DNA from: Haloplanus salinarum
Lineage (GTDB): Archaea; Halobacteriota; Halobacteria; Halobacteriales; Haloferacaceae
Length of the DNA stretch: 64,000 nt
Direction: 5' to 3'
Assembly: GCF_024498175.1 (NCBI RefSeq)
Contig: NZ_CP101823.1
Span: 1 to 64,000 of the forward strand
A program made the position numbers and the translations under genes. Below are positions 1 through 64,000 of the stretch, one piece after another (the stretch's first letter is position 1; the number at the start of each line of letters is the position of its first letter). Below the pieces are notes generated by a model that worked only from the letters and a program-made list of their open reading frames with translations, was not told the origin of the DNA and did no database searches.

Positions 1-308
1 GCGATCGGACGCTCTTCGTCGGCCTCTCCCGTCTCGGCGCCGACGCCGTGGCGGTCGACGGCCCGACGACGGTGACGCTGCGGACGAACGTCACTCACGA
101 CCGACGACGGCTGTCGGGCGGCGGTATCGGTATCGCCGTCGAAACCCGGACTCCGGCGGTCTGGGAGCGTCACTTCGCCGAACTGGGGGCGACCACGACG
201 CGCCGATCCTTCGACGACGACGGCGTGCCAAGCGTCGTCGCGCGCTTCCCCGACGTCCGTGACGCGTACGTGTTCGTCCACGACCTGAACCTGGAGGTGG
301 GCCGGTGA
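1..308 (+). CDS. C-terminal part of a pilin-cluster-like protein (5' truncated by window edge)
   Basis: The frame is open from base 3, so only the last about 101 residues are in the window; the GTG at 48 is internal. The visible part is a beta-rich soluble region without membrane segments or recognisable motifs. The stop overlaps the GTG start of the next gene (GTGA), so this is an upstream member of the translationally coupled operon that runs to 2361. The following genes are short proteins with one N-terminal hydrophobic segment, as in haloarchaeal clusters beside type IV pilus or archaellum-like secretion genes. I infer a role in such a surface apparatus from context only. Confidence 0.7.
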   Translation, partial: DRTLFVGLSRLGADAVAVDGPTTVTLRTNVTHDRRRLSGGGIGIAVETRTPAVWERHFAELGATTTRRSFDDDGVPSVVARFPDVRDAYVFVHDLNLEVGR

Positions 309-742
309 CCGACCGCGGGCTCGTCCCCGTCGTCGGCAAGACGCTGGAGGCGCTGTTGGTCCTGCTCTACGTCGCCTCGCTGGTGGCCACCCTCCACGGC
401 GGGGTCGTCCCCGACTACCGGACCGCGGCCGCTGCGGAGGTGAGCGACCGCACCCTCGCGACGACCGCCGCGCGCATCGAGGCGTCGGTCCCACCGCCGA
501 GTAGCGGCGCCGCGGTGTCCCGGCGTGTCGACCTCCCGGCCGCCATCGACGGCGCCGTCTACCGGCTGCGGGTCGAGAACCGCACGCTCGTCCTCGACCA
601 TCCCGATCCGACCCTCTCGGGGCGTCTCCGGCTGTCGCTGCCGCGGCGGGTCGCCACGGTCGAGGGGTCGTGGTCGAGCGACGAGCGGGCGACGCTCAGG
701 ATTCGCGGCGACGGCAGTCGCCTCCGGGTGATCCTCGCGTGA
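305..742 (+). CDS. membrane-anchored hypothetical protein, pilin-type cluster
   Basis: This 145-residue protein has a short charged N-terminus, one hydrophobic helix at about residues 10-30 (VGKTLEALLVLLYVASLVAT) and then an external domain rich in Arg, Val and Asp. This is the type IV pilin-like or minor-subunit layout, but I see no clear class III peptidase site. It starts with GTG inside the stop of the preceding gene, and its own stop overlaps the GTG of the next one. The family looks specific to haloarchaea (DUF7266-type cluster proteins are my best guess). No function can be read from the sequence. Confidence 0.75.
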   Translation: MTDRGLVPVVGKTLEALLVLLYVASLVATLHGGVVPDYRTAAAAEVSDRTLATTAARIEASVPPPSSGAAVSRRVDLPAAIDGAVYRLRVENRTLVLDHPDPTLSGRLRLSLPRRVATVEGSWSSDERATLRIRGDGSRLRVILA

Positions 743-1410
743 GGGGACAGACCAACCTCTTCGCGCTCGTCGTCGCCCTCGTCCTGCTGACGGGGGCGAC
801 CGTCGTCGGCGTGAGCCTCGCCGACGCCGCGCTCGCGGGCGCCGACCGCGAACCCATCGAGCGACACGCGGCGGCCGCCACCGCCGACCGACTGACCGCC
901 GCCGACTCGCCGGTCACGACCCGGGCGAACGTGCTCAACGCCTCGCGGGTCGCAGCCCTGAACGCGAGCCGGCTCCGCGAACTGGCGCCCACCGCCGGGG
1001 CGGGTGACGTTCGGGTCGCGCTAGACGACCGCACCGTCGTCGAGTGGGGTGCGCCGGGCGGCGGGTGGACGGTCCGCCGGTCGGTCGTCGTCCGTTCGCG
1101 GGCGGAACCGCGGCTGATCCGGGCCAATCTCTCCCGGCGGTCGACGGTCACCGTCCCCGGCGGCGTCGACCGGGCCACCGTCACCCTCGACCCCGGGCCG
1201 AACACCACTCTCCGGTCCGTCCGGGCGAACGACCGCGTCGTCCTCCACGACGGCAGCGGGCTGAACACCACGGCGACGGTCCACCTCGACCGGTACGAAC
1301 CGACGACACTCCGGGTCGACGCCGGGGCGAACGCGACCGGCCGGGTCGCGGTGACCTACCGCCCGCGAATCGTCGACGACCGCGTCCTCACGGTGACCGT
1401 CGATGCGTAG
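739..1410 (+). CDS. membrane-anchored hypothetical protein, pilin-type cluster
   Basis: This 223-residue protein starts at the GTG that overlaps the previous stop, giving an N-terminus VRGQTNLFALVVALVLLTG with a hydrophobic helix from about residue 7. The RGQ motif followed directly by a membrane segment is shared with the next two genes and suggests a common insertion or processing mode. The rest is a long extracellular beta-rich region with several Asn-Xaa-Thr/Ser sites that could be N-glycosylated. Family resemblance is to the haloarchaeal DUF7261/7262/7263 group, stated with low certainty. It is one of four coupled genes between 305 and 2361. Confidence 0.78.
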   Translation: MRGQTNLFALVVALVLLTGATVVGVSLADAALAGADREPIERHAAAATADRLTAADSPVTTRANVLNASRVAALNASRLRELAPTAGAGDVRVALDDRTVVEWGAPGGGWTVRRSVVVRSRAEPRLIRANLSRRSTVTVPGGVDRATVTLDPGPNTTLRSVRANDRVVLHDGSGLNTTATVHLDRYEPTTLRVDAGANATGRVAVTYRPRIVDDRVLTVTVDA

Positions 1411-1807
1411 GGGACAGCTCTCGCTGTCGGTGGTCGAGGCCGCCGTCGGCGTCGTCCTCGTCGTCGGCGTCGCCGCGGGGTTCACCGCCGGCGTCGCTCC
1501 CGCGCCCTCGGCGGAACCGCAACTCGACGCCTTGGCCCGCGACACGGCGACCCTCTTGGGCTCGGAACCTGCCCCCGGGACCGGCGACGCGTGGCTCGTC
1601 GCGCTCGCCCGCTCCTCGGCGTCGTTCGACCGCCTCCGTCCCGACGCCCGGGAGCGGGCCGCCCGCGCGCTCCCCGCGGACGTGGCCTTCCGGATCAGCA
1701 CGCCACACGGGACGGTCGGCTACCCGCGCCCGCCGCGAACGACCGTCGGGTCGACGACGGTGCCGACGCGTCACGGCCCGGTCACCGTCAGGGTGTGGTA
1801 CGGATGA
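1403..1807 (+). CDS. membrane-anchored hypothetical protein, pilin-type cluster
   Basis: A 134-residue protein beginning MRRGQLSLSVVEAAVGVVLVVG: the RGQ motif followed by a hydrophobic helix at about residues 8-28, as in its neighbours. The ATG overlaps the end of the previous gene by eight bases, and its TGA overlaps the ATG of the next gene. The remaining 100 residues are soluble and contain no motif I recognise. Its place inside the coupled operon suggests one component of a small surface assembly. Confidence 0.78.
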   Translation: MRRGQLSLSVVEAAVGVVLVVGVAAGFTAGVAPAPSAEPQLDALARDTATLLGSEPAPGTGDAWLVALARSSASFDRLRPDARERAARALPADVAFRISTPHGTVGYPRPPRTTVGSTTVPTRHGPVTVRVWYG

Positions 1808-2361
1808 GTCGCCGCCGCGGTCAACTCGTCTTGCTCGCAGCCGCCGTCGTCGTCACCGCCCTCGTGCCGATGCTGCTCGCGTACGCCCAGCTGGGCTACG
1901 TCGGCGACGCGGCCGCCCCGTCCGACGACCGCGTCGGGACGACGCTGGTCGACGGCAAGCGTGCCCTCGAACGGACGGTCGCCGAGGCCACCGGTGCGGT
2001 GTCGAACGGCACCGCGGCGGACCAGCACCGGAAGGCGGCCGACCTCGCAGTCACCTGGGTCGACGCGACGGCTGCGGCCGTCGAGTCCACGGGGACGGCC
2101 CAGGGGGTAACCGTCGACGTAGCCCGCAACGCGAGCGCGGCACGACGGTGGGCGAGGGTGCGCTGTCCCCGCGGCCCGGACCGCGCCTTCGGCGCCTGCG
2201 TCGCCAACGGCGGCGTGATCACACAGACCAGAGCGGACACCACCGCCCTCGTCGCCGTCGCCGTCGACGTGTCCGTCCGCGGCCCGGACGGAACCGCTCG
2301 CGCGACGTTCGTGGTCCGTGGGGTCCGTGGTGCCGTGTCCGTCGGCCGGACCGAGCCGTGA
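1804..2361 (+). CDS. membrane-anchored hypothetical protein, last gene of the pilin-type cluster
   Basis: A 185-residue protein starting MSRRRGQLVLLAAAVVVTAL, again RGQ plus a membrane helix (residues 7-27), followed by a helix-rich external domain. The ATG at 1804 overlaps the previous stop (ATGA), and I prefer it to any upstream in-frame start because it places the hydrophobic segment at the N-terminus like the neighbours. The two cysteines near residues 120-132 (RCPRGP and FGACVAN) could form a disulfide outside the cell. It resembles the haloarchaeal DUF7261 family. About 140 AT-rich bases follow, so the operon most likely ends here. Confidence 0.78.
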   Translation: MSRRRGQLVLLAAAVVVTALVPMLLAYAQLGYVGDAAAPSDDRVGTTLVDGKRALERTVAEATGAVSNGTAADQHRKAADLAVTWVDATAAAVESTGTAQGVTVDVARNASAARRWARVRCPRGPDRAFGACVANGGVITQTRADTTALVAVAVDVSVRGPDGTARATFVVRGVRGAVSVGRTEP

Positions 2362-2379
2362 CGGGACGTCCGCGCGAGC

Positions 2380-2502
2380 AGTCGATGAAAGAAAAATTGA
2401 ATATATCCGCGATAATAGTCTATATACGAATATTTTGAATCTCATTAGAAAAACGAACGTGCGAAATACTTTTGTTTCTGTGGTATATTGTCAATAATAG
2501 AT
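2380..2502 (+). promoter_or_regulatory. AT-rich promoter region upstream of CBS gene
   Basis: This block is strikingly AT-rich against a GC-rich background, with several TATA-like stretches (for example around 2399-2404 and 2419-2436). The gene start at 2503 is likely leaderless or nearly so. Which TATA copy is used cannot be decided by eye. Confidence 0.45.
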
Positions 2503-2973
2503 ATGATAGAGACGACACTCTCCGCCGCCGACCTTCGATCGCCGCCCACCGTCCCGCCCGCGATGCCAGTCACCGAGGCGGCCGAGTACCTCCGCCGTCC
2601 CGAGGTGTCGGTGTTGCCCGTCCTGGACGACGGATCCGTCGTCGGCGTCGTCACCGCCTCCGACCTGGTGGCGATGGTCGCCGAGACGGACGGTCGCCCG
2701 TCCGTTCGGACGATCATGTCGTCGCCGGTGACGACGGTCACCCCGGAGACGACGGTGGACGAGGCGGCGACACGGATGCGGACCGCCGGTGTCAAACACC
2801 TGCCCGTCGTGGACGACGAGGGGTACCGGGGCGTGTTGTCGGCCGCCGACCTGGCGCCCTACCTCCCGCGACACCACCTCGATATCGAGTGGCGGGACGA
2901 CCCGCTGTCCATCGAGTCGGACGGCGGCCGGGAACACCCCCCGGACGACCGGCGCGCCGACTCTATTATGTGA
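2503..2973 (+). CDS. CBS-domain pair protein
   Basis: The 156-residue product has two CBS motifs, residues about 5-58 (motif LPVLDDGSVVGVVTASDLV) and about 66-120 (LPVVDDEGYRGVLSAADL). CBS pairs bind adenosyl ligands such as AMP, ATP or SAM and act as regulatory modules; no catalytic domain is attached, so this is a stand-alone sensor. The ATG at 2503 (MIETTLSAADL) is preferred over the in-frame TTG at 2488. The last 30 residues are hydrophilic and probably disordered. A second stand-alone CBS protein lies at 56478-56888. The target protein is not evident from the neighbours. Confidence 0.85.
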   Translation: MIETTLSAADLRSPPTVPPAMPVTEAAEYLRRPEVSVLPVLDDGSVVGVVTASDLVAMVAETDGRPSVRTIMSSPVTTVTPETTVDEAATRMRTAGVKHLPVVDDEGYRGVLSAADLAPYLPRHHLDIEWRDDPLSIESDGGREHPPDDRRADSIM

Positions 2974-2994
2974 CTCCGGCCACTCCCTCGACGT

Positions 2995-3186
2995 ATGGAG
3001 TTCAGCCTCCCGGTCGCGCTCGGTACCGTCATCGCCATCGTCGTCCTCGGCGTCGCCGGCCTCGTCGCCGGCGGGATGATGGCCCTGCGGACGACGCTGA
3101 TGATGGTAGCCCCCTCGATGCTCGTGTTCGGACTGCTCGCGTTCGGAATCGGCGTCAAACACGGCGAATTCCGGGCGACGCGGTAG
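2995..3186 (+). CDS. small two-helix membrane protein
   Basis: A 63-residue protein with two hydrophobic segments (about residues 8-29 and 36-54), ending in the polar tail KHGEFRATR. It resembles a conserved haloarchaeal family of tiny membrane proteins (DUF7333-like) of unknown function. The ATG lies 21 bases after the CBS gene stop, so the two may be co-transcribed. It has no cysteines or charged residues within the helices that would hint at transport or redox chemistry. Confidence 0.7.
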   Translation: MEFSLPVALGTVIAIVVLGVAGLVAGGMMALRTTLMMVAPSMLVFGLLAFGIGVKHGEFRATR

Positions 3187-3223
3187 ACCGACCATTCATA
3201 TCCGTCGAGTCGAACGTCCGCCC

Positions 3224-3580
3224 GTGCCTGGTGTGGATTCGCGGTTCCTCTCGGCGGCGACGGTGATCGGCGTCCTCGGCTGTGTCGCGGCGGCGGCGAC
3301 GCCCCTCGTCGCGGGCGCGTCGCCGGCCTTCACCGGTAGCGTGGTCACGAGCGGCGTCCTCGGCGTCGTCTTCGCCGCTCGGAACGTCCAACTCCTGCGG
3401 GCACGGGGCCGCGTGAGCCTCCCGCCCGCGGTGCTCACGACCCTGTTCGGCGGCTGGTTCATGCTCGCGCCGCTGCTGTACGACGTCGGCTTCCTGTCCA
3501 CCGCCGGCACGCAGCTATCGGGCCTTCTCGTCGCCACCTTCGGAACCTACGCGGTCGTCGCGGCACTCGCCGGCGAGTGA
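3224..3580 (+). CDS. four-helix membrane protein, SPW-like
   Basis: The 118-residue product starts with GTG at 3224 and has about four hydrophobic stretches (residues 8-28, 33-50, 62-85 and 92-116). The pattern of short helices with a GGWFMLAPLLYDVGF turn resembles one SPW-repeat unit (small membrane proteins of unknown role). A TATA-like stretch (ccattcatatcc) lies about 25 bases upstream, consistent with a leaderless transcript. It converges on the DUF4397 gene, whose stop is 14 bases away. Confidence 0.65.
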   Translation: MPGVDSRFLSAATVIGVLGCVAAAATPLVAGASPAFTGSVVTSGVLGVVFAARNVQLLRARGRVSLPPAVLTTLFGGWFMLAPLLYDVGFLSTAGTQLSGLLVATFGTYAVVAALAGE

Positions 3581-3593
3581 CCGCACGGCCCCG

Positions 3594-5129
3594 CTAGCGC
3601 CGGATGGCCGCCCCCGCCGGCGCCTCGCGTCGCATGCTCCCGTCCATCGAGCCGCCGGCGTCGGTGGCGAGGATCGGATCGAACGGCGTTTCGGCGGGGT
3701 CGTCCTCCGGCGAGAGGTAGCCGGCCGCGAAGCCGGTCGAGACCGTCCCGCCGCCGAGGTTCACGTCGAACTCGGCGACGACGTCGCCGTCGTTGCTCTC
3801 GGTGTCGCCCCGCACCTGGAGGGTGTACTCGCCGGCGGGGACCTCGACGTAGCCGGACTCGCCGTAGGCGACGCCGTCGAAGAGCGCGTCGCCGTTCGAC
3901 GCCAGGGTCACGTCGACGGCGGGGGCGTCGGGCGAGGCGTGGACCAGTCGTATCCGAGCCATGTCGTCCGCCGGTGTGGCGTTGTCGTCCGTCAGGACGA
4001 GCGGTTCGAAGGGGCGATCGACCGTCCCACCGACCTCGCCGGCCGCCGCGACCGTGTAGTCGGTGTCGGCCTCGACGGTGACCGCGCCCTCGAAGACGGT
4101 CGTTCCGTCGGCACCGGCGGGGGTGATCCGCAACTGCCTGTCGCCGGCCGGAACTTCGAGGTAGTCGCTGACCGTGCCGAAGCTCACGCCCTCGAGGACG
4201 GCGCTCCCGTCGGCGTAGACGTCGACCCTGGGGGCGTTGGGCGAGAGGTGAGCGACCCGGAGGTTCGCGGTCCCGTCCGACGGCTGGGTCACTTCCAGCA
4301 TCCCGCCCTGCGTGTCGCGGGCGACCAACAGGTCGAAGGGCGTGTCGGCGGACTCGTCGTCGGGCGAGAGGTAGCCGGCCGCGAAGCCGGTGTACACCTC
4401 GCCGCCGTCGACTTCGATCGTGAACTCGGCGACGACGTCGCCGTCGTTGGCCTCCGTATCGCCCCGGATCTGGAGGGTGTACTCGCCGGCGGGGACCTCG
4501 ACGTAGCCGGATTCGCCGTAGGCGACGCCGTCGAAGAGCGCGTCGCCGTTCGACGCCAGGGTCACGTCGACGGCGGGGGCGTCGGGCGAGGCGTGGACCA
4601 GCCGCACCCGCGCCGTGTCGTCGGCGGGCGTGCTGTTGTCGTCCTCCAGGACGAGCGGCTCGAAGGGCTGGTCGGCCATGTCGCCGACCTCGCCCGCCGC
4701 CGCGACCGTGTAGTCGGCGTCGGCCTCGACCGGGACGGCGCCCTCGAAGACGGTCGTTCCCCCGTCGCCGGCGGGGGTGATCCGCAACTGCCTGTCGCCG
4801 GCCGGAACTTCGAGGTAGTCGCTGACCGTGCCGAAGCTCACACCCTCGAGGACGGCGCTCCCGTCGGCGTAGACGTCCACGTCGGGCGCGTCGGGCGAGA
4901 GGTGAGCGACCCGGAGGTTCGCCGTCTCGGTTTCGGTCTCGGTTTCGGTCTCGGTCTCCGTCGGCGTCGCGGTTTCGGTCGGTGTCGCGGTTTCGGTTTC
5001 GGTCTCGGTTTCGGTCGGTGTCGCGGTCGCGTCCCCGCCGTTCCCGCCACAGCCGGCGAGGGCGGTCGTCGCGACGGTCCCGAGTCCGAGGAGTACGTGT
5101 CGTCGTGTCGTGTCCGAAGGGTTCGTCAT
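3594..5129 (-). CDS. DUF4397-repeat Tat lipoprotein with internal tandem duplication
   Basis: The 511-residue product starts at the ATG at 5129 (MTNPSDTTRRHVLLGLG), which gives a twin-arginine signal followed by a lipobox (ALAGC, residues about 22-26), so it is expected to be exported folded and lipid-anchored outside the cell. A Thr/Glu-rich linker (residues about 30-65, TETETE repeats) leads into four beta-sandwich DUF4397-type domains arranged as two copies of an A-B pair. Motifs NLRVAHLSPDAP and RLVHASPDAPAVDV mark the A and B units. The two pairs are offset by 218 codons and nearly identical in DNA, indicating recent duplication. DUF4397 proteins are surface proteins of unknown ligand. 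A TATA-like box at about 5153-5165 precedes the start. Confidence 0.85.
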   Translation of the reverse strand: MTNPSDTTRRHVLLGLGTVATTALAGCGGNGGDATATPTETETETETATPTETATPTETETETETETETANLRVAHLSPDAPDVDVYADGSAVLEGVSFGTVSDYLEVPAGDRQLRITPAGDGGTTVFEGAVPVEADADYTVAAAGEVGDMADQPFEPLVLEDDNSTPADDTARVRLVHASPDAPAVDVTLASNGDALFDGVAYGESGYVEVPAGEYTLQIRGDTEANDGDVVAEFTIEVDGGEVYTGFAAGYLSPDDESADTPFDLLVARDTQGGMLEVTQPSDGTANLRVAHLSPNAPRVDVYADGSAVLEGVSFGTVSDYLEVPAGDRQLRITPAGADGTTVFEGAVTVEADTDYTVAAAGEVGGTVDRPFEPLVLTDDNATPADDMARIRLVHASPDAPAVDVTLASNGDALFDGVAYGESGYVEVPAGEYTLQVRGDTESNDGDVVAEFDVNLGGGTVSTGFAAGYLSPEDDPAETPFDPILATDAGGSMDGSMRREAPAGAAIRR

Positions 5130-5502
5130 CGTCCGGTCGTGGGGTGGTCTGACAGATGAATAACTACTTTCGTGACTGGGACTAGAATCTCGCCAAAATC
5201 CGGCTCCAATCGCCGGATGTCGTCGCCGGTCGGCGAAATCGGATCGATCCCGAATCCGGTCGGATTTGCGTCCGAGTTTGCACAATCACTAAGCCCGGTC
5301 GTCAGAGTTAGTCGTCGTATGCCACGCCCCCAGGCCGAACCGACCACGCTTCCCGTCGCGAGCCCCGGCCGCGGGCGGGCCCGCGTCGGATCTTCCCGTT
5401 CCGGTCTCGGCCTCGGTCCCGCACTCGCGACGTTCGATCCGCCCCGCGGTGCCGTCCCGGACCGGCGTGTTATTTGTGACTCCCCTTTGAACGCCCGTGT
5501 GT
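5130..5502. other. gene-free stretch, divergent promoter region
   Basis: These 373 bases separate the lipoprotein gene (minus) from the wHTH gene (plus). The first part holds the likely lipoprotein promoter. An ATG at 5319 opens a frame that runs through into the wHTH gene without a stop, with a composition typical of a chance GC-rich frame, so I do not call it. A TATA-like stretch near 5470 (gtgttatttgtga) is well placed for the gene at 5503. Confidence 0.6.
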
Positions 5503-5781
5503 ATGGAGGTGGTGCTCTGGCAGGTTCTCGCCGCGACGCGGGGCGGTCCCAACCGCGCGCGCATCCTCCGTGCCCTCGACGAGCGTCCCCGGAACGCCAA
5601 CCGCCTCGCCGAGGACCTCGACCTCGCGTACAACACCGTCAGACACCACCTCGACGTCCTGGAGGAACACGACATCGTCACCAGCGGCGACGAGAGCTAC
5701 GGGACGGTCTATCTGCCGAGCGACCGCACCCGAACCCACTGGGACACCGTCGAGGAAATACTCACCAAACTCCGAGAATGA
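5503..5781 (+). CDS. ArsR-type winged-helix transcription regulator
   Basis: A 92-residue protein that is almost only a winged helix-turn-helix domain: LAATRGGPNRARILRALDER, then the recognition helix LAEDLDLAYNTVRHHLDVLEEHDIV and a short wing (SGDESYGTVYLPS). This matches the ArsR/MarR-like haloarchaeal regulators that sense through a partner rather than a ligand domain. The ATG at 5503 is chosen because MEVVLWQVLAATRGG is the usual family start; the GTG at 5497 would add only two residues. The small membrane protein at 5834 follows 52 bases later, a pairing seen often in haloarchaea, where the membrane partner may relay a signal. Confidence 0.85.
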   Translation: MEVVLWQVLAATRGGPNRARILRALDERPRNANRLAEDLDLAYNTVRHHLDVLEEHDIVTSGDESYGTVYLPSDRTRTHWDTVEEILTKLRE

Positions 5782-5833
5782 TCCGTGACCGAGCCACCAC
5801 ACGAGCGGGAGCGTCGACCGACGGGGGAGAGCG

Positions 5834-6115
5834 ATGAGCCTGATGGTCGACGTGGCGCGGGTCGCCGCCGGGGTCAATATCGTCCTGTTGCTCGGCCTGC
5901 TGACCGTCTGGATCCGCAACTACCGCGAGGTTCCGGGGTCGATCCTCCGGGGGCTCATCCTGTTCGGATCCCTCCTCCTCGCCGAGAACGTCGTGGCGCT
6001 GTACTTCTACTTCAATGCCCCGGCGATGCCGCCCCTGGCGGTCGAGGTCATGATGGTCCTTCAGGTGTTGGAATCCGTCGGCATCGCCGTCCTGTTCTAC
6101 ACGACCTGGCAGTGA
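5834..6115 (+). CDS. three-helix membrane protein paired with the wHTH regulator
   Basis: The 93-residue product has three hydrophobic segments (about residues 7-27, 38-60 and 68-90) and few polar residues. It follows the wHTH gene closely and on the same strand. This resembles the DUF7521-like partners of ArsR-type regulators in haloarchaea; I infer a membrane sensor or anchor for the regulator, without direct evidence. There are no cysteines or histidines to suggest metal sensing. Confidence 0.7.
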   Translation: MSLMVDVARVAAGVNIVLLLGLLTVWIRNYREVPGSILRGLILFGSLLLAENVVALYFYFNAPAMPPLAVEVMMVLQVLESVGIAVLFYTTWQ

Positions 6116-6165
6116 CTCCACGTCGGCGACACGGTTTTGCCGATCCGTTCCGTTCCCCGGACGAA

Positions 6166-7140
6166 ATGTCAACTCCCCGGACCGCCCCGATCCTCGTCGC
6201 CGCGCTGGTGCTCCTGAGCGGCTGTTCGGGAGTGCTCCCCGGCGACGGGACACCGACCGAAACGTCGACCCCGACCGACCGCCCGTCGTCGACGCCGACG
6301 GCGGCGCCGACCGAAACCGAGGCCGAAGCGACCTACACCCAGACCCCGCATACGGGCTGTCAGCCCGGAGCCATCGAGAAGAACGGCACCTGTCAGGCCG
6401 TCACGTCCGGCGGCAACGCCGACATCTTCGACGCCGAGAACCTCTCGGCGATCACCTCCGAGCGGACGACGGTCGACGGCACGCCCGGCTACCTCGCCCG
6501 GCCGGCCGACGACGGCGAGTACCCCGCCGTCGTCATGATCCACGAGTGGTGGGGACTCAACGAGAACATCGAACACATGGCCGACATCCTCGCCGGCCAC
6601 GGCTACGTCGTCTTCGCGGTCGACCTCTACGACGGCGAGGTGGCGGCCAACTCCTCCGAGGCGGCGCGGCTGTCCGGCCAGGTGCGCGAGAACCCCGACG
6701 TCGCCGTCTCGAAGATGAGCCGTGCGGTGTCGGGGCTGCGCGAGCGGTCCGACACCACCGACCGGGTCGCCAGCCTCGGCTGGTGTTTCGGCGGCGGCCA
6801 GAGCCTCCAGTTGAGCCTGAGCGACGCCGACCTGAACGCGACGGTGATCTACTACGGGACGCTGGCGACGAACGAGTCCACCCTCCAACGCGTCGACGGC
6901 CCCGTCCTCGGGGTCTTCGGCTCCGAGGACCAGGTGGTCGGCATCGAGAACGTCCGCGAGTTCGACCGGACGCTCGGCGAAGTCGGCGTCGAGCGCGAAA
7001 TCTACGTCTACGAGGGTGCGGGCCACGCCTTCGCCAACCCGAGCGGCGAGAGCTTCCACCCGAACGACACCCGCGACGCCTGGGGGAAGACCCTGACGTT
7101 CCTCGACGAGAACCTGCGGACGAACGAGTCGGCGACCTGA
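6166..7140 (+). CDS. secreted dienelactone hydrolase family lipoprotein
   Basis: A 324-residue protein. The N-terminus MSTPRTAPILVAALVLLSGCSG carries a lipoprotein signal with cleavage before Cys about 20, then a Thr/Pro/Glu linker to about residue 60. The alpha/beta hydrolase domain follows: IHEWWGLN near residue 125, the nucleophile elbow GWCFGGGQ (Cys near 206), Asp in FGSEDQVV, and His in GAGHAFANP, the Cys-Asp-His triad of dienelactone hydrolases. A small Cys motif (HTGCQPGAIEKNGTCQ, residues about 63-78) precedes the domain and may form a disulfide. Substrate unknown; an extracellular ester or lactone is likely. The ATG at 6166 follows a TATA-like ggttttgcc stretch. Confidence 0.85.
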   Translation: MSTPRTAPILVAALVLLSGCSGVLPGDGTPTETSTPTDRPSSTPTAAPTETEAEATYTQTPHTGCQPGAIEKNGTCQAVTSGGNADIFDAENLSAITSERTTVDGTPGYLARPADDGEYPAVVMIHEWWGLNENIEHMADILAGHGYVVFAVDLYDGEVAANSSEAARLSGQVRENPDVAVSKMSRAVSGLRERSDTTDRVASLGWCFGGGQSLQLSLSDADLNATVIYYGTLATNESTLQRVDGPVLGVFGSEDQVVGIENVREFDRTLGEVGVEREIYVYEGAGHAFANPSGESFHPNDTRDAWGKTLTFLDENLRTNESAT

Positions 7141-7147
7141 CCGCCGA

Positions 7148-7786
7148 TCAGGCCACGAGCGCCGAGAGCATCGACACCACGTGGTCGCGCTCGTCGGCGT
7201 TGACCGTGTGACCCATCCCCTCGTAGAGCCGCGTGGTCACGTCGCCGTTCAGGCGCTCGAAGGTCGTCGCCGACTCGCGGACCCGCTCAGCGGGGATGTG
7301 CGGGTCGACGTCGCTACAGCCGACAAAGACCGGCGTGTCGGCCAGGTCGCCCTCGTAGTCCACGGGGTCGATCCGCTCGCCGATGAGGCCGCCGCTGAGC
7401 GCCGCCACCCCGCCGTACCGTCGCGGGTTTCGGGCGACGAACTCGCTGGCGAGACAGGCCCCCTGCGAGAAGCCCAGAAGGAGGACGCGCTCGGTCGGGA
7501 TGCCGGCATCGTTCGCCTCGCTCACGGCGTCGCCGACGGCGTCCAGCCCGGACGACCGCCCGGGTTCGTTCGACTCGACGGGGGCGGTGAAGGGGTTCGG
7601 ATACCAGGTGTTGCCGGCGGCCTGCGGGGCGAGGTAGGCCACGCCCTCGACGCCGAACTCCTCGCCCATCCGGAGGATGCTCCTGGCGGTCGCCCCTCGG
7701 CCGTGGACGAGGACGGCCGCCGCGGACGCCTCCGAGAGCGGCGTCCCCCCCGTCACGAGCGGCTGGCTTCCGTGCGGTTCGCTCAC
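7148..7786 (-). CDS. alpha/beta hydrolase, phospholipase/carboxylesterase family
   Basis: The 212-residue cytoplasmic product shows the catalytic triad of the YpfH/carboxylesterase group: Ser in GFSQGACLA, Asp in GCSDVDPHIP and His in EGMGHTVN. The oxyanion turn is VLVHGRGATA. I use the GTG at 7786 (VSEPHGSQPLVTGG), since no ATG gives a better start and the hydrolase fold begins about 15 residues later. The gene converges on the secreted dienelactone hydrolase, with stops seven bases apart. Substrate not evident. Confidence 0.82.
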   Translation of the reverse strand: MSEPHGSQPLVTGGTPLSEASAAAVLVHGRGATARSILRMGEEFGVEGVAYLAPQAAGNTWYPNPFTAPVESNEPGRSSGLDAVGDAVSEANDAGIPTERVLLLGFSQGACLASEFVARNPRRYGGVAALSGGLIGERIDPVDYEGDLADTPVFVGCSDVDPHIPAERVRESATTFERLNGDVTTRLYEGMGHTVNADERDHVVSMLSALVA

Positions 7787-7937
7787 GTCGCGTCCCCCCG
7801 CCCGTCCGCTCGGTCGCGTCGGTGGCTTCGCATGGCCCGAGGGTAGGCCCGCCACGGATATATGCGTTCCCTGACCCGCGTGATACCGGGTTGTGTCGGC
7901 GTCACCGGACGTGGGCCGCCGGGCTATTGTAACTGTG

Positions 7938-7975
7938 TACCGGTGGTTCGCCGGAGTCTTGGCGAACCACCGGTA
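7938..7975. repeat. 15-bp perfect inverted repeat with 8-base loop
   Basis: Arms 7938-7952 (taccggtggttcgcc) and 7961-7975 pair perfectly around ggagtctt. It lies just upstream of the TATA-like ttacgataaac (7981-7991) of the gene at 8024, in the usual position of an operator or activator site. As RNA it would also be a strong hairpin. Confidence 0.75.
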
Positions 7976-8023
7976 ACGACTTACGATAAACAGGATGAAA
8001 CCCGTCGGCCCGGAACGGACGGT

Positions 8024-8572
8024 ATGACCGACGACGACTACGCCGAGCGCCTGCGCGAGAACCGCGCCGAGAAGGACCGCGCCTTCGCCGAGGCCCGCGC
8101 GTCGCCGCTCCCCCCGGAGCGCCGCGACGATTTCGACGGTCTCGACTACTTCGACCCCGACCCCGACTACCGCGTGGAGGCGACCGTGACCGTCCACGAC
8201 GACCCCGAACCGGTCGAGATGGAGACGAGCGACGACCGTACCGTGCGCTACCTCCGGGTCGCCACCCTGACCTTCGACCTCGCCGGCGACACCCGATCGC
8301 TGCACGCCTACCGACAGGAGGGAGCCGACCGCGACGATCTGTTCGTCCCCTTCCGCGACAAGACGACCGGTCAGCAGACCTACCACGGCGGCCGGTACAT
8401 GGAGCTCAGCCCCGAGGGGACGGTGAGCGACGGCGACCGGGTTCCCCTCGATTTCAACCTGGCGTACACCCCGTTCTGTGCGTTCAGCGACGCGTTCTCC
8501 TGTCCGCTCCCGCCCGAGGAGAACTGGCTGGAGACGACGATTCCGGCCGGCGAGCGGGCGCCGGACCGCTAG
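8024..8572 (+). CDS. DUF1684 domain protein
   Basis: This 182-residue protein matches the DUF1684 family: the N-terminal helix YAERLRENRAEKDRAFAE, the segment DYFDPDPDYRV, then a beta-barrel region ending in the conserved YTPFCAFSDAFSCPLPPEENWL. The family is widespread and cytoplasmic, without an established reaction. The ATG at 8024 is set by the conserved N-terminal helix even though the frame is open further upstream. A perfect 15-bp inverted repeat and a TATA-like box lie between 7938 and 7991, suggesting regulated transcription. The 3' end overlaps the convergent lipoprotein gene by four bases. Confidence 0.85.
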   Translation: MTDDDYAERLRENRAEKDRAFAEARASPLPPERRDDFDGLDYFDPDPDYRVEATVTVHDDPEPVEMETSDDRTVRYLRVATLTFDLAGDTRSLHAYRQEGADRDDLFVPFRDKTTGQQTYHGGRYMELSPEGTVSDGDRVPLDFNLAYTPFCAFSDAFSCPLPPEENWLETTIPAGERAPDR

Positions 8573-8931
8573 GCGGCCAGCCCGCGGTTCAGCGTCGCCG
8601 ACCCGTCGGCGTCGATCACGACATCCAGTTGGTTGAACGGCTCGGTGGCCCGAAACGACCGGTCGATCCGGGCCTCGCCGTCGACGTCGGCGGTCACCCG
8701 ATAGCGGCCGCGCCGCCACGGCGTTTCGCCCACCTCGGACGCCGCGCCGGCCGCCACCGTCACCGCGTTCTCCACGACCGTCCGGTCCCCGCGGACGACG
8801 CGGACGGTCACTCGGTGGGCGACGTCGTCGCGGTTGACCGCCAGCGCGGTGATCCGGTCGCCCCGCCCGCCGGTACAGCCCGCTCCCGCGAGGGCTCCGA
8901 GCAGTCCGACGAGCAGTCGACGGCGTCGCAC
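8569..8931 (-). CDS. small secreted lipoprotein
   Basis: A 120-residue protein, GTG start, with a lipoprotein signal VRRRRLLVGLLGALAGAGCTGG (four arginines, then a hydrophobic core and a Cys at about residue 19). The mature part looks like an all-beta, immunoglobulin-like domain (RITALAVNRDDVAHRVTVRVVRGD) seen in many small haloarchaeal lipoproteins of unknown role. It is convergent with the DUF1684 gene, overlapping by four bases. Confidence 0.75.
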   Translation of the reverse strand: MRRRRLLVGLLGALAGAGCTGGRGDRITALAVNRDDVAHRVTVRVVRGDRTVVENAVTVAAGAASEVGETPWRRGRYRVTADVDGEARIDRSFRATEPFNQLDVVIDADGSATLNRGLAA

Positions 8932-8956
8932 CCGCGTCGCTGCGGTCCGGACGCCG

Positions 8957-8962
8957 AAAAAA
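8957..8962 (-). terminator. T6 tract downstream of the histidine kinase gene
   Basis: Six A on the plus strand give T6 on the minus strand, 16 bases after the kinase stop codon. T-tracts are the intrinsic termination signal in archaea. No stem precedes it. Confidence 0.4.
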
Positions 8963-8977
8963 CCCCTGCAGCCGGTA

Positions 8978-11275
8978 TCACTCGACGATCGGTAACTCGA
9001 CGGCGAAGACGGCGCCCGTCGGCTCGTTGTCCGCGACCCGGATGGCGCCGCCGTAGCGCTCGACGAGCGTCTCGACTAGGTACAGGCCGAGACCGGTACC
9101 CTCGCTGTCGAGCCCCGTCTCGCCCTCCTCGAAGATGGCCTCTTTCCGGTCGTCCGGGATGCCCGGGCCGTTGTCGGCGATCCGAACGACGATCCGGCCG
9201 TCGGATCGACGCGCGTCGACCGTCACCTCGCGGACCGCGGCGTCGTTGTGTTCGATGGCGTTCGTGAGCAGGTTCCGGAACACCGAGCCGAGCATTTCGT
9301 CGCCGCTGACGGTCGCGTCGGGAATCGACCCCTCGGTCGTGACCACGGCGTCCGTGTAGGCGGACCTGACCTCCTCGATCTGATCGATGAGCGGACGCCT
9401 GACGCCCATCGACGCCGTCTCCGTGTCGGCCGTGAGCATCACCTCGGCCACGTCGCCGGCCGTCTCCGTAATCTCGACGGCGTCGCGTGCGCTCCTGACG
9501 ACCCGCTCGACGTGATCCGAGCGGTCACCGTCGACGAACCGCCGCAGCGACTCCGCGTAGCCGAGCACCACCTGCAGGTCGTTGCGGATGTCGTGTCGAA
9601 CCACCTGGTTCAGGATCTCGAGGTTGTCCCGCTGTCGCTCCAGTCGTTCCTCGTACCGGCGGCGCTCGGTGACGTCGCGGACCACGCAGATATACCGCCC
9701 GTCCGACAGCGGACTCAGGGAGAGTTTCTGCGGAAAGCGACTGCCGTCGGCGCGCACGCCCGTGGCCTCGCCGCGCCACTCCTCGCCCTCCGCCAGCGAC
9801 GGGAGGATCGTCGACTCGAACCGGTCGATCTCCGCCTCGTCGTAGTGGGTTCGCCAAGAATTTCCGACGATCGCCGCGGGGTCGTCGTACCCGTAGACAT
9901 CCGCGTGGGCCCGGTTGGCGTAGACGTACTCGTCGCCGTCGAGGATCGCCATGCCGTCCATCGACGCCTCCATCGCCTCGGCCTGGTCGATCACCTCCCG
10001 CGCCCGCTTTCGCTCCGTCATGTCGACGTAGAGCGCGTGCGTGCCGACGATGTCGCCCTCGGTGTTCCGCCGCGGCGTCGCCTGCAACAGCGTCTCCAGT
10101 CGCTCGCCGGACCGCGTGCAAAGCGTCCGCTCGGCGGTGACGAACTCGCCGGCGAGCGCACGCTCGTAGCCGCCCTGTTCGAGGCGTTTCGTCGCCTCGT
10201 CGGTGTACACGTCGGCCAGCGGCCGGCCACGGAGTTCGTCGCGCGACCGTTCGACCTTGTCGGCGAACCGCCGGTTGCAGTCCTCGACGACCGGTCCGGT
10301 CGCGGTGTCCTCCGTCAGGGCGATCATCACCGGTGCGTCCTCGAACAGGTCCCGGTACTGGGCCTCGTACCGCTCACGGAGCCGGATGCGGTGGAAGGCC
10401 TGGGCGATGGTTTCGCCCAGATCACCCAACAGCGCAGTCTCCGCGTCGTCGAACGCGCGGGTCCGATCGGCGTAGACGTTCAACACGCCGTACAGCGTTC
10501 CCTCGTGGACCAGGGGGATCGCGGCGCTGGAGCGGTACCGCCGCTCCGTCGCGTCCGCCCGCCACGGTTCGTATCCCGGCTCTTCCGGGATGTTCTGGGC
10601 GACCTGGAGTTCCCGCGTCCGGACCGCTCGTCCCGTTGGCCCCTCGGCGAGTTCGCTGCCGTCGGCCGTGATCTCTATCGCGTCGAGATACCCCATCTCG
10701 ACGCCCGCCGAGGCCCGGGGCACCACCTCGTCGGCCGTCCCGTCGTGGTCGCCGATCCAGGCGAACACGTACGGGTCCGCGTCGACGAGGGCCTCACAGA
10801 CCCCCCGATCGACCGCCTCGGTCGTCCGTGCCCGAACGAGTTTCGACTGGATCGACCGGACCAGGTCGACGACACGCTCCGGTCCTCGGTCCCGCGACGT
10901 CGCGTTCGTCCCGTCTATCGCGGCGTGTACGCGCTCCGCGAGGGCGTCGATCGACGTGCCATCCGCGACGTAGTCGGTGACGCCGGCACCGATCGCCTCG
11001 CTCGCGAGCGTCTCAGACCCCTCGGCTGGATGGAGGACGAACGCCCGGTCGCCGTCGGCCGTCCGAACCCGCTCGAGGAGGTCGAGCCAGCGGGCGTCCG
11101 GGAGACGGGCGGCCGAGACGACACAGTCGGCCGGCCACGCCGAGAGCAGATCGAGCGCCTCCTCGACCCTCGACGCCGCGCGCACTTCGACGCGATCGGT
11201 CGCGTTCGAGAGGACGTCGGCCATTCCCGCCCGTGTCTCCCCCTCGACGTACAGCACGTGCCCCGGATCCGACAT
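8978..11275 (-). CDS. multidomain sensor histidine kinase (receiver-like, GAF, PAS, PAS, HisKA, HATPase)
   Basis: 765 residues, cytoplasmic, no membrane segment. Residues about 1-125 have a response-regulator fold (HVLYVEGETR, CVVSAARLPDA, YVADG), but the phosphoacceptor Asp position is Ser, so it is a pseudo-receiver. A GAF domain spans about 135-295, and two PAS domains about 300-425 and 435-550 (second with VRDVTERRRYEERL). The kinase core has the H-box VVRHDIRNDLQVVLGY, N-box NLLTNAIEHND, G1 ADNGPGIP and G2 GTGLGLYLVE. It probably autophosphorylates and passes phosphate to an unlinked regulator. The transducer at 11378-12751 is upstream on the same strand, but the 102-base gap gives no proof of co-transcription. 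Confidence 0.9.
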   Translation of the reverse strand: MSDPGHVLYVEGETRAGMADVLSNATDRVEVRAASRVEEALDLLSAWPADCVVSAARLPDARWLDLLERVRTADGDRAFVLHPAEGSETLASEAIGAGVTDYVADGTSIDALAERVHAAIDGTNATSRDRGPERVVDLVRSIQSKLVRARTTEAVDRGVCEALVDADPYVFAWIGDHDGTADEVVPRASAGVEMGYLDAIEITADGSELAEGPTGRAVRTRELQVAQNIPEEPGYEPWRADATERRYRSSAAIPLVHEGTLYGVLNVYADRTRAFDDAETALLGDLGETIAQAFHRIRLRERYEAQYRDLFEDAPVMIALTEDTATGPVVEDCNRRFADKVERSRDELRGRPLADVYTDEATKRLEQGGYERALAGEFVTAERTLCTRSGERLETLLQATPRRNTEGDIVGTHALYVDMTERKRAREVIDQAEAMEASMDGMAILDGDEYVYANRAHADVYGYDDPAAIVGNSWRTHYDEAEIDRFESTILPSLAEGEEWRGEATGVRADGSRFPQKLSLSPLSDGRYICVVRDVTERRRYEERLERQRDNLEILNQVVRHDIRNDLQVVLGYAESLRRFVDGDRSDHVERVVRSARDAVEITETAGDVAEVMLTADTETASMGVRRPLIDQIEEVRSAYTDAVVTTEGSIPDATVSGDEMLGSVFRNLLTNAIEHNDAAVREVTVDARRSDGRIVVRIADNGPGIPDDRKEAIFEEGETGLDSEGTGLGLYLVETLVERYGGAIRVADNEPTGAVFAVELPIVE

Positions 11276-11377
11276 ACCTCGAGAATGACGCGTCCGGTGT
11301 TTAATCTACCGTCCACGGGATCCGGACGGTCGGCTCCCGTCCGGCGGTCGATACGCGGCGTCGGAGCCGGGATCCGG

Positions 11378-12751
11378 TTATGCCGATCCCTCGCCGTCCC
11401 CGACTAACCGCGTCACCGTCTCCTCCGTCGTCTCGACTTGCCGGTACTGCTGGGCCGTGATATCGCTCACCTCGACGAGTCGCTCTTCGAGTGTCGCCAG
11501 TTCGTCGACGGCTTGGTCGACGGTCGCCGCGACCTCCTCGGTGCTCGATGCGTGGTCGTCCGTCGCGTCGGCGACTTCCGCCGCCCCGGTCGCGGTCTCG
11601 TCGATCGCTCGTCGGATCTCGGAGAGTGCGTCGACGGTCGCCCCGACCGCGTCGATGGCGCCGGCGATTTCCTCGGTCGTTTCGTCGAGTTCCCGGGCGG
11701 TGCGCTCGGTCGCACCGACGACCTCGGTTATCATCTCCTCGATCTCGCTCGCCCGGGTCTGGGACTCCCCGGCGAGGGTCTTGACCTCGTCGGCGACGAC
11801 GGCGAAGCCCTCGCCGGCTTCACCCGCCCGCGCCGCCTCGATACTGGCGTTCAGCGCCAGTAGGTTCGTCTGGTCGGCGATGTCGTTGATCACGTCGATG
11901 ATCTCCCGCATCTCGTCGGCCTGCGCGGTGAGATCGTCGATCGTCGCCCTGGCGCCGTCGGCCGACTCCCTGACCGCGTCCATGCTGTCGATGGCCCGTT
12001 CGGCCGTGTCGGCGCCCTCCTCGGCGCGGGAGCGGGCACGTTGGGCTGCCTGGCTGACCTGCTCGGTGCTGGCCGCGATCTCCTCGACCGTCGCCGACTG
12101 TTCGGACACCTCGTCGGCGACCTGTTCCATGCGCTCGGTCTGTTCCTCGGCGAACGCCTCCACGTCGTCCGTGATCTCGACCGTATCGTCGATTCCGTCG
12201 GCCACGTCGGCCAGTGCCGCCTGTACGTCCCCGCTGACCTGCCGCTGTAGCCGTTCGAGTTCGCGTTGCTGTTCGACGTGTTCGGACACGTCCGCGGCGA
12301 CTTCGAACGCACCGGCGACCGCGCCGTCCGGCCCACACAGCGGCACGCCGTACGTCTGGAAGATGGCGTCGGTCGTCGGGACCTCCCTGATCCCGTCCTC
12401 CTGGATCGTCTCACCGGTCCGCGCGACCGTCTCCGCGAGCGTCTCCTCCGCGTTCTCGGTCCCGATGACGTCGTACGCGTTCTCCCCGAGCGCCTCCGAC
12501 CGCGGGATGTCGAGTTCGCGTTCGAGCGTCTCGTTCCAGTGGGTGAGCGTTCCATCCGGCGTCGTGACCAGCACCCCCTCGGGGAACCTGCCGACGAGTT
12601 GGCAGAACAGCGATCGCCAGAAGTTCCGCTCCCGCCGGAGACGCTCCGTCTCGTCGGTCGCGGTGGCTCCCGACGCGTCGACGTACGCCTCCCACAGGTC
12701 GTCCGCACGATGCTGCTCTTCCCCGTGTTCCGTCCCGGCCGTTCGGCTCAT
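11378..12751 (-). CDS. soluble methyl-accepting transducer (PAS plus MCP signalling domain)
   Basis: The 457-residue product lacks membrane segments, so it is a cytoplasmic Htr-type transducer. A PAS domain lies at about residues 50-165 ([20 protein letters not shown] and the PAC end [18 protein letters not shown]). A long coiled coil with the MCP hairpin follows: the conserved tip [20 protein letters not shown] is at about 290-310, with the continuation [17 protein letters not shown]. Gln/Glu-rich helices flank it and could be methylated. It should couple through CheW/CheA to the archaellum, or work in a cytoplasmic array. The ligand or redox cofactor of the PAS domain is unknown. The upstream gap 12752-12810 is AT-rich with a TATA-like aattatatag. 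Confidence 0.92.
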
Positions 12752-12961
12752 GAATCGGGTTCAGTTTCGGTGGAGGTTTCAATTCGTTCCTTCAATTATA
12801 TAGATTGATAACGCGGATCGCGGTCGTTTCGGGAGGAATACATCACGATTTATTTCCATGTGTCAAATTCACGTCCGGTCCCCGGGCCGGCACCCTCGAC
12901 CCGGGGAGCGGCGACGCGAGCCGTGGCAACGCATACGCCGCTCCGGACCGTAGGCGTCGAC
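12752..12961. promoter_or_regulatory. divergent intergenic region between transducer and ferredoxin genes
   Basis: The first half is AT-rich: the minus-strand TATA candidate is in the run ttcaattatatagattg at about 12792-12808. The second half is GC-rich and holds no gene I can support; gatttatttcc at about 12848 may be the plus-strand TATA, which would give the ferredoxin mRNA a leader of about 85 bases. Confidence 0.4.
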
Positions 12962-13291
12962 ATGCCGACCGTCCGATTCCGCGGCCGTCCGATCGACTGC
13001 GAGACGGGCACGCTTCTCAGGACCGTCCTCCGGGATGCCGGACTCACCCCACACAACGGGCTCGCCGACCGGCTGAACTGCGGCGGGATCGGCACCTGTG
13101 GCACCTGTGCCGTCGCCGTCGAGGGGCCGACGAACGAGCCGACCACCCGGGAGCGCCGCCGGCTCGCCTTCCCGCCCCACGAGCCCGACGACGGGCTGCG
13201 ACTCGCCTGTCAGACCCGCGTTCGGGGTGACCTCGACGTGACCAAACACGAGGGATTCTGGGGACAGCACGTCGACGCGGCCGGCGACTAA
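12962..13291 (+). CDS. 2Fe-2S ferredoxin
   Basis: A 109-residue plant-type ferredoxin. Cluster ligands are visible as LNCGGIGTCGTCAV (C-x5-C-x2-C) near residues 40-49 and a fourth Cys in RLACQTRV near residue 83. This is shorter than the 128-residue haloarchaeal main ferredoxin and lacks its acidic N-terminal insertion, so it is probably an accessory electron carrier. The ATG at 12962 (MPTVRFRGRP) gives a start directly at the first beta strand. It is convergent with the dehydrogenase gene at 13372; its partner reductase is not evident here. Confidence 0.88.
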   Translation: MPTVRFRGRPIDCETGTLLRTVLRDAGLTPHNGLADRLNCGGIGTCGTCAVAVEGPTNEPTTRERRRLAFPPHEPDDGLRLACQTRVRGDLDVTKHEGFWGQHVDAAGD

Positions 13292-13371
13292 CACGGATCG
13301 AATCGGTGCCGGCGGTCGCCAACTCCCGTGGCGACGACCGCCGGGACCCGGGGACGACGACCCGTCCGACG

Positions 13372-14430
13372 CTAGATCAGTCGCTCTGTCAGGTCGTCCG
13401 TGACGTCGACGGTCGCCGCGCTCCCGCCGATGTCGGCGGTGCGCGGGGCGTCGTTGTCGGCCAGCTGGGCGGCGACGGCGTCGTGGAGCGCGTCGGCGAC
13501 GGCGTCCTCGCCGAGGTGGTCGAACATGAGCGCTCCCGAGAGCACCGTCGCCAGCGGGTTGGCGACCCCCTCACCCATGATGTCGAAGGCGCTGCCGTGG
13601 ACGGGTTCGAACATCGACGGGTAGGTGCGGTCGGGGTTGATGTTCGTCGACGGCGCCAGCCCGAGGCTTCCGCTGATGATCCCGCCGATGTCGGTGAGGA
13701 TGTCGCCGAAGAGGTTCGAGGCCACCACCACGTCGAACTCGTCGGGGCGGCGCACGAAGTCCATGCTCGCGGCGTCGACCAGCAGACGCTCGACTTCGAC
13801 GTCGGGGTACTCCTCGCTCACCTCCTCGACGATGTCGTCCCAGAACACCATGCTGTGGGCCTGGGCGTTCGACTTCGTGACGTTCGTCAGCTTGCCGTCC
13901 CGTTCGCTCGCGGCCTCGAACGCCGGCCGGACGACCGCCTCGGTCGCCTCGCGGGTGAACACCGACGCCTGCACCGCCACCTCGTTCTCGAAGCCCCGGT
14001 GTTCGCGCCCGCCCACGTCCGCGTACTCCCCCTCGGTGTTCTGCCGGTAGACCACGAGGTCGATGTCGCCGTCCGTGTAGCCCTTCAGGGGACTGTCGAC
14101 GCCCTCGAACAGGTACGAGGGGCGCTTACAGACGTGCTGGTTGAACCCCTTGGTGATCGGGAGGCGGAGCCCCCGGAGCGTGACGTGATCCGGGACGTCG
14201 GGGTGGCCGACGGCCCCGAGGAGGATGGCGTCGAAGGACTCCAGCCGGTCCAGGCCGTCGTCGGGCATGAGCGCCCCCTCGTCGAGGTAGCGCTGACTCC
14301 CCCAGTCGAACCACGTCGTCGACACGTCGACCCCGTGGGCCGCGGCGACGTCGACCAGCAACGGCTCGACCGCCTCCACTACCTCGTTCCCGATGCCGTC
14401 ACCGGGAATGACCGCGATGTCGTAGGACAT
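13372..14430 (-). CDS. tartrate/D-malate dehydrogenase family (isocitrate/isopropylmalate dehydrogenase fold)
   Basis: The 352-residue product has the decarboxylating dehydrogenase fold: N-terminal IAVIPGDGIGNEVVEAVEPLL, the substrate loop LRGLRLPITKGFNQHVCKRP, the catalytic YRQNTEGEYADVGG and the nucleotide loop EPVHGSAFDIMGEGVANP. The Arg-rich substrate segment and overall length fit the tartrate dehydrogenase/D-malate dehydrogenase subgroup better than LeuB or Icd. It likely oxidises a 2-hydroxy dicarboxylate with NAD and Mg or Mn. No leu genes are adjacent, which also argues against LeuB. The exact substrate cannot be decided from sequence. Confidence 0.88.
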   Translation of the reverse strand: MSYDIAVIPGDGIGNEVVEAVEPLLVDVAAAHGVDVSTTWFDWGSQRYLDEGALMPDDGLDRLESFDAILLGAVGHPDVPDHVTLRGLRLPITKGFNQHVCKRPSYLFEGVDSPLKGYTDGDIDLVVYRQNTEGEYADVGGREHRGFENEVAVQASVFTREATEAVVRPAFEAASERDGKLTNVTKSNAQAHSMVFWDDIVEEVSEEYPDVEVERLLVDAASMDFVRRPDEFDVVVASNLFGDILTDIGGIISGSLGLAPSTNINPDRTYPSMFEPVHGSAFDIMGEGVANPLATVLSGALMFDHLGEDAVADALHDAVAAQLADNDAPRTADIGGSAATVDVTDDLTERLI

Positions 14431-14466
14431 GGGCGTGCGTCACCGGGCACGGGCATAAATCGCCCG

Positions 14467-15621
14467 CTACCCGCCGGCGGCGCAGTTGTTCGGCCCGAGT
14501 TCGAGTTCGAAGGCGGTCCCGTCGTCGACGGTTTCGGTCCCCAGGTTGATCCCGACGATCCGCGCGGCGTTCGCGGGTTCGGCCCCGCCCCGCGTCGTCC
14601 GCTCGACGAACGTCGCCTCGTCCTCCGCGAAGGCGTCCAGCCGGGTCCGCAGGTCGCCGAGGCGAGCGACGGCCGGGTCCGACGCCACGCCGGCATCGGC
14701 GTGCCCGGGCGCGACGAGAACGTCGTCGGGGAAGCGCGCGAGACGATCGGTGAGCGTCGCGTACAGCGTCCGGGCCTGCGTCTGGGGGTCGGCGCCCTCC
14801 TGCAGGTCGGGGCGGGCGACGCCGTCGAGAAAGAGGCTGTCACCGGTCAGGAGCGCGTCCGTGTCGCCCGCCGAACCGACGGCGAAGCCGGTCATCCCCG
14901 TCGTGTGTCCCGGCAGGGCCACCGCCGTCATCCCCGTCTCGCCGACGGGGAGGCGGTCGCCGTCCCGCACCGTCTCGACGTCGGCGGCGTCGGCGACGCC
15001 GCGGTCGACCGCTCCTCGGGGCACCACGGGCGTCGCGCCCGTCGCCGCCGCGAGGGCCCGCACCCCGCTCACGTGGTCGGCGTGGACGTGCGTGTCGACG
15101 GCGTAGGTCAGGTCGACCCCCAGGTCGGCCGCGTCGGCCCGGTAGCGGTCGACGAACGCGCGCAACGGGTCGACGACAGCCATCTCGCCGTCCGCGACGA
15201 CGGCGTATCCGAGGCAGCCGCTCGCGGGCCGGCTGTACTGGTGGAGGGTCGCCGCGCCCTCGGCGACGACCGTGCGGTCGTACAACCGCGCCCACCCCTC
15301 CATACCGTCGGCGAGGTTCCGGGCGTCGACGCCGGCGGCCGCGAGCCCGTCGGCCACCTCGGCGCTCGCCGCGCCGTGCGGACAGACGACGACCACCGGC
15401 TCCCGCACGTCGGCGGGCAGGAGGTCGGTCGCGTCGCCGGCGACGCCCGCGGCGACGAACTTCACGTACGGAACGTGGACACGGGTGAGCGACGGCGCCT
15501 CGATACGCCAGCGTTCGACCTCCGCGCGGTCCCGCACGTCGAGCAGCGTCACGGGGTCGCCGGCGGCGAGGCGTTCCCGGAGCGCCGCCGCCGAGAGCGA
15601 CTCCGCGGTGTCGGTCGTCAT
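14467..15621 (-). CDS. rhodanese - metallo-beta-lactamase fusion, persulfide-dioxygenase-like
   Basis: 384 residues starting at the ATG at 15621. An N-terminal rhodanese domain (residues about 5-110) keeps an active-site Cys in VVVCPHGAASAEVADGL. The MBL domain (about 130-384) has the metal motif THVHADH, then LPGHTTGM, LLTGDSLFL and GHAD, as in glyoxalase II and ETHE1-type persulfide dioxygenases. The fusion order here is rhodanese first. It probably handles glutathione-free persulfides or sulfane sulfur. The start is divergent from the gene at 15695, with only about 73 bases between, so the two promoters are back to back. Confidence 0.85.
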   Translation of the reverse strand: MTTDTAESLSAAALRERLAAGDPVTLLDVRDRAEVERWRIEAPSLTRVHVPYVKFVAAGVAGDATDLLPADVREPVVVVCPHGAASAEVADGLAAAGVDARNLADGMEGWARLYDRTVVAEGAATLHQYSRPASGCLGYAVVADGEMAVVDPLRAFVDRYRADAADLGVDLTYAVDTHVHADHVSGVRALAAATGATPVVPRGAVDRGVADAADVETVRDGDRLPVGETGMTAVALPGHTTGMTGFAVGSAGDTDALLTGDSLFLDGVARPDLQEGADPQTQARTLYATLTDRLARFPDDVLVAPGHADAGVASDPAVARLGDLRTRLDAFAEDEATFVERTTRGGAEPANAARIVGINLGTETVDDGTAFELELGPNNCAAGG

Positions 15622-15694
15622 CGGCGTCGTTACGTCCCCGACGGCGTTAAACGTGGGGTCGGGGTTCATGAGCGTCGCCGCCCTACGGGCCACC

Positions 15695-16339
15695 ATGGAC
15701 GGGAACACGCTGGCCGAGACGGTGCGGGAGAACCGCGCGACCGAACTGGATCGACTCGGCTCAGAGAAGGCGCTGGTGGCGTCGACGGCGGCCCGACTCG
15801 ACCGGGCGTCGGTGCTCGCGGCGACGCTGGACGCCGAGCGTCGCGCCGCCGCGACCTTCGAGGCGTGGGCGGCAGACGAGGGGGACGACGCGGCTCGCGC
15901 GGCGTTCGAACGGGTCGCGAGCCGGGAGCGTGACCACGCCGAGCGCGTCCGTGGTCTGCTGGACGACGCCGACGGCGAACCGGACGCGGACCCGGAACCC
16001 GACCCGCTCCACGCCCACCTCCGTGACCTCGATTCGACCGCCGAACGGGTCGCCGCGGGGCTCGTCGCCCGCCCGCTGGTGAGCGAGCGATCGCTGCTGC
16101 AGGTGGTGAACTTCTTCGTCAACGAGGCCGACGAGCGGGCCGCCGACACCGTCCGGGACCTGCGCTCCGAGACGCGGGACCTGGTCGACGACGGGGCCGC
16201 GCTCCTCGATACCTGCTGTGCGGACGACGACGACTGGGACCGGGCCCGCGAGGCCGCCGACCGCACCGTCGCCGTCGCCTACGCCGAGTACGAGGACCGA
16301 CTGACCGAGATGGGTGTCGACCCGAAGCCGGTCTGCTGA
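15695..16339 (+). CDS. helical protein, rubrerythrin/ferritin-like haloarchaeal family
   Basis: A 214-residue, almost wholly alpha-helical acidic protein beginning MDGNTLAETVRENRATELDRLGSEKALVA in which the long helices carry Glu and His at spacings like a four-helix bundle (ERDHAERVRG, HAHLRDLD). Rubrerythrin-like annotation is plausible, but I cannot identify a complete di-iron EXXH set, so the fold call is tentative. The start at 15695 suits a TATA-like gcgttaaacg at about 15643-15652; an in-frame ATG at 15668 would add nine residues. A CC pair (DTCCADDDD) occurs near residue 178. Confidence 0.65.
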   Translation: MDGNTLAETVRENRATELDRLGSEKALVASTAARLDRASVLAATLDAERRAAATFEAWAADEGDDAARAAFERVASRERDHAERVRGLLDDADGEPDADPEPDPLHAHLRDLDSTAERVAAGLVARPLVSERSLLQVVNFFVNEADERAADTVRDLRSETRDLVDDGAALLDTCCADDDDWDRAREAADRTVAVAYAEYEDRLTEMGVDPKPVC

Positions 16340-16429
16340 CGGCTCACCTATATTTCCACGACTGTCGAACTAGAATAAGACGATGGTTTAATATAGTTAT
16401 TTGTTAACAGTATACACGATTCGGCACTC
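16340..16429 (+). promoter_or_regulatory. AT-rich promoter of the RnfC-like gene
   Basis: Ninety bases with strong AT richness. A TATA-like run ggtttaatatagttatttg lies at about 16385-16403, 27-45 bases before the ATG at 16430, consistent with a leaderless or nearly leaderless mRNA. Confidence 0.55.
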
Positions 16430-17539
16430 ATGAGCCTCTCGCGCCTCGACGGGGTGACGGTTCCGGAGATTGCCACCACCATTCGCAACGCCGGCGTCGC
16501 GGGGGCGGGCGGGAGCGGGTTCCCCACGTACGCGAAGTGGCGGCGGCTGGACGACGTCGATCACCTCTTGGTCAACGCCCAGGAGAGCGAACCCGTCTAC
16601 CACATGGACACCTGGTTGGGCCGCGAGCGTGCGTCCGGGCTCGCGGCCCTGTTCGACGCGCTGCTGGGGACGGCCCTGGAGACGGTCGTCGTCGCCCCGA
16701 AGCTGACCGACCGCGACCGACTCCGCCCGCTCGAAACCGCCACGGACGCCACCGTTTACCTGCCCGACGACCTGCCCCTCGACCCCGAGGCGGCGTCCGG
16801 CGTCGTGTTCGCGTACACCGAGGACCGGTACCAGTACGGCATGGAGCAGGTCCTCCTCCGGACCGTCGACGGGACGGTCCTCGCGGGTGACGACCTGCCG
16901 ATGGACCACGGCTGGATCGTCCAGAACGTCGAGACGCTGGCGAACCTCCGGCGCGCCCTCGATTCGGGCACGCCGGTCACCCGGAAGTACGTCCACGTCG
17001 CCGGCGACGTCCCCCGTCACCGCTTTCTCGACGTCCCCGTGGGGACGCCGGCGGCCCACCTGCTCGACGCCGCGGGCATCCCCATCGACGCCGTCCCGGA
17101 CGACCGGGTGTTGTTGGAGGGCGGCCCCGGGTGGTGTTTCCGGACCGACGGCCCGCCCGAGACGTTCGCCGTCTCGAAGCGGACGAACGGCGTCCTGCTC
17201 GTGGACCGGGAGACGGTCGCCGCACACACGCTGGGCGAGGGACGCATCGACCTCCTCGACGCCCGCGACTGGGACGGCGACCACGAGGCGACGCCCTCGG
17301 CGCTCGACCCCGACGCAGTCCGGGTACCGCTGGTCGCCAACCCGTCGCTCGGTCCCGTCGCCGCGGCCGACCCCATCGTCGCGTCGGGCGACCGGGTCGA
17401 GCGCGGCGAGATGATCGCCACGCCGGGCGAGGCCATCAGCAACGCTCACCACGCCACCCTCGACGGCACGGTCACGGCCGTGGAGGCCCGCCACGTCACG
17501 ATCCGGGCGGGTGCGGCCGACGACCGTAGTCGCGATTGA
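16430..17539 (+). CDS. RnfC / NuoF-like (SLBB, 51-kDa domain) protein without iron-sulfur ligands
   Basis: A 369-residue protein. The N-terminus has the Gly-rich GVAGAGGSGFPTYAKW loop typical of the FMN/NAD-binding 51-kDa (NuoF/RnfC/PduS) fold, followed by LVNAQESEPVYHMD and VQNVETLANLRRAL, which are family signatures. A barrel-sandwich-like end (VERGEMIATPGEAISNAHHATLDGTV) resembles the RnfC C-terminal hybrid motif. Only one Cys is visible (GWCFRTDG), so no 4Fe-4S clusters can be bound. It may be a flavin or NADH-binding subunit working with a separate ferredoxin. The left arm of a hairpin (17527-17606) covers its stop codon. Confidence 0.78.
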   Translation: MSLSRLDGVTVPEIATTIRNAGVAGAGGSGFPTYAKWRRLDDVDHLLVNAQESEPVYHMDTWLGRERASGLAALFDALLGTALETVVVAPKLTDRDRLRPLETATDATVYLPDDLPLDPEAASGVVFAYTEDRYQYGMEQVLLRTVDGTVLAGDDLPMDHGWIVQNVETLANLRRALDSGTPVTRKYVHVAGDVPRHRFLDVPVGTPAAHLLDAAGIPIDAVPDDRVLLEGGPGWCFRTDGPPETFAVSKRTNGVLLVDRETVAAHTLGEGRIDLLDARDWDGDHEATPSALDPDAVRVPLVANPSLGPVAAADPIVASGDRVERGEMIATPGEAISNAHHATLDGTVTAVEARHVTIRAGAADDRSRD

Positions 17540-17606
17540 AAGTCATCGCACAGCCGATCGCACGTCGTTCCGCGATCGGCCGTGTAACCGGTTTCAATCG
17601 CGACTA
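17527..17606. repeat. 80-base imperfect palindrome spanning both stop codons of a convergent pair
   Basis: The outer arms 17527-17541 (tagtcgcgattgaaa) and 17592-17606 are perfect 15-bp reverse complements. An inner stem pairs 17553-17561 with 17572-17580 (9 bp, extendable with one mismatch). The arms contain the TGA at 17537-17539 (plus gene) and at 17594-17596 (minus gene), so the same six bases before each stop are used on both strands. It probably serves as a two-way terminator or mRNA 3' end. Confidence 0.8.
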
Positions 17607-17761
17607 TCGGGATCGAGCGACACGACCGTATCGGAGCGGAGCCACGCCCGGGCGTCCCGGCGGTCACAGACGACGAACTCGTCGCCGTCCTCGTATCCGG
17701 CGTACCGATCGAGGGCCGGCGGTCCGGGGTCGCGGTCGGAGCGAGCCGAACGGGATTCCAT
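17594..17761 (-). CDS. 55-residue haloarchaeal protein (DUF7331-like)
   Basis: Reading from the ATG at 17761 gives 55 residues, MESRSARSDR to a TGA at 17594. The core DRYAGYEDGDEFVVCDRRDARAWLRSDTVVSL resembles a conserved haloarchaeal small-protein family (pattern VEYEDGDEFVVYD..AWLQSD..V, DUF7331-like as I recall it). It lies 52 bases downstream of the aldo/keto reductase on the same strand and could be on its transcript. The last codons (SRD, stop) sit in the right arm of the 17527-17606 palindrome. It is too short for most automatic calls. Function unknown. Confidence 0.72.
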   Translation of the reverse strand: MESRSARSDRDPGPPALDRYAGYEDGDEFVVCDRRDARAWLRSDTVVSLDPDSRD

Positions 17762-17813
17762 CCCCGGGCGCTCGACGCGGCGCCGACTTCAGTCACGCGG
17801 TTTCCGCTCGTCC

Positions 17814-18671
17814 TCACCCCGACAGCCGCGACCGGGCGAACCCCGCGAACGCCCGGAGCTTCGAGGGGCGCCGGATCCGCTCCATCTCCGCCTCGGTCAA
17901 CTCGAAGTCGAACACCTCGCGGTTCGCCCGGAGGTGCTCGCGCGTCGTCGCCTTGGGGACCGTGCGGACGCCCTCGTGTTGGATGACCCACCGGATCGCC
18001 ACCTGGGCCGCGGTCTTGTCGTACCGTCGGCCCACGGCCGCGAGGACGTCGTCGTGGAGGACCCCGCCGTGACAGAGCGGGCTGTACGCCGTCACCAACA
18101 CGTCGTGCCGGCGGCAGTACGACAGCAGGCTGCGCTGGTCCCAGTAGGGGTTGAACTGGACCTGGTTCGCGAAGATGGGCACCTCGGAACGCGACCGCGC
18201 CCGGTCGAGCAGGCGGACGTCGAAGTTCGAGACGCCGACGTGGCGGACGCGCCCCTCGGCCACCAGGTCGGCCATCGCGTCGAGCGTCTCCCCGAGCGGC
18301 GTCGCCCCCGGGAGTCGAACGGGCGAGAACGGCGGCTTGGCGTTCGGCCAGTGGATCAGGAGACAGTCGAGGTAGTCGGTATCGAGACGCCGACAGCTCT
18401 CGGTGACCGACCGACGGACCGACTCCCGATCCCGGTTCCCGCCGTCGAGTTTCGTCGTCAGGAAGACGTCCTCGCGGTCGACCGCACTCCCCCGGATCGC
18501 AGCCCCTACCCGTCGTTCGTTGCCGTAGGCCTGTGCCGTGTCGACGTGTCGATACCCCAGTTCGAGCGCCGTCTCGACGGCCCGCCGACAGTCGTCGCCG
18601 CGCAGGCGCCACGTGCCGAGACCGACCGTCGGCACCTCGACACCGCGGGCGGTCACGGTCTCTCCTGTCAT
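17814..18671 (-). CDS. aldo/keto reductase
   Basis: The 285-residue product is a complete AKR (beta/alpha)8 barrel: HVDTAQAYGNERRVG carries the catalytic Asp and Tyr, LTTKLDGG the Lys and LDCLLIHWPN the His, followed by VSNFDVRLLDRA and the NADP-binding VIQHEGVRTVPKATTREHLR. It should reduce a carbonyl with NADPH in the cytoplasm. The exact aldehyde or ketone cannot be inferred. It resembles the 2,5-diketogluconate reductase-like group in length. The start ATG is at 18671. Confidence 0.92.
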   Translation of the reverse strand: MTGETVTARGVEVPTVGLGTWRLRGDDCRRAVETALELGYRHVDTAQAYGNERRVGAAIRGSAVDREDVFLTTKLDGGNRDRESVRRSVTESCRRLDTDYLDCLLIHWPNAKPPFSPVRLPGATPLGETLDAMADLVAEGRVRHVGVSNFDVRLLDRARSRSEVPIFANQVQFNPYWDQRSLLSYCRRHDVLVTAYSPLCHGGVLHDDVLAAVGRRYDKTAAQVAIRWVIQHEGVRTVPKATTREHLRANREVFDFELTEAEMERIRRPSKLRAFAGFARSRLSG

Positions 18672-18773
18672 ACGGTCACACGGGACTCGCGACGCGTAAG
18701 ACTGCCGACCGTACGTGGAGCGGACTCGTCCCTCCGGGCGGTGGACCGCCGGCCCCGTTCCGCGGCGGCACGG

Positions 18774-19091
18774 TCAGTCGTCGTCCGACGGCTCGTAGAT
18801 ACAGACGCGGTCGGTGGTGATCGTCATCGGGTGGTCGTAGAGGACGAACGTCGTCCGGATGGGGGTCGCCTGCGATTCGTGGTGGAGGTTGCGGAGGGCG
18901 TCGACGTTTACGATCTCGTGAAAGGGGGTGTCCCGCTCCATCACGTCGATCCCGACACGATCGAAGGCCCTGGCGATCGCCATCTCGAGGGGCTCGTCGT
19001 CGTCGCGTTCGTACTCCGCGACCTCCCGTCGATCGATAGAATTCTGCGACTGTGGACTCACTAGCGGGACTCCGTTGTCAGGAATCGACAT
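18774..19091 (-). CDS. HalOD1 output-domain protein
   Basis: A 105-residue protein whose second half matches the HalOD1 (halobacterial output domain 1) fold: LEMAIARAFDRVGIDVMERDTPFHEIVNVDALRNL, then strands TTFVLYDHPMTITTDRVCIYE. HalOD1 is known as an output module of haloarchaeal signalling proteins, and stand-alone copies are common with unknown partners. It is divergent from the photolyase gene, with 78 bases between the starts, so light or stress co-regulation is possible but unproven. A second stand-alone copy is at 27526-27837. Confidence 0.82.
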   Translation of the reverse strand: MSIPDNGVPLVSPQSQNSIDRREVAEYERDDDEPLEMAIARAFDRVGIDVMERDTPFHEIVNVDALRNLHHESQATPIRTTFVLYDHPMTITTDRVCIYEPSDDD

Positions 19092-19169
19092 TCGACCCGT
19101 ATCAAAGCCCCGATTTTTTCCGGCGGCAACGAATCGAGCGTTTATGCGGGCCCGTTCCTACGTGTCCCC

Positions 19170-20573
19170 ATGCGGCTCCACTGGCACCGGACGGACCTCC
19201 GGCCGTCCGACAACCTGGCCCTGGTGACGGGAGACGACCCGATACTGCCGGTTTACGTCTTCGATCCGCGAGTGCTGACCCACGCCGCGCCGCCTCGGGT
19301 GGCGTTCGTTCGTGAGAGTCTCGCAACCCTTCGCGAGTGGTATCGCGCCCGCGAGAGCGACCTTCTGATCGTCCGCGGCGAGGCGCCCGCCGAACTCCCC
19401 CGTCTCGCCGACGAGTACGACGCCGGGACGGTGTCGTGGGCGCAGGCCTACTCCGGGCTGGGCCGCCGGCGCGACGACCGGGTCGCCGACCGCCTCGCCG
19501 CCGACGGCGTCGACCACCGGATCGTCGACGATCACCTCCTCCACGAACCGGGGTCGATCACCACCAACGACGGGGATCCCTACGCCGTCTACAGTTACTT
19601 CTGGAAGAAGTGGCGCGACCGCGAGAAGGCGTCGTCGGTGGCGGCCCCGGGCGCGGATCGGCTCGTCGACCCGGGTGTCGAGACGCCGATCCCGACCCTC
19701 GACGACCTCGGTTTCGACGACCCGGAGGCGACGATCCCCCCCGGCGGCTACGAGACGGCGCGGCACCGCCTCAACGAGTTCTGCTCGGGACCGATCTACG
19801 ACTACGGGTCGGCGCGGGACCGCCCGGCGGCCGACGCCACCTCCCGCCTCTCGGCGCATCTGACCCACGGCACCGTCGGCGTCCGGACGGTTCACGACCG
19901 GGTCGTCCGCGCTCGCGAGGAGGCCCCGGACGAGGACGCCCGCGAGGCCGTCGAGACGTTCCGCGGCGAACTCGCCTGGCGGGAGTTCTACCACCACGTC
20001 CTCTATTTCGATCCCCAGGTAGTGACCGAGAACTACCGCGACTACGAGAACGACATCGAGTGGCGGACCGACCCCGCGGAGCTCCGGGCCTGGAAGGACG
20101 GCGAGACGGGGTACCCCATCGTCGACGCGGGGATGCGCCAGCTCCGCGAGGAGGCGTACATGCACAACCGCGTCCGCATGATCGTCGCCTCCTTCCTCAC
20201 GAAGGACCTCCTGATCGACTGGCGCGAGGGGTACGACTGGTTCCGGCGGAAACTCGTCGATCACAACCCCGCGAACGACAACGGCGGCTGGCAGTGGGCG
20301 GCCTCGACCGGCACCGACGCCCAGCCCTACTTCCGCATCTTCAACCCCATGACCCAGGGCGAGCGCCACGACCCCGACGCCGAATACATCCGGAAGTACG
20401 TCCCCGAACTCCGCGGGGTCGACCCCGACCTGATCCACGACTGGCACGAACTGTCGCCGACACAGCGCCGCCGGACGGCACCGGAGTATCCGGCCCCCGT
20501 CGTCGACCACAGCGAACGCCGGGAGCGAGCGCTCGCGATGTTCGAGCGGGCCCGCGGCGAACACGAGGACTGA
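19170..20573 (+). CDS. phr: cryptochrome/photolyase family deoxyribodipyrimidine photolyase
   Basis: A 467-residue photolyase. The N-terminal Rossmann-like domain (MRLHWHRTDLRPSDNLAL, about 1-130) is the antenna-binding part. The helical FAD domain includes TFRGELAWREFYHHVLYF, GYPIVDAGMRQLREEAYMHNRVRMIVASFLTKDLLIDWR and DNGGWQWAASTGTDAQPYFRIFNP, with the Trp residues of the electron-transfer path. Length and motifs fit class I CPD photolyases, which split cyclobutane pyrimidine dimers using light and FADH. A TATA-like cgtttatgc at about 19138-19146 lies 26 bases upstream of the ATG at 19170, so the mRNA should be leaderless. This is a logical enzyme for a sunlit phototroph. Confidence 0.94.
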   Translation: MRLHWHRTDLRPSDNLALVTGDDPILPVYVFDPRVLTHAAPPRVAFVRESLATLREWYRARESDLLIVRGEAPAELPRLADEYDAGTVSWAQAYSGLGRRRDDRVADRLAADGVDHRIVDDHLLHEPGSITTNDGDPYAVYSYFWKKWRDREKASSVAAPGADRLVDPGVETPIPTLDDLGFDDPEATIPPGGYETARHRLNEFCSGPIYDYGSARDRPAADATSRLSAHLTHGTVGVRTVHDRVVRAREEAPDEDAREAVETFRGELAWREFYHHVLYFDPQVVTENYRDYENDIEWRTDPAELRAWKDGETGYPIVDAGMRQLREEAYMHNRVRMIVASFLTKDLLIDWREGYDWFRRKLVDHNPANDNGGWQWAASTGTDAQPYFRIFNPMTQGERHDPDAEYIRKYVPELRGVDPDLIHDWHELSPTQRRRTAPEYPAPVVDHSERRERALAMFERARGEHED

Positions 20574-20646
20574 CGGTCGCCGCCGCGACGCCGACCCGTC
20601 GTCCTCCCCCGCCCTTTTTGTCCTGGCGCGCGAGCGTTCGGCACCG

Positions 20647-20859
20647 ATGACCAGCGACGACGACCCGACGGTACCCATCGTCTGCCCGGACTGCGAGACG
20701 ACGACGCGGGTGCCGCTCACGGCGGTTGCCGACGCGGTCGCGAGTCACAACGAGAACGTCCACGACGGCGAGGAGGTGGCGGCGGTCGACCCCGCGGTCG
20801 TCGACCGCCTCGCCGACCTCGTCGCCGAGGACATGGGCCTGCTCGACGACACCGAGTGA
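20647..20859 (+). CDS. small CxxC protein, haloarchaeal conserved
   Basis: A 70-residue acidic protein beginning MTSDDDPTVPIVCPDCETTTRVPL, with a single CPxC knuckle near residues 13-16 and a His (SHNENVHDGEE) further on that might complete a metal site. The C-terminal half is helical (VVDRLADLVAEDMGLLDDTE). Similar short proteins occur across haloarchaea without a known role. A ctttttgtcc run about 26-32 bases upstream is the likely TATA box, and the mRNA is probably leaderless. Confidence 0.75.
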   Translation: MTSDDDPTVPIVCPDCETTTRVPLTAVADAVASHNENVHDGEEVAAVDPAVVDRLADLVAEDMGLLDDTE

Positions 20860-20939
20860 ACGGTCGTCGGCCGAACCCGATCGGGACGCCGGCCACGTCC
20901 CCGAACAGGTTCGGGGGAACGCTCGGGGCGACCCGGTGC

Positions 20940-20959
20940 CATCGTCCACGTGGACGATG
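20940..20959 (+). promoter_or_regulatory. 20-bp perfect palindrome ending in the halocyanin start codon
   Basis: catcgtccacgtggacgatg is its own reverse complement; its last three bases (20957-20959) are the ATG of the halocyanin gene. A second symmetric element, ccccgaac/gttcgggg with a 2-base loop (about 20899-20916), lies just upstream. Either an operator or an mRNA structure that hides the start codon is possible. Confidence 0.7.
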
Positions 20960-21565
20960 TTCGATTCCGATTCGCCTACGCGACGGTCGGTCGTACTGTC
21001 GACGAGCGCACTCGCCCTCGGTGGTCTCACCGCGCTGGCCGGGTGTAGCGGCGGCGGTGGTGGCGGCGGTGGTGGCGACGGCGGCGGTGGTGGCGGCGGT
21101 GGTGGCGGCGGTGGTGACGGTGGCGGTGGCGAGGACACCGCGACCGATTCCGGCGGCGGTGGCGAGGACACCGCGACCGATTCCGGCGGCGGTGGCGACG
21201 CCGGCGACGGCGGCGCGGGCGCCGAACTCCAGGAGTGGTTCTCCAACGTCGACAACTACGAGTCGGTCGTCGACGAGACGGGGAGCGATCAGGTCACCGT
21301 GAGCGTCGGCGCGCAGGGCAACGGTGGCGCCTTCGCGTTCGATCCGGCGGCGATCCGGGTCTCGGCCGGGACGACGGTCCTCTGGGAGTGGACCGGGCAG
21401 GGCGCCCAGCACAACGTCGCCGACGAGGGCGGCGCCTTCGAGAGCGACCTCACCGCCGAGGAGGGGTTCACCTTCGAACACACCTTCGAGGAGGCCGGAA
21501 CCTACCGCTACGCCTGTACGCCCCACCGGTCGCTGGGGATGAAAGGCGCCGTCGTCGTCGAGTGA
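20957..21565 (+). CDS. halocyanin-type blue copper lipoprotein
   Basis: 202 residues. MFDSDSPTRRSVVLSTSALALGGLTALAGC gives a Tat signal and lipobox with Cys at about 30. A very Gly-rich linker (residues about 31-95) follows, containing two perfect copies of an 11-residue unit. The C-terminal cupredoxin domain has copper ligands His in GAQHNVADEGG, Cys and His in YACTPHRSLGM, and Met at the end of that motif. Halocyanins are membrane-anchored electron carriers facing outward, probably between a respiratory complex and an oxidase. Upstream palindromes overlap the start codon. Confidence 0.92.
   Translation: MFDSDSPTRRSVVLSTSALALGGLTALAGCSGGGGGGGGGDGGGGGGGGGGGGDGGGGEDTATDSGGGGEDTATDSGGGGDAGDGGAGAELQEWFSNVDNYESVVDETGSDQVTVSVGAQGNGGAFAFDPAAIRVSAGTTVLWEWTGQGAQHNVADEGGAFESDLTAEEGFTFEHTFEEAGTYRYACTPHRSLGMKGAVVVE
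21131..21196 (+). repeat. two perfect 33-bp tandem repeats in the halocyanin linker
   Basis: Units 21131-21163 and 21164-21196 are identical and encode EDTATDSGGGG twice. They sit within a longer GGC/GGT-rich tract (about 21050-21200), so the linker length is likely to vary between strains by slippage or unequal exchange. Confidence 0.85.
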
Positions 21566-21645
21566 GCGGGTCACGCCGGGGGTCGTGTGCGCGTGGCTCA
21601 CAGCCGAATCGCACTCTTTTACCCGACGGCCCTCCGAGGGGACAC

Positions 21646-22281
21646 ATGAGCGACACCCAGGCCCGCGAGCGCATCACGGTCTACTCGGATTACGTCTGTC
21701 CCTTCTGTTATCTGGGTCGACAGTCCCTCGATCGGTATCAGACCGAGCGGGCGGAGCCGCTGGCCGTCGACTGGCAACCCTTCGACCTCCGCGCGGGGAA
21801 ACGCGACGCCGACGGCACGATCGATCACTCCGTCGACGACGGGAAAGGCGACGACTACTACGCCCAGGCGCGGGAGAACGTCCGCCGCCTCGGCGAGGAG
21901 TACGACGTCGACCTGGCACAGGAGATCGCGACCGACGTCGACTCCCGCCCCGCCCAAGCCGTCTCCTACCGCGTGAAGGAGACGGAGGACTACGAGACGT
22001 GGCTGGCCTTCGACCGGGCGGTCTTCGAGGCGCTGTGGACCGACGGTCGGGACATCGGGGAGGCGGACGTCCTGGTCGACTGCGCCGAGGCCGCCGACCT
22101 CGATCCGGCCGTCGTCCGGTCGGCGCTGGCCGACGACGACCTCTTCGCCCGGGTCGACGAACAGTTCGAGGCCGCCCAGAAACGCGGGATCACCGGCGTG
22201 CCGACGTTCGCGTACGACGGGCACGCGGCGCGCGGTGCGGTCCCGCCCGAACAGCTCCGGCGGCTGGTCGAGGGTAACTGA
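21646..22281 (+). CDS. DsbA-family oxidoreductase, FrnE-type
   Basis: A 211-residue thioredoxin-fold protein with the active site YSDYVCPFCYLGRQSLDRY (CPFC near residues 18-21), a long helical insertion and the cis-Pro loop GITGVPTFAYDGHAARGA. These are the features of the FrnE/DsbA-like group of cytoplasmic thiol-disulfide isomerases; there is no signal peptide. A C-terminal PPEQLRRLVE helix completes the fold. The likely TATA is actcttttaccc at about 21613-21624, giving a nearly leaderless mRNA from the ATG at 21646. Confidence 0.9.
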   Translation: MSDTQARERITVYSDYVCPFCYLGRQSLDRYQTERAEPLAVDWQPFDLRAGKRDADGTIDHSVDDGKGDDYYAQARENVRRLGEEYDVDLAQEIATDVDSRPAQAVSYRVKETEDYETWLAFDRAVFEALWTDGRDIGEADVLVDCAEAADLDPAVVRSALADDDLFARVDEQFEAAQKRGITGVPTFAYDGHAARGAVPPEQLRRLVEGN

Positions 22282-22320
22282 CCCCCAACCTATTCCCCGC
22301 CGCATCCCCGAGTGTCGACG

Positions 22321-23370
22321 ATGGTCGAGGGAGAGACGAGCCGACGCCGCTTCCTCCGTGCGGGCGGTCTCGCGCTGGCCGCGGGGCTCGCCGGCTGTGG
22401 CGCGTCGGCGCCGACGGGTGACGACGGTGCGGCATCGACGGACACCAGTCCCTACACCCGGGTCTACCGCGACACTATCGACTCGGTCCTCCTGGTCGAG
22501 ACCGGATCGGGGAGCGGGACGGGCTTCGTCTACGACGGCACCCACGTCGTCACGAACGCCCACGTCGTCGGCGACGCGACGGCGGTCGACCTCCGGACGA
22601 GCGGGGGCGACTGGTACGAGGGCGAGGTCGTCGGTACCGACCCGAACAGCGACCTGGCGGCCGTCGCCGTCGAGGGCCTGCCCGAGTCGACGGTACCGCT
22701 CGCGTTCGCGTCGGAGCCGGCGGTCATCGGTCAGGAGGTGGTCGCCATCGGCAACCCGTTCGACCTCGACGGCTCGGTCACGACCGGCGTCGTCAGCGGC
22801 ACCGACCGCTCGATCCCCGCGCCGACGGGCTTCAACATCCCCGACGCCATCCAGACCGACGCGGCGGTCAACCCGGGCAACAGCGGCGGGCCGCTGGTCG
22901 CGCTGGACGGCTCGGTGGTCGCCGTCATCAACTCCGGCGGCGGCGACAACATCGCGTTCGGCATCTCGGCGGCCCTCGCCCGGCGGGTGCTTCCGGAACT
23001 GATCGAGACCGGCTCGTTCGAACACTCCTTCCTCGGGGCGGCGCTGGCGCCGGTCACGCCGACGCTCGCCGAGGCCAACGACCTCGCGGAGCCGCGCGGA
23101 CTGCTCGTGGTGCAGGTGATGCCCGACGGGCCCGCCGAGGGGATCCTCCGGCCGAGCGACCCCGAGGTGGTCGACGGCGAGCGCGTCCCCGTCGGCGGCG
23201 ACGTGTTGCTGTCCATCGAGGGGACGACCACGGACACGCCGGAGGCGTTGGGAAGCTACCTCGCCCTGGAGACCGACCCCGGCGACGCCGTCTCGCTGAC
23301 GATCCTGCGGGACGGGAGCGAGCGGACCGTCGAGGTGGAACTCGGCACCCGTCCCAACAGCCCCTCCTGA
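22321..23370 (+). CDS. HtrA/DegP-type serine protease, Tat lipoprotein
   Basis: 349 residues. The Tat signal SRRRFLRAGGLALAAGLAGC has a lipobox Cys at about residue 26, so the enzyme should act outside the membrane. The trypsin-like S1C domain shows His in TNAHVVGDA, Asp in PNSDLAAVAV and Ser in NPGNSGGPLV. A single PDZ domain follows (GLLVVQVMPDGPAEGILRPSD and VGGDVLLSIEGTTTDTPEALGSYL). It is probably a quality-control protease for exported proteins. The ATG at 22321 is used; the upstream GTG at 22312 would add three residues. Confidence 0.93.
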   Translation: MVEGETSRRRFLRAGGLALAAGLAGCGASAPTGDDGAASTDTSPYTRVYRDTIDSVLLVETGSGSGTGFVYDGTHVVTNAHVVGDATAVDLRTSGGDWYEGEVVGTDPNSDLAAVAVEGLPESTVPLAFASEPAVIGQEVVAIGNPFDLDGSVTTGVVSGTDRSIPAPTGFNIPDAIQTDAAVNPGNSGGPLVALDGSVVAVINSGGGDNIAFGISAALARRVLPELIETGSFEHSFLGAALAPVTPTLAEANDLAEPRGLLVVQVMPDGPAEGILRPSDPEVVDGERVPVGGDVLLSIEGTTTDTPEALGSYLALETDPGDAVSLTILRDGSERTVEVELGTRPNSPS

Positions 23371-23511
23371 GACGGGCGACCGTTCCCGGTTCGCGGGGAG
23401 CGCCACTCGTGATCGACGTCCGGCCACTCCGCCCCGGCTCCATCGGTTGATAATTGGGCCGTACCACTCATAAGTCACCCCGCCCACGGCTCCGAACGAG
23501 GACGGTCCCCG

Positions 23512-25398
23512 ATGCAACGCACAGTCGTCGTCGCCGTCGCCCTCGCGCTCCTCACGAGCGCCGGCGTCGCGGCCCTCGGGGCGCCCGTCGCGGCCCAGAC
23601 CGACGGATCCCCGGCGGTGCACGTCACCGCCGACGGATCGCCGCTCGACCTCGGCGAGGTCCACCACACGTCGAGCGACCCGTGGCTGACGGTGAGCGCG
23701 ACGGCCCCGGCCGGGGAGACGGTCAGCCTGGTGGAGATCAGGGTCGACGGCGAGACGAGACACGCCTTCGAGCCGTCGACCCGGGAGGTCGAGGAGAACG
23801 TGGTCCTCGACCTGCGAAACGGCGACCACCGGATCTCGGTCGTCGTCAGGGGCGGGGGTGTCACGACCCACTCGGCGACGGTGGTCCGCGACGACCGCGC
23901 CCCCTCGGTGACGTTCGCGTCGCCCCTTCAGGGCGCGCCGACCGGCTACGAGACCAAGACCCTGGATCGTCTCGGCACGACGACACCGGTGTTCGTCGTC
24001 GACGGCGACGCAGTCAGCACGCTCACGGAGGTACCGGACCGCACCGTCTCCAACTCCACGCTGACGGTGGCGGGGACCATCGACGACCACTCCGATATCC
24101 GGGCGGTTCGGATCGACCACGCCTACGAGTACGCCCCCGTCGGCGGGCGGGAGGACGGCGGCGAGGACTTCACATTCGACCCGGTCGACCGAGCGCCGAT
24201 CCACCCCAGCGTCGAGGTGCCGACCGGCGACGTCGACGGCGACGGGTTCCCGGACCGACTCGACAGGCACTTCCTCCCCTCGCCGGGCGATTCGTTCAAC
24301 GAGACGCTGACGCTCGCGCTCGGTGAGAACTACCTCCGGATCACCGTCGAGGACGTCCTCGGCAACGTGGCCGTCTACCACGTCGTCGTCGCCGTCGACG
24401 ACGGGACGGCGCCGACGGTGAACGTGACCCGCGTCCGCTACCGGTCGCCCACGCGTCTCCACGTCGAGGGGACGGTCAGCGACGCCGTGCAGGTCCACGA
24501 CGTCTGGATCGAGGACACCATCCTGACGCTCGACGAGATCGAAGCGGACGTCGACGCCGACGAACTCGACGGGATGGACGTCTGTGCGGCCGCGGACGTG
24601 CTGGATTTCGAGGGCGACGACGAACTCTGTACGGTCTATCCCGGCGGGACCGTCCACGTGAAAGACGACGACTCACTCGTCGTCCGTCACCGGATGGTGT
24701 TCCGGCGGCCGACGGTTCCGGACGCCGACCGGAAGCGTATCGACTTCGATACGACGGTGTATCACCCGCCCGGCGCCGACAACGTCACGATCGGCGCGAA
24801 CGACACCGCGCTCAACGAGCGACTCCGGAGCGACGCGCTGTCGACGTATCTCGCCCCGAACGTCACCATCAGCGACCGCCGGACTGGATACGTGGAGGGA
24901 CGGACCGTCTCGGTCGGCGGCCGGATCACGGGCGGCCAGCCCGCCGACGCGAGCGTCGAGACGCTCGACCCCGACACCGAGCGGCTGGTCGACGTTCGGC
25001 CGGTCGAGATCGGTCCCGACGGGCGGTTCGCCACCCGACTGGACGGCCTCGAGGAGGAGACGCGCGTCCGGGTTCGCGTCCGCGACGCCAGCGGCGTGGA
25101 GTACCTCAACTCGACGACGGTGACCGCCCCGGCCGACGAGCCGGCGCCGCCACCCGACACGAACGACGGCGACGACGGCGACAGCGAGGCTGCCCGGACG
25201 GGAACGCCCGCCGCGGCCGACGACGACGGAGCCGGCGGGTTCCGCATCCCGCTCTTGGGCGTCGTCGTTCCCCTAGGACCGCTCGGCGCCAGCGTCAGCG
25301 TCCCGGTGCCGTTCCTCGGCCCGTTCGACCTCCCCCTCGCGCCGGTCGGCGTCCTGGCCCTGCTCGCCGGCGTCGGCGCCGTCGCCCGACGCCGGTGA
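23512..25398 (+). CDS. large secreted surface protein with C-terminal membrane anchor
   Basis: A 628-residue protein. The N-terminus MQRTVVVAVALALLTSAGVAAL is a Sec-type signal ending near Ala-Gln (residue about 29). The body has at least three Ig/Big-like beta domains (pattern DDRAPSVTF, ...VAVDDGTAPTVNVT) and many Asn-Xaa-Ser/Thr sites. Near residue 241 GDVDGDGFPDRLD is a calcium-binding-like DxDxDG loop. An acidic, Pro/Thr-rich stalk precedes a C-terminal hydrophobic helix and arginines (VGVLALLAGVGAVARRR). It lacks the PGF tripeptide, so it is probably held by the helix itself. Ligand or enzymatic role unknown. Confidence 0.78.
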   Translation: MQRTVVVAVALALLTSAGVAALGAPVAAQTDGSPAVHVTADGSPLDLGEVHHTSSDPWLTVSATAPAGETVSLVEIRVDGETRHAFEPSTREVEENVVLDLRNGDHRISVVVRGGGVTTHSATVVRDDRAPSVTFASPLQGAPTGYETKTLDRLGTTTPVFVVDGDAVSTLTEVPDRTVSNSTLTVAGTIDDHSDIRAVRIDHAYEYAPVGGREDGGEDFTFDPVDRAPIHPSVEVPTGDVDGDGFPDRLDRHFLPSPGDSFNETLTLALGENYLRITVEDVLGNVAVYHVVVAVDDGTAPTVNVTRVRYRSPTRLHVEGTVSDAVQVHDVWIEDTILTLDEIEADVDADELDGMDVCAAADVLDFEGDDELCTVYPGGTVHVKDDDSLVVRHRMVFRRPTVPDADRKRIDFDTTVYHPPGADNVTIGANDTALNERLRSDALSTYLAPNVTISDRRTGYVEGRTVSVGGRITGGQPADASVETLDPDTERLVDVRPVEIGPDGRFATRLDGLEEETRVRVRVRDASGVEYLNSTTVTAPADEPAPPPDTNDGDDGDSEAARTGTPAAADDDGAGGFRIPLLGVVVPLGPLGASVSVPVPFLGPFDLPLAPVGVLALLAGVGAVARRR

Positions 25399-25596
25399 TC
25401 AGCGGGGGAACCGGAGCAGACAGACCACGAAGAGACAGGCCGCAAGCAGCGAGCCACCGCCAGCGGCCACCCGTAGCGGGAACGCGGAGACGATACCGAC
25501 TGCGATGCCCCCGAAGAGCGCGAGGCCCATCGCCGCGAGCAGGTAGTCGACGTCCCGGGGCGTCGCCAGGGCCGACCGCACGATTCGATCGCTCAT
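25399..25596 (-). CDS. two-helix small membrane protein
   Basis: The 65-residue product has a short polar start (MSDRIVRSALATPRDVDY) and two hydrophobic segments (about residues 18-37 and 43-62). Its stop is directly adjacent to the stop of the convergent surface-protein gene. The family is not recognised. A TATA-like ttggtaattacatctaattag region (about 25597-25617, read on the minus strand) precedes the start, which supports expression. Confidence 0.65.
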   Translation of the reverse strand: MSDRIVRSALATPRDVDYLLAAMGLALFGGIAVGIVSAFPLRVAAGGGSLLAACLFVVCLLRFPR

Positions 25597-25723
25597 CTTG
25601 GTAATTACATCTAATTAGACGTGTGTGTATCTTTCGGATCGGCGGCGCTCGGGCCCCGAACCGGTTCGTGGCGGTCGGTCGTGGGCCGAAGGGCTAAGGT
25701 CGTGGGCCGCCTGCTTCGGTCCG

Positions 25724-26197
25724 ATGTCGCACTCGGAGCCACCGGCCGACGCCGATCCGGATCGCTGGACGCTGACCGTCGACGGCGCCGTCGCCGACCC
25801 GCTGTCGGTGTCCGCGGCGGCCCTCGCGGCCGACGACGCGATGCGGTCGTCGACGGCCTGCGCGGGGGAGACGGCGACGGAGCGGGCGTGGCAGGGGGTC
25901 AGGGTCGGGACGCTCGTCGACCGGGCGGCCCCCGACGCGGCGGCGGCCCACGCGCTGGTGCACTCCGTGGATCCCGAGTACGCCTGTGGCTTCGCCCTCG
26001 ACCGCCTCCGGTCGGCGCTGCTCGCGGTCCGGCTGGACGGCGAGCCGATCCCGGCGGAGCGGGGCGGCCCCGTCCGCCTCCTGGTGCCCGACGCCGACTG
26101 CTGGGAGCGGGTGAAGTGGGTCACCCGGATCGACGTGTTGACCGACCCGCCGGGCGAGGCCGACACCGCCCGGGACCGCGTGCCGGCCGACGGCTGA
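25724..26197 (+). CDS. stand-alone molybdopterin-fold protein, sulfite oxidase-like
   Basis: 157 residues starting MSHSEPPADADPDRWTLTVDGAVADPLSVS at the ATG at 25724. It matches the N-terminal half of the oxidoreductase molybdopterin-binding (SUOX/YedY) fold: the Mo-ligand Cys position in SSTACAGETATERAWQGVRVGTLV, and the segment GPVRLLVPDADCWERVKWVTRIDV. It is much shorter than sulfite oxidase, with no dimerisation domain and no signal peptide. Either it is a minimal cofactor-binding protein or an inactive remnant. I lean to a real conserved family because the reading frame is intact and it has its own TATA-like region (gggctaagg). Confidence 0.75.
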   Translation: MSHSEPPADADPDRWTLTVDGAVADPLSVSAAALAADDAMRSSTACAGETATERAWQGVRVGTLVDRAAPDAAAAHALVHSVDPEYACGFALDRLRSALLAVRLDGEPIPAERGGPVRLLVPDADCWERVKWVTRIDVLTDPPGEADTARDRVPADG

Positions 26198-26217
26198 TAG
26201 GGAGTATCGGCAGTCAT

Positions 26218-26255
26218 CATGGATTCTCGCCGGGGCGGTCCGGCGAGAATTCATG
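26218..26255. repeat. 16-bp inverted repeat (one mismatch) carrying ATG in its right arm
   Basis: Arms 26218-26233 (catggattctcgccgg) and 26240-26255 pair with one mismatch around ggcggt. The right arm ends in an ATG (26253) in frame with the zinc-ribbon gene. It follows the stop of the molybdopterin-fold gene by 20 bases, so it may be its terminator hairpin, or an operator. Confidence 0.65.
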
Positions 26256-26285
26256 GATAGTTACGATAGCCCCTATGAGGTCGAC

Positions 26286-26537
26286 ATGGTCGGCTCGCGA
26301 ACCGCGACGGCCGCCGTCGGCCTGGTCGCCAGCCTCGCCCTGAGCGTCGCCGCGTGGTACTACTTCGAGACGCTCCTCGTGTTCCTCCTCCTGCCGTTCG
26401 TTCCCGTGCTCCTTCGCGGCTCGGACGACCCGCCCGCCGACGAGTGCCCGGCCTGTGGGTTCGTCACCCGCGACCCGGCCGTCGACTACTGTCCCCGGGA
26501 CGGGACGCGCCTCGAACCCCGGGCGGACGACGGCTGA
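26286..26537 (+). CDS. membrane protein with C-terminal zinc ribbon
   Basis: An 83-residue protein starting MVGSRTATAAVGLVASLALS, with one or two closely spaced hydrophobic segments (residues about 8-50) followed by a zinc-ribbon knuckle CPACGFVTRDPAVDYCPRDGTRL. Three cysteines are visible, so the fourth ligand would be a non-Cys residue. It resembles haloarchaeal DUF7575-like proteins of unknown function. An in-frame ATG at 26253 would add 11 residues, but it sits inside an inverted repeat; the start at 26286 fits better with the family pattern I know. Confidence 0.72.
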   Translation: MVGSRTATAAVGLVASLALSVAAWYYFETLLVFLLLPFVPVLLRGSDDPPADECPACGFVTRDPAVDYCPRDGTRLEPRADDG

Positions 26538-26595
26538 TCGACGGGGCGACCGCATCTTTATGCACCTCTCGGTTCAATGGGGTGATGACAGGGTC

Positions 26596-27525
26596 ATGGG
26601 GGGTACGCACAGCGGCCAGCCGAGCGACGAACGATCCGTCGATCGGTCGGCCACGACGTTACTGTTGTCCGGTTCGGGCGGGAGCGGCGCGCTCGATCGG
26701 CTGGACGTGACACCCGACGCGGCGGAGGTACTGGTGGTGTCCGCCGAGCGCTCGGCGACGGCCGTCGTCGACGAGTGGCGGACGGCTCACCGAACGCTCC
26801 CGGCGGCGTTCGGGCTGATCTCTTTCGGGGAGTTCGCCCGCTCGGCCGCCACGGCGGAGGACGACGACGCGCCGTCGCGCCGGTCGCTCCCCGGACACGA
26901 CGTCACGGTGACCACGATGTCCGATCCCGGGAACCTCCAGCGACTCGGGACGGCGGTCACGCTCTATCTCGACGACTGGGCCGACACCGACCGCGAGACG
27001 GTCGTCTACGTCGACGACCTCGGCCCGTTCGTCGAGGCGGGCGACCTCGAACCGACGTTTCAGTTCCTCCACCTGCTGAGCCAGACGGTCACGGGCATCG
27101 ACGCCACGCTGGTCGTCCGCGCCGACGCGTCGACGACCGACGAGCGGACGGTCGACACGCTCCGGCCGCTGTTCGACAGGGTGCTCGACGACGACGTGGC
27201 GCCACCGGCCCTCGATACCCACACGCTCCACGAACTGCTCCGCAACCCCCGGCGGCGGTTCGTGCTCCGCTCGCTGTTCGAGGACGACGAGGCGACCCTC
27301 GACCGGCTGGCCTCGCGGCTGGCGACCTGGGAGAACGGAACCGACGACCCCACCGACGCGGAGCGAACCCGGGCGTTCACGGCGCTGGCCTCGGTCCACG
27401 TGCCGCGGCTGGCCGAAGCCGGGCTGGTGGTGTTCGACCGCTCCGAGAAACGGGTGACGCTCTCCGACGTCGCGCGCGGCACCGAGCGACTCGAAGAACA
27501 CCTGAACGGGTCGTTCGACGGCTGA
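26596..27525 (+). CDS. DUF7504/DUF7344-type regulator (RecA-like domain plus winged helix)
   Basis: 309 residues. The first about 190 resemble the haloarchaeal RecA/KaiC-like DUF7504 fold (TTLLLSGSGGSGALDRLDV, LVVSAERSATAVVDEWR, then ETVVYVDDLGPFVEA) but with a poor Walker A. The last about 100 are a winged helix-turn-helix (TLHELLRNPRRRFVLRSLFEDDEATLDRLASRLATWE), as in DUF7344 regulators. The likely TATA gcatctttatgc at about 26552 supports the start near 26596. It converges directly with a HalOD1 gene (stop codons adjacent). These families cluster in haloarchaeal signalling loci with unknown targets. Confidence 0.75.
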   Translation: MGGTHSGQPSDERSVDRSATTLLLSGSGGSGALDRLDVTPDAAEVLVVSAERSATAVVDEWRTAHRTLPAAFGLISFGEFARSAATAEDDDAPSRRSLPGHDVTVTTMSDPGNLQRLGTAVTLYLDDWADTDRETVVYVDDLGPFVEAGDLEPTFQFLHLLSQTVTGIDATLVVRADASTTDERTVDTLRPLFDRVLDDDVAPPALDTHTLHELLRNPRRRFVLRSLFEDDEATLDRLASRLATWENGTDDPTDAERTRAFTALASVHVPRLAEAGLVVFDRSEKRVTLSDVARGTERLEEHLNGSFDG

Positions 27526-27837
27526 CTACGCGGTCGGGTCGACGCACACCTCGCCGTCGCCGGTCACCGTCACCCGGCAGCCGGCGAGTTCGAACGTGAG
27601 CGTCCCGCCCACACGGGACGTCCCGTCGGGGAGGCGGCCGAAGATGCGGTTCAGCGCGTCCGGCTGGACGACCGCGTTGAGGTCGACCTCCGTCGGATCC
27701 TTCTCGGTCACTTCGAGCACCGCGTGGACGACGGTGACGCTCAGTTCGACGTCGCTCGTCTCGTGGTAGTCGACGACGTAGGCTCCCGTCTCGGGATCGT
27801 ACGTTCCGGTCGTGTCGGGGAGAGAGTTGCCTTGCAT
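27526..27837 (-). CDS. HalOD1 output-domain protein
   Basis: The 103-residue product starts at the ATG at 27837 (MQGNSLPDTTGTYDPETGAYVVDYHET). The pattern SVTVVHAVLEVTEKDPTEVDLNAVVQPDALNRIF and the later strands LTFELAGCRVTVTGDGEVCVD match HalOD1. It is the second stand-alone HalOD1 in the window. It converges with the DUF7504-type regulator, which suggests a shared signalling locus, although the two are on opposite strands. Confidence 0.82.
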   Translation of the reverse strand: MQGNSLPDTTGTYDPETGAYVVDYHETSDVELSVTVVHAVLEVTEKDPTEVDLNAVVQPDALNRIFGRLPDGTSRVGGTLTFELAGCRVTVTGDGEVCVDPTA

Positions 27838-27931
27838 GGTGGTCCGTCCGTCGCTGCCGTTCCCTATGTCGCCCGATGGTATAGCTGTGGGTGATCCCGG
27901 CATTCCGTTCCGCGGACCGGCGGTACGGCAC

Positions 27932-28465
27932 TCAGTCGTCGAGGGCGTCGGTCAGCCCCCACTCCTCGGCGCGGGCGCGGGCCTCCGCCCGGGCCTGCTC
28001 GCGGATGGCCTCGATCCCGGCCTCGTCCTCGAGGAACGTCGCGACGGCGTCGGCGTCGTCGCCGAGGCGTTCGTCCGGCGCCGCCTCCCGCGTGCGGGTC
28101 ACGAGGTCGCGGTCGGCGGTCAGTCGCTCGGCGGGGAGTCCCGGCGGGACCCGGAGGTCGTCGGCCCCGTGGGCCTCGGCCAGGTCCGTCCGGTCGAGTT
28201 CGTAGAGGTCGACGCTGTAGGGTCCCGGCCCCGCGAGGTCGTTCAGGGCGTCCGCCCCGCCGCGGTCGGTGTCGGTGCAGTACGCGAGGGTGGGAATCCC
28301 CGCCTCGAAGGTGAGCACGCCGCGGGTCTCGTCGTCGAGCAGGACCGCGTCCTGTGGCTCGAAGACGGCGTAGCCCGTGAGGCGTCGGTCGAGGGCGGTC
28401 GAAAGCGTCGTCCCGGGGTCGTCGACGACGCGTGACCGGAGCAGGTCGCCGCGTGGGATCCTCAT
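27932..28465 (-). CDS. conserved haloarchaeal protein downstream of minD
   Basis: A 177-residue acidic protein I do not recognise by function. The N-terminal half is beta-rich (TGYAVFEPQDAVLLDDETRGVLTFEAGIPTLAYCTD), and the C-terminal 50 residues are helical and charged (FLEDEAGIEAIREQARAEARARAEEWGLTDALDD). It begins ten bases after the minD-type stop, so the two are co-transcribed; pairing with a MinD/ParA ATPase suggests a partner or cargo of the ATPase. There are no membrane segments. Confidence 0.75.
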   Translation of the reverse strand: MRIPRGDLLRSRVVDDPGTTLSTALDRRLTGYAVFEPQDAVLLDDETRGVLTFEAGIPTLAYCTDTDRGGADALNDLAGPGPYSVDLYELDRTDLAEAHGADDLRVPPGLPAERLTADRDLVTRTREAAPDERLGDDADAVATFLEDEAGIEAIREQARAEARARAEEWGLTDALDD

Positions 28466-28475
28466 CGGCCGACGG

Positions 28476-29255
28476 TCACACTTCCTCCGGGACGACCGCG
28501 CTCCTGAAACGATCCGCCACGTCGCCGCTCCCGCTCGCCCCGTCGCGCACGTCGAGTCGCTTCGCCGCCTCGCGGAAGGCCCGCGACGCGGGCGTGTCCG
28601 GCGCGTGGGCCAACAGCGGCTCCCCCGCCGTTCGGGCCGCGCGGGCGGCGTCGCTCTCCGGGATCACCCCGAGCGTCTCGCCGCCGAAGTAGCGCTCGGC
28701 CCGCTCGGCCACCCGTTCGATCCCCGCCTCGTCGCGGACGCGGTTGAACAGCGTCCCCGCCGTCTCCGTGCCGTAGGACCGGGCGTACTCCTGGACCTTC
28801 AGGCCGTCCGAGAGCGCGGGGATCGTCGGCTGGAGGACGATCACCGTCCGATCCGCGAGCACCACGGGGAGGACGGCGCTCTTCGAGCCGAGCGCCGCAG
28901 GCGAGTCCAGCAGAAGGACGTCGGTGTCGGCGGCCAGCTCCGCCACCACGTCCCGGAGGCGTTCGGGGTCGGCCGCTCGGAACGCCGCCAGCTCCGTCCC
29001 GCAGGGGACGACCTTCATCCCGAATCGCTCGTACACCGCGTCGTCGACGGAGACCTCCTTTCCCTCGATCAACAGGTCGTGCAGGGTCGTCGGCGCGTCG
29101 TCGAGGCCGGCGTGAAAGAGCAGGTTCGCCATCCCCGTGTCCGCGTCGACGACGGTCACGTCGTGGTCCGCGGCGAGCGCCATGCCGAGCGCGAGCGTGC
29201 TCGTCGTCTTCCCCGTCCCGCCCTTGCCGCTCGCCACGGCGAACGCCTCGACCAT
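28476..29255 (-). CDS. minD: MinD/ParA-family ATPase
   Basis: The 259-residue product has the deviant Walker A VASGKGGTGKTTSTLALG at residues about 8-25, switch motif VTVVDADTGMANLLFHAGL, Walker B VLLLDSPAALGS, and TLFNRVRDE. The start MVEAFAVASGKGG at 29255 is the family norm. Haloarchaeal MinD homologues place polar proteins (chemoreceptor arrays, archaellum) or have other spatial roles. A C-terminal amphipathic tail may serve membrane contact, but the end here (VADRFRSAVVPEEV) is only weakly amphipathic. It lies 44 bases after cbiP and may be on the same transcript by read-through. Confidence 0.88.
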   Translation of the reverse strand: MVEAFAVASGKGGTGKTTSTLALGMALAADHDVTVVDADTGMANLLFHAGLDDAPTTLHDLLIEGKEVSVDDAVYERFGMKVVPCGTELAAFRAADPERLRDVVAELAADTDVLLLDSPAALGSKSAVLPVVLADRTVIVLQPTIPALSDGLKVQEYARSYGTETAGTLFNRVRDEAGIERVAERAERYFGGETLGVIPESDAARAARTAGEPLLAHAPDTPASRAFREAAKRLDVRDGASGSGDVADRFRSAVVPEEV

Positions 29256-29299
29256 CGGCGACGAGTTGCGCACCTCCCCGGTTAAACGTTCGGTCGCCG

Positions 29300-30850
29300 T
29301 CAGCGGTCGTCGAGGCCGACGACCCCGAGGTCGACGGGGTCGACCAGCGCCGCCGCCCGGTCGTACGGCGACGGTGCGTCGCCGGCGTCGGTCCGCTCGG
29401 GGCGCTCCCGGTCCCGCCCGGCGTAGAGGCCGTCGACGAACGCCTCCCGGACCGCCCGGTTCGCGAACAGGCCGTGGAGGTAGGTGCCGAGGACCCGCCC
29501 CGCCGTCGCGCCGAGCTCGGCGCCCGTCCGGCCGTCGGGCGCGTCGAAGGGGGTCCCGACCGCCCCCGTCGCTCGCGTCTCGCCCGCGTGGATCTCGTAC
29601 CCCTCGATGCGCCCCGCGGCGCCGGCGAGCGGCCCCGTCCCGTCGATTTGCCACGTCGCCGGCTCCACCCGCTTGTCCGCGGAGAACCGCGTGACTACGG
29701 GCAGGAGCCCGAGTCCCGGCACCGTCTCGCGCTCGCCCGTCCCCTCGATCGCGGCCCCCTCCATCCGCTCGCCGAGGAACTGGTAGCCGCCACAGAGGCC
29801 GACCACCGGCCCCGTGACCGCCCGCAAGCGCTCGGCCAGGTTCGCCTCCCGGGCCGCCAGCAGGTCGTCGACCGTGTTCTTCGTCCCCGGCAACACCGCG
29901 GCGTCGGCCGGGCGTCCCCCGGCCCCGACCGCCGAGAGGTCGGCGTCGAGCGGCGTGTAGACGACCCGGACGCCCGGCACCGCGGCGAGCGGTTCGAGGT
30001 CCGTCGCGTTCGAGAGATGCGGGAGGCGCGGCACGGCGACGGTCGCCGTCCGGCCGGTCTCGACGCCGTCGTCGTCGCCGACGACCCCCCGTTCGTCCCG
30101 CGCCGGCAGGGCGAGGCTGTCCTCTTCGGGAAGTCCGGGGTCGTCGTACGGGAGGACCGCGAGGACGGGCACGCCGGTCCGTTCCTCGACCGTCTCGACT
30201 CCGTCGGCGAGCAGCGAGCGGTCGCCCCGGAACTTCGTGATCACGACCCCCGCCACCCGTTCCCGGAGGTCCTCGGGCAGGAGGTCGAGGGTGCCGACGA
30301 TGGCGGCGAAGACGCCGCCGCGCTCGACGTCCGCGACGAGTATCACGTCGGCGTCGGCGATCCGCGCCGTCTCGACGTTCGCCAGGTCGCGGTGGTGGAG
30401 GTTGATCTCGGCGATCGATCCCGCACCCTCCGCGATCACCACGTCGGCGTCGGTCGCCAGCCGGTCGTGGGCCGCGACGACCGCCTCGCGGGCCCGGTCC
30501 CACCACTCGTCGTAGTAGTCGGTCGCCGGCACGTCGGCGACGGCCTCGCCGTCGATCACCAGCTGTGACTCGCCGTCGCCGCGGGGCTTCAACAGGACCG
30601 GGTTGTGGTCGGTCGTCGGCCGTACCCGCGCGGCGCGGGCCTGGACGTACTGCGAGACACCCACCTCGCCGAACCCCTCGCCGTCGGCCCGTGGCACCGC
30701 GCGGGCGTTGTTGGACATGTTCTGGGCCTTGAACGGCGCCACGTCGTAGCCGGCGTCCGCCAGGCGCCGACAGAGCCCCGCCGCCACCGTCGACTTGCCG
30801 ACGTGACTCGCCGTGCCCGCCACGAGGAGCGTCCGGGCGCGGTCGCTCAC
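29300..30850 (-). CDS. cbiP: cobyric acid synthase
   Basis: 516 residues, GTG start at 30850 that overlaps the preceding stop (GTGA). The N-terminal ATP-binding domain has [25 protein letters not shown] and [12 protein letters not shown], both CbiP/CobQ signatures. The C-terminal class I glutaminase-like domain has [15 protein letters not shown] with the catalytic Cys, and [10 protein letters not shown] and GTYLHGLF with the His. The enzyme amidates side chains b, d, e and g of adenosylcobyrinic a,c-diamide using glutamine and ATP. It is the last cob gene of the operon that starts at 38747. Confidence 0.93.
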
Positions 30851-32280
30851 GCCGACCCCCGCTCCCGGCGGTCGCTCGAACCGTGGTCGTCCAGCGCCTC
30901 GGCACCCCTGGGCGTCACCGTGGTGGCGTTGGTCGACTCCGCCCACGCCGGCCGCGTCACCGTCACCGGGCCGGGCGTGATGCGTATCGTCGACTCCACC
31001 CGGACCGACGGGTCGTTCGTCGGTGTGTACTCCCGGTGGATCACGCGAACCAGCCCCTCCTCGTCGACGACGGCTCGCCCCGTCATCTCGGTCGCACCCC
31101 GCCACGGCTCGCCCGCGATGACGACGGTGACGACGTCGGTCCCGCCGCGCTCGCCGGTGGCGACGACGCGGGAGCTGCCGACGTCGAGGAACCACTGCAC
31201 GTACCGTCGCGTCCGGTCGACGTACCGGTTCGGCGTCCCCGTGTCGGACACCATCAGCAACCGGAACTCGGCGCTCTCGGGTGTGTCACGACCGTCGATC
31301 GGGCGCACGTGCCGCGCCGTCCCGTTGGCGTACGCCGACACGTCCGCGACGTGGATCGTCGCGTGTTCGAGCGTCCCGAGCGTCCGCACCCGCGACCGGT
31401 AGTGATCCGGTTCGGCGACGGCGACCCGCTCGACCGCGACGCCCCGCAACTCGCCGTCCACGTACTCCCGGTGGACGATCCGGAGTCGGTACGACCGATC
31501 GGTCAGCGCGGCGGCGTGGGCGTCCGCCAGCGCCGACGCGTTCTGGATGCCGTCGTCGCCGTCGACGCCCGGCGGCGTCGAGCCACTCGTCTCCGGCTGC
31601 CGGCCGACGGTCGGGCTCGAGGAGTCGTTCCGGTCGTCGGCGCCCAGGGTCGCTCCCGCGGCCGGGGTCGTCGGCGCCGTCGGGTTCCCGCCGCCGGGGT
31701 CGGTGACCCCCACGCCCGCGACGGCCACGATCCCGCCGACGACGACGACGGCCAGCCCCACGACGACCCACCGCGGGACGGCCGATCGCTCGCCGTCGTC
31801 GTCCGCCCTCGCGTTCCCCGTCGGGTTTCCGTCGGCGGGCGACCCCTCGCTTCCCGTGCCCGGTTCCCGTGCGGTGACCCCGCTTCGCCCGCCTTCCCGT
31901 GGGGACGACGACCCCGTCTCGGTCTCCGGTCGGTCGGCTGTCGGGGATCGATCGAACTCCGGGTCGGCGGTGTCGTCGTCACCGGGATCGCCCGCCGACG
32001 CGGCTATCTCCGTCGGCGTCCGGCCGAAGAAGCGCCGGCACAGCCGGGTCCGCGCGTCCTCGTCGAGGGCGTACCTCACCTGCTCGTGGAGGCGGTCGGC
32101 GTCGAGGGTCGTCGGAACCCGCCGCCGCTCGGACGCGTTCGGTGGCGTCACCAGGACGTGCTCGTCGCCGTCGCGCTCGGCGGCCCACCCGCGGGCCTCG
32201 TACACCGCCGCGACGAAGGCGGCGCGCTCCGCGGTGTCGAGACCGTCGAGCAGGTCACGGAAGGCCGCGAGCGGGATCAT
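30847..32280 (-). CDS. membrane protein with Mrr-like N-terminus and LolA-like external domain, within the cobalamin operon
   Basis: 477 residues of unknown role. The first 70 residues ([26 protein letters not shown]) resemble a truncated Mrr/PD-(D/E)XK-like unit without an obvious catalytic triad. A disordered acidic region runs to about 165, a single membrane helix spans about 170-192 ([20 protein letters not shown]) and the outside part (about 230-440) is a beta-rich DUF7537/LolA-like domain ([26 protein letters not shown]). It overlaps cbiP by four bases, so it is translated with it, yet no cobalamin role is apparent. A surface or corrinoid-binding role is only a guess. Confidence 0.72.
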
Positions 32281-32316
32281 ACCGTTCGCTAGGTACAGAT
32301 CCCCAAAACCGTTCGG

Positions 32317-32955
32317 CTAGAACTCCGTCCCCTTTCGCGCGCGCTGGCCGGCGTCGATGGGGTGGCGCTCCTTGCGGACCTCGCTCACCAGGTCGACGTG
32401 GTCGTCGAGATACGCGGGGCGCTCGTGGCCGCCGGTACAGACCAGTTCCAGGTTCGCCGGCTTCGAGTCGAGCAGGCCGACCACCTCCGCGGGGTCGATC
32501 AGCCCCCGGTTGGCCGCGTACAGCACTTCGTCCAGGATCAGCATGTGGATCCCGGCTTCGGGGTCGCCGTCGAGCGCCAGGGGTTCGGTGAGGTCGGCGT
32601 CGGCGGCCGACGCCAGCAGGTCGCGAGCGCGCTCGAGGCCGCCCCGGGCCTTCGCGGCGTGGTCGTCGTCGTCGCTCCCGTCGGCGAAGCCGTGCCAGCC
32701 GTAGTGGCCCGTGTGCTCGTACGAGAAGCCGTCGATCTGCTCGATGGCCCCGTACTCGCCGCGGACGTCCTCGACGCTCGCCGCGCCGCCTTTCATGAAC
32801 TGGAGCAGGTGGACGCGGTAGCCGTGGCCCGCAGCGCGCGCGCCCATGCCGATGGCGGCCGTCGTCTTGCCCTTGCCGTCGCCCCACCACGCTTGGACGA
32901 GGCCGAACTCCGCCGGCGCACGGGGTTCGACCCCGCGGTGGCTGTCGTCGGTCAT
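32317..32955 (-). CDS. cobA: cob(I)yrinic acid a,c-diamide adenosyltransferase (CobA/BtuR type)
   Basis: The 212-residue product has the P-loop WWGDGKGKTTAAIGMGARAAG, then HLLQFMKGG, ILDEVLYAANRGL and LVCTGGHERPAYL, the diagnostic set of the BtuR/CobA/CobO family. It transfers the adenosyl group from ATP to cob(I)alamin or cob(I)inamide. The ATG at 32955 overlaps the cbiZ stop (ATGA). Family length is about 190-215, so it is complete. Within the operon it provides the adenosylation needed before nucleotide-loop assembly. Confidence 0.93.
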   Translation of the reverse strand: MTDDSHRGVEPRAPAEFGLVQAWWGDGKGKTTAAIGMGARAAGHGYRVHLLQFMKGGAASVEDVRGEYGAIEQIDGFSYEHTGHYGWHGFADGSDDDDHAAKARGGLERARDLLASAADADLTEPLALDGDPEAGIHMLILDEVLYAANRGLIDPAEVVGLLDSKPANLELVCTGGHERPAYLDDHVDLVSEVRKERHPIDAGQRARKGTEF

Positions 32956-33692
32956 TCCTCGCCCCTCGGCGGCCGTCGGCCTTCAATGGTGAGGGTCGAC
33001 ACCGCCGCCCGCTCGTCGGTGCGGACGCCGGACTCGGGCGGCCCGTACTCCCCGTCGGGATACCGGGACGCGAGGCTGGCGTCCACCGCGTCCCGGACGC
33101 AGGCGCGGGCCGCCGAACCAACCGGCGTCGCGCTCCCGGAGAAGGCGGCGGCCTCGCCCGTCGGGTCGCAGGCGGCGACGACGGCGTCGGTCGTCGTCCC
33201 CGGGACGCCCACCCGTTCGAGCAGCGTCGCCGCCTTCGCCTCCGCGGCGACGGTCAGCAGGTTCGCGAGCGCCCCCGGTGCGAGCGAGCGGGCCGTCCCG
33301 ACGACGACGTTCACCGTTCCGGGGCCGTCCGGGCCGGCGGTGTCGTCGCCGCCCTCGGGGATCGTCGACCCCGTGTCGCCCCCGACCGGGAGCGCCGCGG
33401 GGTTCGACACGCCGGCCGTGGCGACGGCCTCCACGGATCCCAGTCGCGCCCGGCGGGCGTGCCGCTGGGCGACGCCCGTCAGCAACGCCGGCCCGCCCGC
33501 ACCGTCGAACCCCGCGGCGTCGAGGCGCTCCGCGACGTAGGTAGCGAGGTCTGTCCGCTCCCAGCCCTCTGGGACGGTCACGTTGTACGCCGCGGGCGCG
33601 GTCCGCTCGCCGCCGTCGTGGCCGGTCGAGAGCCACCGGGTTCCCGGCCGGGCGAGGCGAGCGACGCCGTCGCGGACGGTAGTCTCGAACAC
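32952..33692 (-). CDS. cbiZ: adenosylcobinamide amidohydrolase
   Basis: 246 residues. I use the GTG at 33692 (VFETTVRDGVARLARPGTRWLSTGHDGG), since CbiZ proteins begin at this point; an in-frame ATG at 33785 would add an unlikely basic tail. Family signatures are the RWLSTGHDGG block, AYNVTVPEGW, and GTVNVVVGTARSLAPGALANLLTVAAEAKAATL. CbiZ cleaves the aminopropanol side chain of adenosylcobinamide to yield cobyric acid, allowing archaea to salvage cobinamide. It is separated from cobD by 174 bases, the largest gap in the operon. Confidence 0.9.
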   Translation of the reverse strand: MFETTVRDGVARLARPGTRWLSTGHDGGERTAPAAYNVTVPEGWERTDLATYVAERLDAAGFDGAGGPALLTGVAQRHARRARLGSVEAVATAGVSNPAALPVGGDTGSTIPEGGDDTAGPDGPGTVNVVVGTARSLAPGALANLLTVAAEAKAATLLERVGVPGTTTDAVVAACDPTGEAAAFSGSATPVGSAARACVRDAVDASLASRYPDGEYGPPESGVRTDERAAVSTLTIEGRRPPRGEE

Positions 33693-33866
33693 GGTTCGGC
33701 TACCTCCGTGACCCGGAAAAGCGCTCCGGCGGGACCGCTTGCTCCCCGAACCGGGGTTTGATATCGCCATATATGGTTTATGCATGCCGATCGGTGCCGT
33801 CGGCGGATCCGCCGGTTCACCGGGGCGGCCGCTACGAACCGGATTCTCGCGGTTTCGCGGGTCGGC
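33693..33866. promoter_or_regulatory. possible internal promoter between cobD and cbiZ
   Basis: The gap holds a TATA-like palindrome ccatatatgg (33767-33776), read on the minus strand as part of ataaaccatatatgg, followed toward cbiZ by a small hairpin ccccgaaccgggg. It could drive a separate cbiZ-cobA transcript. No other gene is seen. Confidence 0.45.
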
Positions 33867-34868
33867 TCACAGGGCGTCGAGGAGGCGGTCGTTCTCGTCC
33901 GGGCGCCGGACTGCGACGCGGACGTGGGAGTCGAGGCCGCGGAAGGTGGTGGCGTCGCGAAGGACGATGCCGTCCTCGCGAGCGGCCGCCATCACGCTCT
34001 CCACGGATCGGTCGCCGACGTCCAAGAGGAGGAAGGGGGAGTCGGAGGGCCACACCTCGTATGCGGGTTCGAGGGCGTCGATCATGCGCGCCCGTTCGTT
34101 GCGTACCCGGTCGCGCGTCTCGGCGACGAACTTCGTCCGGTGGAGGCAGTAGGTCCCGACGTCGGCCGCGGGGGTGGAGAGTCCCCAGGCGGGGCGGGCG
34201 GCGTCGAGGCGCTCCCGCAGGTCGCCGGTCGCGACGGCCATGCCGGCCCGGAGGCCGGGCAGGCCGAACATCTTGGTCAGCGACCGTGCGACGACGACGC
34301 CGGGTTCGCCCGCGAGCGTCCGGTGGTCGGTGAAATCCAGGAACGCCTCGTCGACGAGCAGGACGGTGTCGGCGGCGCGACACTCCTGGGCGTACGCCCG
34401 GAGGTCGGCCCGGGGGTAGGCGTCGCCGGTCGGGTTGTTCGGGTTGCAGACGACGATCATCCGGTAGGGTTCGGGGTCGGTCCGGAGGAGGCGGTCGTGG
34501 TCGACGAACGCCGGCTCCGCACCCTGCAGGCGGACCTCGCGTTCGTACTCGCCGAAACTCGGCTTCGGGAGGAGGGCGGCGTCGTCCGGGTCGAGCGTCA
34601 CTTCGACGGCGAGTCGCAGGGCTTCGCTCCCCCCGGCCGTGGGCACGACCGACAGCGGCTCGCATCCCAGATACTCGCCGGCGGCGGTCCGGAAGGCACA
34701 GTAGTCGTCGCTCGGATAGCGGGTCGCCGCCCCGTAGGCCGACTCGTAGACGCCGGCGACGCCGCGTGGCCGCTCGGGGTTGGTGTTGGCGCTGAAATCC
34801 AGCAGCGTCGGATCCGACGCTCCGCCGTGGGGGACACGCTCCACGTCGGCGACGGCGTCAGGGTCCAT
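33867..34868 (-). CDS. cobD: L-threonine-O-3-phosphate decarboxylase
   Basis: A 333-residue PLP-dependent class I/II aminotransferase-fold enzyme. Motifs: [16 protein letters not shown] at the start, [36 protein letters not shown], and the PLP Lys in [16 protein letters not shown]. The LDFSANTNP start is typical of CobD rather than HisC. It makes (R)-1-amino-2-propanol phosphate for the aminopropanol arm, acting with CbiB. It overlaps the cobT-like gene by 11 bases, confirming translational linkage. HisC remains an alternative from the fold alone, but the operon argues against it. Confidence 0.9.
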
Positions 34869-35862
34869 GGCGAGGGCTAATACGCTCCACTACCTCAAGC
34901 GTTCCGTCCGCGACGGTATCGAGCGCGCCCGTCCGCTCGGCCAGGAGGAGCGCCCCGCCCATCCCCGCACCCTCCTTGGCCTCGCCGTCGGCGTACCGGG
35001 CGAGCGCGTCGTCCCGCCCCCCGAACCCGGGATCGGTGACGACCGTCTCGCAGTCCAGGTCGGCGGCCAGGGAAAGGTCGGCGTCGGCGGCGACGTAGCT
35101 CGTCGACGCGAGCGTCAGCGGGTCGGCGACGCCCGCGTGTCGCACCAGCGCCGCCGCCGCGAGCAGCTGCGTCCCGCCCCCGAGGATCACGTCCGTCCCC
35201 GACTCCAGGGCGCCGGCGGTCAGCCCGGCGACGACGGCGAGCACCGGATCGCCCACGAAGCGGACGGCGAGTTCCGGCCGGTAGGCCGCCTCGCCGGGTT
35301 CCAGGTCGCTCGCCTCGAACGCCGCCTCGATCACCTCCGTTTTCAGCGCCAGCGGGTTCTCGGGCAGCGACGAGGAGACGACGGCGCCGCCCTCCGACGC
35401 GGCGTCGACGCCGAGCGCCCGAAGGACGCCGAGTGCGGTCGTGGTCCCGCCGGGGATGGTCTCGCCGACGACGAGTTCGTCGTCGGGGAGGTTCCGACCC
35501 AGCTTTCGGGCGGCCACCCACGCCCCCGGCGCGGTCGGGACGGGATCGGCCTCCCGCACGTCGCGACCGGGTTTCGCGCCGACGCCGACCGTCGGCGCCC
35601 CGGTCGGTTTCGCGAGGCCCGCGTCGACGACGAGCGTCTCGAAGCCCACGCGCTCGCGGACCGCGCGGGTGACGGCCGCCGGTGTCGGACACCCCGTCGG
35701 ACTCACGGGGACGACCGGCGCGCGGACCAGGTGGCCGTACTCGATCAGTTCCGCGTCGGCGCTCGGCGTGTGGGCCCGCAGGTCGGCGTCGGCGCCGGCG
35801 GCGCTGATCCCATCGATCCGGGCGGTTCCGGTCGTGCCCGCGACGAGGACGAGGCGGGTCAC
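34858..35862 (-). CDS. cobT: archaeal CobT-like nicotinate-nucleotide-dimethylbenzimidazole phosphoribosyltransferase family protein
   Basis: 334 residues, GTG start at 35862. Family marks include [51 protein letters not shown] and [12 protein letters not shown]. It is the archaeal relative (TIGR00303 type) of CobT, which activates the lower-ligand base by making its alpha-ribotide phosphate. In archaea the substrate base and even the exact reaction are less certain. It overlaps both cobY (four bases) and cobD (11 bases), so it works in the same pathway. Confidence 0.88.
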
Positions 35863-36428
35863 GACAGCGCCTCCGCGACCTGCAGGTCGGCGCGGCGGTT
35901 CACGTTCACGGCGAGTCGAGGATCGGCAGCGGCGTATATGTCGTCGTCGGTTCCCGCGACGACGTTGACGCCGGCGGGTGCCAGCCGCCGGTCGCCGTGG
36001 TCGAAGGCCGTGTCGACGCTCACCCCCAGCCGCCGTTTCAGGGCGACCGGCACGGCGACCGTCAGCGAGCGGACCCTGTCACCGCCCTCCGCGACGGCGA
36101 GGACGCGGTTCACCGCCGATCCGGTCAGAAGCGGGAGGTCGGCGGCGACGGTCAGCACCGGCCGCCCCACCCGGTCGAGCGCGGTGTCGAGGTCCGCGAC
36201 GTAGCCCTCGCCCGGCGTCTCGACGACGCGGGCGTCGGCCGCCCGCAGGTGGTCGCGGGTCGCGGACGCCAGCGGCGAGACGGCCAGATGGACCCGCTCG
36301 ACCCGGCTGGTCGCGAGCGCCCCGCGCACGCGGTCGACCATGGGCGTCCCGGCCACCGCGACGAGTGGCTTCTCCGCGTCGCCGCCGAGACGGGTCCCCT
36401 CGCCGCCACACATCACCAGAGCGTCCAC
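35859..36428 (-). CDS. cobY: adenosylcobinamide-phosphate guanylyltransferase
   Basis: The 189-residue product starts with GTG at 36428 ([16 protein letters not shown]). The [10 protein letters not shown] loop plus Lys in [18 protein letters not shown] are those of GTP-using nucleotidyltransferases (MobA/CobY fold), and [16 protein letters not shown] follows. CobY is the archaeal non-orthologous replacement of bacterial CobU, transferring GMP from GTP to adenosylcobinamide phosphate. It overlaps cobS by 16 bases, upstream, and cobT-like downstream. Confidence 0.9.
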
Positions 36429-37162
36429 GCCACCACCCCCGCGTGGAGCGCCGCGACCCGCCCGAGTTCGTTCGCCGCGCCGAGGGCGTCGCCGGTGACG
36501 CCGCCGAGGGTCGCCGTCGCCCACCGGCCGACGAGGAGCGCGGCGGCCGGCCCGGCGAGCAGTGCCGCGACGAGCGCCGGCGTGCTCCCGGGCGGCGCAG
36601 CGAGGGCCGCGGGGACGGCGACGGCGACCGTCGGCAGGAGTGCGGCCGCCGAGACGTCGCCGACGACCGCCGACCCGAGGCCTTCGTGGCCGGGCTCTCC
36701 CAGCGCCGCGAGCGTCGCCATGCCCGCCTTGGCGCTCACCTCCGCGGCGAGGGCGAGACGAAGGGCGGCCCGTGGGCCGGCGCCCGCGACGCCGAGGCCG
36801 CCGAGTCCGAGGGCGACGAGCGTCACCCCCAGCGCGAGCGCGCCGCCGACGCCGGTTTCGGCGTCCTTCAGGGCCGCCCGACGGTCGGTCGCCGGGCCGT
36901 GAGCCGCGGCGGCGTCGCCGCAGTCGGCGAGCCCGTCGGCGTGGGTCACCCCGGTGAGCAAGTAGAGCGCGACGAGGTACCCGGCGACGGCGGTGGGGAT
37001 CGGTATCGGCGCGAGGAAGGGGAGGGCGGCGAGGCCGCCGACCACGTAGCCGGCGACGACGAAGGCCGCGGGGGTGGCGCGGAAGGCGTCCCAGGCGGCC
37101 TCGTCGCCGCCGACGGGCAGGCGCGTCAGGAAGGCGAGCGCCCCCCGGATCGCCGTCAGCAC
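36413..37162 (-). CDS. cobS: adenosylcobinamide-GDP ribazoletransferase (cobalamin synthase)
   Basis: A 249-residue integral membrane protein, GTG start at 37162 (VLTAIRGALAFLTRLPVGGDEAAWDAF). The FLTRLPVG start, YLLTGVTHADGLADCGDA (metal-binding Asp/His) and DAETGVGGALALGV are diagnostic of CobS/CobV. It joins AdoCbi-GDP to alpha-ribazole (or its phosphate) at the membrane. It overlaps cbiB by seven bases and cobY by 16. Confidence 0.92.
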   Translation of the reverse strand: MLTAIRGALAFLTRLPVGGDEAAWDAFRATPAAFVVAGYVVGGLAALPFLAPIPIPTAVAGYLVALYLLTGVTHADGLADCGDAAAAHGPATDRRAALKDAETGVGGALALGVTLVALGLGGLGVAGAGPRAALRLALAAEVSAKAGMATLAALGEPGHEGLGSAVVGDVSAAALLPTVAVAVPAALAAPPGSTPALVAALLAGPAAALLVGRWATATLGGVTGDALGAANELGRVAALHAGVVAWTLW

Positions 37163-38127
37163 GGCGGGAGCACCCCCGGAACCGGCCACGCTCCCGGTCC
37201 CGTCGTCGCCCACGCCGCCGATACCGCTACCCCGACCCCGAAGGCCAGCCACCCCGCGCGGGCGACGACGGCGACGCCCCGGTCGGCGTCGGCCCGCGTC
37301 GGGAGCGGGTCGTCGCCCCCGGATCCGCCGCCGTCGAGTCGGTACGTCCCGGGTTTCTCCAGGCGCACCCCCAGCAGGACCGCGAGCGTCGCCATCGGCC
37401 ACCCGGCGTTCGGCGACGCGGGTCGCCGTGCCAGCGGCCGGGCCGCCCGGAGCGCCCCGGGACGACCCCCGGCGACGGCGAGGAGGGCGGCGCTCGCGCG
37501 TGCGGGCGCCCACATCACCAGGTCGTCGAGGTGGGCCGGCGCCCAGCCCATGGGGTGAGATCGGTAGCCGAACGTCGAGTCGAGCGTGTTGACGGCCTTG
37601 ACCCACGCGGCGGCCGCGGCCGCGAGCGGCAGCGAGAGGGGGGCGAGGAGGGCGAACCCGGCGAGCGGCGCGACGAGGCCGTCCGCGAGGTTCTCGGCCG
37701 CGCTCTCGACGGCGGCGCTGCGCACCTCGCCGGCCGAGAGGTGGGTCGCGTCCCGTCCCGCGAGCGCCCGCAGGCGCTCCCTGGCGGCGGGGAGGTCGCC
37801 CCCGCTCGCGGCGACGACGGCCCGCGCTTCGTCGAGCAACATCCGACGGCTGGTGCAGACGAAACAGACGAGGCCGGCGGCGACCCCGCCGGCGAGCGGG
37901 TCGACGCGGGCGGCGAGGGCGACGCCGGCGGCGACGGCCGCGGCGGCGGCGAGGGGGACGGCGAGCGAGACGCCGAGGCCGACGAGTCGGGGATGGGTCC
38001 AGTTCCGGTCGAGGGGAGCGAGGCCCCGTCCCAGCCAGGCGACGGGGTGGACGGCGGCCGGCGGCTCCGCGATCAGGCGGTCGAGCCCCGCGGCGAGGGC
38101 GACGCTCCCCGCGGCGACGAGGGTCAC
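37156..38127 (-). CDS. cbiB: adenosylcobinamide-phosphate synthase, membrane protein
   Basis: A 323-residue polytopic membrane protein with the CbiB signatures LIAEPPAAVHPVAWLGRGL, the helix LAARVDPLAGGVAAGLVCF, VESAAENLADGLVAPL and VNTLDSTFGYRSHPMGWAPAHLDDLV. CbiB condenses adenosylcobyric acid with the aminopropanol phosphate made by CobD. The ATG at 38127 overlaps the stop of the HAD gene (ATGA). The residues 265-323 end in a small Gly/Asp-rich loop and final helix. Confidence 0.92.
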   Translation of the reverse strand: MTLVAAGSVALAAGLDRLIAEPPAAVHPVAWLGRGLAPLDRNWTHPRLVGLGVSLAVPLAAAAAVAAGVALAARVDPLAGGVAAGLVCFVCTSRRMLLDEARAVVAASGGDLPAARERLRALAGRDATHLSAGEVRSAAVESAAENLADGLVAPLAGFALLAPLSLPLAAAAAAWVKAVNTLDSTFGYRSHPMGWAPAHLDDLVMWAPARASAALLAVAGGRPGALRAARPLARRPASPNAGWPMATLAVLLGVRLEKPGTYRLDGGGSGGDDPLPTRADADRGVAVVARAGWLAFGVGVAVSAAWATTGPGAWPVPGVLPPC

Positions 38128-38747
38128 GGTCCGGCCTCCAGTCGGTCGCCGAGGGCCGCGAGCGGCGTCTCGCCGACGTCGACGAAGGTGCCACCGAGGG
38201 TCTCGACTCCGCCGTCGGTCGCCGGGTCGTCGCCGACGTGGACGAGCGAGGCGGGGTCGACGCCGCCGAGTTCGCCCGCGAGCGTCTCGAAGGGGGTCGG
38301 GTGGGGCTTGCGGAAACCACAGGCGGCGCTGGTGACGACTGCGTCGAACCGCCCCCGGAGGTCGGCGCGCACGAGCGTCCGGGGGACGAGTTCCGGGACG
38401 CTACAGTTCGAACAGAGGCCCACGGGGCCGCGCGTCTCGGCGGCCGCGAGGGCGGCCGCGACCCCGTCGCGTCGGGTCACTGCGGGGTCGAAGGCGGCGA
38501 CGACGGCGCGTCTGACGACGCCGTCCGACGGGGCGACGCCCCGACTCCGGAGCGCGGCGGCGACGTGGGCGGGGAGGGGAACCTCCGCGGCGTCGGGCGC
38601 GTCCAGGTGGGGCGTGCGGTAGGCGTCGCCCCAGTCCTCGGGCACGATGACGCCGCGGTCCCGGAGTTCGGCGGCGACGGCGGCGGCCGGATCGGCCGGC
38701 GTCGACGCCGTCACGAGCGTCCCGAAGAGGTCGAAGGAGACTGTCAC
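38124..38747 (-). CDS. HAD-superfamily hydrolase, first gene of the cobalamin operon
   Basis: 207 residues. HAD motifs are visible: motif I SFDLFGTLV (nucleophile and acid Asp; the second is replaced by Gly-Thr-Leu context as in many phosphatases), motif II LCSNCS, motif III Lys in GFRKPHPTPFETL, motif IV HVGDDPATDGG. It should be a small-molecule phosphatase. The ATGA overlap with cbiB and its position at the head of the operon make it a candidate for the alpha-ribazole-5'-phosphate or cobalamin-5'-phosphate phosphatase, which is otherwise absent here. This role is inferred from context only. Confidence 0.8.
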   Translation of the reverse strand: MTVSFDLFGTLVTASTPADPAAAVAAELRDRGVIVPEDWGDAYRTPHLDAPDAAEVPLPAHVAAALRSRGVAPSDGVVRRAVVAAFDPAVTRRDGVAAALAAAETRGPVGLCSNCSVPELVPRTLVRADLRGRFDAVVTSAACGFRKPHPTPFETLAGELGGVDPASLVHVGDDPATDGGVETLGGTFVDVGETPLAALGDRLEAGP

Positions 38748-38835
38748 GGCGTGGTCTCCCGAACGGTCGGCGCGGAGGCACTTGACCCCCGCGGTCGCAC
38801 GGAAGGGTTAGGTCGCCGGCGCTACGAGTGGGACC

Positions 38836-39570
38836 GTGACCGTCGCCCGACTGCTCGGCATCGAGACGCCCGCCGACGCCGCCGACTGGTACGCGGCCGG
38901 TCGCGCCTACACCCACCGGGTCGCGGCGGGGATGGATTTCGACGACGCCGACGCCGTCGACGGCGACGGGGTGACCGCGGCGCTCCGTACCGACCCGGCG
39001 ACGCTGTCGAACCGCGAGGCCGAGTCCGTCGTCGGCGTCCTGGTCGGCGACGCCGTCTTCGCCGAGCCGTTCTGCGAGTGGATGCCGACGTGGTACGAAC
39101 TCGGCCTGTGGCCGGCTGCCAGACTCCTCGAACGTCGGCTTCGAGGGGTCGCCCGCGAGGTCGCCGCGACCGCGGGGCTGACCGTCGCCCTGCCCCGGTT
39201 CCCGCGGCCGCGGGACGCCCTCGTCGCGGGCCGGTCGCCGCTCGCGGGCGTCACGGGCCTCCGGGAGCGGTTCGCCCTCGCGGCCGCGGTGACCCACCTC
39301 GAGTGGTTCGCCCACGCCGCGGCCGCCGACGGGGTCGCGGTGCCGCGGGACTTCCTCGCCCGGGCGCGGCGGGAGACGCTCGACCACTACGCCGGGTCGC
39401 GCGGACCGCTCTCGCCCCGGGTTCGGCGCTTCCAGCGGCTCCTGTTCACCGACGGGGACTGGGTGCGGGCGGTCGACGACGCCTACGGGCTCGACAGTTG
39501 GGTGTTCGGCCGCTGGGCGCGGTGGCTGGACGCCGAACGGGACCGGCTCGCCGTCGCGACCGACGACTGA
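38836..39570 (+). CDS. conserved haloarchaeal hypothetical protein
   Basis: A 244-residue protein, GTG start at 38836 (VTVARLLGIETPADAADWYAAGRAYTHRVAAGMDF), with no recognised domain. It is helical and Trp/Tyr rich toward the C-terminus (WVRAVDDAYGLDSWVFGRWARWLDAERDR). It has one Cys, in FCEWMPTWYELGLW. The gene is divergent from the cobalamin operon, with 88 bases between starts, and a gggttaggtc TATA candidate lies about 21-30 bases upstream of the GTG. Role unknown. Confidence 0.72.
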   Translation: MTVARLLGIETPADAADWYAAGRAYTHRVAAGMDFDDADAVDGDGVTAALRTDPATLSNREAESVVGVLVGDAVFAEPFCEWMPTWYELGLWPAARLLERRLRGVAREVAATAGLTVALPRFPRPRDALVAGRSPLAGVTGLRERFALAAAVTHLEWFAHAAAADGVAVPRDFLARARRETLDHYAGSRGPLSPRVRRFQRLLFTDGDWVRAVDDAYGLDSWVFGRWARWLDAERDRLAVATDD

Positions 39571-39628
39571 CAGACAGACGTCAGACACGTCCAAGGTTTC
39601 AAATAACCCGCCGCCGTGTCTGGGAACG

Positions 39629-40180
39629 ATGAGCAAGATCACGTTCCGCGCCGACGACGACCTCGTCGAGCGTCTGGAGGAGTTCGACGCCTCCAAGAGC
39701 GAGGTGATGCGCGACGCCCTGCGCACCTACCTCGACGAGGCGGAGCGTGGCCACGGAGCGGGTGGGGACGACGACGCTGCGAGCGATCCCACGATGGCGT
39801 TGCTGGAGACGCTGCTCGCCGACGGTGCGTTCGCACCGCGTGACCCGCCGTCGATCAACGTAAACGTCACCGTCGACGGCGTGTCCGCCGATCCGTCGGA
39901 CGTGTCGGTCGAACGCGAGTCCGAGACGACGGCGCGTAAGACGCAACGGGAGCGCGCGGCCGACGACCCCGACCCGTCGGCGCCGTCGACGGGATCGCGT
40001 AAAACGTGTTCCCAGTGTGGCGAGGATATGTCCGCTGGGCACGTCTACTGCCCGAACTGCGGCGAGAAGGGTGCGCACCGCGTCTTCTGTGACTGCGGTG
40101 ACGAGATCCGTTCGGACTGGGCGTTCTGTCCGAGCTGTGGCCGCCGAACGCCGGCAGCGGACGTGTTGGACCGTGCGTAA
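39629..40180 (+). CDS. cdrL: ribbon-helix-helix regulator with double zinc ribbon, CdrL-like
   Basis: 183 residues. The N-terminal RHH DNA-binding unit is MSKITFRADDDLVERLEEFDASKSEVMRDALRTYL (residues 1-36). A disordered middle follows, then two zinc knuckles: CSQCGEDMSAGHVYCPNCG and CDCGDEIRSDWAFCPSCG (eight Cys). Haloarchaea encode a long RHH protein (CdrL) upstream of the short one (CdrS) and ftsZ2, forming a regulatory cascade for cell division. Position and architecture match. A TATA-like ggtttcaaataaccc at about 39595-39609 precedes the ATG. One GTAAGAC motif occurs inside the gene (39936-39942). Confidence 0.85.
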   Translation: MSKITFRADDDLVERLEEFDASKSEVMRDALRTYLDEAERGHGAGGDDDAASDPTMALLETLLADGAFAPRDPPSINVNVTVDGVSADPSDVSVERESETTARKTQRERAADDPDPSAPSTGSRKTCSQCGEDMSAGHVYCPNCGEKGAHRVFCDCGDEIRSDWAFCPSCGRRTPAADVLDRA

Positions 40181-40219
40181 TCCGATTCTCCCTCCCGTTT
40201 ACGACCGTCGGACCACTCT

Positions 40220-40376
40220 GTCTTACAACGGCCGTTAATTTTATAAGGTATTGGTCTGTTGGTACGTTCGCGTAAGACGGTCGTCTTACAGACCGGCCGC
40301 TCCGGAGGTAGCGGGCCTCAGTCGGGCGGTTCGAGCCTGTAAGACAGTGCGCGGGGTGATGCCCCTTCCGTCTTAC
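40220..40376 (+). promoter_or_regulatory. array of five GTCTTAC/GTAAGAC motifs in the cdrS-ftsZ2 promoter
   Basis: Copies lie at 40220-40226, 40272-40278, 40283-40289, 40339-40345 and 40370-40376, in both orientations; the second and third form an inverted repeat with a 4-base spacer. The TATA-like ttaattttataagg is at 40236-40249, so the paired sites fall near the expected transcription start. These are likely operators for the adjacent RHH proteins. Confidence 0.7.
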
Positions 40377-40391
40377 CGGGGGAATGCAAAC

Positions 40392-40574
40392 ATGGAGCGT
40401 GTGACACTACGAATTCCGAAGCAGCAGATCGAGGAGGTCGAACAGATGGTCGAGACGGGAGAGTTCCCGAACCGAAGCGAGGCCATCCGCTCGGCGGTCC
40501 GCGAGATGCTCAACGAACAGAGCGAGTCCCGCGACGACAAACGCAACCGCAACCGCAGCTGGGCGAAGGTGTGA
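40392..40574 (+). CDS. cdrS: short ribbon-helix-helix cell-division regulator CdrS
   Basis: A 60-residue RHH protein: [40 protein letters not shown], then a basic tail ([13 protein letters not shown]). This is nearly the whole of the CdrS (cell division regulator, short) described in haloarchaea, where it is co-transcribed with ftsZ2 and controls division genes. The ATG at 40392 gives the strand MERVTLRIP as the first element. Its TGA is two bases before the ftsZ2 ATG. The upstream motif array suggests self-regulation or control by the CdrL-like protein. Confidence 0.93.
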
Positions 40575-40576
40575 CG

Positions 40577-41746
40577 ATGCAGAGCTTCGTCCAAGACGCC
40601 ATCGAACACGAGGAAGCCGAGGACCGCGGCGCCGACGACGACGACGAGTTCGGCAACCCGCGGATCGTCATCGTCGGCGCCGGCGGTGCCGGTAACAACA
40701 CGGTCAACCGACTGTACAACATCGGCGTCGACGGCGCCGAGACGGTCGCGATCAACACCGACAAACAGCACCTGAAGATGATCGAGGCCGACACGAAGAT
40801 CCTCGTCGGCAAGTCGCTCACGCAGGGGCTGGGTGCCGGTGGCGACCCCTCGATGGGCGAGCGTGCGACCGAGATGGCCCAAGGGACGATCAAGGAGGTC
40901 CTCGACGAGGCGGACCTCGTGTTCGTCACCGCCGGGATGGGCGGCGGGACCGGGACCGGTGCCGCGCCCGTCGTCTCCAAGATCGCCAAGGAACAGGGTG
41001 CCATCGTCGTCGGCATGGTGTCGACGCCGTTCAACGTCGAGCGCGCCCGCACGGTCAAAGCCGAGGAGGGACTCGAGAAACTCCGCGGCGAGGCCGACTC
41101 GATCATCGTCCTCGACAACAACCGCCTGCTCGATTACGTCCCGAACCTGCCTATCGGCAAAGCGTTCTCGGTGATGGACCAGATCATCGCCGAGACGGTC
41201 AAGGGTATCAGCGAGACCATCACCCAGCCCTCGCTCATCAACCTGGACTACGCGGACATGTCCACGATCATGAACCAGGGCGGCGTCGCGGTGATGCTCG
41301 TCGGCGAGACCCAGGACAAGAACAAGACCCAGGAGGTCGTCAGCGACGCGATGAACCACCCGCTGTTGGACGTGGACTACCGCGGCGCGTCCGGCGGGCT
41401 CGTCCACATCACCGGTGGACCGGACCTCACGCTGAAGGAGGCCGAAGGTATCGCGAACAATATCACCGAGCGACTGGAGGCGAGCGCCAACGTCATCTGG
41501 GGCGCGCGCATCCAGGAGGAGTACAAGGGCAAGGTACGGGTCATGGCCATCATGACCGGCGTCCAGAGCGCCCAGGTGCTCGGTCCGTCGACCCAGCGGC
41601 AGGCGGAGAAGTCCCGCCGGAGTCTCAACGGCGAGGACGTTTCGGAATTCGACGCGAGCGAGAACGTCGGCCAGGAGCAAGGATCCTGGTCGGACGGCGG
41701 TCGCGATCAGGTCGACCAGCGTAACGGCGTCGACGTGATCCGGTAG
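40577..41746 (+). CDS. ftsZ2: cell-division GTPase FtsZ2
   Basis: 389 residues. Tubulin/FtsZ motifs: [29 protein letters not shown], the G-box [15 protein letters not shown], and [18 protein letters not shown]; the T7 loop region is [21 protein letters not shown]. The variant and its cdrS partner identify FtsZ2, the haloarchaeal paralogue mainly responsible for constriction, with FtsZ1 acting in ring assembly. The C-terminal tail ([32 protein letters not shown]) ends in a short conserved-looking peptide that could bind partners. The ATG at 40577 is preferred to the GTG at 40571. Confidence 0.95.
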
Positions 41747-41814
41747 CGACCGCGAAGCTCCGTTCGTCTTCGACGCGACCAGCGACCGCGTCTTACAGTT
41801 GTTCGAGGCGAAAG

Positions 41815-41834
41815 CCCACGGCTTTAGCCGTGGG
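41815..41834 (+). repeat. left-end hairpin of the element
   Basis: A 9-bp perfect stem with a 2-base loop; AAAG lies immediately 5'. In IS608 this tetranucleotide pairs with the TTAC cleavage site and guides the Y1 transposase. Confidence 0.85.
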
Positions 41835-42271
41835 ATGAAGCCGACACGGTGGGGGGACAATCCACGGGCCACCAGCCAGCCGGGAGTTGTGTCCCGAATC
41901 GTTAAGTTTGGCCCTCCCGTACTGTGTTGTGACGGCGTTCCCCGGTTGTGGCACGGGGTCTTCGACCCCAACGGACGCTTCGCGTCCACAGCCCGCCGGG
42001 TAAGAAAGCCGAACCCAGTCCACGGCGTAACACGCGAGGTGACGCGACCCGTGGTACCCAGTTGGCTGAATACCCGACCGTGGAGGCCCGAACCGGTATT
42101 CGGGCCGTCGAAGCGCCCGGCGCGTCCGGGTGGGAAGGCCCGTTTGGCCGGGCTGTACGCGCTGGAAAGCACGTTCGGGGTCGTAACCGAACGGCCACCG
42201 TCGAACGCCCCACGCGAAAGCGTACTTGAGGGCCGAGGAAACGCGCAACCTTGAACTCCCCTTCGGGGAAT

Positions 42272-42291
42272 CCCACGGCTGAAGCCGTGGG
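42272..42291 (+). repeat. right-end hairpin of the element
   Basis: A 9-bp perfect stem with the loop ga, identical in its arms to the left hairpin; GAAT lies immediately 5' and TCAA seven bases 3' (42298-42301). Confidence 0.85.
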
Positions 42292-42297
42292 AGGAGG

Positions 42298-43263
42298 TCA
42301 AACCGCTTCGATCGACTCGACCAGCCGGCACTTCCGACAGATCCTGCCGCCCGTGCTCGACCCACAGCGGTCGCACTCGCCGAGGTCGGCCCCGTCGTCA
42401 TCGCGGTACCGTTCGGCGGCCAACTCGGCGAGTTCCTCGTAGCCCGCCATGATCGAGTGTCGCGTCCCGGGGTGGTCCTCCTCCATGCCGAGCAACAGCT
42501 CCTGGATCTCGCCCCGATAGGCCTCGCTCGCGTGCGGACACTCCGTGATGTGGGCGGGGAGGTCCGCCAGGTGGGCGTACAGCGCCACCTCCTTCTCGGG
42601 CACGTCCCGCAGGGGCTTGGCCCGGGGGACGAAGTGTGCCGTCTCGGCCCGCCGGTCGAACGGCCCGAGGCTCGCGTCGAAATGTTTGGCCATCTGTTTC
42701 AGATCCCCCTCGAAGAAGTTCATCAGCGCCGTCTGGGCCTCGTCGTCGAGATTGTGGCCCGTCAGCAGTTTGTCGGCATCGAGTTCGTCGGCGTACGACT
42801 CCAGGAGGTCGCGGCGGAACACGCCGCAGTACGCGCAGGCGGCCATGTCCTCGGGGTCCTTCTCGACCACGTCGTCCATGCGGACGCCGAGTTCGTCGGC
42901 GTACGACACCACCTCGTGACGGAGGTCGAGCTCCGCCGTCAGCGCCCGGGAGGCGTCGAGGCTCTCGTCGCGATACCCCTCGATCCCCTCGTGGATCGAG
43001 AGGGCGACGAGTTCGACGCGAGGGTCGCGGCCGAACGTCTCGGCCAGGAGGTGCGTCAGGACGACGCTGTCCTTGCCGCCGGAGAGGCCGATCACCCACG
43101 TCTCCGGATCCTCGGGCGAGGCGTCCGCCGGGAGGAGGCCGTCCTCACGGACCCGACGGCGCACCCGCTTCTCGACCGAGGCGCGAAAGTGGTCGTCACA
43201 GAGGTGGGCCCCCGAGTAGGCCGCGTGCATCACCGCCTCGCGGCCGCACCTGTCACAGTCCAT
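42298..43263 (-). CDS. tRNA 2-thiolation protein, TtuA/NcsA-like PP-loop ATPase
   Basis: 321 residues from the ATG at 43263 (MDCDRCGREAVMHAAYSGAHLCDDHF), an N-terminal zinc finger. The PP-loop is VIGLSGGKDSVVLTHLL, with further CAYCGVFRRDLL and LLTGHNLDDEAQTALMNFF containing the catalytic cysteines and Asp. A C-terminal zinc finger is CDRCGSSTGGRICRKC. These are the marks of the TtuA/Ncs6 group (TIGR00269 type), which adenylates and thiolates uridine in tRNA. The TGA stop overlaps the TCAA end of the mobile element, so the last three bases of the gene come from the insertion. Confidence 0.9.
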   Translation of the reverse strand: MDCDRCGREAVMHAAYSGAHLCDDHFRASVEKRVRRRVREDGLLPADASPEDPETWVIGLSGGKDSVVLTHLLAETFGRDPRVELVALSIHEGIEGYRDESLDASRALTAELDLRHEVVSYADELGVRMDDVVEKDPEDMAACAYCGVFRRDLLESYADELDADKLLTGHNLDDEAQTALMNFFEGDLKQMAKHFDASLGPFDRRAETAHFVPRAKPLRDVPEKEVALYAHLADLPAHITECPHASEAYRGEIQELLLGMEEDHPGTRHSIMAGYEELAELAAERYRDDDGADLGECDRCGSSTGGRICRKCRLVESIEAV

Positions 43264-43345
43264 CGCCGCCACGTTGCCGGCCGGCCCGTATCACGGTTTC
43301 GTCTCCGCCAGAACGGTTTTGGCCGGGCGGCCGCAAACGGGGACG

Positions 43346-44026
43346 ATGGACCGAGACGCGGCGCTCGATCGGGTGGCCGAAATCGTCGACTGCGTGGACC
43401 AGGCTGCGGCCGACGGACCGACCGACGGCGACGATCCCGCGCTCCTCCCGGTGCCCGTCCGCGAGGTGTGGGTGTACGGCGACGTCGCCCTCGGCCTCGA
43501 CCCCCTCGACCGCCTCGACGTGTACGTCACCAAGGACCTCCTCATGCGCGGCGACGCCGACCGCGCGGCCGACTTCGAGGAACGGTTCGGCGTCGCCGGC
43601 GTCGGCAAGACCGTCGACGCCGATTGGGCCGCGGCGTATCCGGAGCACCTCCGGGCGAACGACGGCGGGCACGCGGCACCCGAGCGCTGTCTCGCCGCCC
43701 ACCTCGTCGACGACGACGAACCCATCCACCTGGAGGTGTGCAACGCCTCCTTCACCGACAACGTCACCCAGCGGCTGAAGGGGGCGATGGCCCGGGAGGC
43801 CTACGGCGAGATCCTCGATCCGCGGGGGGTCTGTCTGTGGGCCGACGGCCGCCGCGACGACGACGCGATGGCGAAACTCCGCGGCGGGGAACTCGCCTTC
43901 CCGACGCTCCCGGGGGCCCTGGAGATGCTCGGGCTGGACGAGTCCACCGCCACCGAGGCCGCCGACGCGATGCGCGCCCGCCGCGCCGAGCGGACGGGAC
44001 GGACCGTCCGCGGCGACGTGGTGTGA
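43346..44026 (+). CDS. conserved haloarchaeal protein, DUF7095-like
   Basis: A 226-residue acidic protein starting MDRDAALDRVAEIVDCVDQAAADG. The segment VPVREVWVYGDVALGLDPLDRLDVYVTKDLLM looks like the first strands of a nucleotidyltransferase-type fold, but no catalytic GS-x-DxD set is complete. It resembles a conserved haloarchaeal family (DUF7095, from memory). The gene lies head to head with the tRNA thiolation gene, whose start is 82 bases away, and a gttttggcc TATA candidate is about 30 bases upstream. Confidence 0.72.
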   Translation: MDRDAALDRVAEIVDCVDQAAADGPTDGDDPALLPVPVREVWVYGDVALGLDPLDRLDVYVTKDLLMRGDADRAADFEERFGVAGVGKTVDADWAAAYPEHLRANDGGHAAPERCLAAHLVDDDEPIHLEVCNASFTDNVTQRLKGAMAREAYGEILDPRGVCLWADGRRDDDAMAKLRGGELAFPTLPGALEMLGLDESTATEAADAMRARRAERTGRTVRGDVV

Positions 44027-44129
44027 GCGAACGGGTGACGCCGGCGGCTCCACGCGGGACGGCGGCGTCACGCGACCGCGACCCGCCCCGCGGCGACGGT
44101 CAGGGCACGGGGGTGCTGGCCACCCCCTC

Positions 44130-44942
44130 CTATTTGAACTCTCGCGCCGCCGGCGCCCGTCCGACGGTCACGTCGAAGGGTACCACCTCGGCTCGACGGT
44201 AGGTACCCGCCTGCATCGCCTCGACTACCTCCCGTCCCATCGTCCGCCACGCCGACCGGAGGTCGTCGTACTCGTCGCCGACCGCCCGCTGGAGTTCCGT
44301 CTCGTGGTCGGCCAGCCCCGCCCCCGTCGCCTTCCGCGTCGCGTCCCGCAGGTCGCCCTCGTCGTACGGCGGTTCGATCACCTTCCGGTGGTAATGTCTC
44401 CGGGTGGTCACGTCGACGAGGCCCGCGGCCTCGAAGGCGTCGACCGCCCGCTCGCCGAGCGCGACGTCCGTGCCGACCCCCGCGAGGTACGCCTCCCGGA
44501 CCCGGCGTTCGAGTTCGACCTCGCGGTCCACCGTCGACTCGACCGCCACGTCGGCGTTGTCGGGTTCGACGGCGGCCACGTGGTCGGTCGCGACGCGGCG
44601 GAACTCCCGGAGCGTCGCGGCCGGATCGGGTAGGTTCACGAGCAGCGCCTGACACGTCACGAGGTCGAACGCCCCGTCGGCGACCGGCAGGCGTTCGGCG
44701 TCGCCGGCGACGACCGGGCACTCGGTCTCCGCGCGGGCGACGGCCAGGAGTTCGGGGTCGGCGTCGAGGCCAACCACCTCGCCGCCGGACTCCTCGGCGA
44801 GCACCCGCGTGAGTTCGCCCGTCCCGCAGCCGACATCGAGGATCCGTTCCCGGTCGGACAGGGCGAGTGCGTCCAGCGCCTCCCGCGAGGACCACAGCCC
44901 CGCCCGCGTCCGCCGGAGGTAGTCGGCCGAGAATCTGCGCAC
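44130..44942 (-). CDS. class I SAM-dependent methyltransferase
   Basis: 270 residues, GTG start at 44942. SAM-binding motif I is RILDVGCGTGELTRVLAEE; motif II region VVGLDADPELLAVARAE; then PVVAGDAERLPVADGAFDLVTCQALLVNLPDP, the UbiE/type-11 pattern. The C-terminal half (VEAMQAGTYRRAEVVPFDVTVGRAP) is the acceptor domain. The substrate is unknown; the family includes quinone and small-molecule methylases. It is followed upstream on the same strand by the secreted hydrolase gene, at a 29-base spacing, so co-transcription is possible. Confidence 0.85.
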   Translation of the reverse strand: MRRFSADYLRRTRAGLWSSREALDALALSDRERILDVGCGTGELTRVLAEESGGEVVGLDADPELLAVARAETECPVVAGDAERLPVADGAFDLVTCQALLVNLPDPAATLREFRRVATDHVAAVEPDNADVAVESTVDREVELERRVREAYLAGVGTDVALGERAVDAFEAAGLVDVTTRRHYHRKVIEPPYDEGDLRDATRKATGAGLADHETELQRAVGDEYDDLRSAWRTMGREVVEAMQAGTYRRAEVVPFDVTVGRAPAAREFK

Positions 44943-44971
44943 GCCGGCCCTACCTCCTCGGTCCCCAAAAG

Positions 44972-46186
44972 TCAGTCGTCATCGCGGGCGGCGAGCGCCC
45001 CGCCGAGGAGGGCGGCGAGCGCCGCCGGCACGCCGAACCCCGGCGCGGTGCCCGCCGTCGGCGTGGCCGTCGCCGTCGGCGTTTCGGTCGGGGTGGGTGT
45101 GGCCGTCGCCGTTCCGGTGGTCGTCGTGGTCGCCTCGCTACCCGGGACCAGCGTCGCCACCACCCCAGCGTGGTCGGACGGCCAGAGCCGGTCGCCGTCG
45201 GCGGAGACGCGGGCGGTCGGATCGGCGCCCACGCGGCGCACGTCGCTCGCCCGCAGTCCGCCCCGGACGAGCACGTGATCGATCCGCGAGTCGAGCGACG
45301 GCTCGGCGTTCCGGAGGTCGGCCGCGTGACAGCAGGTCGCGCCCGCGTCGCCGACGTCGTCGAACGATTCCACGAGGCGGTCGTACGCCGTCGTCGACGC
45401 CCCGGGGCCGCTGTTGATGTCGCCGACGAGGACCGCGGGATCCGATCGGTCGGCGAGGGTGTCGAGCGTCTCCGTCGCCTGTGCCGCCCGCGTCTCGGCC
45501 GACGCCGATTCGAGGTGCGTGGTACAGACCGTCAGCCGGTGGCCGTCGACCGTCGCGTCGGCGACGGCGTAGCCGCGTTCGATCGTCACCTCCCGGTCCG
45601 AGCGCGACAGCGAGAGCGCGGCGTCGAAGGTGTCCGCCGTCGCGCCGTTCGTCTCGACCGACTCCCGCGCGAGCAACAGGTCGCGGTCGGTCAGCCGCAC
45701 CGTCCGCTCTTCGCCGTCCACCGTCGCCGGCACCGTGAGGTCGGCCCCGGCCGTCGCCGCGACGACCCGGTAGGGTTGCCCGCGGGCCGCGAGCCGCGAG
45801 AGGAGCGTCTCCCGGAAGTCGTAGCGTACGTCGGTCGCGTCGCCGCCCGGCGGTCCCGTCCGGACCAGCGCCGCCTCCTGTATCCCGACCAGCGCCGGTT
45901 CGGCCCGGGCGAGTTCCGCGGCGACCGCGTCCAGTCGCGCCGCGACCTGGCTGCGGTCGACCGCCGCGAGGAGTTCGCCCGCCGTCTCGCGGACCGCGTC
46001 CGGCCCTTCCGCGGCGGCCCCGAGGAGTCGAAAGAGGTCGGCGCCCAGATAGCAGTTGCGCGTGGCGACGGTCACGCCGTCCGTGGTGGCGGCCCGCCCC
46101 GTTCCGGCGCCCGTTCCGAGTCCGACCGCGACGCCGGCGGCGCCGACGCCGGCCCGGAGCGCCGTCCGTCGAGAAACGTCGTCCAT
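44972..46186 (-). CDS. secreted endonuclease/exonuclease/phosphatase-family protein with PGF-CTERM
   Basis: 404 residues from the ATG at 46186. A Tat signal (SRRTALRAGVGAAGVAVGLG) is followed by the DNase I-like EEP fold: ATRNCYLGADL, GIQEAALVRTG (metal Glu), TTHLESAS, VGDINSGPGAS and SDHAGVVATL (the catalytic Asp-His). A Thr/Ala/Pro spacer leads to a C-terminal PGF-CTERM-like end (APGFGVPAALAALLGGALAARDDD), the archaeosortase A signal, so the protein is processed to lipid attachment. It may hydrolyse extracellular DNA or phosphoesters; this is family inference. Confidence 0.88.
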   Translation of the reverse strand: MDDVSRRTALRAGVGAAGVAVGLGTGAGTGRAATTDGVTVATRNCYLGADLFRLLGAAAEGPDAVRETAGELLAAVDRSQVAARLDAVAAELARAEPALVGIQEAALVRTGPPGGDATDVRYDFRETLLSRLAARGQPYRVVAATAGADLTVPATVDGEERTVRLTDRDLLLARESVETNGATADTFDAALSLSRSDREVTIERGYAVADATVDGHRLTVCTTHLESASAETRAAQATETLDTLADRSDPAVLVGDINSGPGASTTAYDRLVESFDDVGDAGATCCHAADLRNAEPSLDSRIDHVLVRGGLRASDVRRVGADPTARVSADGDRLWPSDHAGVVATLVPGSEATTTTTGTATATPTPTETPTATATPTAGTAPGFGVPAALAALLGGALAARDDD

Positions 46187-46227
46187 TCGTCGCGTCGTAG
46201 GGACGGTCCGCCCAAAAGCGGTCCGGC

Positions 46228-47061
46228 CTACGCCCCGTTCCGGAGGTCGCGCACCCGCTCGATGTTCCACGCGAAGCCTTTGCCGTCCTCGGTGGGCGTC
46301 TCCAGCACGAACGGCAGGTCGGTCAGATCGGGGTGGGTGACGATCCGGCGCATGCCGTCGACGCCGATCAGCCCCTCGCCGACGTGGGCGTGTTCGTCCT
46401 TGTTCGTCCCGCAGGCGTGTTTGGAGTCGTTGAGGTGGAGACAGTGGAGGTGTTCGAGGCCGACCACGTCGTCGAACTCGTCGACGACGTCGTCGACGCC
46501 CGCGGGCGTCGAGAGGTCGTACCCCGCGGCGAAGGCGTGAGCCGTGTCCAGACAGACCCCTAGGTCGTGGCGGCTCTCCGCCAGCACCGTCGCGAGGTGT
46601 TCGAACTCGCCGCCGAGTTTCGTCCCGCTGCCCGCGTCGCTCTCCACGAGGACGGTCACGTCCCCGGGCACGTCGAGTTCGTCGAGGGCGCTCACGGCGT
46701 TGTCGAGGCCGCCGTCGACGCCCGCACCCGTGTGAGCGCCCAGGTGGACGTTCACGTACTCGATGCCCAGTTTCGACGCGGCGTCGACCTCGGCCTGCAT
46801 ACTGTCGATGGACTTCTCGCGCAGGTCCGCTTTGGGGGTACAGAGGTTGACGAGGTACGAGGAGTGGATCACCCAGGGGCCGTCGAGGTGCTGGGCGGTC
46901 CCCTCGCGGAAGGCCGCCGCCTCGTCGTCGCCGACGTTCGGGTCCTGCCAGACCTGCGGCGAGTGGGTGAAGATCTGTCCGCAGTTGCCGTCGACTTCGC
47001 GCTGGTTGTCGACCGCGTTGTCGACACCGCCAGCGATGGATACGTGTGCTCCGACTCGCAT
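46228..47061 (-). CDS. nfo: endonuclease IV
   Basis: A 277-residue TIM-barrel enzyme with the AP endonuclease IV signature [18 protein letters not shown], then [52 protein letters not shown] and [25 protein letters not shown], and [13 protein letters not shown]. All metal-binding His, Glu and Asp positions look intact. It cleaves abasic sites in base excision repair. The start ATG at 47061 is the family start; the redoxin gene is divergent. Confidence 0.94.
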
Positions 47062-47143
47062 ACCGGAGCGAGGACACCGGCGCGCAAAGGCGCTTCGAAT
47101 CGGTAGGCGAACGGTTTTGTCACCCCCGCCCGAACGCGGCCCT

Positions 47144-47683
47144 ATGGCACGGGAAGAGCCGGTCGCAGTGGGGGAGACGGCCCCGGACGTCGGCGCGATG
47201 CTCGTCCGTCCGGACGGGACCGTCGAGGAGACGACGCTGGGGGCGCTCACCGACGACCGTCCGGTGTTGCTCAGCTTCTACACCGTCGACTTCAGCCCCG
47301 ACTGCATCGACGAGTGGTGTTCGTTCCGCGATTTCGACTGGTTCTCCAGCGGCGAACACGTCCAGGTGGTCGGCGCCAGCAAGTCGAGCGCCGGCCTCCA
47401 CCGGCGCTTCATCGACTACCTCGGGCTGAACTTCCCGCTCTTTGCCGACACCGACCTCGAACTGTCCGACGCCTTCGGGGTCACCTACCGCGCCCTCGGG
47501 ATCACCCGTCGGTCGCGACGCTCCTGTTTCCTCCTCGATTCCGACCGGCGGGTGCGGTATCGGTGGCTGAGCGATCACTGGCTCGATCCGACCCGCGACA
47601 AACCGCCCGTCGACGCGATCCACGACGCCGTCACCGAGGAACTCGACGTCTCCGGCCCCGAGACGTTCGTGTTCTGCGGGTCC
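47144..47683 (+). CDS. redoxin (AhpC/TSA-like), no stop codon at the expected end
   Basis: The conserved part is about 180 residues from the ATG at 47144: [110 protein letters not shown]. This is the thioredoxin-fold peroxiredoxin group; Cys in SPDCIDEWC would be the peroxidatic pair. The reading frame does not stop at the usual position near 47680. It stays open to 48700, antisense across the lipoate ligase gene; a TGA in the +1 frame is at 47691-47693. The coordinates given cover only the conserved part. A frameshift, a lost stop or an assembly error are all possible. Confidence 0.75.
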
Positions 47684-48514
47684 CTACCGCTGACCCGGCC
47701 GCCGCCTCGTCCACGTCTCGGCGCCGTACTTCTCCGCCGCCAGTTCGCGGCCCCGCGACAGTTCCGCGTCCGTCCATGCGCCCGTCTCGGCGTCCGCCCA
47801 CTCCCGGAGCGACGACTCGACGGCCGCCACCGCCGTCGCCCGGTCGACGTCGGCGTGGTCCGCGATGCCGGTCACGCGCTCGCGGAACGTCTCGGCGTCG
47901 GCGCCCGGGTCCGCGAAGACCGAGAGGTGTCGCTCCGGGGACACCGCGTAGGTGAGCGATCCGTGCTGGACGACGGCATCGGCCCGGCGGTGCTGGGCGT
48001 TGCCGCTCACCTTCCGGGGGCCGTCCGCCCCCGGCACGACCACGTCGTGAGCGGGGTGGAGTTCCCGCAGGTAGCAGGCGGGCTCGTGGACCGCCGGCCG
48101 TCCGGTCTCCGCGAACCGCGCGGGGACGCCGAGGCGGTCGAAGGCGTCGAGGATCGGCGTACAGAGGCGACGGTAGGATTCGACCAGGTCCCCGGGGAGT
48201 TCCCCGTCGGGCGCGACGATGGTGTAGGAGATGTCGCCGTGGGCGTCGTGGTAGATGCCGCCGCCGCCCGTGGGACGGCGGGTGACGCCGATCCCCTCGC
48301 GCTCGCAGTGGGCCCAGTCGACGGTGTCGGGGTCCTGGTGGTAGCCGAGCGAGAGCGTCCCCGGCTCCCACCGGTAGACCCGGAGGGTCCGGGGACCGCC
48401 CGCTGCGGCCGTCTCGGCTGCCACCTCGTCGAGTGCCATGTTCATCGGGCCCGACCACGCCTCCTCGCGGATCAGGCGCCACTCGCGGTCGGCGAGGGCG
48501 TCGCTCGCGTCCAT
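47684..48514 (-). CDS. lplA: lipoate-protein ligase / lipoyltransferase family
   Basis: 276 residues from the ATG at 48514 (MDASDALADREWRLIREEAWSGPMNMALDEV). The BPL/LplA fold shows LRVYRWEPGTLSLGYHQDP, GVTRRPTGGGGIYHDAHGDISYTIV with the Gly loop and catalytic Lys region PRKVSGNAQHRR, then VQHGSLTY. It should attach lipoate to the E2/GcvH proteins, or octanoate; the ligase versus transferase distinction cannot be made. It is convergent with the redoxin gene. Confidence 0.88.
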   Translation of the reverse strand: MDASDALADREWRLIREEAWSGPMNMALDEVAAETAAAGGPRTLRVYRWEPGTLSLGYHQDPDTVDWAHCEREGIGVTRRPTGGGGIYHDAHGDISYTIVAPDGELPGDLVESYRRLCTPILDAFDRLGVPARFAETGRPAVHEPACYLRELHPAHDVVVPGADGPRKVSGNAQHRRADAVVQHGSLTYAVSPERHLSVFADPGADAETFRERVTGIADHADVDRATAVAAVESSLREWADAETGAWTDAELSRGRELAAEKYGAETWTRRRPGQR

Positions 48515-48573
48515 ACCCCGCCGTTCGTGGCGGGGCCCAAAGGTTCCGTGGTCGGTGTCGTCGTCGAACCGGA

Positions 48574-49551
48574 TCAGGCCGACGCCGCGTCCGCCGTCTC
48601 CGGGCGGTACTCGCCGAGGAGCGACTCGACCGCCCGCCAGTCGACCGGCGGAGCGTGGTCGTCGAGCGCGGCCTCGAAGTCGGTCATCCGGTCGCCGTAG
48701 CGGTCCCGCCACCCGGCCGATCCCTCGTCGGAGCGGTCGTCGATCGACCGCCATCGGTCCTCGAGGTTCGTGAGACGACCGTCGAGGGCGGCGAGGCCCT
48801 CGGCGTCGACGGCGCCGTGGGCGTCGTCCGGACCGGGGTCGGGCCAGTCCCGGAGGTCGTCGACTTCCGCACGGAGGTCGTCGAGCAGGAGTCGGGACAC
48901 CCGGTGTCTGAGGGCGGCGTCGAACCGGACGGTCGCGGGTTCGACGTCCGCACCCACGTCCCCGGCCGTGAGCGCGTCGAGGGTCCTCGCCACGGCGTCG
49001 ACGACGTCCGCCACCGCGTCGACGTCGTCGTCGAGGGCGTCCAGCCGACGGTCGGGGTTCCGGACCCACGCCTCGAACTCCTCGGCGTCGACGCCGAGTT
49101 CGTCGGCGGTGTGCTGGGCGGAATTGGCCGCTGCGTGGAGCCGACGGGTCTCGACGGCCGTCTCGTAGATGGCGCCGGATTCGTTCGCGAGGTCGACGAC
49201 CGACTGCAGTCGGTCGCCGAGGTCGTCGACGCGAGACGTGACCGCCGCGTGCCGCCGCTCGAAGTCGTCGAGACGCTCGGCCACGCTGTCGAGGTGATCG
49301 ACCGCGGCGGCGGCCTCGCGGGCGTCGTCGATCAGCATTCCGGCGTTCTCCACGCGGGTTTCGGGGGTGGATACCACCTTCGAGACGTGAGCGAGCGCGT
49401 CATCGACCGCTTCGCGACGAACCGTTCCCTCCTCGGTCACCCGTTTCAGCGCCGTCCGAACCGCGTCGGGGTCGTCGCCGGTCCTGGCGACGACGTCGTC
49501 CACGGCCGCGTCCAGCGACAGCCCGTCGAGCGAGTCGTCGTGATCGGTCAC
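48574..49551 (-). CDS. coiled-coil protein, halo transducer-like
   Basis: A 325-residue highly acidic protein of mostly long helices (AVDHLDSVAERLDDFERRHAAVTSRVDDLGDRLQSVV; LRHRVSRLLLDDLRAEVDDL). It has no membrane segment and no MCP tip. It resembles the haloarchaeal 'halo transducer' group, sometimes placed beside phosphate genes. The gene is head to head with pstS (160 bases between starts), so a link to phosphate control is possible but unproven. Confidence 0.7.
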   Translation of the reverse strand: MTDHDDSLDGLSLDAAVDDVVARTGDDPDAVRTALKRVTEEGTVRREAVDDALAHVSKVVSTPETRVENAGMLIDDAREAAAAVDHLDSVAERLDDFERRHAAVTSRVDDLGDRLQSVVDLANESGAIYETAVETRRLHAAANSAQHTADELGVDAEEFEAWVRNPDRRLDALDDDVDAVADVVDAVARTLDALTAGDVGADVEPATVRFDAALRHRVSRLLLDDLRAEVDDLRDWPDPGPDDAHGAVDAEGLAALDGRLTNLEDRWRSIDDRSDEGSAGWRDRYGDRMTDFEAALDDHAPPVDWRAVESLLGEYRPETADAASA

Positions 49552-49710
49552 AGGTCACGTTTTCGCCGAGGCGTCGTTATAATCTTCAGTATTAGCACCT
49601 CAGAGGACTATTTTTGCATATATAGCCGAGTGATTGGTACACTGTATCATGGGGGTGGCATCTACCCCTCATATAAACGACCTTTACCGGAACTCCGGGA
49701 AATTCAGGTG
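49552..49710 (+). promoter_or_regulatory. pst operon promoter region
   Basis: An AT-rich gap between the coiled-coil gene and pstS. The most TATA-like stretch is gcatatatag (49616-49625), which would give pstS a leader of about 60 bases. A small imperfect stem (atgggggt near 49648 with acccctcat) lies within that leader. A Pho-type element is likely, but I cannot name a motif. Confidence 0.5.
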
Positions 49711-50967
49711 ATGTCTGACAACAGCGGAGATCAGCGTGATCGCTTTTCGCGACGGACGTTCATCGCGACGACTGGCGTCGTCGGCATGGCTGGGCTGGCC
49801 GGCTGTGGCGGGCAGTCCGGTGGCGGCGAGGGCGGCGACGGCGACGACGGCGGCGAGTCCGACCCCGATCCCACCGCTACCGAAACCGAGTCGGGCATGT
49901 CCGGCGAGAGTGCGGGGACGGAGTCGAGCGGCGAGGGCCCGAACACCTCGTTGCTCAACGCCGAGGGATCGTCGACCGTCTACCCGATTTCGAACACGGG
50001 TAGTTCCTACTGGAACTCCAACGCGCCGCCGAGCGACGGCGAGTACTGGGGGTCGAACTCGGAGAGTACCGTGCCCGGCTGGAGCCAGCTCGGCGAGCCG
50101 GACATGCTCCTCGCGGACTACTTCGCCTCGAAGTTCGGCTTCGAGCCGACTGAGCAGCGCTCCAGCCCGCCGTTCCAGACGACGATCGGTCTGAGCCACT
50201 CGGGGACCGGCTGTGAGGCCGTCACGGAGGGTCTGGTCGACATCGGCAACTCCTCGGGGCCGATCACGGCGGAACTCGACTGGAGCGAGGAGCAGGCCCA
50301 GAACACGGTCGTCGACAACGTCGTCGGTCGCGACGGCCAGCCGGTCGTCGTCAGTTCGGACGTCGTCGACGCCGGCGTCACCCAACTGACCGGCGAGCAG
50401 GTCCGCGGCATCTACCAGGACGAGATCACCAACTGGAGCGAGATCGAAGGGATCGACTACGACCAGGAGATCTACGCCATCGGCCGCGCCGAGGGCTCCG
50501 GGACGGACACCTCGTTCCGCCTGAACATGCTCGGCAGCGCCGACGCCTCGATGTCGGGCGTCGACACGCGCTTCGGGCAGAACCAGCAGGTCGCGCAGGC
50601 CGTCTCCCAGAACGAGGGCGCCATCGCGTACATGGCGCTGGCGTTCACCAGCGAGACGGTTACCCCCATCGCCATCAATTTCGACGGCACGCTCTACGAG
50701 CCGGACCGCGACGCCGAGAACACCATCTTCGACAGCGAGTACCCGCTCAACCGCGACCTGCACATGTACACGCTGATCGAGGACTCCAACCCGGACGGTG
50801 GCGGGTACGACGCCCGCGAGGCCGCCTTCATCAACATGTTCCTCAACGAGTTCGGGCAGACCGTCTTCGTCGAGGGGAACAACTACATCCCGCTGCCGAC
50901 GAGCGACCTGCAAGCCATGAAAGAGCAGGTTTCGCCCCTCGCCACCGAAGACCTCATCATGCCCTAA
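49711..50967 (+). CDS. pstS: phosphate ABC transporter substrate-binding lipoprotein
   Basis: 418 residues. The Tat signal RFSRRTFIATTGVVGMAGLAGC (Cys at about 33) is followed by a Gly/Asp/Thr-rich linker to about residue 80. The PBP fold begins LNAEGSSTVYPISN and contains IGLSHSGTGCEAVTEGLVDIGNSSGPIT, which are the phosphate-binding Ser/Thr and Gly residues of PstS, then the second-lobe ITNWSEIEGI and EGSGTDTSFRLNMLG. It binds phosphate outside the cell and delivers it to PstCA. Length fits the haloarchaeal PstS. It starts the pst operon. Confidence 0.93.
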   Translation: MSDNSGDQRDRFSRRTFIATTGVVGMAGLAGCGGQSGGGEGGDGDDGGESDPDPTATETESGMSGESAGTESSGEGPNTSLLNAEGSSTVYPISNTGSSYWNSNAPPSDGEYWGSNSESTVPGWSQLGEPDMLLADYFASKFGFEPTEQRSSPPFQTTIGLSHSGTGCEAVTEGLVDIGNSSGPITAELDWSEEQAQNTVVDNVVGRDGQPVVVSSDVVDAGVTQLTGEQVRGIYQDEITNWSEIEGIDYDQEIYAIGRAEGSGTDTSFRLNMLGSADASMSGVDTRFGQNQQVAQAVSQNEGAIAYMALAFTSETVTPIAINFDGTLYEPDRDAENTIFDSEYPLNRDLHMYTLIEDSNPDGGGYDAREAAFINMFLNEFGQTVFVEGNNYIPLPTSDLQAMKEQVSPLATEDLIMP

Positions 50968-51056
50968 TCCGGCGGACCGTCCGGAGCGGCTCGCCGTCGG
51001 CGACCACCGAACGTCCGTTTCTATGACACCTTCGGAAACACTCCCACGCACGAACC

Positions 51057-52184
51057 ATGGCATCGGCAACACGTAGCGAGCGACTGAACGCGGCCGCCGG
51101 ACGGCAGGTCCAGCGGGTTCGTGATTTCGCCGACGACACCGAACCCGCGGCGCTGGTCGTCGTCACGATCATCGCCCTCTCCCTGCTGACGGCGTTCGTC
51201 GGGTTCCTCGCGGTTTCGGACCTGACGATCCTGCCGTTCGTCGTGTTCGTCGTGGCGGCGGGGTACGGCTGGATGCGACACCAAGAGGAGACGGCGCTGG
51301 TGTTGACGCTGACGATGACCGTCTCGACGCTGTTGATCCTCGGGCTGATCATCGTGTTCATCTTCCGGGAGTCGCTTCCGGTCCTCCAGTACGAGAGCGC
51401 GACCGTGTTCGGCGTGAGCGTGCCGGGACTTCGGATGTTCATCCAGCCCAACTGGGACGCGGTGTCGCCGCCGATCCGGTACTCGATGGTGCCGATGATC
51501 CACGGGACGGTGATGGTGACCGTCGTCGCGACGGCGGTCGCCGGGCCGCTGGGCGTCGCCGCCGCGCTCTTTCTCTCGGAGATCGCACCCGACGTCGTCC
51601 GGGAGTTCGTCAAGCCGGGCGTCGAAATCCTCGCTGGCATCCCCTCCATCGTCTACGGCTTCATCGGCTTCACGATCCTCAGCCCGTGGGCGTCGGATCA
51701 GTTCCGAACCACCGGACAGGGGAGTTACCTCTTCGTCGGCATCGTCGTCGGGCTGATGGCGCTCCCGACGGTCGTCTCCGTCGCCGAGGACGCCCTCAGT
51801 AGCGTCCCCGAGTCGATGAAGAGCGGATCGCTCGCCGTCGGAACGACCGACTGGCAGACCATGACCTCGATCACCCTCCCCGCGGCGTTCTCGGGCGTCT
51901 CCGCCGCGGTCCTCCTCGGCGTCGGACGTGCCATCGGCGAGACGATGGCCGCGACGGTCATGCTCCGTGGCGTCCCGCGGCTCACCGAACCGCTCGTGAA
52001 CGTCTTCTACGGCCAGGAGACGCTCACGTCGCTCATCGCCCGCAACTACGGCGAGGCGGACGGGCTCCAGATGGACGCCCTGTTCGTCGCCGGCGTGATC
52101 CTCTTCGTCACGGTGCTCGTCATCTCCATCGGCGCACAGTACATCGAGTGGCGGATGCGCAGCAAGCTGGGAGGTGAAGCCTGA
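51057..52184 (+). CDS. pstC: phosphate ABC transporter permease PstC
   Basis: A 375-residue permease with about seven hydrophobic segments. The EAA-like cytoplasmic loop is ALSSVPESMKSGSLAVGTTDWQTMTSITLPAAFSGVSAAVLLGVGRAIGETMA, and GVEILAGIPSIVYGFIG is the upstream consensus of the PstC family. The amphipathic N-terminal 40 residues precede the first helix. Its TGA overlaps the ATG of pstA. It forms the membrane pore with PstA. Confidence 0.92.
   Translation: MASATRSERLNAAAGRQVQRVRDFADDTEPAALVVVTIIALSLLTAFVGFLAVSDLTILPFVVFVVAAGYGWMRHQEETALVLTLTMTVSTLLILGLIIVFIFRESLPVLQYESATVFGVSVPGLRMFIQPNWDAVSPPIRYSMVPMIHGTVMVTVVATAVAGPLGVAAALFLSEIAPDVVREFVKPGVEILAGIPSIVYGFIGFTILSPWASDQFRTTGQGSYLFVGIVVGLMALPTVVSVAEDALSSVPESMKSGSLAVGTTDWQTMTSITLPAAFSGVSAAVLLGVGRAIGETMAATVMLRGVPRLTEPLVNVFYGQETLTSLIARNYGEADGLQMDALFVAGVILFVTVLVISIGAQYIEWRMRSKLGGEA
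52170..52177 (+). promoter_or_regulatory. strong Shine-Dalgarno sequence for pstA
   Basis: GGAGGTGA, complementary to the archaeal 16S 3' end, six bases before the ATG at 52184. It lies inside the 3' end of pstC, so pstA has its own ribosome entry as well as stop-start overlap; it fixes the pstA start. Confidence 0.75.
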
Positions 52185-53797
52185 TGGCGGGTGCGACCCG
52201 GTCGCGGCTGGTCGAGGGCGACACGTCGGCGACCGACGCGGTCGCCGGCGCGACGGTCGGCCTCTCGGCGGTCCTGTTCGCGCTCGCGGTGGCGGCGATG
52301 TTCGAGTGGGTGAGTCTCACCGGGACGGTCGCCGGCGTGTCGACGGTGACGCTACTCGGCGGGCTGTTGGTCGGTCTCGGCGTCGCCGTGTCCACCTTCG
52401 GCCTCGGCTCGTGGTTCGGCTACGTCGAGACCGAACCGGACGCGAGCGCCGGCCTGATCGCGAGCGTCGGCGCGGCGGTGCCGTGGTTCGTCGTCGGGGG
52501 CGGCGTCGTCTCCCAGACCCTCGGGTTCGGTACCGTCGGCGGCGTCGTCGGAGCCGTCATCGCCGGCGGCCTGGGCTTCGTCGGAACCGCCGTCCCCCGT
52601 GAGGACGTGGGCTCGACGGTGCCCCTCGGCGCCCTGCTCGCGTTCGTCGGCGCCGTCTTCCTCACCGGGACGATCGGGCCGGCGTGGCTGTGGGACCTCG
52701 GCTGGGAGCAGCAGGCCTCGATCACGGCCGAGTTCCTCGTCCCGGTCGCGACGCTGTTTTGCGCCCTCTACGGCGGCTGGGCCGCGGCCAAGGCCTACGG
52801 CCGGTTCGGTGCACGCGGCCGACACATGGGCGCGTACGTCCTCGTCTACCTCAACGCGCTGTCCATCGTCGCCTTCCTCTTTATCCTCATCGCCTTCGTC
52901 GTCGTCCAGGGACTCCCCGGCCTGCTCACCGGCGTCCGGGTCGGTGCCGGCGTCGGCCCGCAGGTGTTCGGGTCGTTCGAGCTGCCGGTGTACGTCCCGT
53001 TCGTGATGAACGGCGTCGCGCTCCTGAACGACTTCCAGGGCGTCCTCCCGGCGATCGTGGGGACGGTCTGGCTGGTCGTCGGCGCGGTGCTGTTTGCGGT
53101 GCCGCTGGGCGTCGGCGCGGCGGTCTTTCTCACCGAGTACGCCGAACGCGGCCGGTTCACTCAGGCCGTCGAGGTGTCGACCAACGGCCTCTGGAGCACG
53201 CCGAGCATCGTCTTCGGGCTGTTCGGGTTCGCCTTTCTCGTGCCGCGCTTCGGCAACCGGAAGTCGCTGCTGGCCGGGATGCTCACGCTCGGGTTCATGC
53301 TCCTCCCGCTGGTGCTCATCACGAGCCGGGAGGCGATGCTCTCGGTCCCCGACGAGTACCGCGACGCGAGCGCGGCGCTCGGCGTCCCGAAGTGGCAGAC
53401 GATCCGTAGCGTCGTCCTCCCGGCCGCGTTACCGGGCGTCGTCACGGGGGTCATCCTCGGCGTCGGCCGGATCGCGGGCGAGACGGCGCCGATCCTGCTG
53501 ACGATGGCAGGCGGGACGTTCGTCCCCGGGGGACAGACGGTCGACGTCATCGGCGGCTTCGAGTTCACCGGCTCGCCGCCCTTCGTCGCCAACCCCGAAC
53601 TCCTGCAGGCGACCTCGGCGCTCCCCTACCAGCTGTACGCCCTCATCACCGCGGGCGTCGGCCTGGGGAGTAACGTCTCCGATCCCGGCGGCTTCCGCTG
53701 GGCGACGGCGCTCGTCCTGCTCGTCGTCGTCCTCTCCTTCTACGCGATCGGCATCGGCGCGCGCTACTACTTCCGACAGCGACTCAGCCACGAATAA
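52184..53797 (+). CDS. pstA: phosphate ABC transporter permease PstA, long form
   Basis: A 537-residue permease, start at the ATG overlapping the pstC stop (TGATG). An extra N-terminal domain (residues about 15-210) adds about six hydrophobic helices with a Gly-rich pattern ([18 protein letters not shown]) not found in bacterial PstA. The canonical permease part follows: [40 protein letters not shown] and the EAA loop [45 protein letters not shown]. The long form is common in haloarchaea. The additional helices might sense or stabilise PstC. Confidence 0.9.
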
Positions 53798-53799
53798 CG

Positions 53800-54726
53800 A
53801 TGAGCGATTCACAACAGACCCAACAGAGCAAGACGCGAACCAGGACGACGGGCAGCGATCAACCCCTCGAAACCACCAGCGGCGAGACGGTCGAGGAGAC
53901 CAGAGCGGAGTGGGTGGAGTACGACTTCCAAGGGGAGGCGAAGATGGTCGCCGAGGACCTCGACGTCTACTACGGCGACGACCACGCCCTCAAGGGCGTC
54001 TCGATGGAGATCCCCGCGGAGAGCGTCACCGCGCTCATCGGCCCCTCGGGGTGTGGGAAATCGACGTATCTCCGCTGTCTCAACCGGATGAACGACCGGA
54101 TCAACGCCGCCAACGTCGACGGGTCGGTCCGGCTCGACGGGAAGGAGATCTACCAGGACGGCGTCAACTTGGTCGAACTCCGCAAACGGGTCGGCATGGT
54201 GTTCCAGTCGCCGAACCCGTTCCCGAAGTCGATCCGGGACAACATCGCCTACGGTCCGCGGAAACACGGCGATATCAACACCGGACTGCTGGCCCGCGTG
54301 CTCGGCCGCGACGACGGCGAGGAGGAGCGCGAACTCGTCGAGCGGGCGCTCAAACAGGCCGCCCTCTGGGACGAGGTGCACGACCGGCTGGACGACAACG
54401 CCCTCGGCCTCTCGGGTGGCCAGCAACAGCGGCTCTGTATCGCCCGGTGTCTCTCCGTCGACCCCGAGGTCATCCTGATGGACGAGCCGGCGTCGGCGCT
54501 CGATCCGATCGCGACCGCGAAGATCGAGGATCTCATCCACGACCTCGCGGAGGAGTACACCGTCATCATCGTCACCCACAACATGCAGCAGGCGGCCCGC
54601 ATCTCGGATCAGACCGCCGTCTTCCTCACCGGCGGCAAGCTCGTCGAGTACGACGACACCGACCGGATCTTCGAGGACCCGCAGAGTCAGCGCGTCGAGG
54701 ACTACATCTCCGGCAAGTTCGGGTGA
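53800..54726 (+). CDS. pstB: phosphate ABC transporter ATP-binding protein
   Basis: 308 residues. After a 50-residue charged N-terminal extension, the ATPase has Walker [22 protein letters not shown]-loop [19 protein letters not shown], signature [15 protein letters not shown], Walker [17 protein letters not shown] and H-loop [15 protein letters not shown]. The NRMND segment and DNIAYGPR are typical of PstB. It energises phosphate uptake. It follows pstA after two bases. Confidence 0.95.
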
Positions 54727-54729
54727 ACC

Positions 54730-55404
54730 GTGCCCCGAGACGAGTTCCAGCAGTCGCTCGCGGACCTGCGCGCCGAGGTGCTGTCGATGAGCGACCTCGT
54801 CGGCGACCGACTCGACCGCGCGCTGGCCGCCCTGGAGACAGTCGACGAGGCGACCGCCCGGGAGGTAATCGAGGGCGACGACGCCGTCGACCGACGGTAT
54901 CTGGAACTGGAGTCGACGTGCATCCAGCTGTTCGCCCGGCAACAGCCGGTCGCGGGTGATCTCCGCTTCGTCGCCGCCTCGTTCAAGATCCTCACCGACC
55001 TCGAACGCGTCGCCGACCTCGCGGTCAACCTCGCACAGTACACCCTCGAAGCGGACCGGAAGCGGTTCGCGGAGGTCGACCTCTCGGCCATCGGCGACCT
55101 CGCCAGCGGGATGCTCGACGACGCCATGACCGCCTACCGGACCGACGACGCGGCCCTGTGTCGCGAGGTGGCCGCCCGGGACGACGAACTCGACTCGCTG
55201 TGCCAACGCGCGAGCGAGCGGGTGGTCCGGGACCTCATCGAACGCGAGGTGTCGGACGGCGACGGCTGGGCGGTCGAACGGCTGCTCGACGACGTCTCGC
55301 GGCTCCTGTTGATCGTCCGCGACCTGGAACGGGTCGGCGACCACGCGGTCAACGTCGCCGCACGCACCCTCTACATGATCGAGAGTGACCCGGAACTCGT
55401 CTGA
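54730..55404 (+). CDS. phoU: phosphate uptake regulator PhoU
   Basis: A 224-residue all-helical protein of two tandem three-helix bundles. The conserved motifs ARQQPVAGDLRFVAASFKILTDLERVADLAVNLAQ and LLIVRDLERVGDHAVNVAARTLYMIES each carry the E/D-x-x-x-D metal cluster residues of PhoU. It restrains Pst uptake and links it to signalling. GTG start at 54730, three bases after the pstB stop. The next gene has its start 19 bases beyond the phoU stop. Confidence 0.93.
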   Translation: MPRDEFQQSLADLRAEVLSMSDLVGDRLDRALAALETVDEATAREVIEGDDAVDRRYLELESTCIQLFARQQPVAGDLRFVAASFKILTDLERVADLAVNLAQYTLEADRKRFAEVDLSAIGDLASGMLDDAMTAYRTDDAALCREVAARDDELDSLCQRASERVVRDLIEREVSDGDGWAVERLLDDVSRLLLIVRDLERVGDHAVNVAARTLYMIESDPELV

Positions 55405-55413
55405 GACGGCGGC

Positions 55414-55418
55414 GGAGG
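55414..55418 (+). promoter_or_regulatory. Shine-Dalgarno sequence fixing the AbrB-PhoU start
   Basis: GGAGG five bases before the ATG at 55424; it decides for that ATG (METRKLQKIGG) over the in-frame GTG at 55385, which lies inside phoU. Confidence 0.7.
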
Positions 55419-55423
55419 CGACG

Positions 55424-56449
55424 ATGGAGACGCGCAAACTCCAGAAGATCGGCGGCTCGACGTACTCGGTGTCGCTCCCCAAGGAGTGGGCGACCGAACA
55501 CCACCTGGAGGCGGGGATGCCGATCCACCTCTACCCCCACACCGACGGCTCGCTCGTCGTCCGGAGCGCGGCGCGGGACGGCGGTCCGCTCGCAGCCGTG
55601 GAACTGACGCCCCCGAACGCCGACGCCGCGACCCTGCGGCGGACGCTGGCGGCGGCCTACGCCGTCGGCTACGACGCCGTCACCATCCACGCGCCCGACG
55701 GGGCGTCCTTCGGCGCCGACGAGCACCGTGCCCTCCGCGGGATCGCCGACCGACTGGTGGGGTTGTCGGTCGCCGAGGCGACCGGGGAGCGGCTCGTCGT
55801 CGAGACCCTCCTCGACACCGGCGAGGTGTCCATCCAGCAGTCGGTGATCCAGCTCCAGTTCACCGCCCTCTCGATGCACCGGACCGCCGCGGAGTCACTC
55901 ACGGCCCCCGACGAGGTGGAGCGACTCGCCGACCGCGACGACGGGGTCGACCGCCTGTTTCGCATGCTCACCCGTCACCTCAACCGCTCGCTCGTCGACT
56001 TCGCGGAGGTCGACCACCTCGGCGTCGGCCGCGCGGCGCTGTTCGATTACTACCTCGTCGCCCGCCAACTGGAGCGGGTGGCGGACCACGCGGTCGACGT
56101 CGCCGCCGTCGTGGACCGCGCCGACGAACTCCCGCCCGCGGCGGTCCGCGACGACCTCGCGGACCTCGCCGCGCGGTCCCGGGACGTGGTCGAGGCGGCC
56201 ACGACCGCAGTCGTCGAATCGTCGAGCGAGCGCGCGTACGCGGTGCTCGACCGCAAGGACGCCCTCGTCGACGACGTCCGTGCCCTCGACCGGGCGCTCT
56301 TCGAGCGGTCGCCGCCCGGTGCCTACGCCGTCTCGCGGATCCTCGCCGCCCTCGTCCGCACCGCGGCCTGTGGAGGCAACGTCGCCCGCGTGGCGCTCCG
56401 GACGAGCGTCCGGCCCGACGGTCGCCGACGTCGCTCGTCGCACGGCTGA
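55424..56449 (+). CDS. SpoVT/AbrB - PhoU fusion regulator
   Basis: A 341-residue protein. Residues 1-45 (METRKLQKIGGSTYSVSLPKEWATEHHLEAGMPIHLYPHTDGSLVV) form an AbrB-type swapped-hairpin DNA-binding domain. The rest (about 90-330) is a diverged PhoU-like double bundle (LFDYYLVARQLERVADHAVDVAAVVDRA). This is the standard archaeal phosphate regulator design, in which the phosphate-sensing fold is attached to a DNA-binding head, and makes it a likely transcription regulator of the pst operon. It is preceded by a GGAGG at 55414. Confidence 0.9.
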   Translation: METRKLQKIGGSTYSVSLPKEWATEHHLEAGMPIHLYPHTDGSLVVRSAARDGGPLAAVELTPPNADAATLRRTLAAAYAVGYDAVTIHAPDGASFGADEHRALRGIADRLVGLSVAEATGERLVVETLLDTGEVSIQQSVIQLQFTALSMHRTAAESLTAPDEVERLADRDDGVDRLFRMLTRHLNRSLVDFAEVDHLGVGRAALFDYYLVARQLERVADHAVDVAAVVDRADELPPAAVRDDLADLAARSRDVVEAATTAVVESSSERAYAVLDRKDALVDDVRALDRALFERSPPGAYAVSRILAALVRTAACGGNVARVALRTSVRPDGRRRRSSHG

Positions 56450-56477
56450 GCGACGCCCGGCGGTCGGGTGTGCGACC

Positions 56478-56888
56478 CTACCCCCGGCGGGGTGGGTTCG
56501 GCGCCCGGACCGTCGAGACGTACGCCGCGAGGTCGGTCGCCGTGACGATACCGATGGGCGCCCCGCCGTCGACGACCGGCAGGTGGTAGTGGCCCGTCTC
56601 GACCATCCGATCGGCGGCCGCCTCGACGCTGTCGGCCGCAGCGACCGTGACGACGTCCGTGCTCATGACGTCCGAAACGGGCGTCTCGGGCCCGTACGAC
56701 GCCTCACCCGCGACGATCCGCACGACGTCGGTCACGGTCAGGATCCCGTCGAGACGGCCCTGCTCGACGACGACGACCGAGCCGACGTCGTGTTCGATCA
56801 ACAGTCCCGCCGCGGCCCGTAGTGCGGTGCCACCGTCGACGGTGTGAACCGGCGCCGACATGAGGCTTCCGACGAACACGTCTTCCAT
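56478..56888 (-). CDS. CBS-domain pair protein
   Basis: A 136-residue protein consisting of two CBS motifs, about 7-60 (LMSAPVHTVDGGTALRAAAGLLIEHDVGSVVVVEQGRLDGILTVTDVV) and 73-125 (VMSTDVVTVAAADSVEAAADRMVETGHYHLPVVDGGAPIGIVTATDLA). It is a stand-alone adenosyl-ligand sensor. It converges on the AbrB-PhoU gene. A minus-strand TATA cccttatcgtac at about 56916-56927 is 28 bases upstream of its ATG at 56888, so it is leaderless. Confidence 0.88.
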   Translation of the reverse strand: MEDVFVGSLMSAPVHTVDGGTALRAAAGLLIEHDVGSVVVVEQGRLDGILTVTDVVRIVAGEASYGPETPVSDVMSTDVVTVAAADSVEAAADRMVETGHYHLPVVDGGAPIGIVTATDLAAYVSTVRAPNPPRRG

Positions 56889-57023
56889 CAGTCGTGGTAC
56901 GCGGTGACGTACGATAAGGGTGCCGTGGCCAGCGGGCGGGCCGGGGCCCGGTCGCCGACGGGATCGGTTTCGGGCGCGTCGCCCGGGGTGTCGATTCCCG
57001 TGCTCGGCGGACAGCCGGCGGTC

Positions 57024-57257
57024 TCACTCCTCCGGGATGGAGTAGAGGTGGTAGGCCGCCGTGCCGACGACCACCGCGGCGGAGAACTCGGTGACGCCGA
57101 CGACGAGGAACGCCTCGCGGAAGGTGAGTCCCATGGATTCGAGCGTCGGCAACGCGAACAGTCCGATCACGGCTACCGCCACGCCGACGACGAGGCCGAC
57201 GACGGCCAGACGGTTCAACGAGGCGGGGTAGTCGTTCCCGGTGGTGTTGGCTAGCAT
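57024..57257 (-). CDS. two-helix small membrane protein beside bop
   Basis: A 77-residue protein starting MLANTTGNDYPASLNRLAVVG at 57257, with two hydrophobic segments (about residues 14-37 and 46-70) and the end YHLYSIPEE. It is downstream of bop on the same strand, across a hairpin and a T6 tract. I do not recognise the family; it could be a bop-linked protein or unrelated. The in-frame upstream start at 57362 would add a 35-residue basic segment and is less likely. Confidence 0.68.
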   Translation of the reverse strand: MLANTTGNDYPASLNRLAVVGLVVGVAVAVIGLFALPTLESMGLTFREAFLVVGVTEFSAAVVVGTAAYHLYSIPEE

Positions 57258-57298
57258 CCGTTCGACAGTCCGGCTTCTCGGCGGTGCGGTACCGTCGG

Positions 57299-57380
57299 AA
57301 AAAACCGCTGTGGTTCGCGTGCGGTCATTCTGCCGACTGTACGTCGTCCGAGATACCGCCACGTCGGGACGGGTATCTCG
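57299..57380 (-). terminator. hairpin and T6 tract downstream of bop
   Basis: Reading with bop, a 9-bp stem (57380-57372 with 57357-57349, cgagatacc) begins 18 bases after the stop, and T6 (A6 at 57299-57304 on the plus strand) follows about 45 bases later. This is the expected site of transcript end for a strongly expressed gene. Confidence 0.55.
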
Positions 57381-57397
57381 AACCGGTCACGGCTGAC

Positions 57398-58189
57398 TCA
57401 GTCGCCCGTGGCTGCCGTCCCCTCGCCGGCGGACGGTTCGGGGGCCTCGACGTCGCCGAAGATGGCGCGACTCCGGAGCAGCAGGAGGCCGAACCCGACC
57501 TTCGCGCTCACGTCGAGGATCATGAACAGCAGCGTCTCGACGCTCAGGGGGACGACGCCGACGCCCTCGCTCCCGACGAGCCACACCACCGGATAGGCCG
57601 ACCAGAGGATGATGGTCAGGTTCCGGAGTATCATGAACGTCGAGGCGACGTCCTCGCGCATCTCGTTTGCCTTCGCGGTGAACCCGAAGAACAGCACGTA
57701 CAGGATGTACAGCATCGCGGCCGTGCTGATCGCCCACCAGATGAACCGGTACTGGTAGACCTGGGTCAGCGCGCCGATGAGACCGGTGCCGATCATGATG
57801 CCGTCGGCCCCGACCAACGCGAGGATGGTGCCCTGGTCGGCGTCGACTAGCAGGGCGAGGTCGAGCAACAGCAACGGCGTAGTGAACAGCCAGTCGGCGT
57901 ACCGCGCCCAGTAGATCGGGTGTTCCTCACCGCCGAACGGCACCATCGTGAGTCCGTACCCCAGCAGCATCGAGAGGTACATCGTGAACGCGATGGCGGG
58001 GATCAGCGTCGTGATCGCGTAGAACTTCTTGGCACCTGGATCTTCCACGCCCATCCCCCGCATCATGAAGTACAGGGTACCGAGGCCCATCAGTGCGGTC
58101 CCGAGCGCGAGCCAGATCCACTCCGGCCGGGACGTGATCTGTCCCATCTGTAGTGCCACGTTCGACATCGTTGGTATTGCTCCCGACAT
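57398..58189 (-). CDS. bop: bacteriorhodopsin, light-driven proton pump
   Basis: 263 residues, seven helices. Helix C RYADWLFTTPLLLLDLALLVDAD carries the proton acceptor and donor Asp (positions matching D85 and D96 of Halobacterium) and Thr of T89; the retinal Lys is in LDVSAKVGFG (K216 equivalent). The ATG at 58189 (MSGAIPTMSNVALQMGQITSRPEW) is chosen because the precursor then aligns with the known 262-residue pre-bacterio-opsin and because the UAS lies 39 bases upstream. An in-frame ATG at 58168 would be seven residues shorter. The protein pumps protons out on illumination, and needs retinal from Brp. Confidence 0.95.
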   Translation of the reverse strand: MSGAIPTMSNVALQMGQITSRPEWIWLALGTALMGLGTLYFMMRGMGVEDPGAKKFYAITTLIPAIAFTMYLSMLLGYGLTMVPFGGEEHPIYWARYADWLFTTPLLLLDLALLVDADQGTILALVGADGIMIGTGLIGALTQVYQYRFIWWAISTAAMLYILYVLFFGFTAKANEMREDVASTFMILRNLTIILWSAYPVVWLVGSEGVGVVPLSVETLLFMILDVSAKVGFGLLLLRSRAIFGDVEAPEPSAGEGTAATGD

Positions 58190-58228
58190 ACACGTTGATG
58201 GTGTGACCCTTCGAGGGTAACTCTGGGT

Positions 58229-58243
58229 CCCAAACAGTACGGT
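58229..58243 (-). promoter_or_regulatory. Bat upstream activating sequence of bop
   Basis: ACCGTACTGTTTGGG on the minus strand matches every fixed base of the published UAS form ACCcnactagTTnGG. It ends 39 bases before the bop ATG, as in Halobacterium salinarum, with a TATA-like agttaccc between. Confidence 0.75.
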
Positions 58244-58320
58244 ATCCCGCGCCGGCGTCTCGCGCCCCGACACGTCGGTCGGGCCCGAACGCGGGACCGT
58301 GCCCAACTGATGCGTGTCGA

Positions 58321-58335
58321 GGGCGGTCCCCGCCC
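58321..58335 (-). terminator. GC-rich hairpin after brz
   Basis: gggcgg/ccgccc around a 3-base loop, immediately after the brz stop (58337). It could stop or stabilise the brz transcript before the bop promoter. Confidence 0.4.
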
Positions 58336-58336
58336 G

Positions 58337-58519
58337 TCACCACTCGAACAGGACGTAGAACTCGTGGTCGTTCCGACAGACGAGCGACCGCGCCTTCCAG
58401 CGCTCGTCCTCGGCTGCCGGCCGCTCCGCCGCGGTGACGGACTTCACGGTCGACCCTCGCGGAAGCCCCATCTTCACCGCCGACCCGCAACGCGGGCACT
58501 GGAACTCGGTGATTGGCAC
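58337..58519 (-). CDS. brz: bacteriorhodopsin-regulating zinc-finger protein Brz
   Basis: Exactly 60 residues from the GTG at 58519: VPITEFQCPRCGSAVKMGLP at the start, then SLVCRNDHEFYVLFEW. Metal ligands are CPRC (residues 8 and 11), Cys 48 and His 52. Brz is a 60-residue zinc-finger protein in the bop-brp intergenic region of Halobacterium salinarum that activates bop and crtB1; position, length and orientation match. The frame is open upstream, but the GTG is 27-36 bases after ccttaacccg, a good TATA candidate. No neighbouring brb-type basic gene is seen. Confidence 0.88.
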   Translation of the reverse strand: MPITEFQCPRCGSAVKMGLPRGSTVKSVTAAERPAAEDERWKARSLVCRNDHEFYVLFEW

Positions 58520-58576
58520 CGGTCGGAGACACAACGGGGTGCGGGTTAAGGATTCCTCCGGTTCCGAAGATACGAT

Positions 58577-58591
58577 ACCCACACAGTTTGG
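58577..58591 (+). promoter_or_regulatory. Bat upstream activating sequence of brp
   Basis: ACCCACACAGTTTGG matches the fixed bases of ACCcnactagTTnGG; it ends 37 bases before the brp ATG at 58629, the same spacing as at bop, with ttcacttttg as the TATA region. Confidence 0.7.
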
Positions 58592-58628
58592 TTCACTTTT
58601 GATTGATCGGTCGACCGTACCTCGATCC

Positions 58629-59699
58629 ATGAACACCGAATCCCGGTTCGGGTGGACGGCCCCGGCCTCGACGGGAGGGACGCCGCTGACCGTCTCGTGG
58701 GCGGCGCTGGCCGTGTTGACCGTCGCCTTCGCCGCCCTGCGGGTGGGCGACGTCCGGATTCCCCTGCGGGTGCAGGCTGGCGTCTACCTGCTGGGGATGG
58801 TGGCGATGAACCTCCCACACGGCGGGTACGAACACGTCTCGAACCTCCGTCGGCGGGCGCTCTCGTTCCAGGGCCGATACGTCGCCGTCTACCTGGCGCT
58901 GATCGGCCTCTTCGCCGGCCTGTTTTTCCTCGCACCGGTCGCGGGGCTGGCCGTCGCGGTGAGCGTCGCCGTGGCGAAAGGCGGGTTCGGCGACGTGCAG
59001 GCGATGCGGGCGCTGTACGGCACTTCGCACGTCCGCTCGCGACCACAGCGCTGGCTCGCCGCCGCCGTCCGCGGCGGCGCGGTGATGGCCGTCCCCATGG
59101 TGTTCTGGCCGGGGACGTTCTACGCGTTCAGCACGGTCATGGTGAACATCTTCGATCCCGGCGCCCTGTCGGCCATGGCCGGCGACTTCGGGACCCGCCG
59201 GCTCCTCCTCGGTGGCGGCTACGGCGCGGCGCTCCTGGCCCACCTCGCGCTCGGCTACCGCCGGTCGACCGGCGACGGGGCCTTCCTCGCCGACGCGGCC
59301 GAGACGCTCCTGCTCGTGGCGTACTTCGCGGTCGTCCCGGTCGTCGTCGCCGTCGGCCTCTACTTCCCCCTCTGGTACTCCGCCCGGCAGGTCGCCCGGA
59401 GCGCCGCCGTCGACGACGCGCTCGAGCCGGCTCCGACGACCGGTCCCCTCGGCGCCCTCGACGCCGACGACCCCGAGCGCGTCGCGCTGGCCTCTTGGGG
59501 CGTCCTCGTCGCCGGCAGCCTCGCGACCTTTGGCCTCGCGGCCGCGCTGTGGACGGCGTCGCCACAACCGCTCGGCGGCGCCGGCCTCCTCGTCGGCCTC
59601 GTCGCGTTCTGGAGTATCTTCATCAGCATCGTCGCCCTGCCACACGTCGTCGTCGGCGCGTGGCTGGACCGAGAGCGCGGCATCTGGTACGTGCCATGA
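58629..59699 (+). CDS. brp: Brp/Blh-type beta-carotene 15,15'-dioxygenase
   Basis: A 356-residue membrane protein with about ten hydrophobic segments, starting at the ATG at 58629. Brp motifs are NLPHGGYEHVSNLRRRALSFQGRYVAVYL (His cluster), the later VGLYFPLWYSARQVARS and IVALPHVVVGAWLDRERG. The family cleaves beta-carotene into two retinal molecules, the chromophore of bacteriorhodopsin. It overlaps crtI by four bases (ATGA) and carries its own Bat-type UAS. Confidence 0.92.
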   Translation: MNTESRFGWTAPASTGGTPLTVSWAALAVLTVAFAALRVGDVRIPLRVQAGVYLLGMVAMNLPHGGYEHVSNLRRRALSFQGRYVAVYLALIGLFAGLFFLAPVAGLAVAVSVAVAKGGFGDVQAMRALYGTSHVRSRPQRWLAAAVRGGAVMAVPMVFWPGTFYAFSTVMVNIFDPGALSAMAGDFGTRRLLLGGGYGAALLAHLALGYRRSTGDGAFLADAAETLLLVAYFAVVPVVVAVGLYFPLWYSARQVARSAAVDDALEPAPTTGPLGALDADDPERVALASWGVLVAGSLATFGLAAALWTASPQPLGGAGLLVGLVAFWSIFISIVALPHVVVGAWLDRERGIWYVP

Positions 59700-61213
59700 T
59701 CGACGACACCCCCCTCGCCGACGAGACGGTCACCGTCGTCGGCGGCGGCGTCGCTGGCCTCTCCGCCGCCTGCTATCTCGCCGACGCCGGGGCCGACGTG
59801 ACGGTCCTGGAGAAGAACGACCGCCTCGGCGGCGTCACCAACCGCCTCGCCGTCGACGGCTTCACCTTCGACACCGGGCCGTCCTGGTATCTGATGCCCG
59901 AGACGTTCGACCGCTTTTTCGGCCACTTCGGCCGCGAGGCCGCCGACTACTACGACCTCGAACGGCTCGACCCCCAGTACCGGGTGTTCTTCAAGGACGG
60001 CGACCGGATCGACGTGCCGGCCGGTCGGGACCGAATCCGGCGCGTCTTCGAGTCCTACGAGGCCGGCGCGGGCGACGTCCTCGACGAGTATCTCGCGGGC
60101 GCCCGGCGGACCTACGAGATCGGGATGGACGAGTTCGTCTACACCGACCGCTCGCGCCTCCGCGATCTGGTCGACCCCGGCATCGTCCGGGCGGCGCCGG
60201 CGCTTTCCCACCTCGGGTCGATGCACGACCACGTCGCGGCCCACTTCGACGAGCCGAAGCTCCAGCGCCTCCTCGAGTATACGCTCGTCTTCCTCGGCAG
60301 TTCGCCCCACGACGCGCCGTCGCTGTACAACCTGATGGCCTACGTCGACTTCGAGGGCGGCGTCTACTACCCCGAGGGTGGGATGTACGCCCTCGTCGAG
60401 GCGCTCGTCTCGCTCGGGCGGGACCTCGGCGTCGACTACCGGACCGACGCCGAGGTGACCGCCCTCGCCCCGACCGACGACGGGATCCGCGTCGCCGGCC
60501 CGACGACCCACCGCGCGGACCGCGTGGTCGCGAACGCCAACCCGGCCCACGTCGAGCGCGACCTGCTCTCGCCGGCCGACCGGGGACGGGACCCCGACTA
60601 CTGGGACTCGCGGACCTACGGCCCGTCGGCGCTCATGCTCTATCTCGGCGTCGAGGGCGACGTCGACCCGCTCGAACACCACACGCTCGTCCTCCCGACC
60701 GACTGGGACGACCACTTCGAGCGCATCTTCGACGACCCCGCCTGGCCCGAGGACCCCGCCTACTACCTGTCGGTGGCGTCGCGGACCGACCCGGACGTGG
60801 CGCCCGAGGGCCACCACGCCGTCGTCGTCCTCGTTCCCCTCGCGCCCGGCCTCGACGACGACCCCGACCGCGTGTCGGCCTTCCGCGACGCCGTTCTCGC
60901 CGACCTCGCGGCCGTGACGGGCGTCGACCTCCGGGACCGTATCGTGGTCGAGCGCTCGGCCTGTGTCTCCGAGTTCGCCGACCGCTACCACACGCCGGGT
61001 GGCACCGCCCTCGGCCTCGCCCACACGCTCGACCAGACCGGGCCGCTCCGACCCTCGCATCACGCGCCGGGGGTCGACGGCCTCTACTACGCCGGCGCGT
61101 TCACGTCGCCGGGCGTCGGCCTCCCGATGGCCGTCGTCAGCGGCGAACACGCCGCCGACGCCGCCGCCCGCGACGCCAGCCGGTCGCGGGACATATTACC
61201 GAACCTCTCATGA
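59696..61213 (+). CDS. crtI: phytoene desaturase-type carotenoid oxidoreductase
   Basis: 505 residues. The FAD-binding start is VTVVGGGVAGLSAACYLADAGADVTVLEKNDRLGG, then DTGPSWYLMPETFDRFFGHFG, and the C-terminal YYAGAFTSPGVGLPMAVVSGEHAA. These are the CrtI signatures. It introduces double bonds into phytoene or a similar carotenoid, on the path to the beta-carotene that Brp cleaves. The position between brp and bat differs from Halobacterium, where these genes adjoin. The ATG at 59696 overlaps the brp stop; its TGA overlaps bat. Confidence 0.93.
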   Translation: MIDDTPLADETVTVVGGGVAGLSAACYLADAGADVTVLEKNDRLGGVTNRLAVDGFTFDTGPSWYLMPETFDRFFGHFGREAADYYDLERLDPQYRVFFKDGDRIDVPAGRDRIRRVFESYEAGAGDVLDEYLAGARRTYEIGMDEFVYTDRSRLRDLVDPGIVRAAPALSHLGSMHDHVAAHFDEPKLQRLLEYTLVFLGSSPHDAPSLYNLMAYVDFEGGVYYPEGGMYALVEALVSLGRDLGVDYRTDAEVTALAPTDDGIRVAGPTTHRADRVVANANPAHVERDLLSPADRGRDPDYWDSRTYGPSALMLYLGVEGDVDPLEHHTLVLPTDWDDHFERIFDDPAWPEDPAYYLSVASRTDPDVAPEGHHAVVVLVPLAPGLDDDPDRVSAFRDAVLADLAAVTGVDLRDRIVVERSACVSEFADRYHTPGGTALGLAHTLDQTGPLRPSHHAPGVDGLYYAGAFTSPGVGLPMAVVSGEHAADAAARDASRSRDILPNLS

Positions 61214-63225
61214 GTGACACGGCCCAGAACACCGCCATGGAACCGGACTTGCCGACGATCGATGTCCTGTTCGTCGGCGACGAACCGTCCGAAGCGCCGT
61301 CGGCCGACGCCCTCGACGCGGCCGCCGAGCGCTTCGAGGTGACTCACATCGCGGATTTCGTCGACGCGCGCGAGCGGGTCGACGGGACGGACGTCGACTG
61401 CGTCGTCGTGACCCACCACCCCGACGGCTTCGACGGCCTCGCCTTCCTCGAGGCCGTGCGCCGGGAACACGCCGAACTCCCCGTGGTGCTCGTGCCCGTC
61501 GCCGTCGACGCCGAGACGGCGCGCCGGGCGGTCGCGGCGAACGTGACCGAACTCGTGCCCGCGGCGGAGGCGGACACGCTCGATGCGGTCGCCGAGGCCG
61601 TCGAGACGAACGCCAACGTCTCGGCGGACAACCCCGTCCGGATGCCAATCTCCGATCTCACCGTCGAGGCACAGCACCGGTTGAAGGAGCGTGCGCTCGA
61701 CGAGGCACCCATCGGGATCACCATCTCCGACGCGACCCACCCCGACGATCCGCTGATCTACGTGAACGACTCCTTCGAGGGGATGACCGGCTACCCGCCC
61801 GAGGAGATCCTCGGCGCCAACCACCGGTTCCTCCAGGGACCGGAGACCGACCCCGATCGGGTGGCGGAACTCGCGGAGGGCATCGCCAACGACCAGGACA
61901 CGCGGGTCGTCCTCCGGAACTACACCCGCGAGGGGGCGCTGTTCTGGAACCAGGTCGACGTCAGCCCCATCTTCGACGAGGACGGCGAGGTGACCCACTA
62001 CGTCGGCTTCCAGATGGACGTCACCGAGCGGAAGGCCGCCCAACAGCAACTGGAGACCGAACGCGAGGCGCTCGACCGACTGCTCGAACGGGTGAACGGC
62101 CTCATCAACGACGTGACGGAGGCGCTCGTGCGCGCCGACTGCCGGGAGGAGATCGAACGCCTCGTCACCGAGCGGATGGGGACGGACGACGAGTACGCGG
62201 GCGCGTGGCTCGGCCGCTACGACGCGACCGACGACCGGGTGACCGTCGTCCAGCGGGCGGGGATCGACGAGGGCGTCCTCGCGGAGTCGCTCGACGTGAC
62301 CGCCGACACGCCCGACGCCCGCACCCTCCGGGCGGTCGTCGAGGAACAGGAGTCCCGGACCGTCGAGGAGCCGACCGGCTCCCTGGAAGGGATCGAGGGG
62401 ACGTGCGTGCTCGTCCCCTTGACCTACCGCGGGACGACCTACGGCGTTCTGGGTGTCCTCCACGACGGGGAGTTGGGCGACGGGCGCGAGCGGGTCGTCC
62501 TCGAATCGCTCGGGCGGAGCGTCGGCACCTCGATCAACGACGTGTTGACCAAGCGGACGATCACCACCGACACCGTCCTCAAGATCGGGGTGGATCTCGC
62601 CGACTACGACATCTTCCTCGTCGACCTCGCCCGTACGCTCGACGCGCGGTTCGAACACGAGGCGACCGTCATCGACGACGATCAGGGCGTCCTCACCATC
62701 GTCAGCACCGAGCACGACGACCTCGACGAGTTGTTCGAGACGGCCGCCGACCACCCCGACGTCCTCGACATGGAGACGCTCGCGACGAGCGACGAGCGCA
62801 GCGTGGTGCAGTTCCGCCTCTCGAACTCGCCGCTCGTCGACGTCCTCTCGGAGGTGGGGAGCCGCGTGACCGCGATGAGCGCCGACTCGACGGGGCTGGA
62901 ACTGGAGTTCCGCGTGGGCACCGAGCGGGCCGCGAGTCGCGTCCTCGATACGCTCCGGGAGCGATACGACCACGTCGAACTCACCGCCTACCACGAGGAC
63001 GAACCCGACGCGACCCCCCACCGCTTCCGGGAGAAGCTCCGGAGCGAACTCACCGACCGCCAGCTGACGGCGCTGAAGAAAGCCTACGTCAGCGGCTACT
63101 TCGAGTGGCCCCGCCGCGTCGAGGGCACCCAGCTCGCCGAGTCGATGGACATCGTCCCCTCGACGTACCACCAGCACCTCCAGGCGGCGAAACGGAAGCT
63201 GGTCGAGACGTTCTTCGAGGAGTGA
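61210..63225 (+). CDS. bat: bacterio-opsin activator Bat (receiver-like, LOV-like PAS, GAF, HTH_10)
   Basis: 671 residues. A receiver-like domain (about 15-125; DCVVVTHHPDGFDG has Thr in place of the phosphoacceptor Asp) is followed by a PAS/LOV-like domain (about 160-275) with GANHRFLQGPETDPDRV, in which the flavin-adduct Cys of LOV (NCRFLQ) is His. A GAF domain spans about 300-440. The C-terminal HTH_10 domain (LTDRQLTALKKAYVSGYFEWPRRVEGTQLAESMDIVPSTYHQHLQAAKRKLVETFF) binds DNA. Bat is the redox and light-linked activator of bop and brp. It overlaps crtI by four bases. Confidence 0.93.
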   Translation: MSDTAQNTAMEPDLPTIDVLFVGDEPSEAPSADALDAAAERFEVTHIADFVDARERVDGTDVDCVVVTHHPDGFDGLAFLEAVRREHAELPVVLVPVAVDAETARRAVAANVTELVPAAEADTLDAVAEAVETNANVSADNPVRMPISDLTVEAQHRLKERALDEAPIGITISDATHPDDPLIYVNDSFEGMTGYPPEEILGANHRFLQGPETDPDRVAELAEGIANDQDTRVVLRNYTREGALFWNQVDVSPIFDEDGEVTHYVGFQMDVTERKAAQQQLETEREALDRLLERVNGLINDVTEALVRADCREEIERLVTERMGTDDEYAGAWLGRYDATDDRVTVVQRAGIDEGVLAESLDVTADTPDARTLRAVVEEQESRTVEEPTGSLEGIEGTCVLVPLTYRGTTYGVLGVLHDGELGDGRERVVLESLGRSVGTSINDVLTKRTITTDTVLKIGVDLADYDIFLVDLARTLDARFEHEATVIDDDQGVLTIVSTEHDDLDELFETAADHPDVLDMETLATSDERSVVQFRLSNSPLVDVLSEVGSRVTAMSADSTGLELEFRVGTERAASRVLDTLRERYDHVELTAYHEDEPDATPHRFREKLRSELTDRQLTALKKAYVSGYFEWPRRVEGTQLAESMDIVPSTYHQHLQAAKRKLVETFFEE

Positions 63226-63243
63226 GCCGCCCCGTTCCCGCGG

Positions 63244-63675
63244 TCAGGCTTCGAGGAACGTCTTCAGGTTCTCCAGCGTCGCCTTCGCCTCCCGCTCGTT
63301 GTACGCCTTGGCGATGGGCGCGAGCAGCGAATCGACGACCGTGTCGGGGAGTTCGTACTCGGCCTCGTACCTGAGGTCGGTCGTCCCGTCCTCGTCGTCG
63401 AGTTCGTACCTGATCGTCCCGTCGATGGCCCCCGAGAGGCGCTGGACGAGTCGTCCGTTCGGCGACCGCTCCACGTCCTCGACCTGCCCCACGAGTTCGA
63501 TGCCGGCGAGCGTGTAGCGGTACCCCGCCCGCTTGCCGCCACCGGGGAGTGCCTCGATGTCCTCGATGTCGACGAGGCTGGGCGTGACCTTCACGTGGTT
63601 CCGCGGGTCATCGAGAAACGAGAACACCGCTGCGGGCGGGGCGTCGATCCTGATCCGTTTCTCCACCGTGAACAT
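63244..63675 (-). CDS. SRPBCC-family protein
   Basis: The 143-residue product starts at 63675 (MFTVEKRIRIDAPPAAVFSFLDDPRNHVKVTPSLVDIED), the canonical start of START/polyketide cyclase-like SRPBCC proteins. Strands GYRYTLAGIELVGQVEDVE and TDLRYEAEYELPDTVVDSLLAPIAKAYN continue the helix-grip fold. It binds a hydrophobic ligand or membrane lipid; no ligand is suggested. It converges on bat. Confidence 0.85.
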   Translation of the reverse strand: MFTVEKRIRIDAPPAAVFSFLDDPRNHVKVTPSLVDIEDIEALPGGGKRAGYRYTLAGIELVGQVEDVERSPNGRLVQRLSGAIDGTIRYELDDEDGTTDLRYEAEYELPDTVVDSLLAPIAKAYNEREAKATLENLKTFLEA

Positions 63676-63806
63676 GGTCCAGTCCGTTCGATTACCCCAA
63701 CGGCTTCCCACGGCGTAACCATGTCCCCCAAACAGTTGGGCGTCCCCGCGGATACCCACACGAGTTGGGATCGGTCCTTTGGGGCTCGACCCCCTGTGTT
63801 CGCGCC

Positions 63807-64000
63807 ATGACGACCCGCCTCACGCTCGTCGATCCGGAGGGCGCGGCGGACGGCCCCGCGGCCGGCGCCGTCCGGTTCGCGCCGGCCACGCGCCGGCGCG
63901 TCGGCGTCGACGTCGGCGAGACGGTTCGCGTCGAGGGCGCCGCGGCGACGGCAGCGACCGTCGGCGAGGACGCCCCCGACCTGTCGACCGGGTCGGTCCT
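63807..64000 (+). CDS. N-terminal fragment of a double-psi-barrel-like protein (3' truncated by window edge)
   Basis: The 64 visible residues, starting MTTRLTLVDPEGAADGPAAGAVRFAPATRRRVGVDVGETVRV, suggest a double-psi beta-barrel like that at the front of CDC48-type ATPases. There is no stop before base 64000. A TATA-like cctttgggg at about 63776-63784 precedes the ATG. The function cannot be read from this fragment. Confidence 0.65.
   Translation, partial: MTTRLTLVDPEGAADGPAAGAVRFAPATRRRVGVDVGETVRVEGAAATAATVGEDAPDLSTGSV

Follow-up and report, generated by a model that had tools for sequence, protein, structure and literature searches.

What reads the short motif GTCTTAC (GTAAGAC on the opposite strand) that is repeated in front of the division genes cdrS and ftsZ2 of Haloplanus salinarum? 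The transcriptional timing of archaeal division is poorly known, and the repeats offer a specific candidate operator, kept by nearly every haloarchaeon sampled. The locus was studied in a window of 64,000 nucleotides (positions 1 to 64,000 of contig NZ_CP101823.1), to which all plain coordinates refer. The array is quite probably the operator of the cdrS-ftsZ2 operon, read by ribbon-helix-helix (RHH) regulators of the Cdr family. CdrL would be the main reader, and CdrS is likely to be a second one. Binding of CdrL at the cdrS-ftsZ2 promoter of Hbt. salinarum and of CdrS at ftsZ1, dacZ, and panA of H. volcanii has already been published; the array, its conservation, near-uniqueness and spacing, the codon constraint on a copy inside cdrL, the sister operator, and the ancestral-type arrays are shown here.

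Layout and conservation of the GTCTTAC array

All three genes lie on the forward strand. cdrL (39629-40180) encodes an N-terminal RHH domain with strand SKITFR and a C-terminal double zinc ribbon (Pfam RHH_1 and Zn_Ribbon_1/DZR above cut-off, CdrL_M weak), and stands directly 5′ of cdrS-ftsZ2, the order of the CdrSL system. cdrS (40392-40574) encodes a 60-amino-acid RHH protein with strand MERVTLRIP (RHH_1, 2.4e-9), and ftsZ2 (40577-41746), the second gene of the operon, matches Tubulin (1e-44) and FtsZ_C (1.2e-35); its start is the ATG at 40577 or possibly a GTG at 40571. cdrS was found in 116/116 Halobacteria genomes sampled, with cdrL 5′ of it in 80/80 named relatives, and the closest of these to Haloplanus salinarum by CdrS is Haloplanus ruber (100%).

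An earlier note on this DNA had described five copies of the motif within 157 bp, and all five are where it placed them, with a conservation far stronger than it could have known. Site 1 (40220-40226, forward) lies 5′ of the TATA box TTTATAA (40240-40246, forward), and sites 2 (starting at 40272, reverse) and 3 (starting at 40283, forward) form the palindrome GTAAGAC-GGTC-GTCTTAC (40272-40289), which begins 26 bases past the end of that box, as had been noted. Site 4 (40339-40345, reverse) falls in the expected 5′ untranslated region, and site 5 (40370-40376, forward) 22 to 16 bp 5′ of the cdrS ATG. The note had also set the palindrome where transcription should start, and the alignment agrees: in 111 distinct promoters of relatives, conserved TATA columns occupy positions -32 to -26 relative to the palindrome, which would put the transcription start at about its first bases.

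In these aligned promoters the copies keep their order and spacing, which excludes a lack of conservation. The palindrome lies 5′ of cdrS in all 111 and is exact in 109, and exact copies occur at site 1 in 98 (73 forward, 25 reverse), at site 5 in 109, and at site 4 in 78, although where the leader is short the script may, in a few cases, have scored site 5 in place of site 4. Each promoter holds 4.6 exact copies on average, compared with 0.024 in shuffles; these counts are not independent, because many of the 111 genomes, most of all those of Halorubrum, are closely related. Across a sample of 116 Halobacteria genomes from nine families and 45 genera, exact GTAAGAC-N3-6-GTCTTAC occurs once per genome in 113 (44 of the 45 genera), and the remaining three carry variants, two with one or two mismatches and one with a 2-base spacer. 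In one Haloplanus genome, a wider, relaxed search turned up another exact copy (G361:C1:32069-32086), which lies on a contig of 429 kb and near which no gene was found; the palindrome is therefore nearly, not strictly, unique per genome.

Chance or base composition, as an explanation of this pattern, has a probability close to nil. A 7-mer is short, and 2.4 copies are expected in the window alone, which holds eight: the five, one at 39936 (reverse) in cdrL, one at 41790 (forward), and one at 18696 (reverse) that the note had missed. The motif is nevertheless rare genome-wide and kept in place across the class. Its 45 copies in 3.45 Mb are fewer than those of a reversed control pattern (78), and from this total the chance expectation for five copies in 157 bp is ∼0.002. 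A background frequency of the motif is excluded.

The spacing agrees with protein binding. The spacer of the palindrome is 4 bases in 89/111 promoters and 5 in 19/111, so that most have a 7-4-7 layout, in which the two symmetric half-sites are separated by about one turn of the helix, as in cooperative operators of the RHH type. The distance between site 1, present in either orientation, and the palindrome is 51-53, 61-65, or 71-74 bp; it changes in steps of about one helical turn, which fits proteins touching one face of the DNA and not an RNA element. The copies could be imagined to act at the RNA level, with 2 pairing with 3 and 4 with 5 to form hairpins in the 5′ leader, since their arms are inverted repeats and sites 2 to 5 lie in the expected leader, but this is very improbable and was rejected: pair 2/3 shows no compensated change, pair 4/5 shows one compensated against 74 broken cells, no Rfam match was obtained, and the copy in cdrL and site 1, the latter in both orientations, are outside the leader.

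The note had counted a sixth copy, in cdrL, and this one (site 0; 39936-39942, reverse strand, 336 bp 5′ of the palindrome, within CGTAAGACG) is real and constrained at the DNA level. It lies in the codons of an RKT tripeptide of the variable linker of CdrL, which among 100 cdrL genes is encoded CGT-AA(G/A)-AC(G/A) in 88/88 cases, with CGT making up just 19% of the arginine codons in these genes. Over 101 loci, the -500 to -400 bin contains 80 exact copies, and the neighboring bins, cdrS, and ftsZ2 contain none. About one quarter of loci are without site 0; where present, it stands about 291-373 bp from the palindrome, and these distances cluster in steps of ∼9-10 bp, a pattern confounded by reading frame and kinship. 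Site 0 can be read as a remote operator, which a DNA loop may bring to the promoter.

A seventh copy (41790, forward) had been noted in front of a mobile element; the position holds, and a role of this copy as an operator was rejected. An element of ∼500 bp (41797-42299) with terminal hairpins CCCACGGCTTTAGCCGTGGG and CCCACGGCTGAAGCCGTGGG lies 3′ of ftsZ2, without an Rfam match, and begins directly after the TTAC of this GTCTTAC; in Haloplanus ruber the GTCTTAC is followed directly by the downstream flank, an empty site. TTAC is a target type of IS200/IS605 transposases, and the element looks like a non-autonomous insertion of that kind, for which the seventh copy was probably a mere target.

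Elsewhere in the Haloplanus salinarum genome, a related site, GTAAGAC-CAGC-GTATTAC (G000:C1:3151653-3151670), precedes the ATG of a small RHH-like gene by 6 bp and recurs in several Haloplanus genomes. The gene perhaps encodes an antitoxin, and the site may be a comparable operator that serves a different RHH protein.

Published binding and a sister operator

CdrL ChIP-seq in Hbt. salinarum gave a single reproducible genomic site, upstream of cdrS-ftsZ2, and CdrL is absent outside Halobacteria (PMC7439475). The published cdrL deletion carried second-site mutations. One ChIP site matches a palindrome found once per genome. For CdrS, the H. volcanii study describes 18 ChIP-seq sites, including ftsZ1, dacZ, and panA, and a symmetric motif; the cdrS and cdrL promoters are not among the 18, and the CdrS used bore an N-terminal FLAG, which adjoins the DNA-reading strand (PMC8406309). 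We found no published report of the GTCTTAC motif or of binding at these exact bases.

The letters of the CdrS motif were deduced here from the CdrS ChIP-target promoters of a Haloferax relative. Its ftsZ1 promoter carries GTCAGAC-GCAT-GTCTGAC, dacZ one GTCAGAC half, and a gene whose protein was judged by eye to resemble PanA has a GTCNGAC-type site with one mismatch. The CdrS site would then be GTCNGAC-N4-GTCNGAC, the layout of the GTCTTAC palindrome with one base changed; the array sites share the 11-bp spacing and are one base off GTCNGAC. The ftsZ1 promoter of Haloplanus salinarum itself (G000:C1:369034-369834) differs from that of most relatives in having two CdrS-like sites, ∼45 to 65 bp apart, instead of one.

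A CdrS-type operator, GACAGAC-AGAC-GTCAGAC, also lies in front of cdrL (39569-39586), 60 to 43 bp 5′ of its ATG, where it closely precedes a TATA-like element. When one mismatch is allowed, GTCNGAC-N4-GTCNGAC is present in 50 of 98 cdrL promoters (0.03% in shuffles), nearly always at -59 to -74, and an exact GTCNGAC half-site occurs at -75 to -40, just 5′ of the TATA-like element, in 78 of the 98 (0.8% in shuffles). This is the position that the CdrS site holds at ftsZ1. With such a site before cdrL, CdrS and CdrL probably control each other; action of CdrS at the cdrL promoter stays a prediction, since cdrL is not on the H. volcanii ChIP list.

The two proteins differ where they would touch these bases. 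The reading-strand residues are R3-T5-R7 in every CdrS compared (106 haloarchaeal and 19 outgroup proteins) and K3-T5-R7 in nearly all of 99 CdrL, so that R3 versus K3 tracks the change of one base between GTCNGAC and GTCTTAC, and this residue may set the preference of each protein.

Probable readers of the array and its likely origin

CdrL was not detected by protein and profile search in five haloarchaeal genomes from three families (G001, G007, G093, G002, and G026), all of which retain site 5 and an exact palindrome. A hidden CdrL was rejected for these five, in which the profile gave just partial zinc-ribbon or generic RHH matches. The tRNA-Tyr gene that elsewhere often lies 5′ of cdrL is directly 5′ of cdrS in four of them, as after a deletion, and on a quick maximum-likelihood tree of FtsZ2 the presence of CdrL needs four changes, of which more than one is not forced. 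These may be strictly anaerobic, sulfur-respiring haloarchaea, a lifestyle that, if true, would agree with a redox function of the zinc ribbons.

The palindrome is essentially confined to Halobacteria, where CdrL occurs, yet present in five genomes without CdrL. CdrL by itself does not explain why it was retained and is probably not the sole reader: GTCTTAC may be recognized by CdrS as well, CdrL may have been lost recently, or a further reader may exist. The earlier note had thought CdrL-like or CdrS binding the simplest reading. The RHH part of it is well supported by the CdrL ChIP site, the 11-bp spacing of the half-sites, the sister operator at CdrS targets, and the class-wide conservation; CdrL alone has proved too simple, given the five genomes. 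Graded control of division, which the note had read from the number of sites, stays a suggestion.

Outside Halobacteria, the palindrome was found in two of ∼242 genomes, in both at coordinates far from the best CdrS match. The cdrS-ftsZ promoters of outgroup Halobacteriota instead carry tandem GTCNGAC half-sites in an 11-bp register, about four per promoter. Such half-sites are present in 19/19 promoters read, with 2.1 exact copies in each compared with 0.02 in shuffles, and for 124 of 146 pairs the distance is a multiple of 11. These arrays suggest that autoregulation by CdrS is probably the ancestral state, and the operator base would thus have changed in haloarchaea when CdrL appeared. On this view the system goes back to an array of repeats in 11-bp register, found in related archaea that lack CdrL.

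The same outgroup arrays lend weight to a reading in which the haloarchaeal array is read mainly by CdrS, as autoregulation, with CdrL a later co-reader or competitor at the same sites, as do the retention of the palindrome after loss of CdrL and the fact that some ftsZ1 promoters contain half-sites of mixed type (for example GTATGAC and GTAAGAC). We regard this as a real possibility, though one on the doubtful side. The CdrL ChIP peak lies at exactly the cdrS-ftsZ2 promoter (PMC7439475), and the half-sites are almost always GTCTTAC in the array and variable GTCNGAC at ftsZ1 and cdrL. Strong binding of CdrS to the cdrS promoter is also disfavored by the lack of a peak there among the 18 sites given for H. 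volcanii (PMC8406309).

That missing peak, together with the persistence of the palindrome without CdrL, could also point to a third conserved regulator that reads GTCTTAC. This is unlikely: the CdrL peak of PMC7439475 again argues against it, the 7-4-7 layout is shared with the CdrS operators, the palindrome is essentially restricted to the class that has CdrL, and no candidate was found.

A possible circuit and comparison with known systems

With CdrL as the main reader and CdrS as the second, a mechanism can be sketched in which the assignment of proteins to sites, the regulatory signs, the looping, and the feedback are all deduced. Each 7-mer is a pseudo-dyad (GTA-A-GAC) that the two-stranded ribbon of one RHH dimer could read. 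On sites 2 and 3, which are 11 bp apart on one face of the DNA, a tetramer would cover the transcription start. Further cooperative contacts would come from site 1, which lies on that face too, from sites 4 and 5, and from the remote site in cdrL, possibly through a loop. The CdrS-type operator 5′ of the cdrL promoter would close mutual control of the two regulators. From position alone, CdrL is more likely a repressor of cdrS-ftsZ2, because its site covers the start, and CdrS more likely an activator of cdrL and ftsZ1, because its sites lie 5′ of TATA; repression by CdrL and activation by CdrS would together make a negative feedback loop. The asymmetric half-site GTA-A-GAC might also be read by a CdrS-CdrL heterodimer.

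The full reciprocal circuit is put forward tentatively and is rather doubtful as a whole: a change of a single base pair, from GTCTGAC to GTCTTAC and matched by R3 to K3, would have separated the two codes as CdrL arose, CdrL would have taken over the autoregulatory array of CdrS, CdrS would drive cdrL, and the site within cdrL would loop to the start.

Among known systems, the closest is CdrSL of Hbt. salinarum, which has the same genes in the same order and CdrL bound 5′ of cdrS-ftsZ2; compared with the available part of that report (PMC7439475), the motif, the number of sites, the intragenic site, the reciprocal CdrS site at cdrL, and the ancestral array are added here. The motif deduced here for the CdrS regulon of H. 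volcanii (PMC8406309) has a 7-4-7 layout like that of the array palindrome, with GTCNGAC half-sites where the array has GTCTTAC. Two predictions follow from the present analysis: which base separates the two paralogous regulators, and that CdrS and CdrL control each other. MetJ, Arc, CopG, and NikR read short half-sites through a two-stranded ribbon, bind their boxes cooperatively, and are often autoregulatory. Their operators resemble the array in having short half-sites in repeated or inverted boxes; unlike them, the array of Haloplanus salinarum adds three spread single sites and a remote intragenic site to one 11-bp pair, and two paralogous readers are proposed for it.
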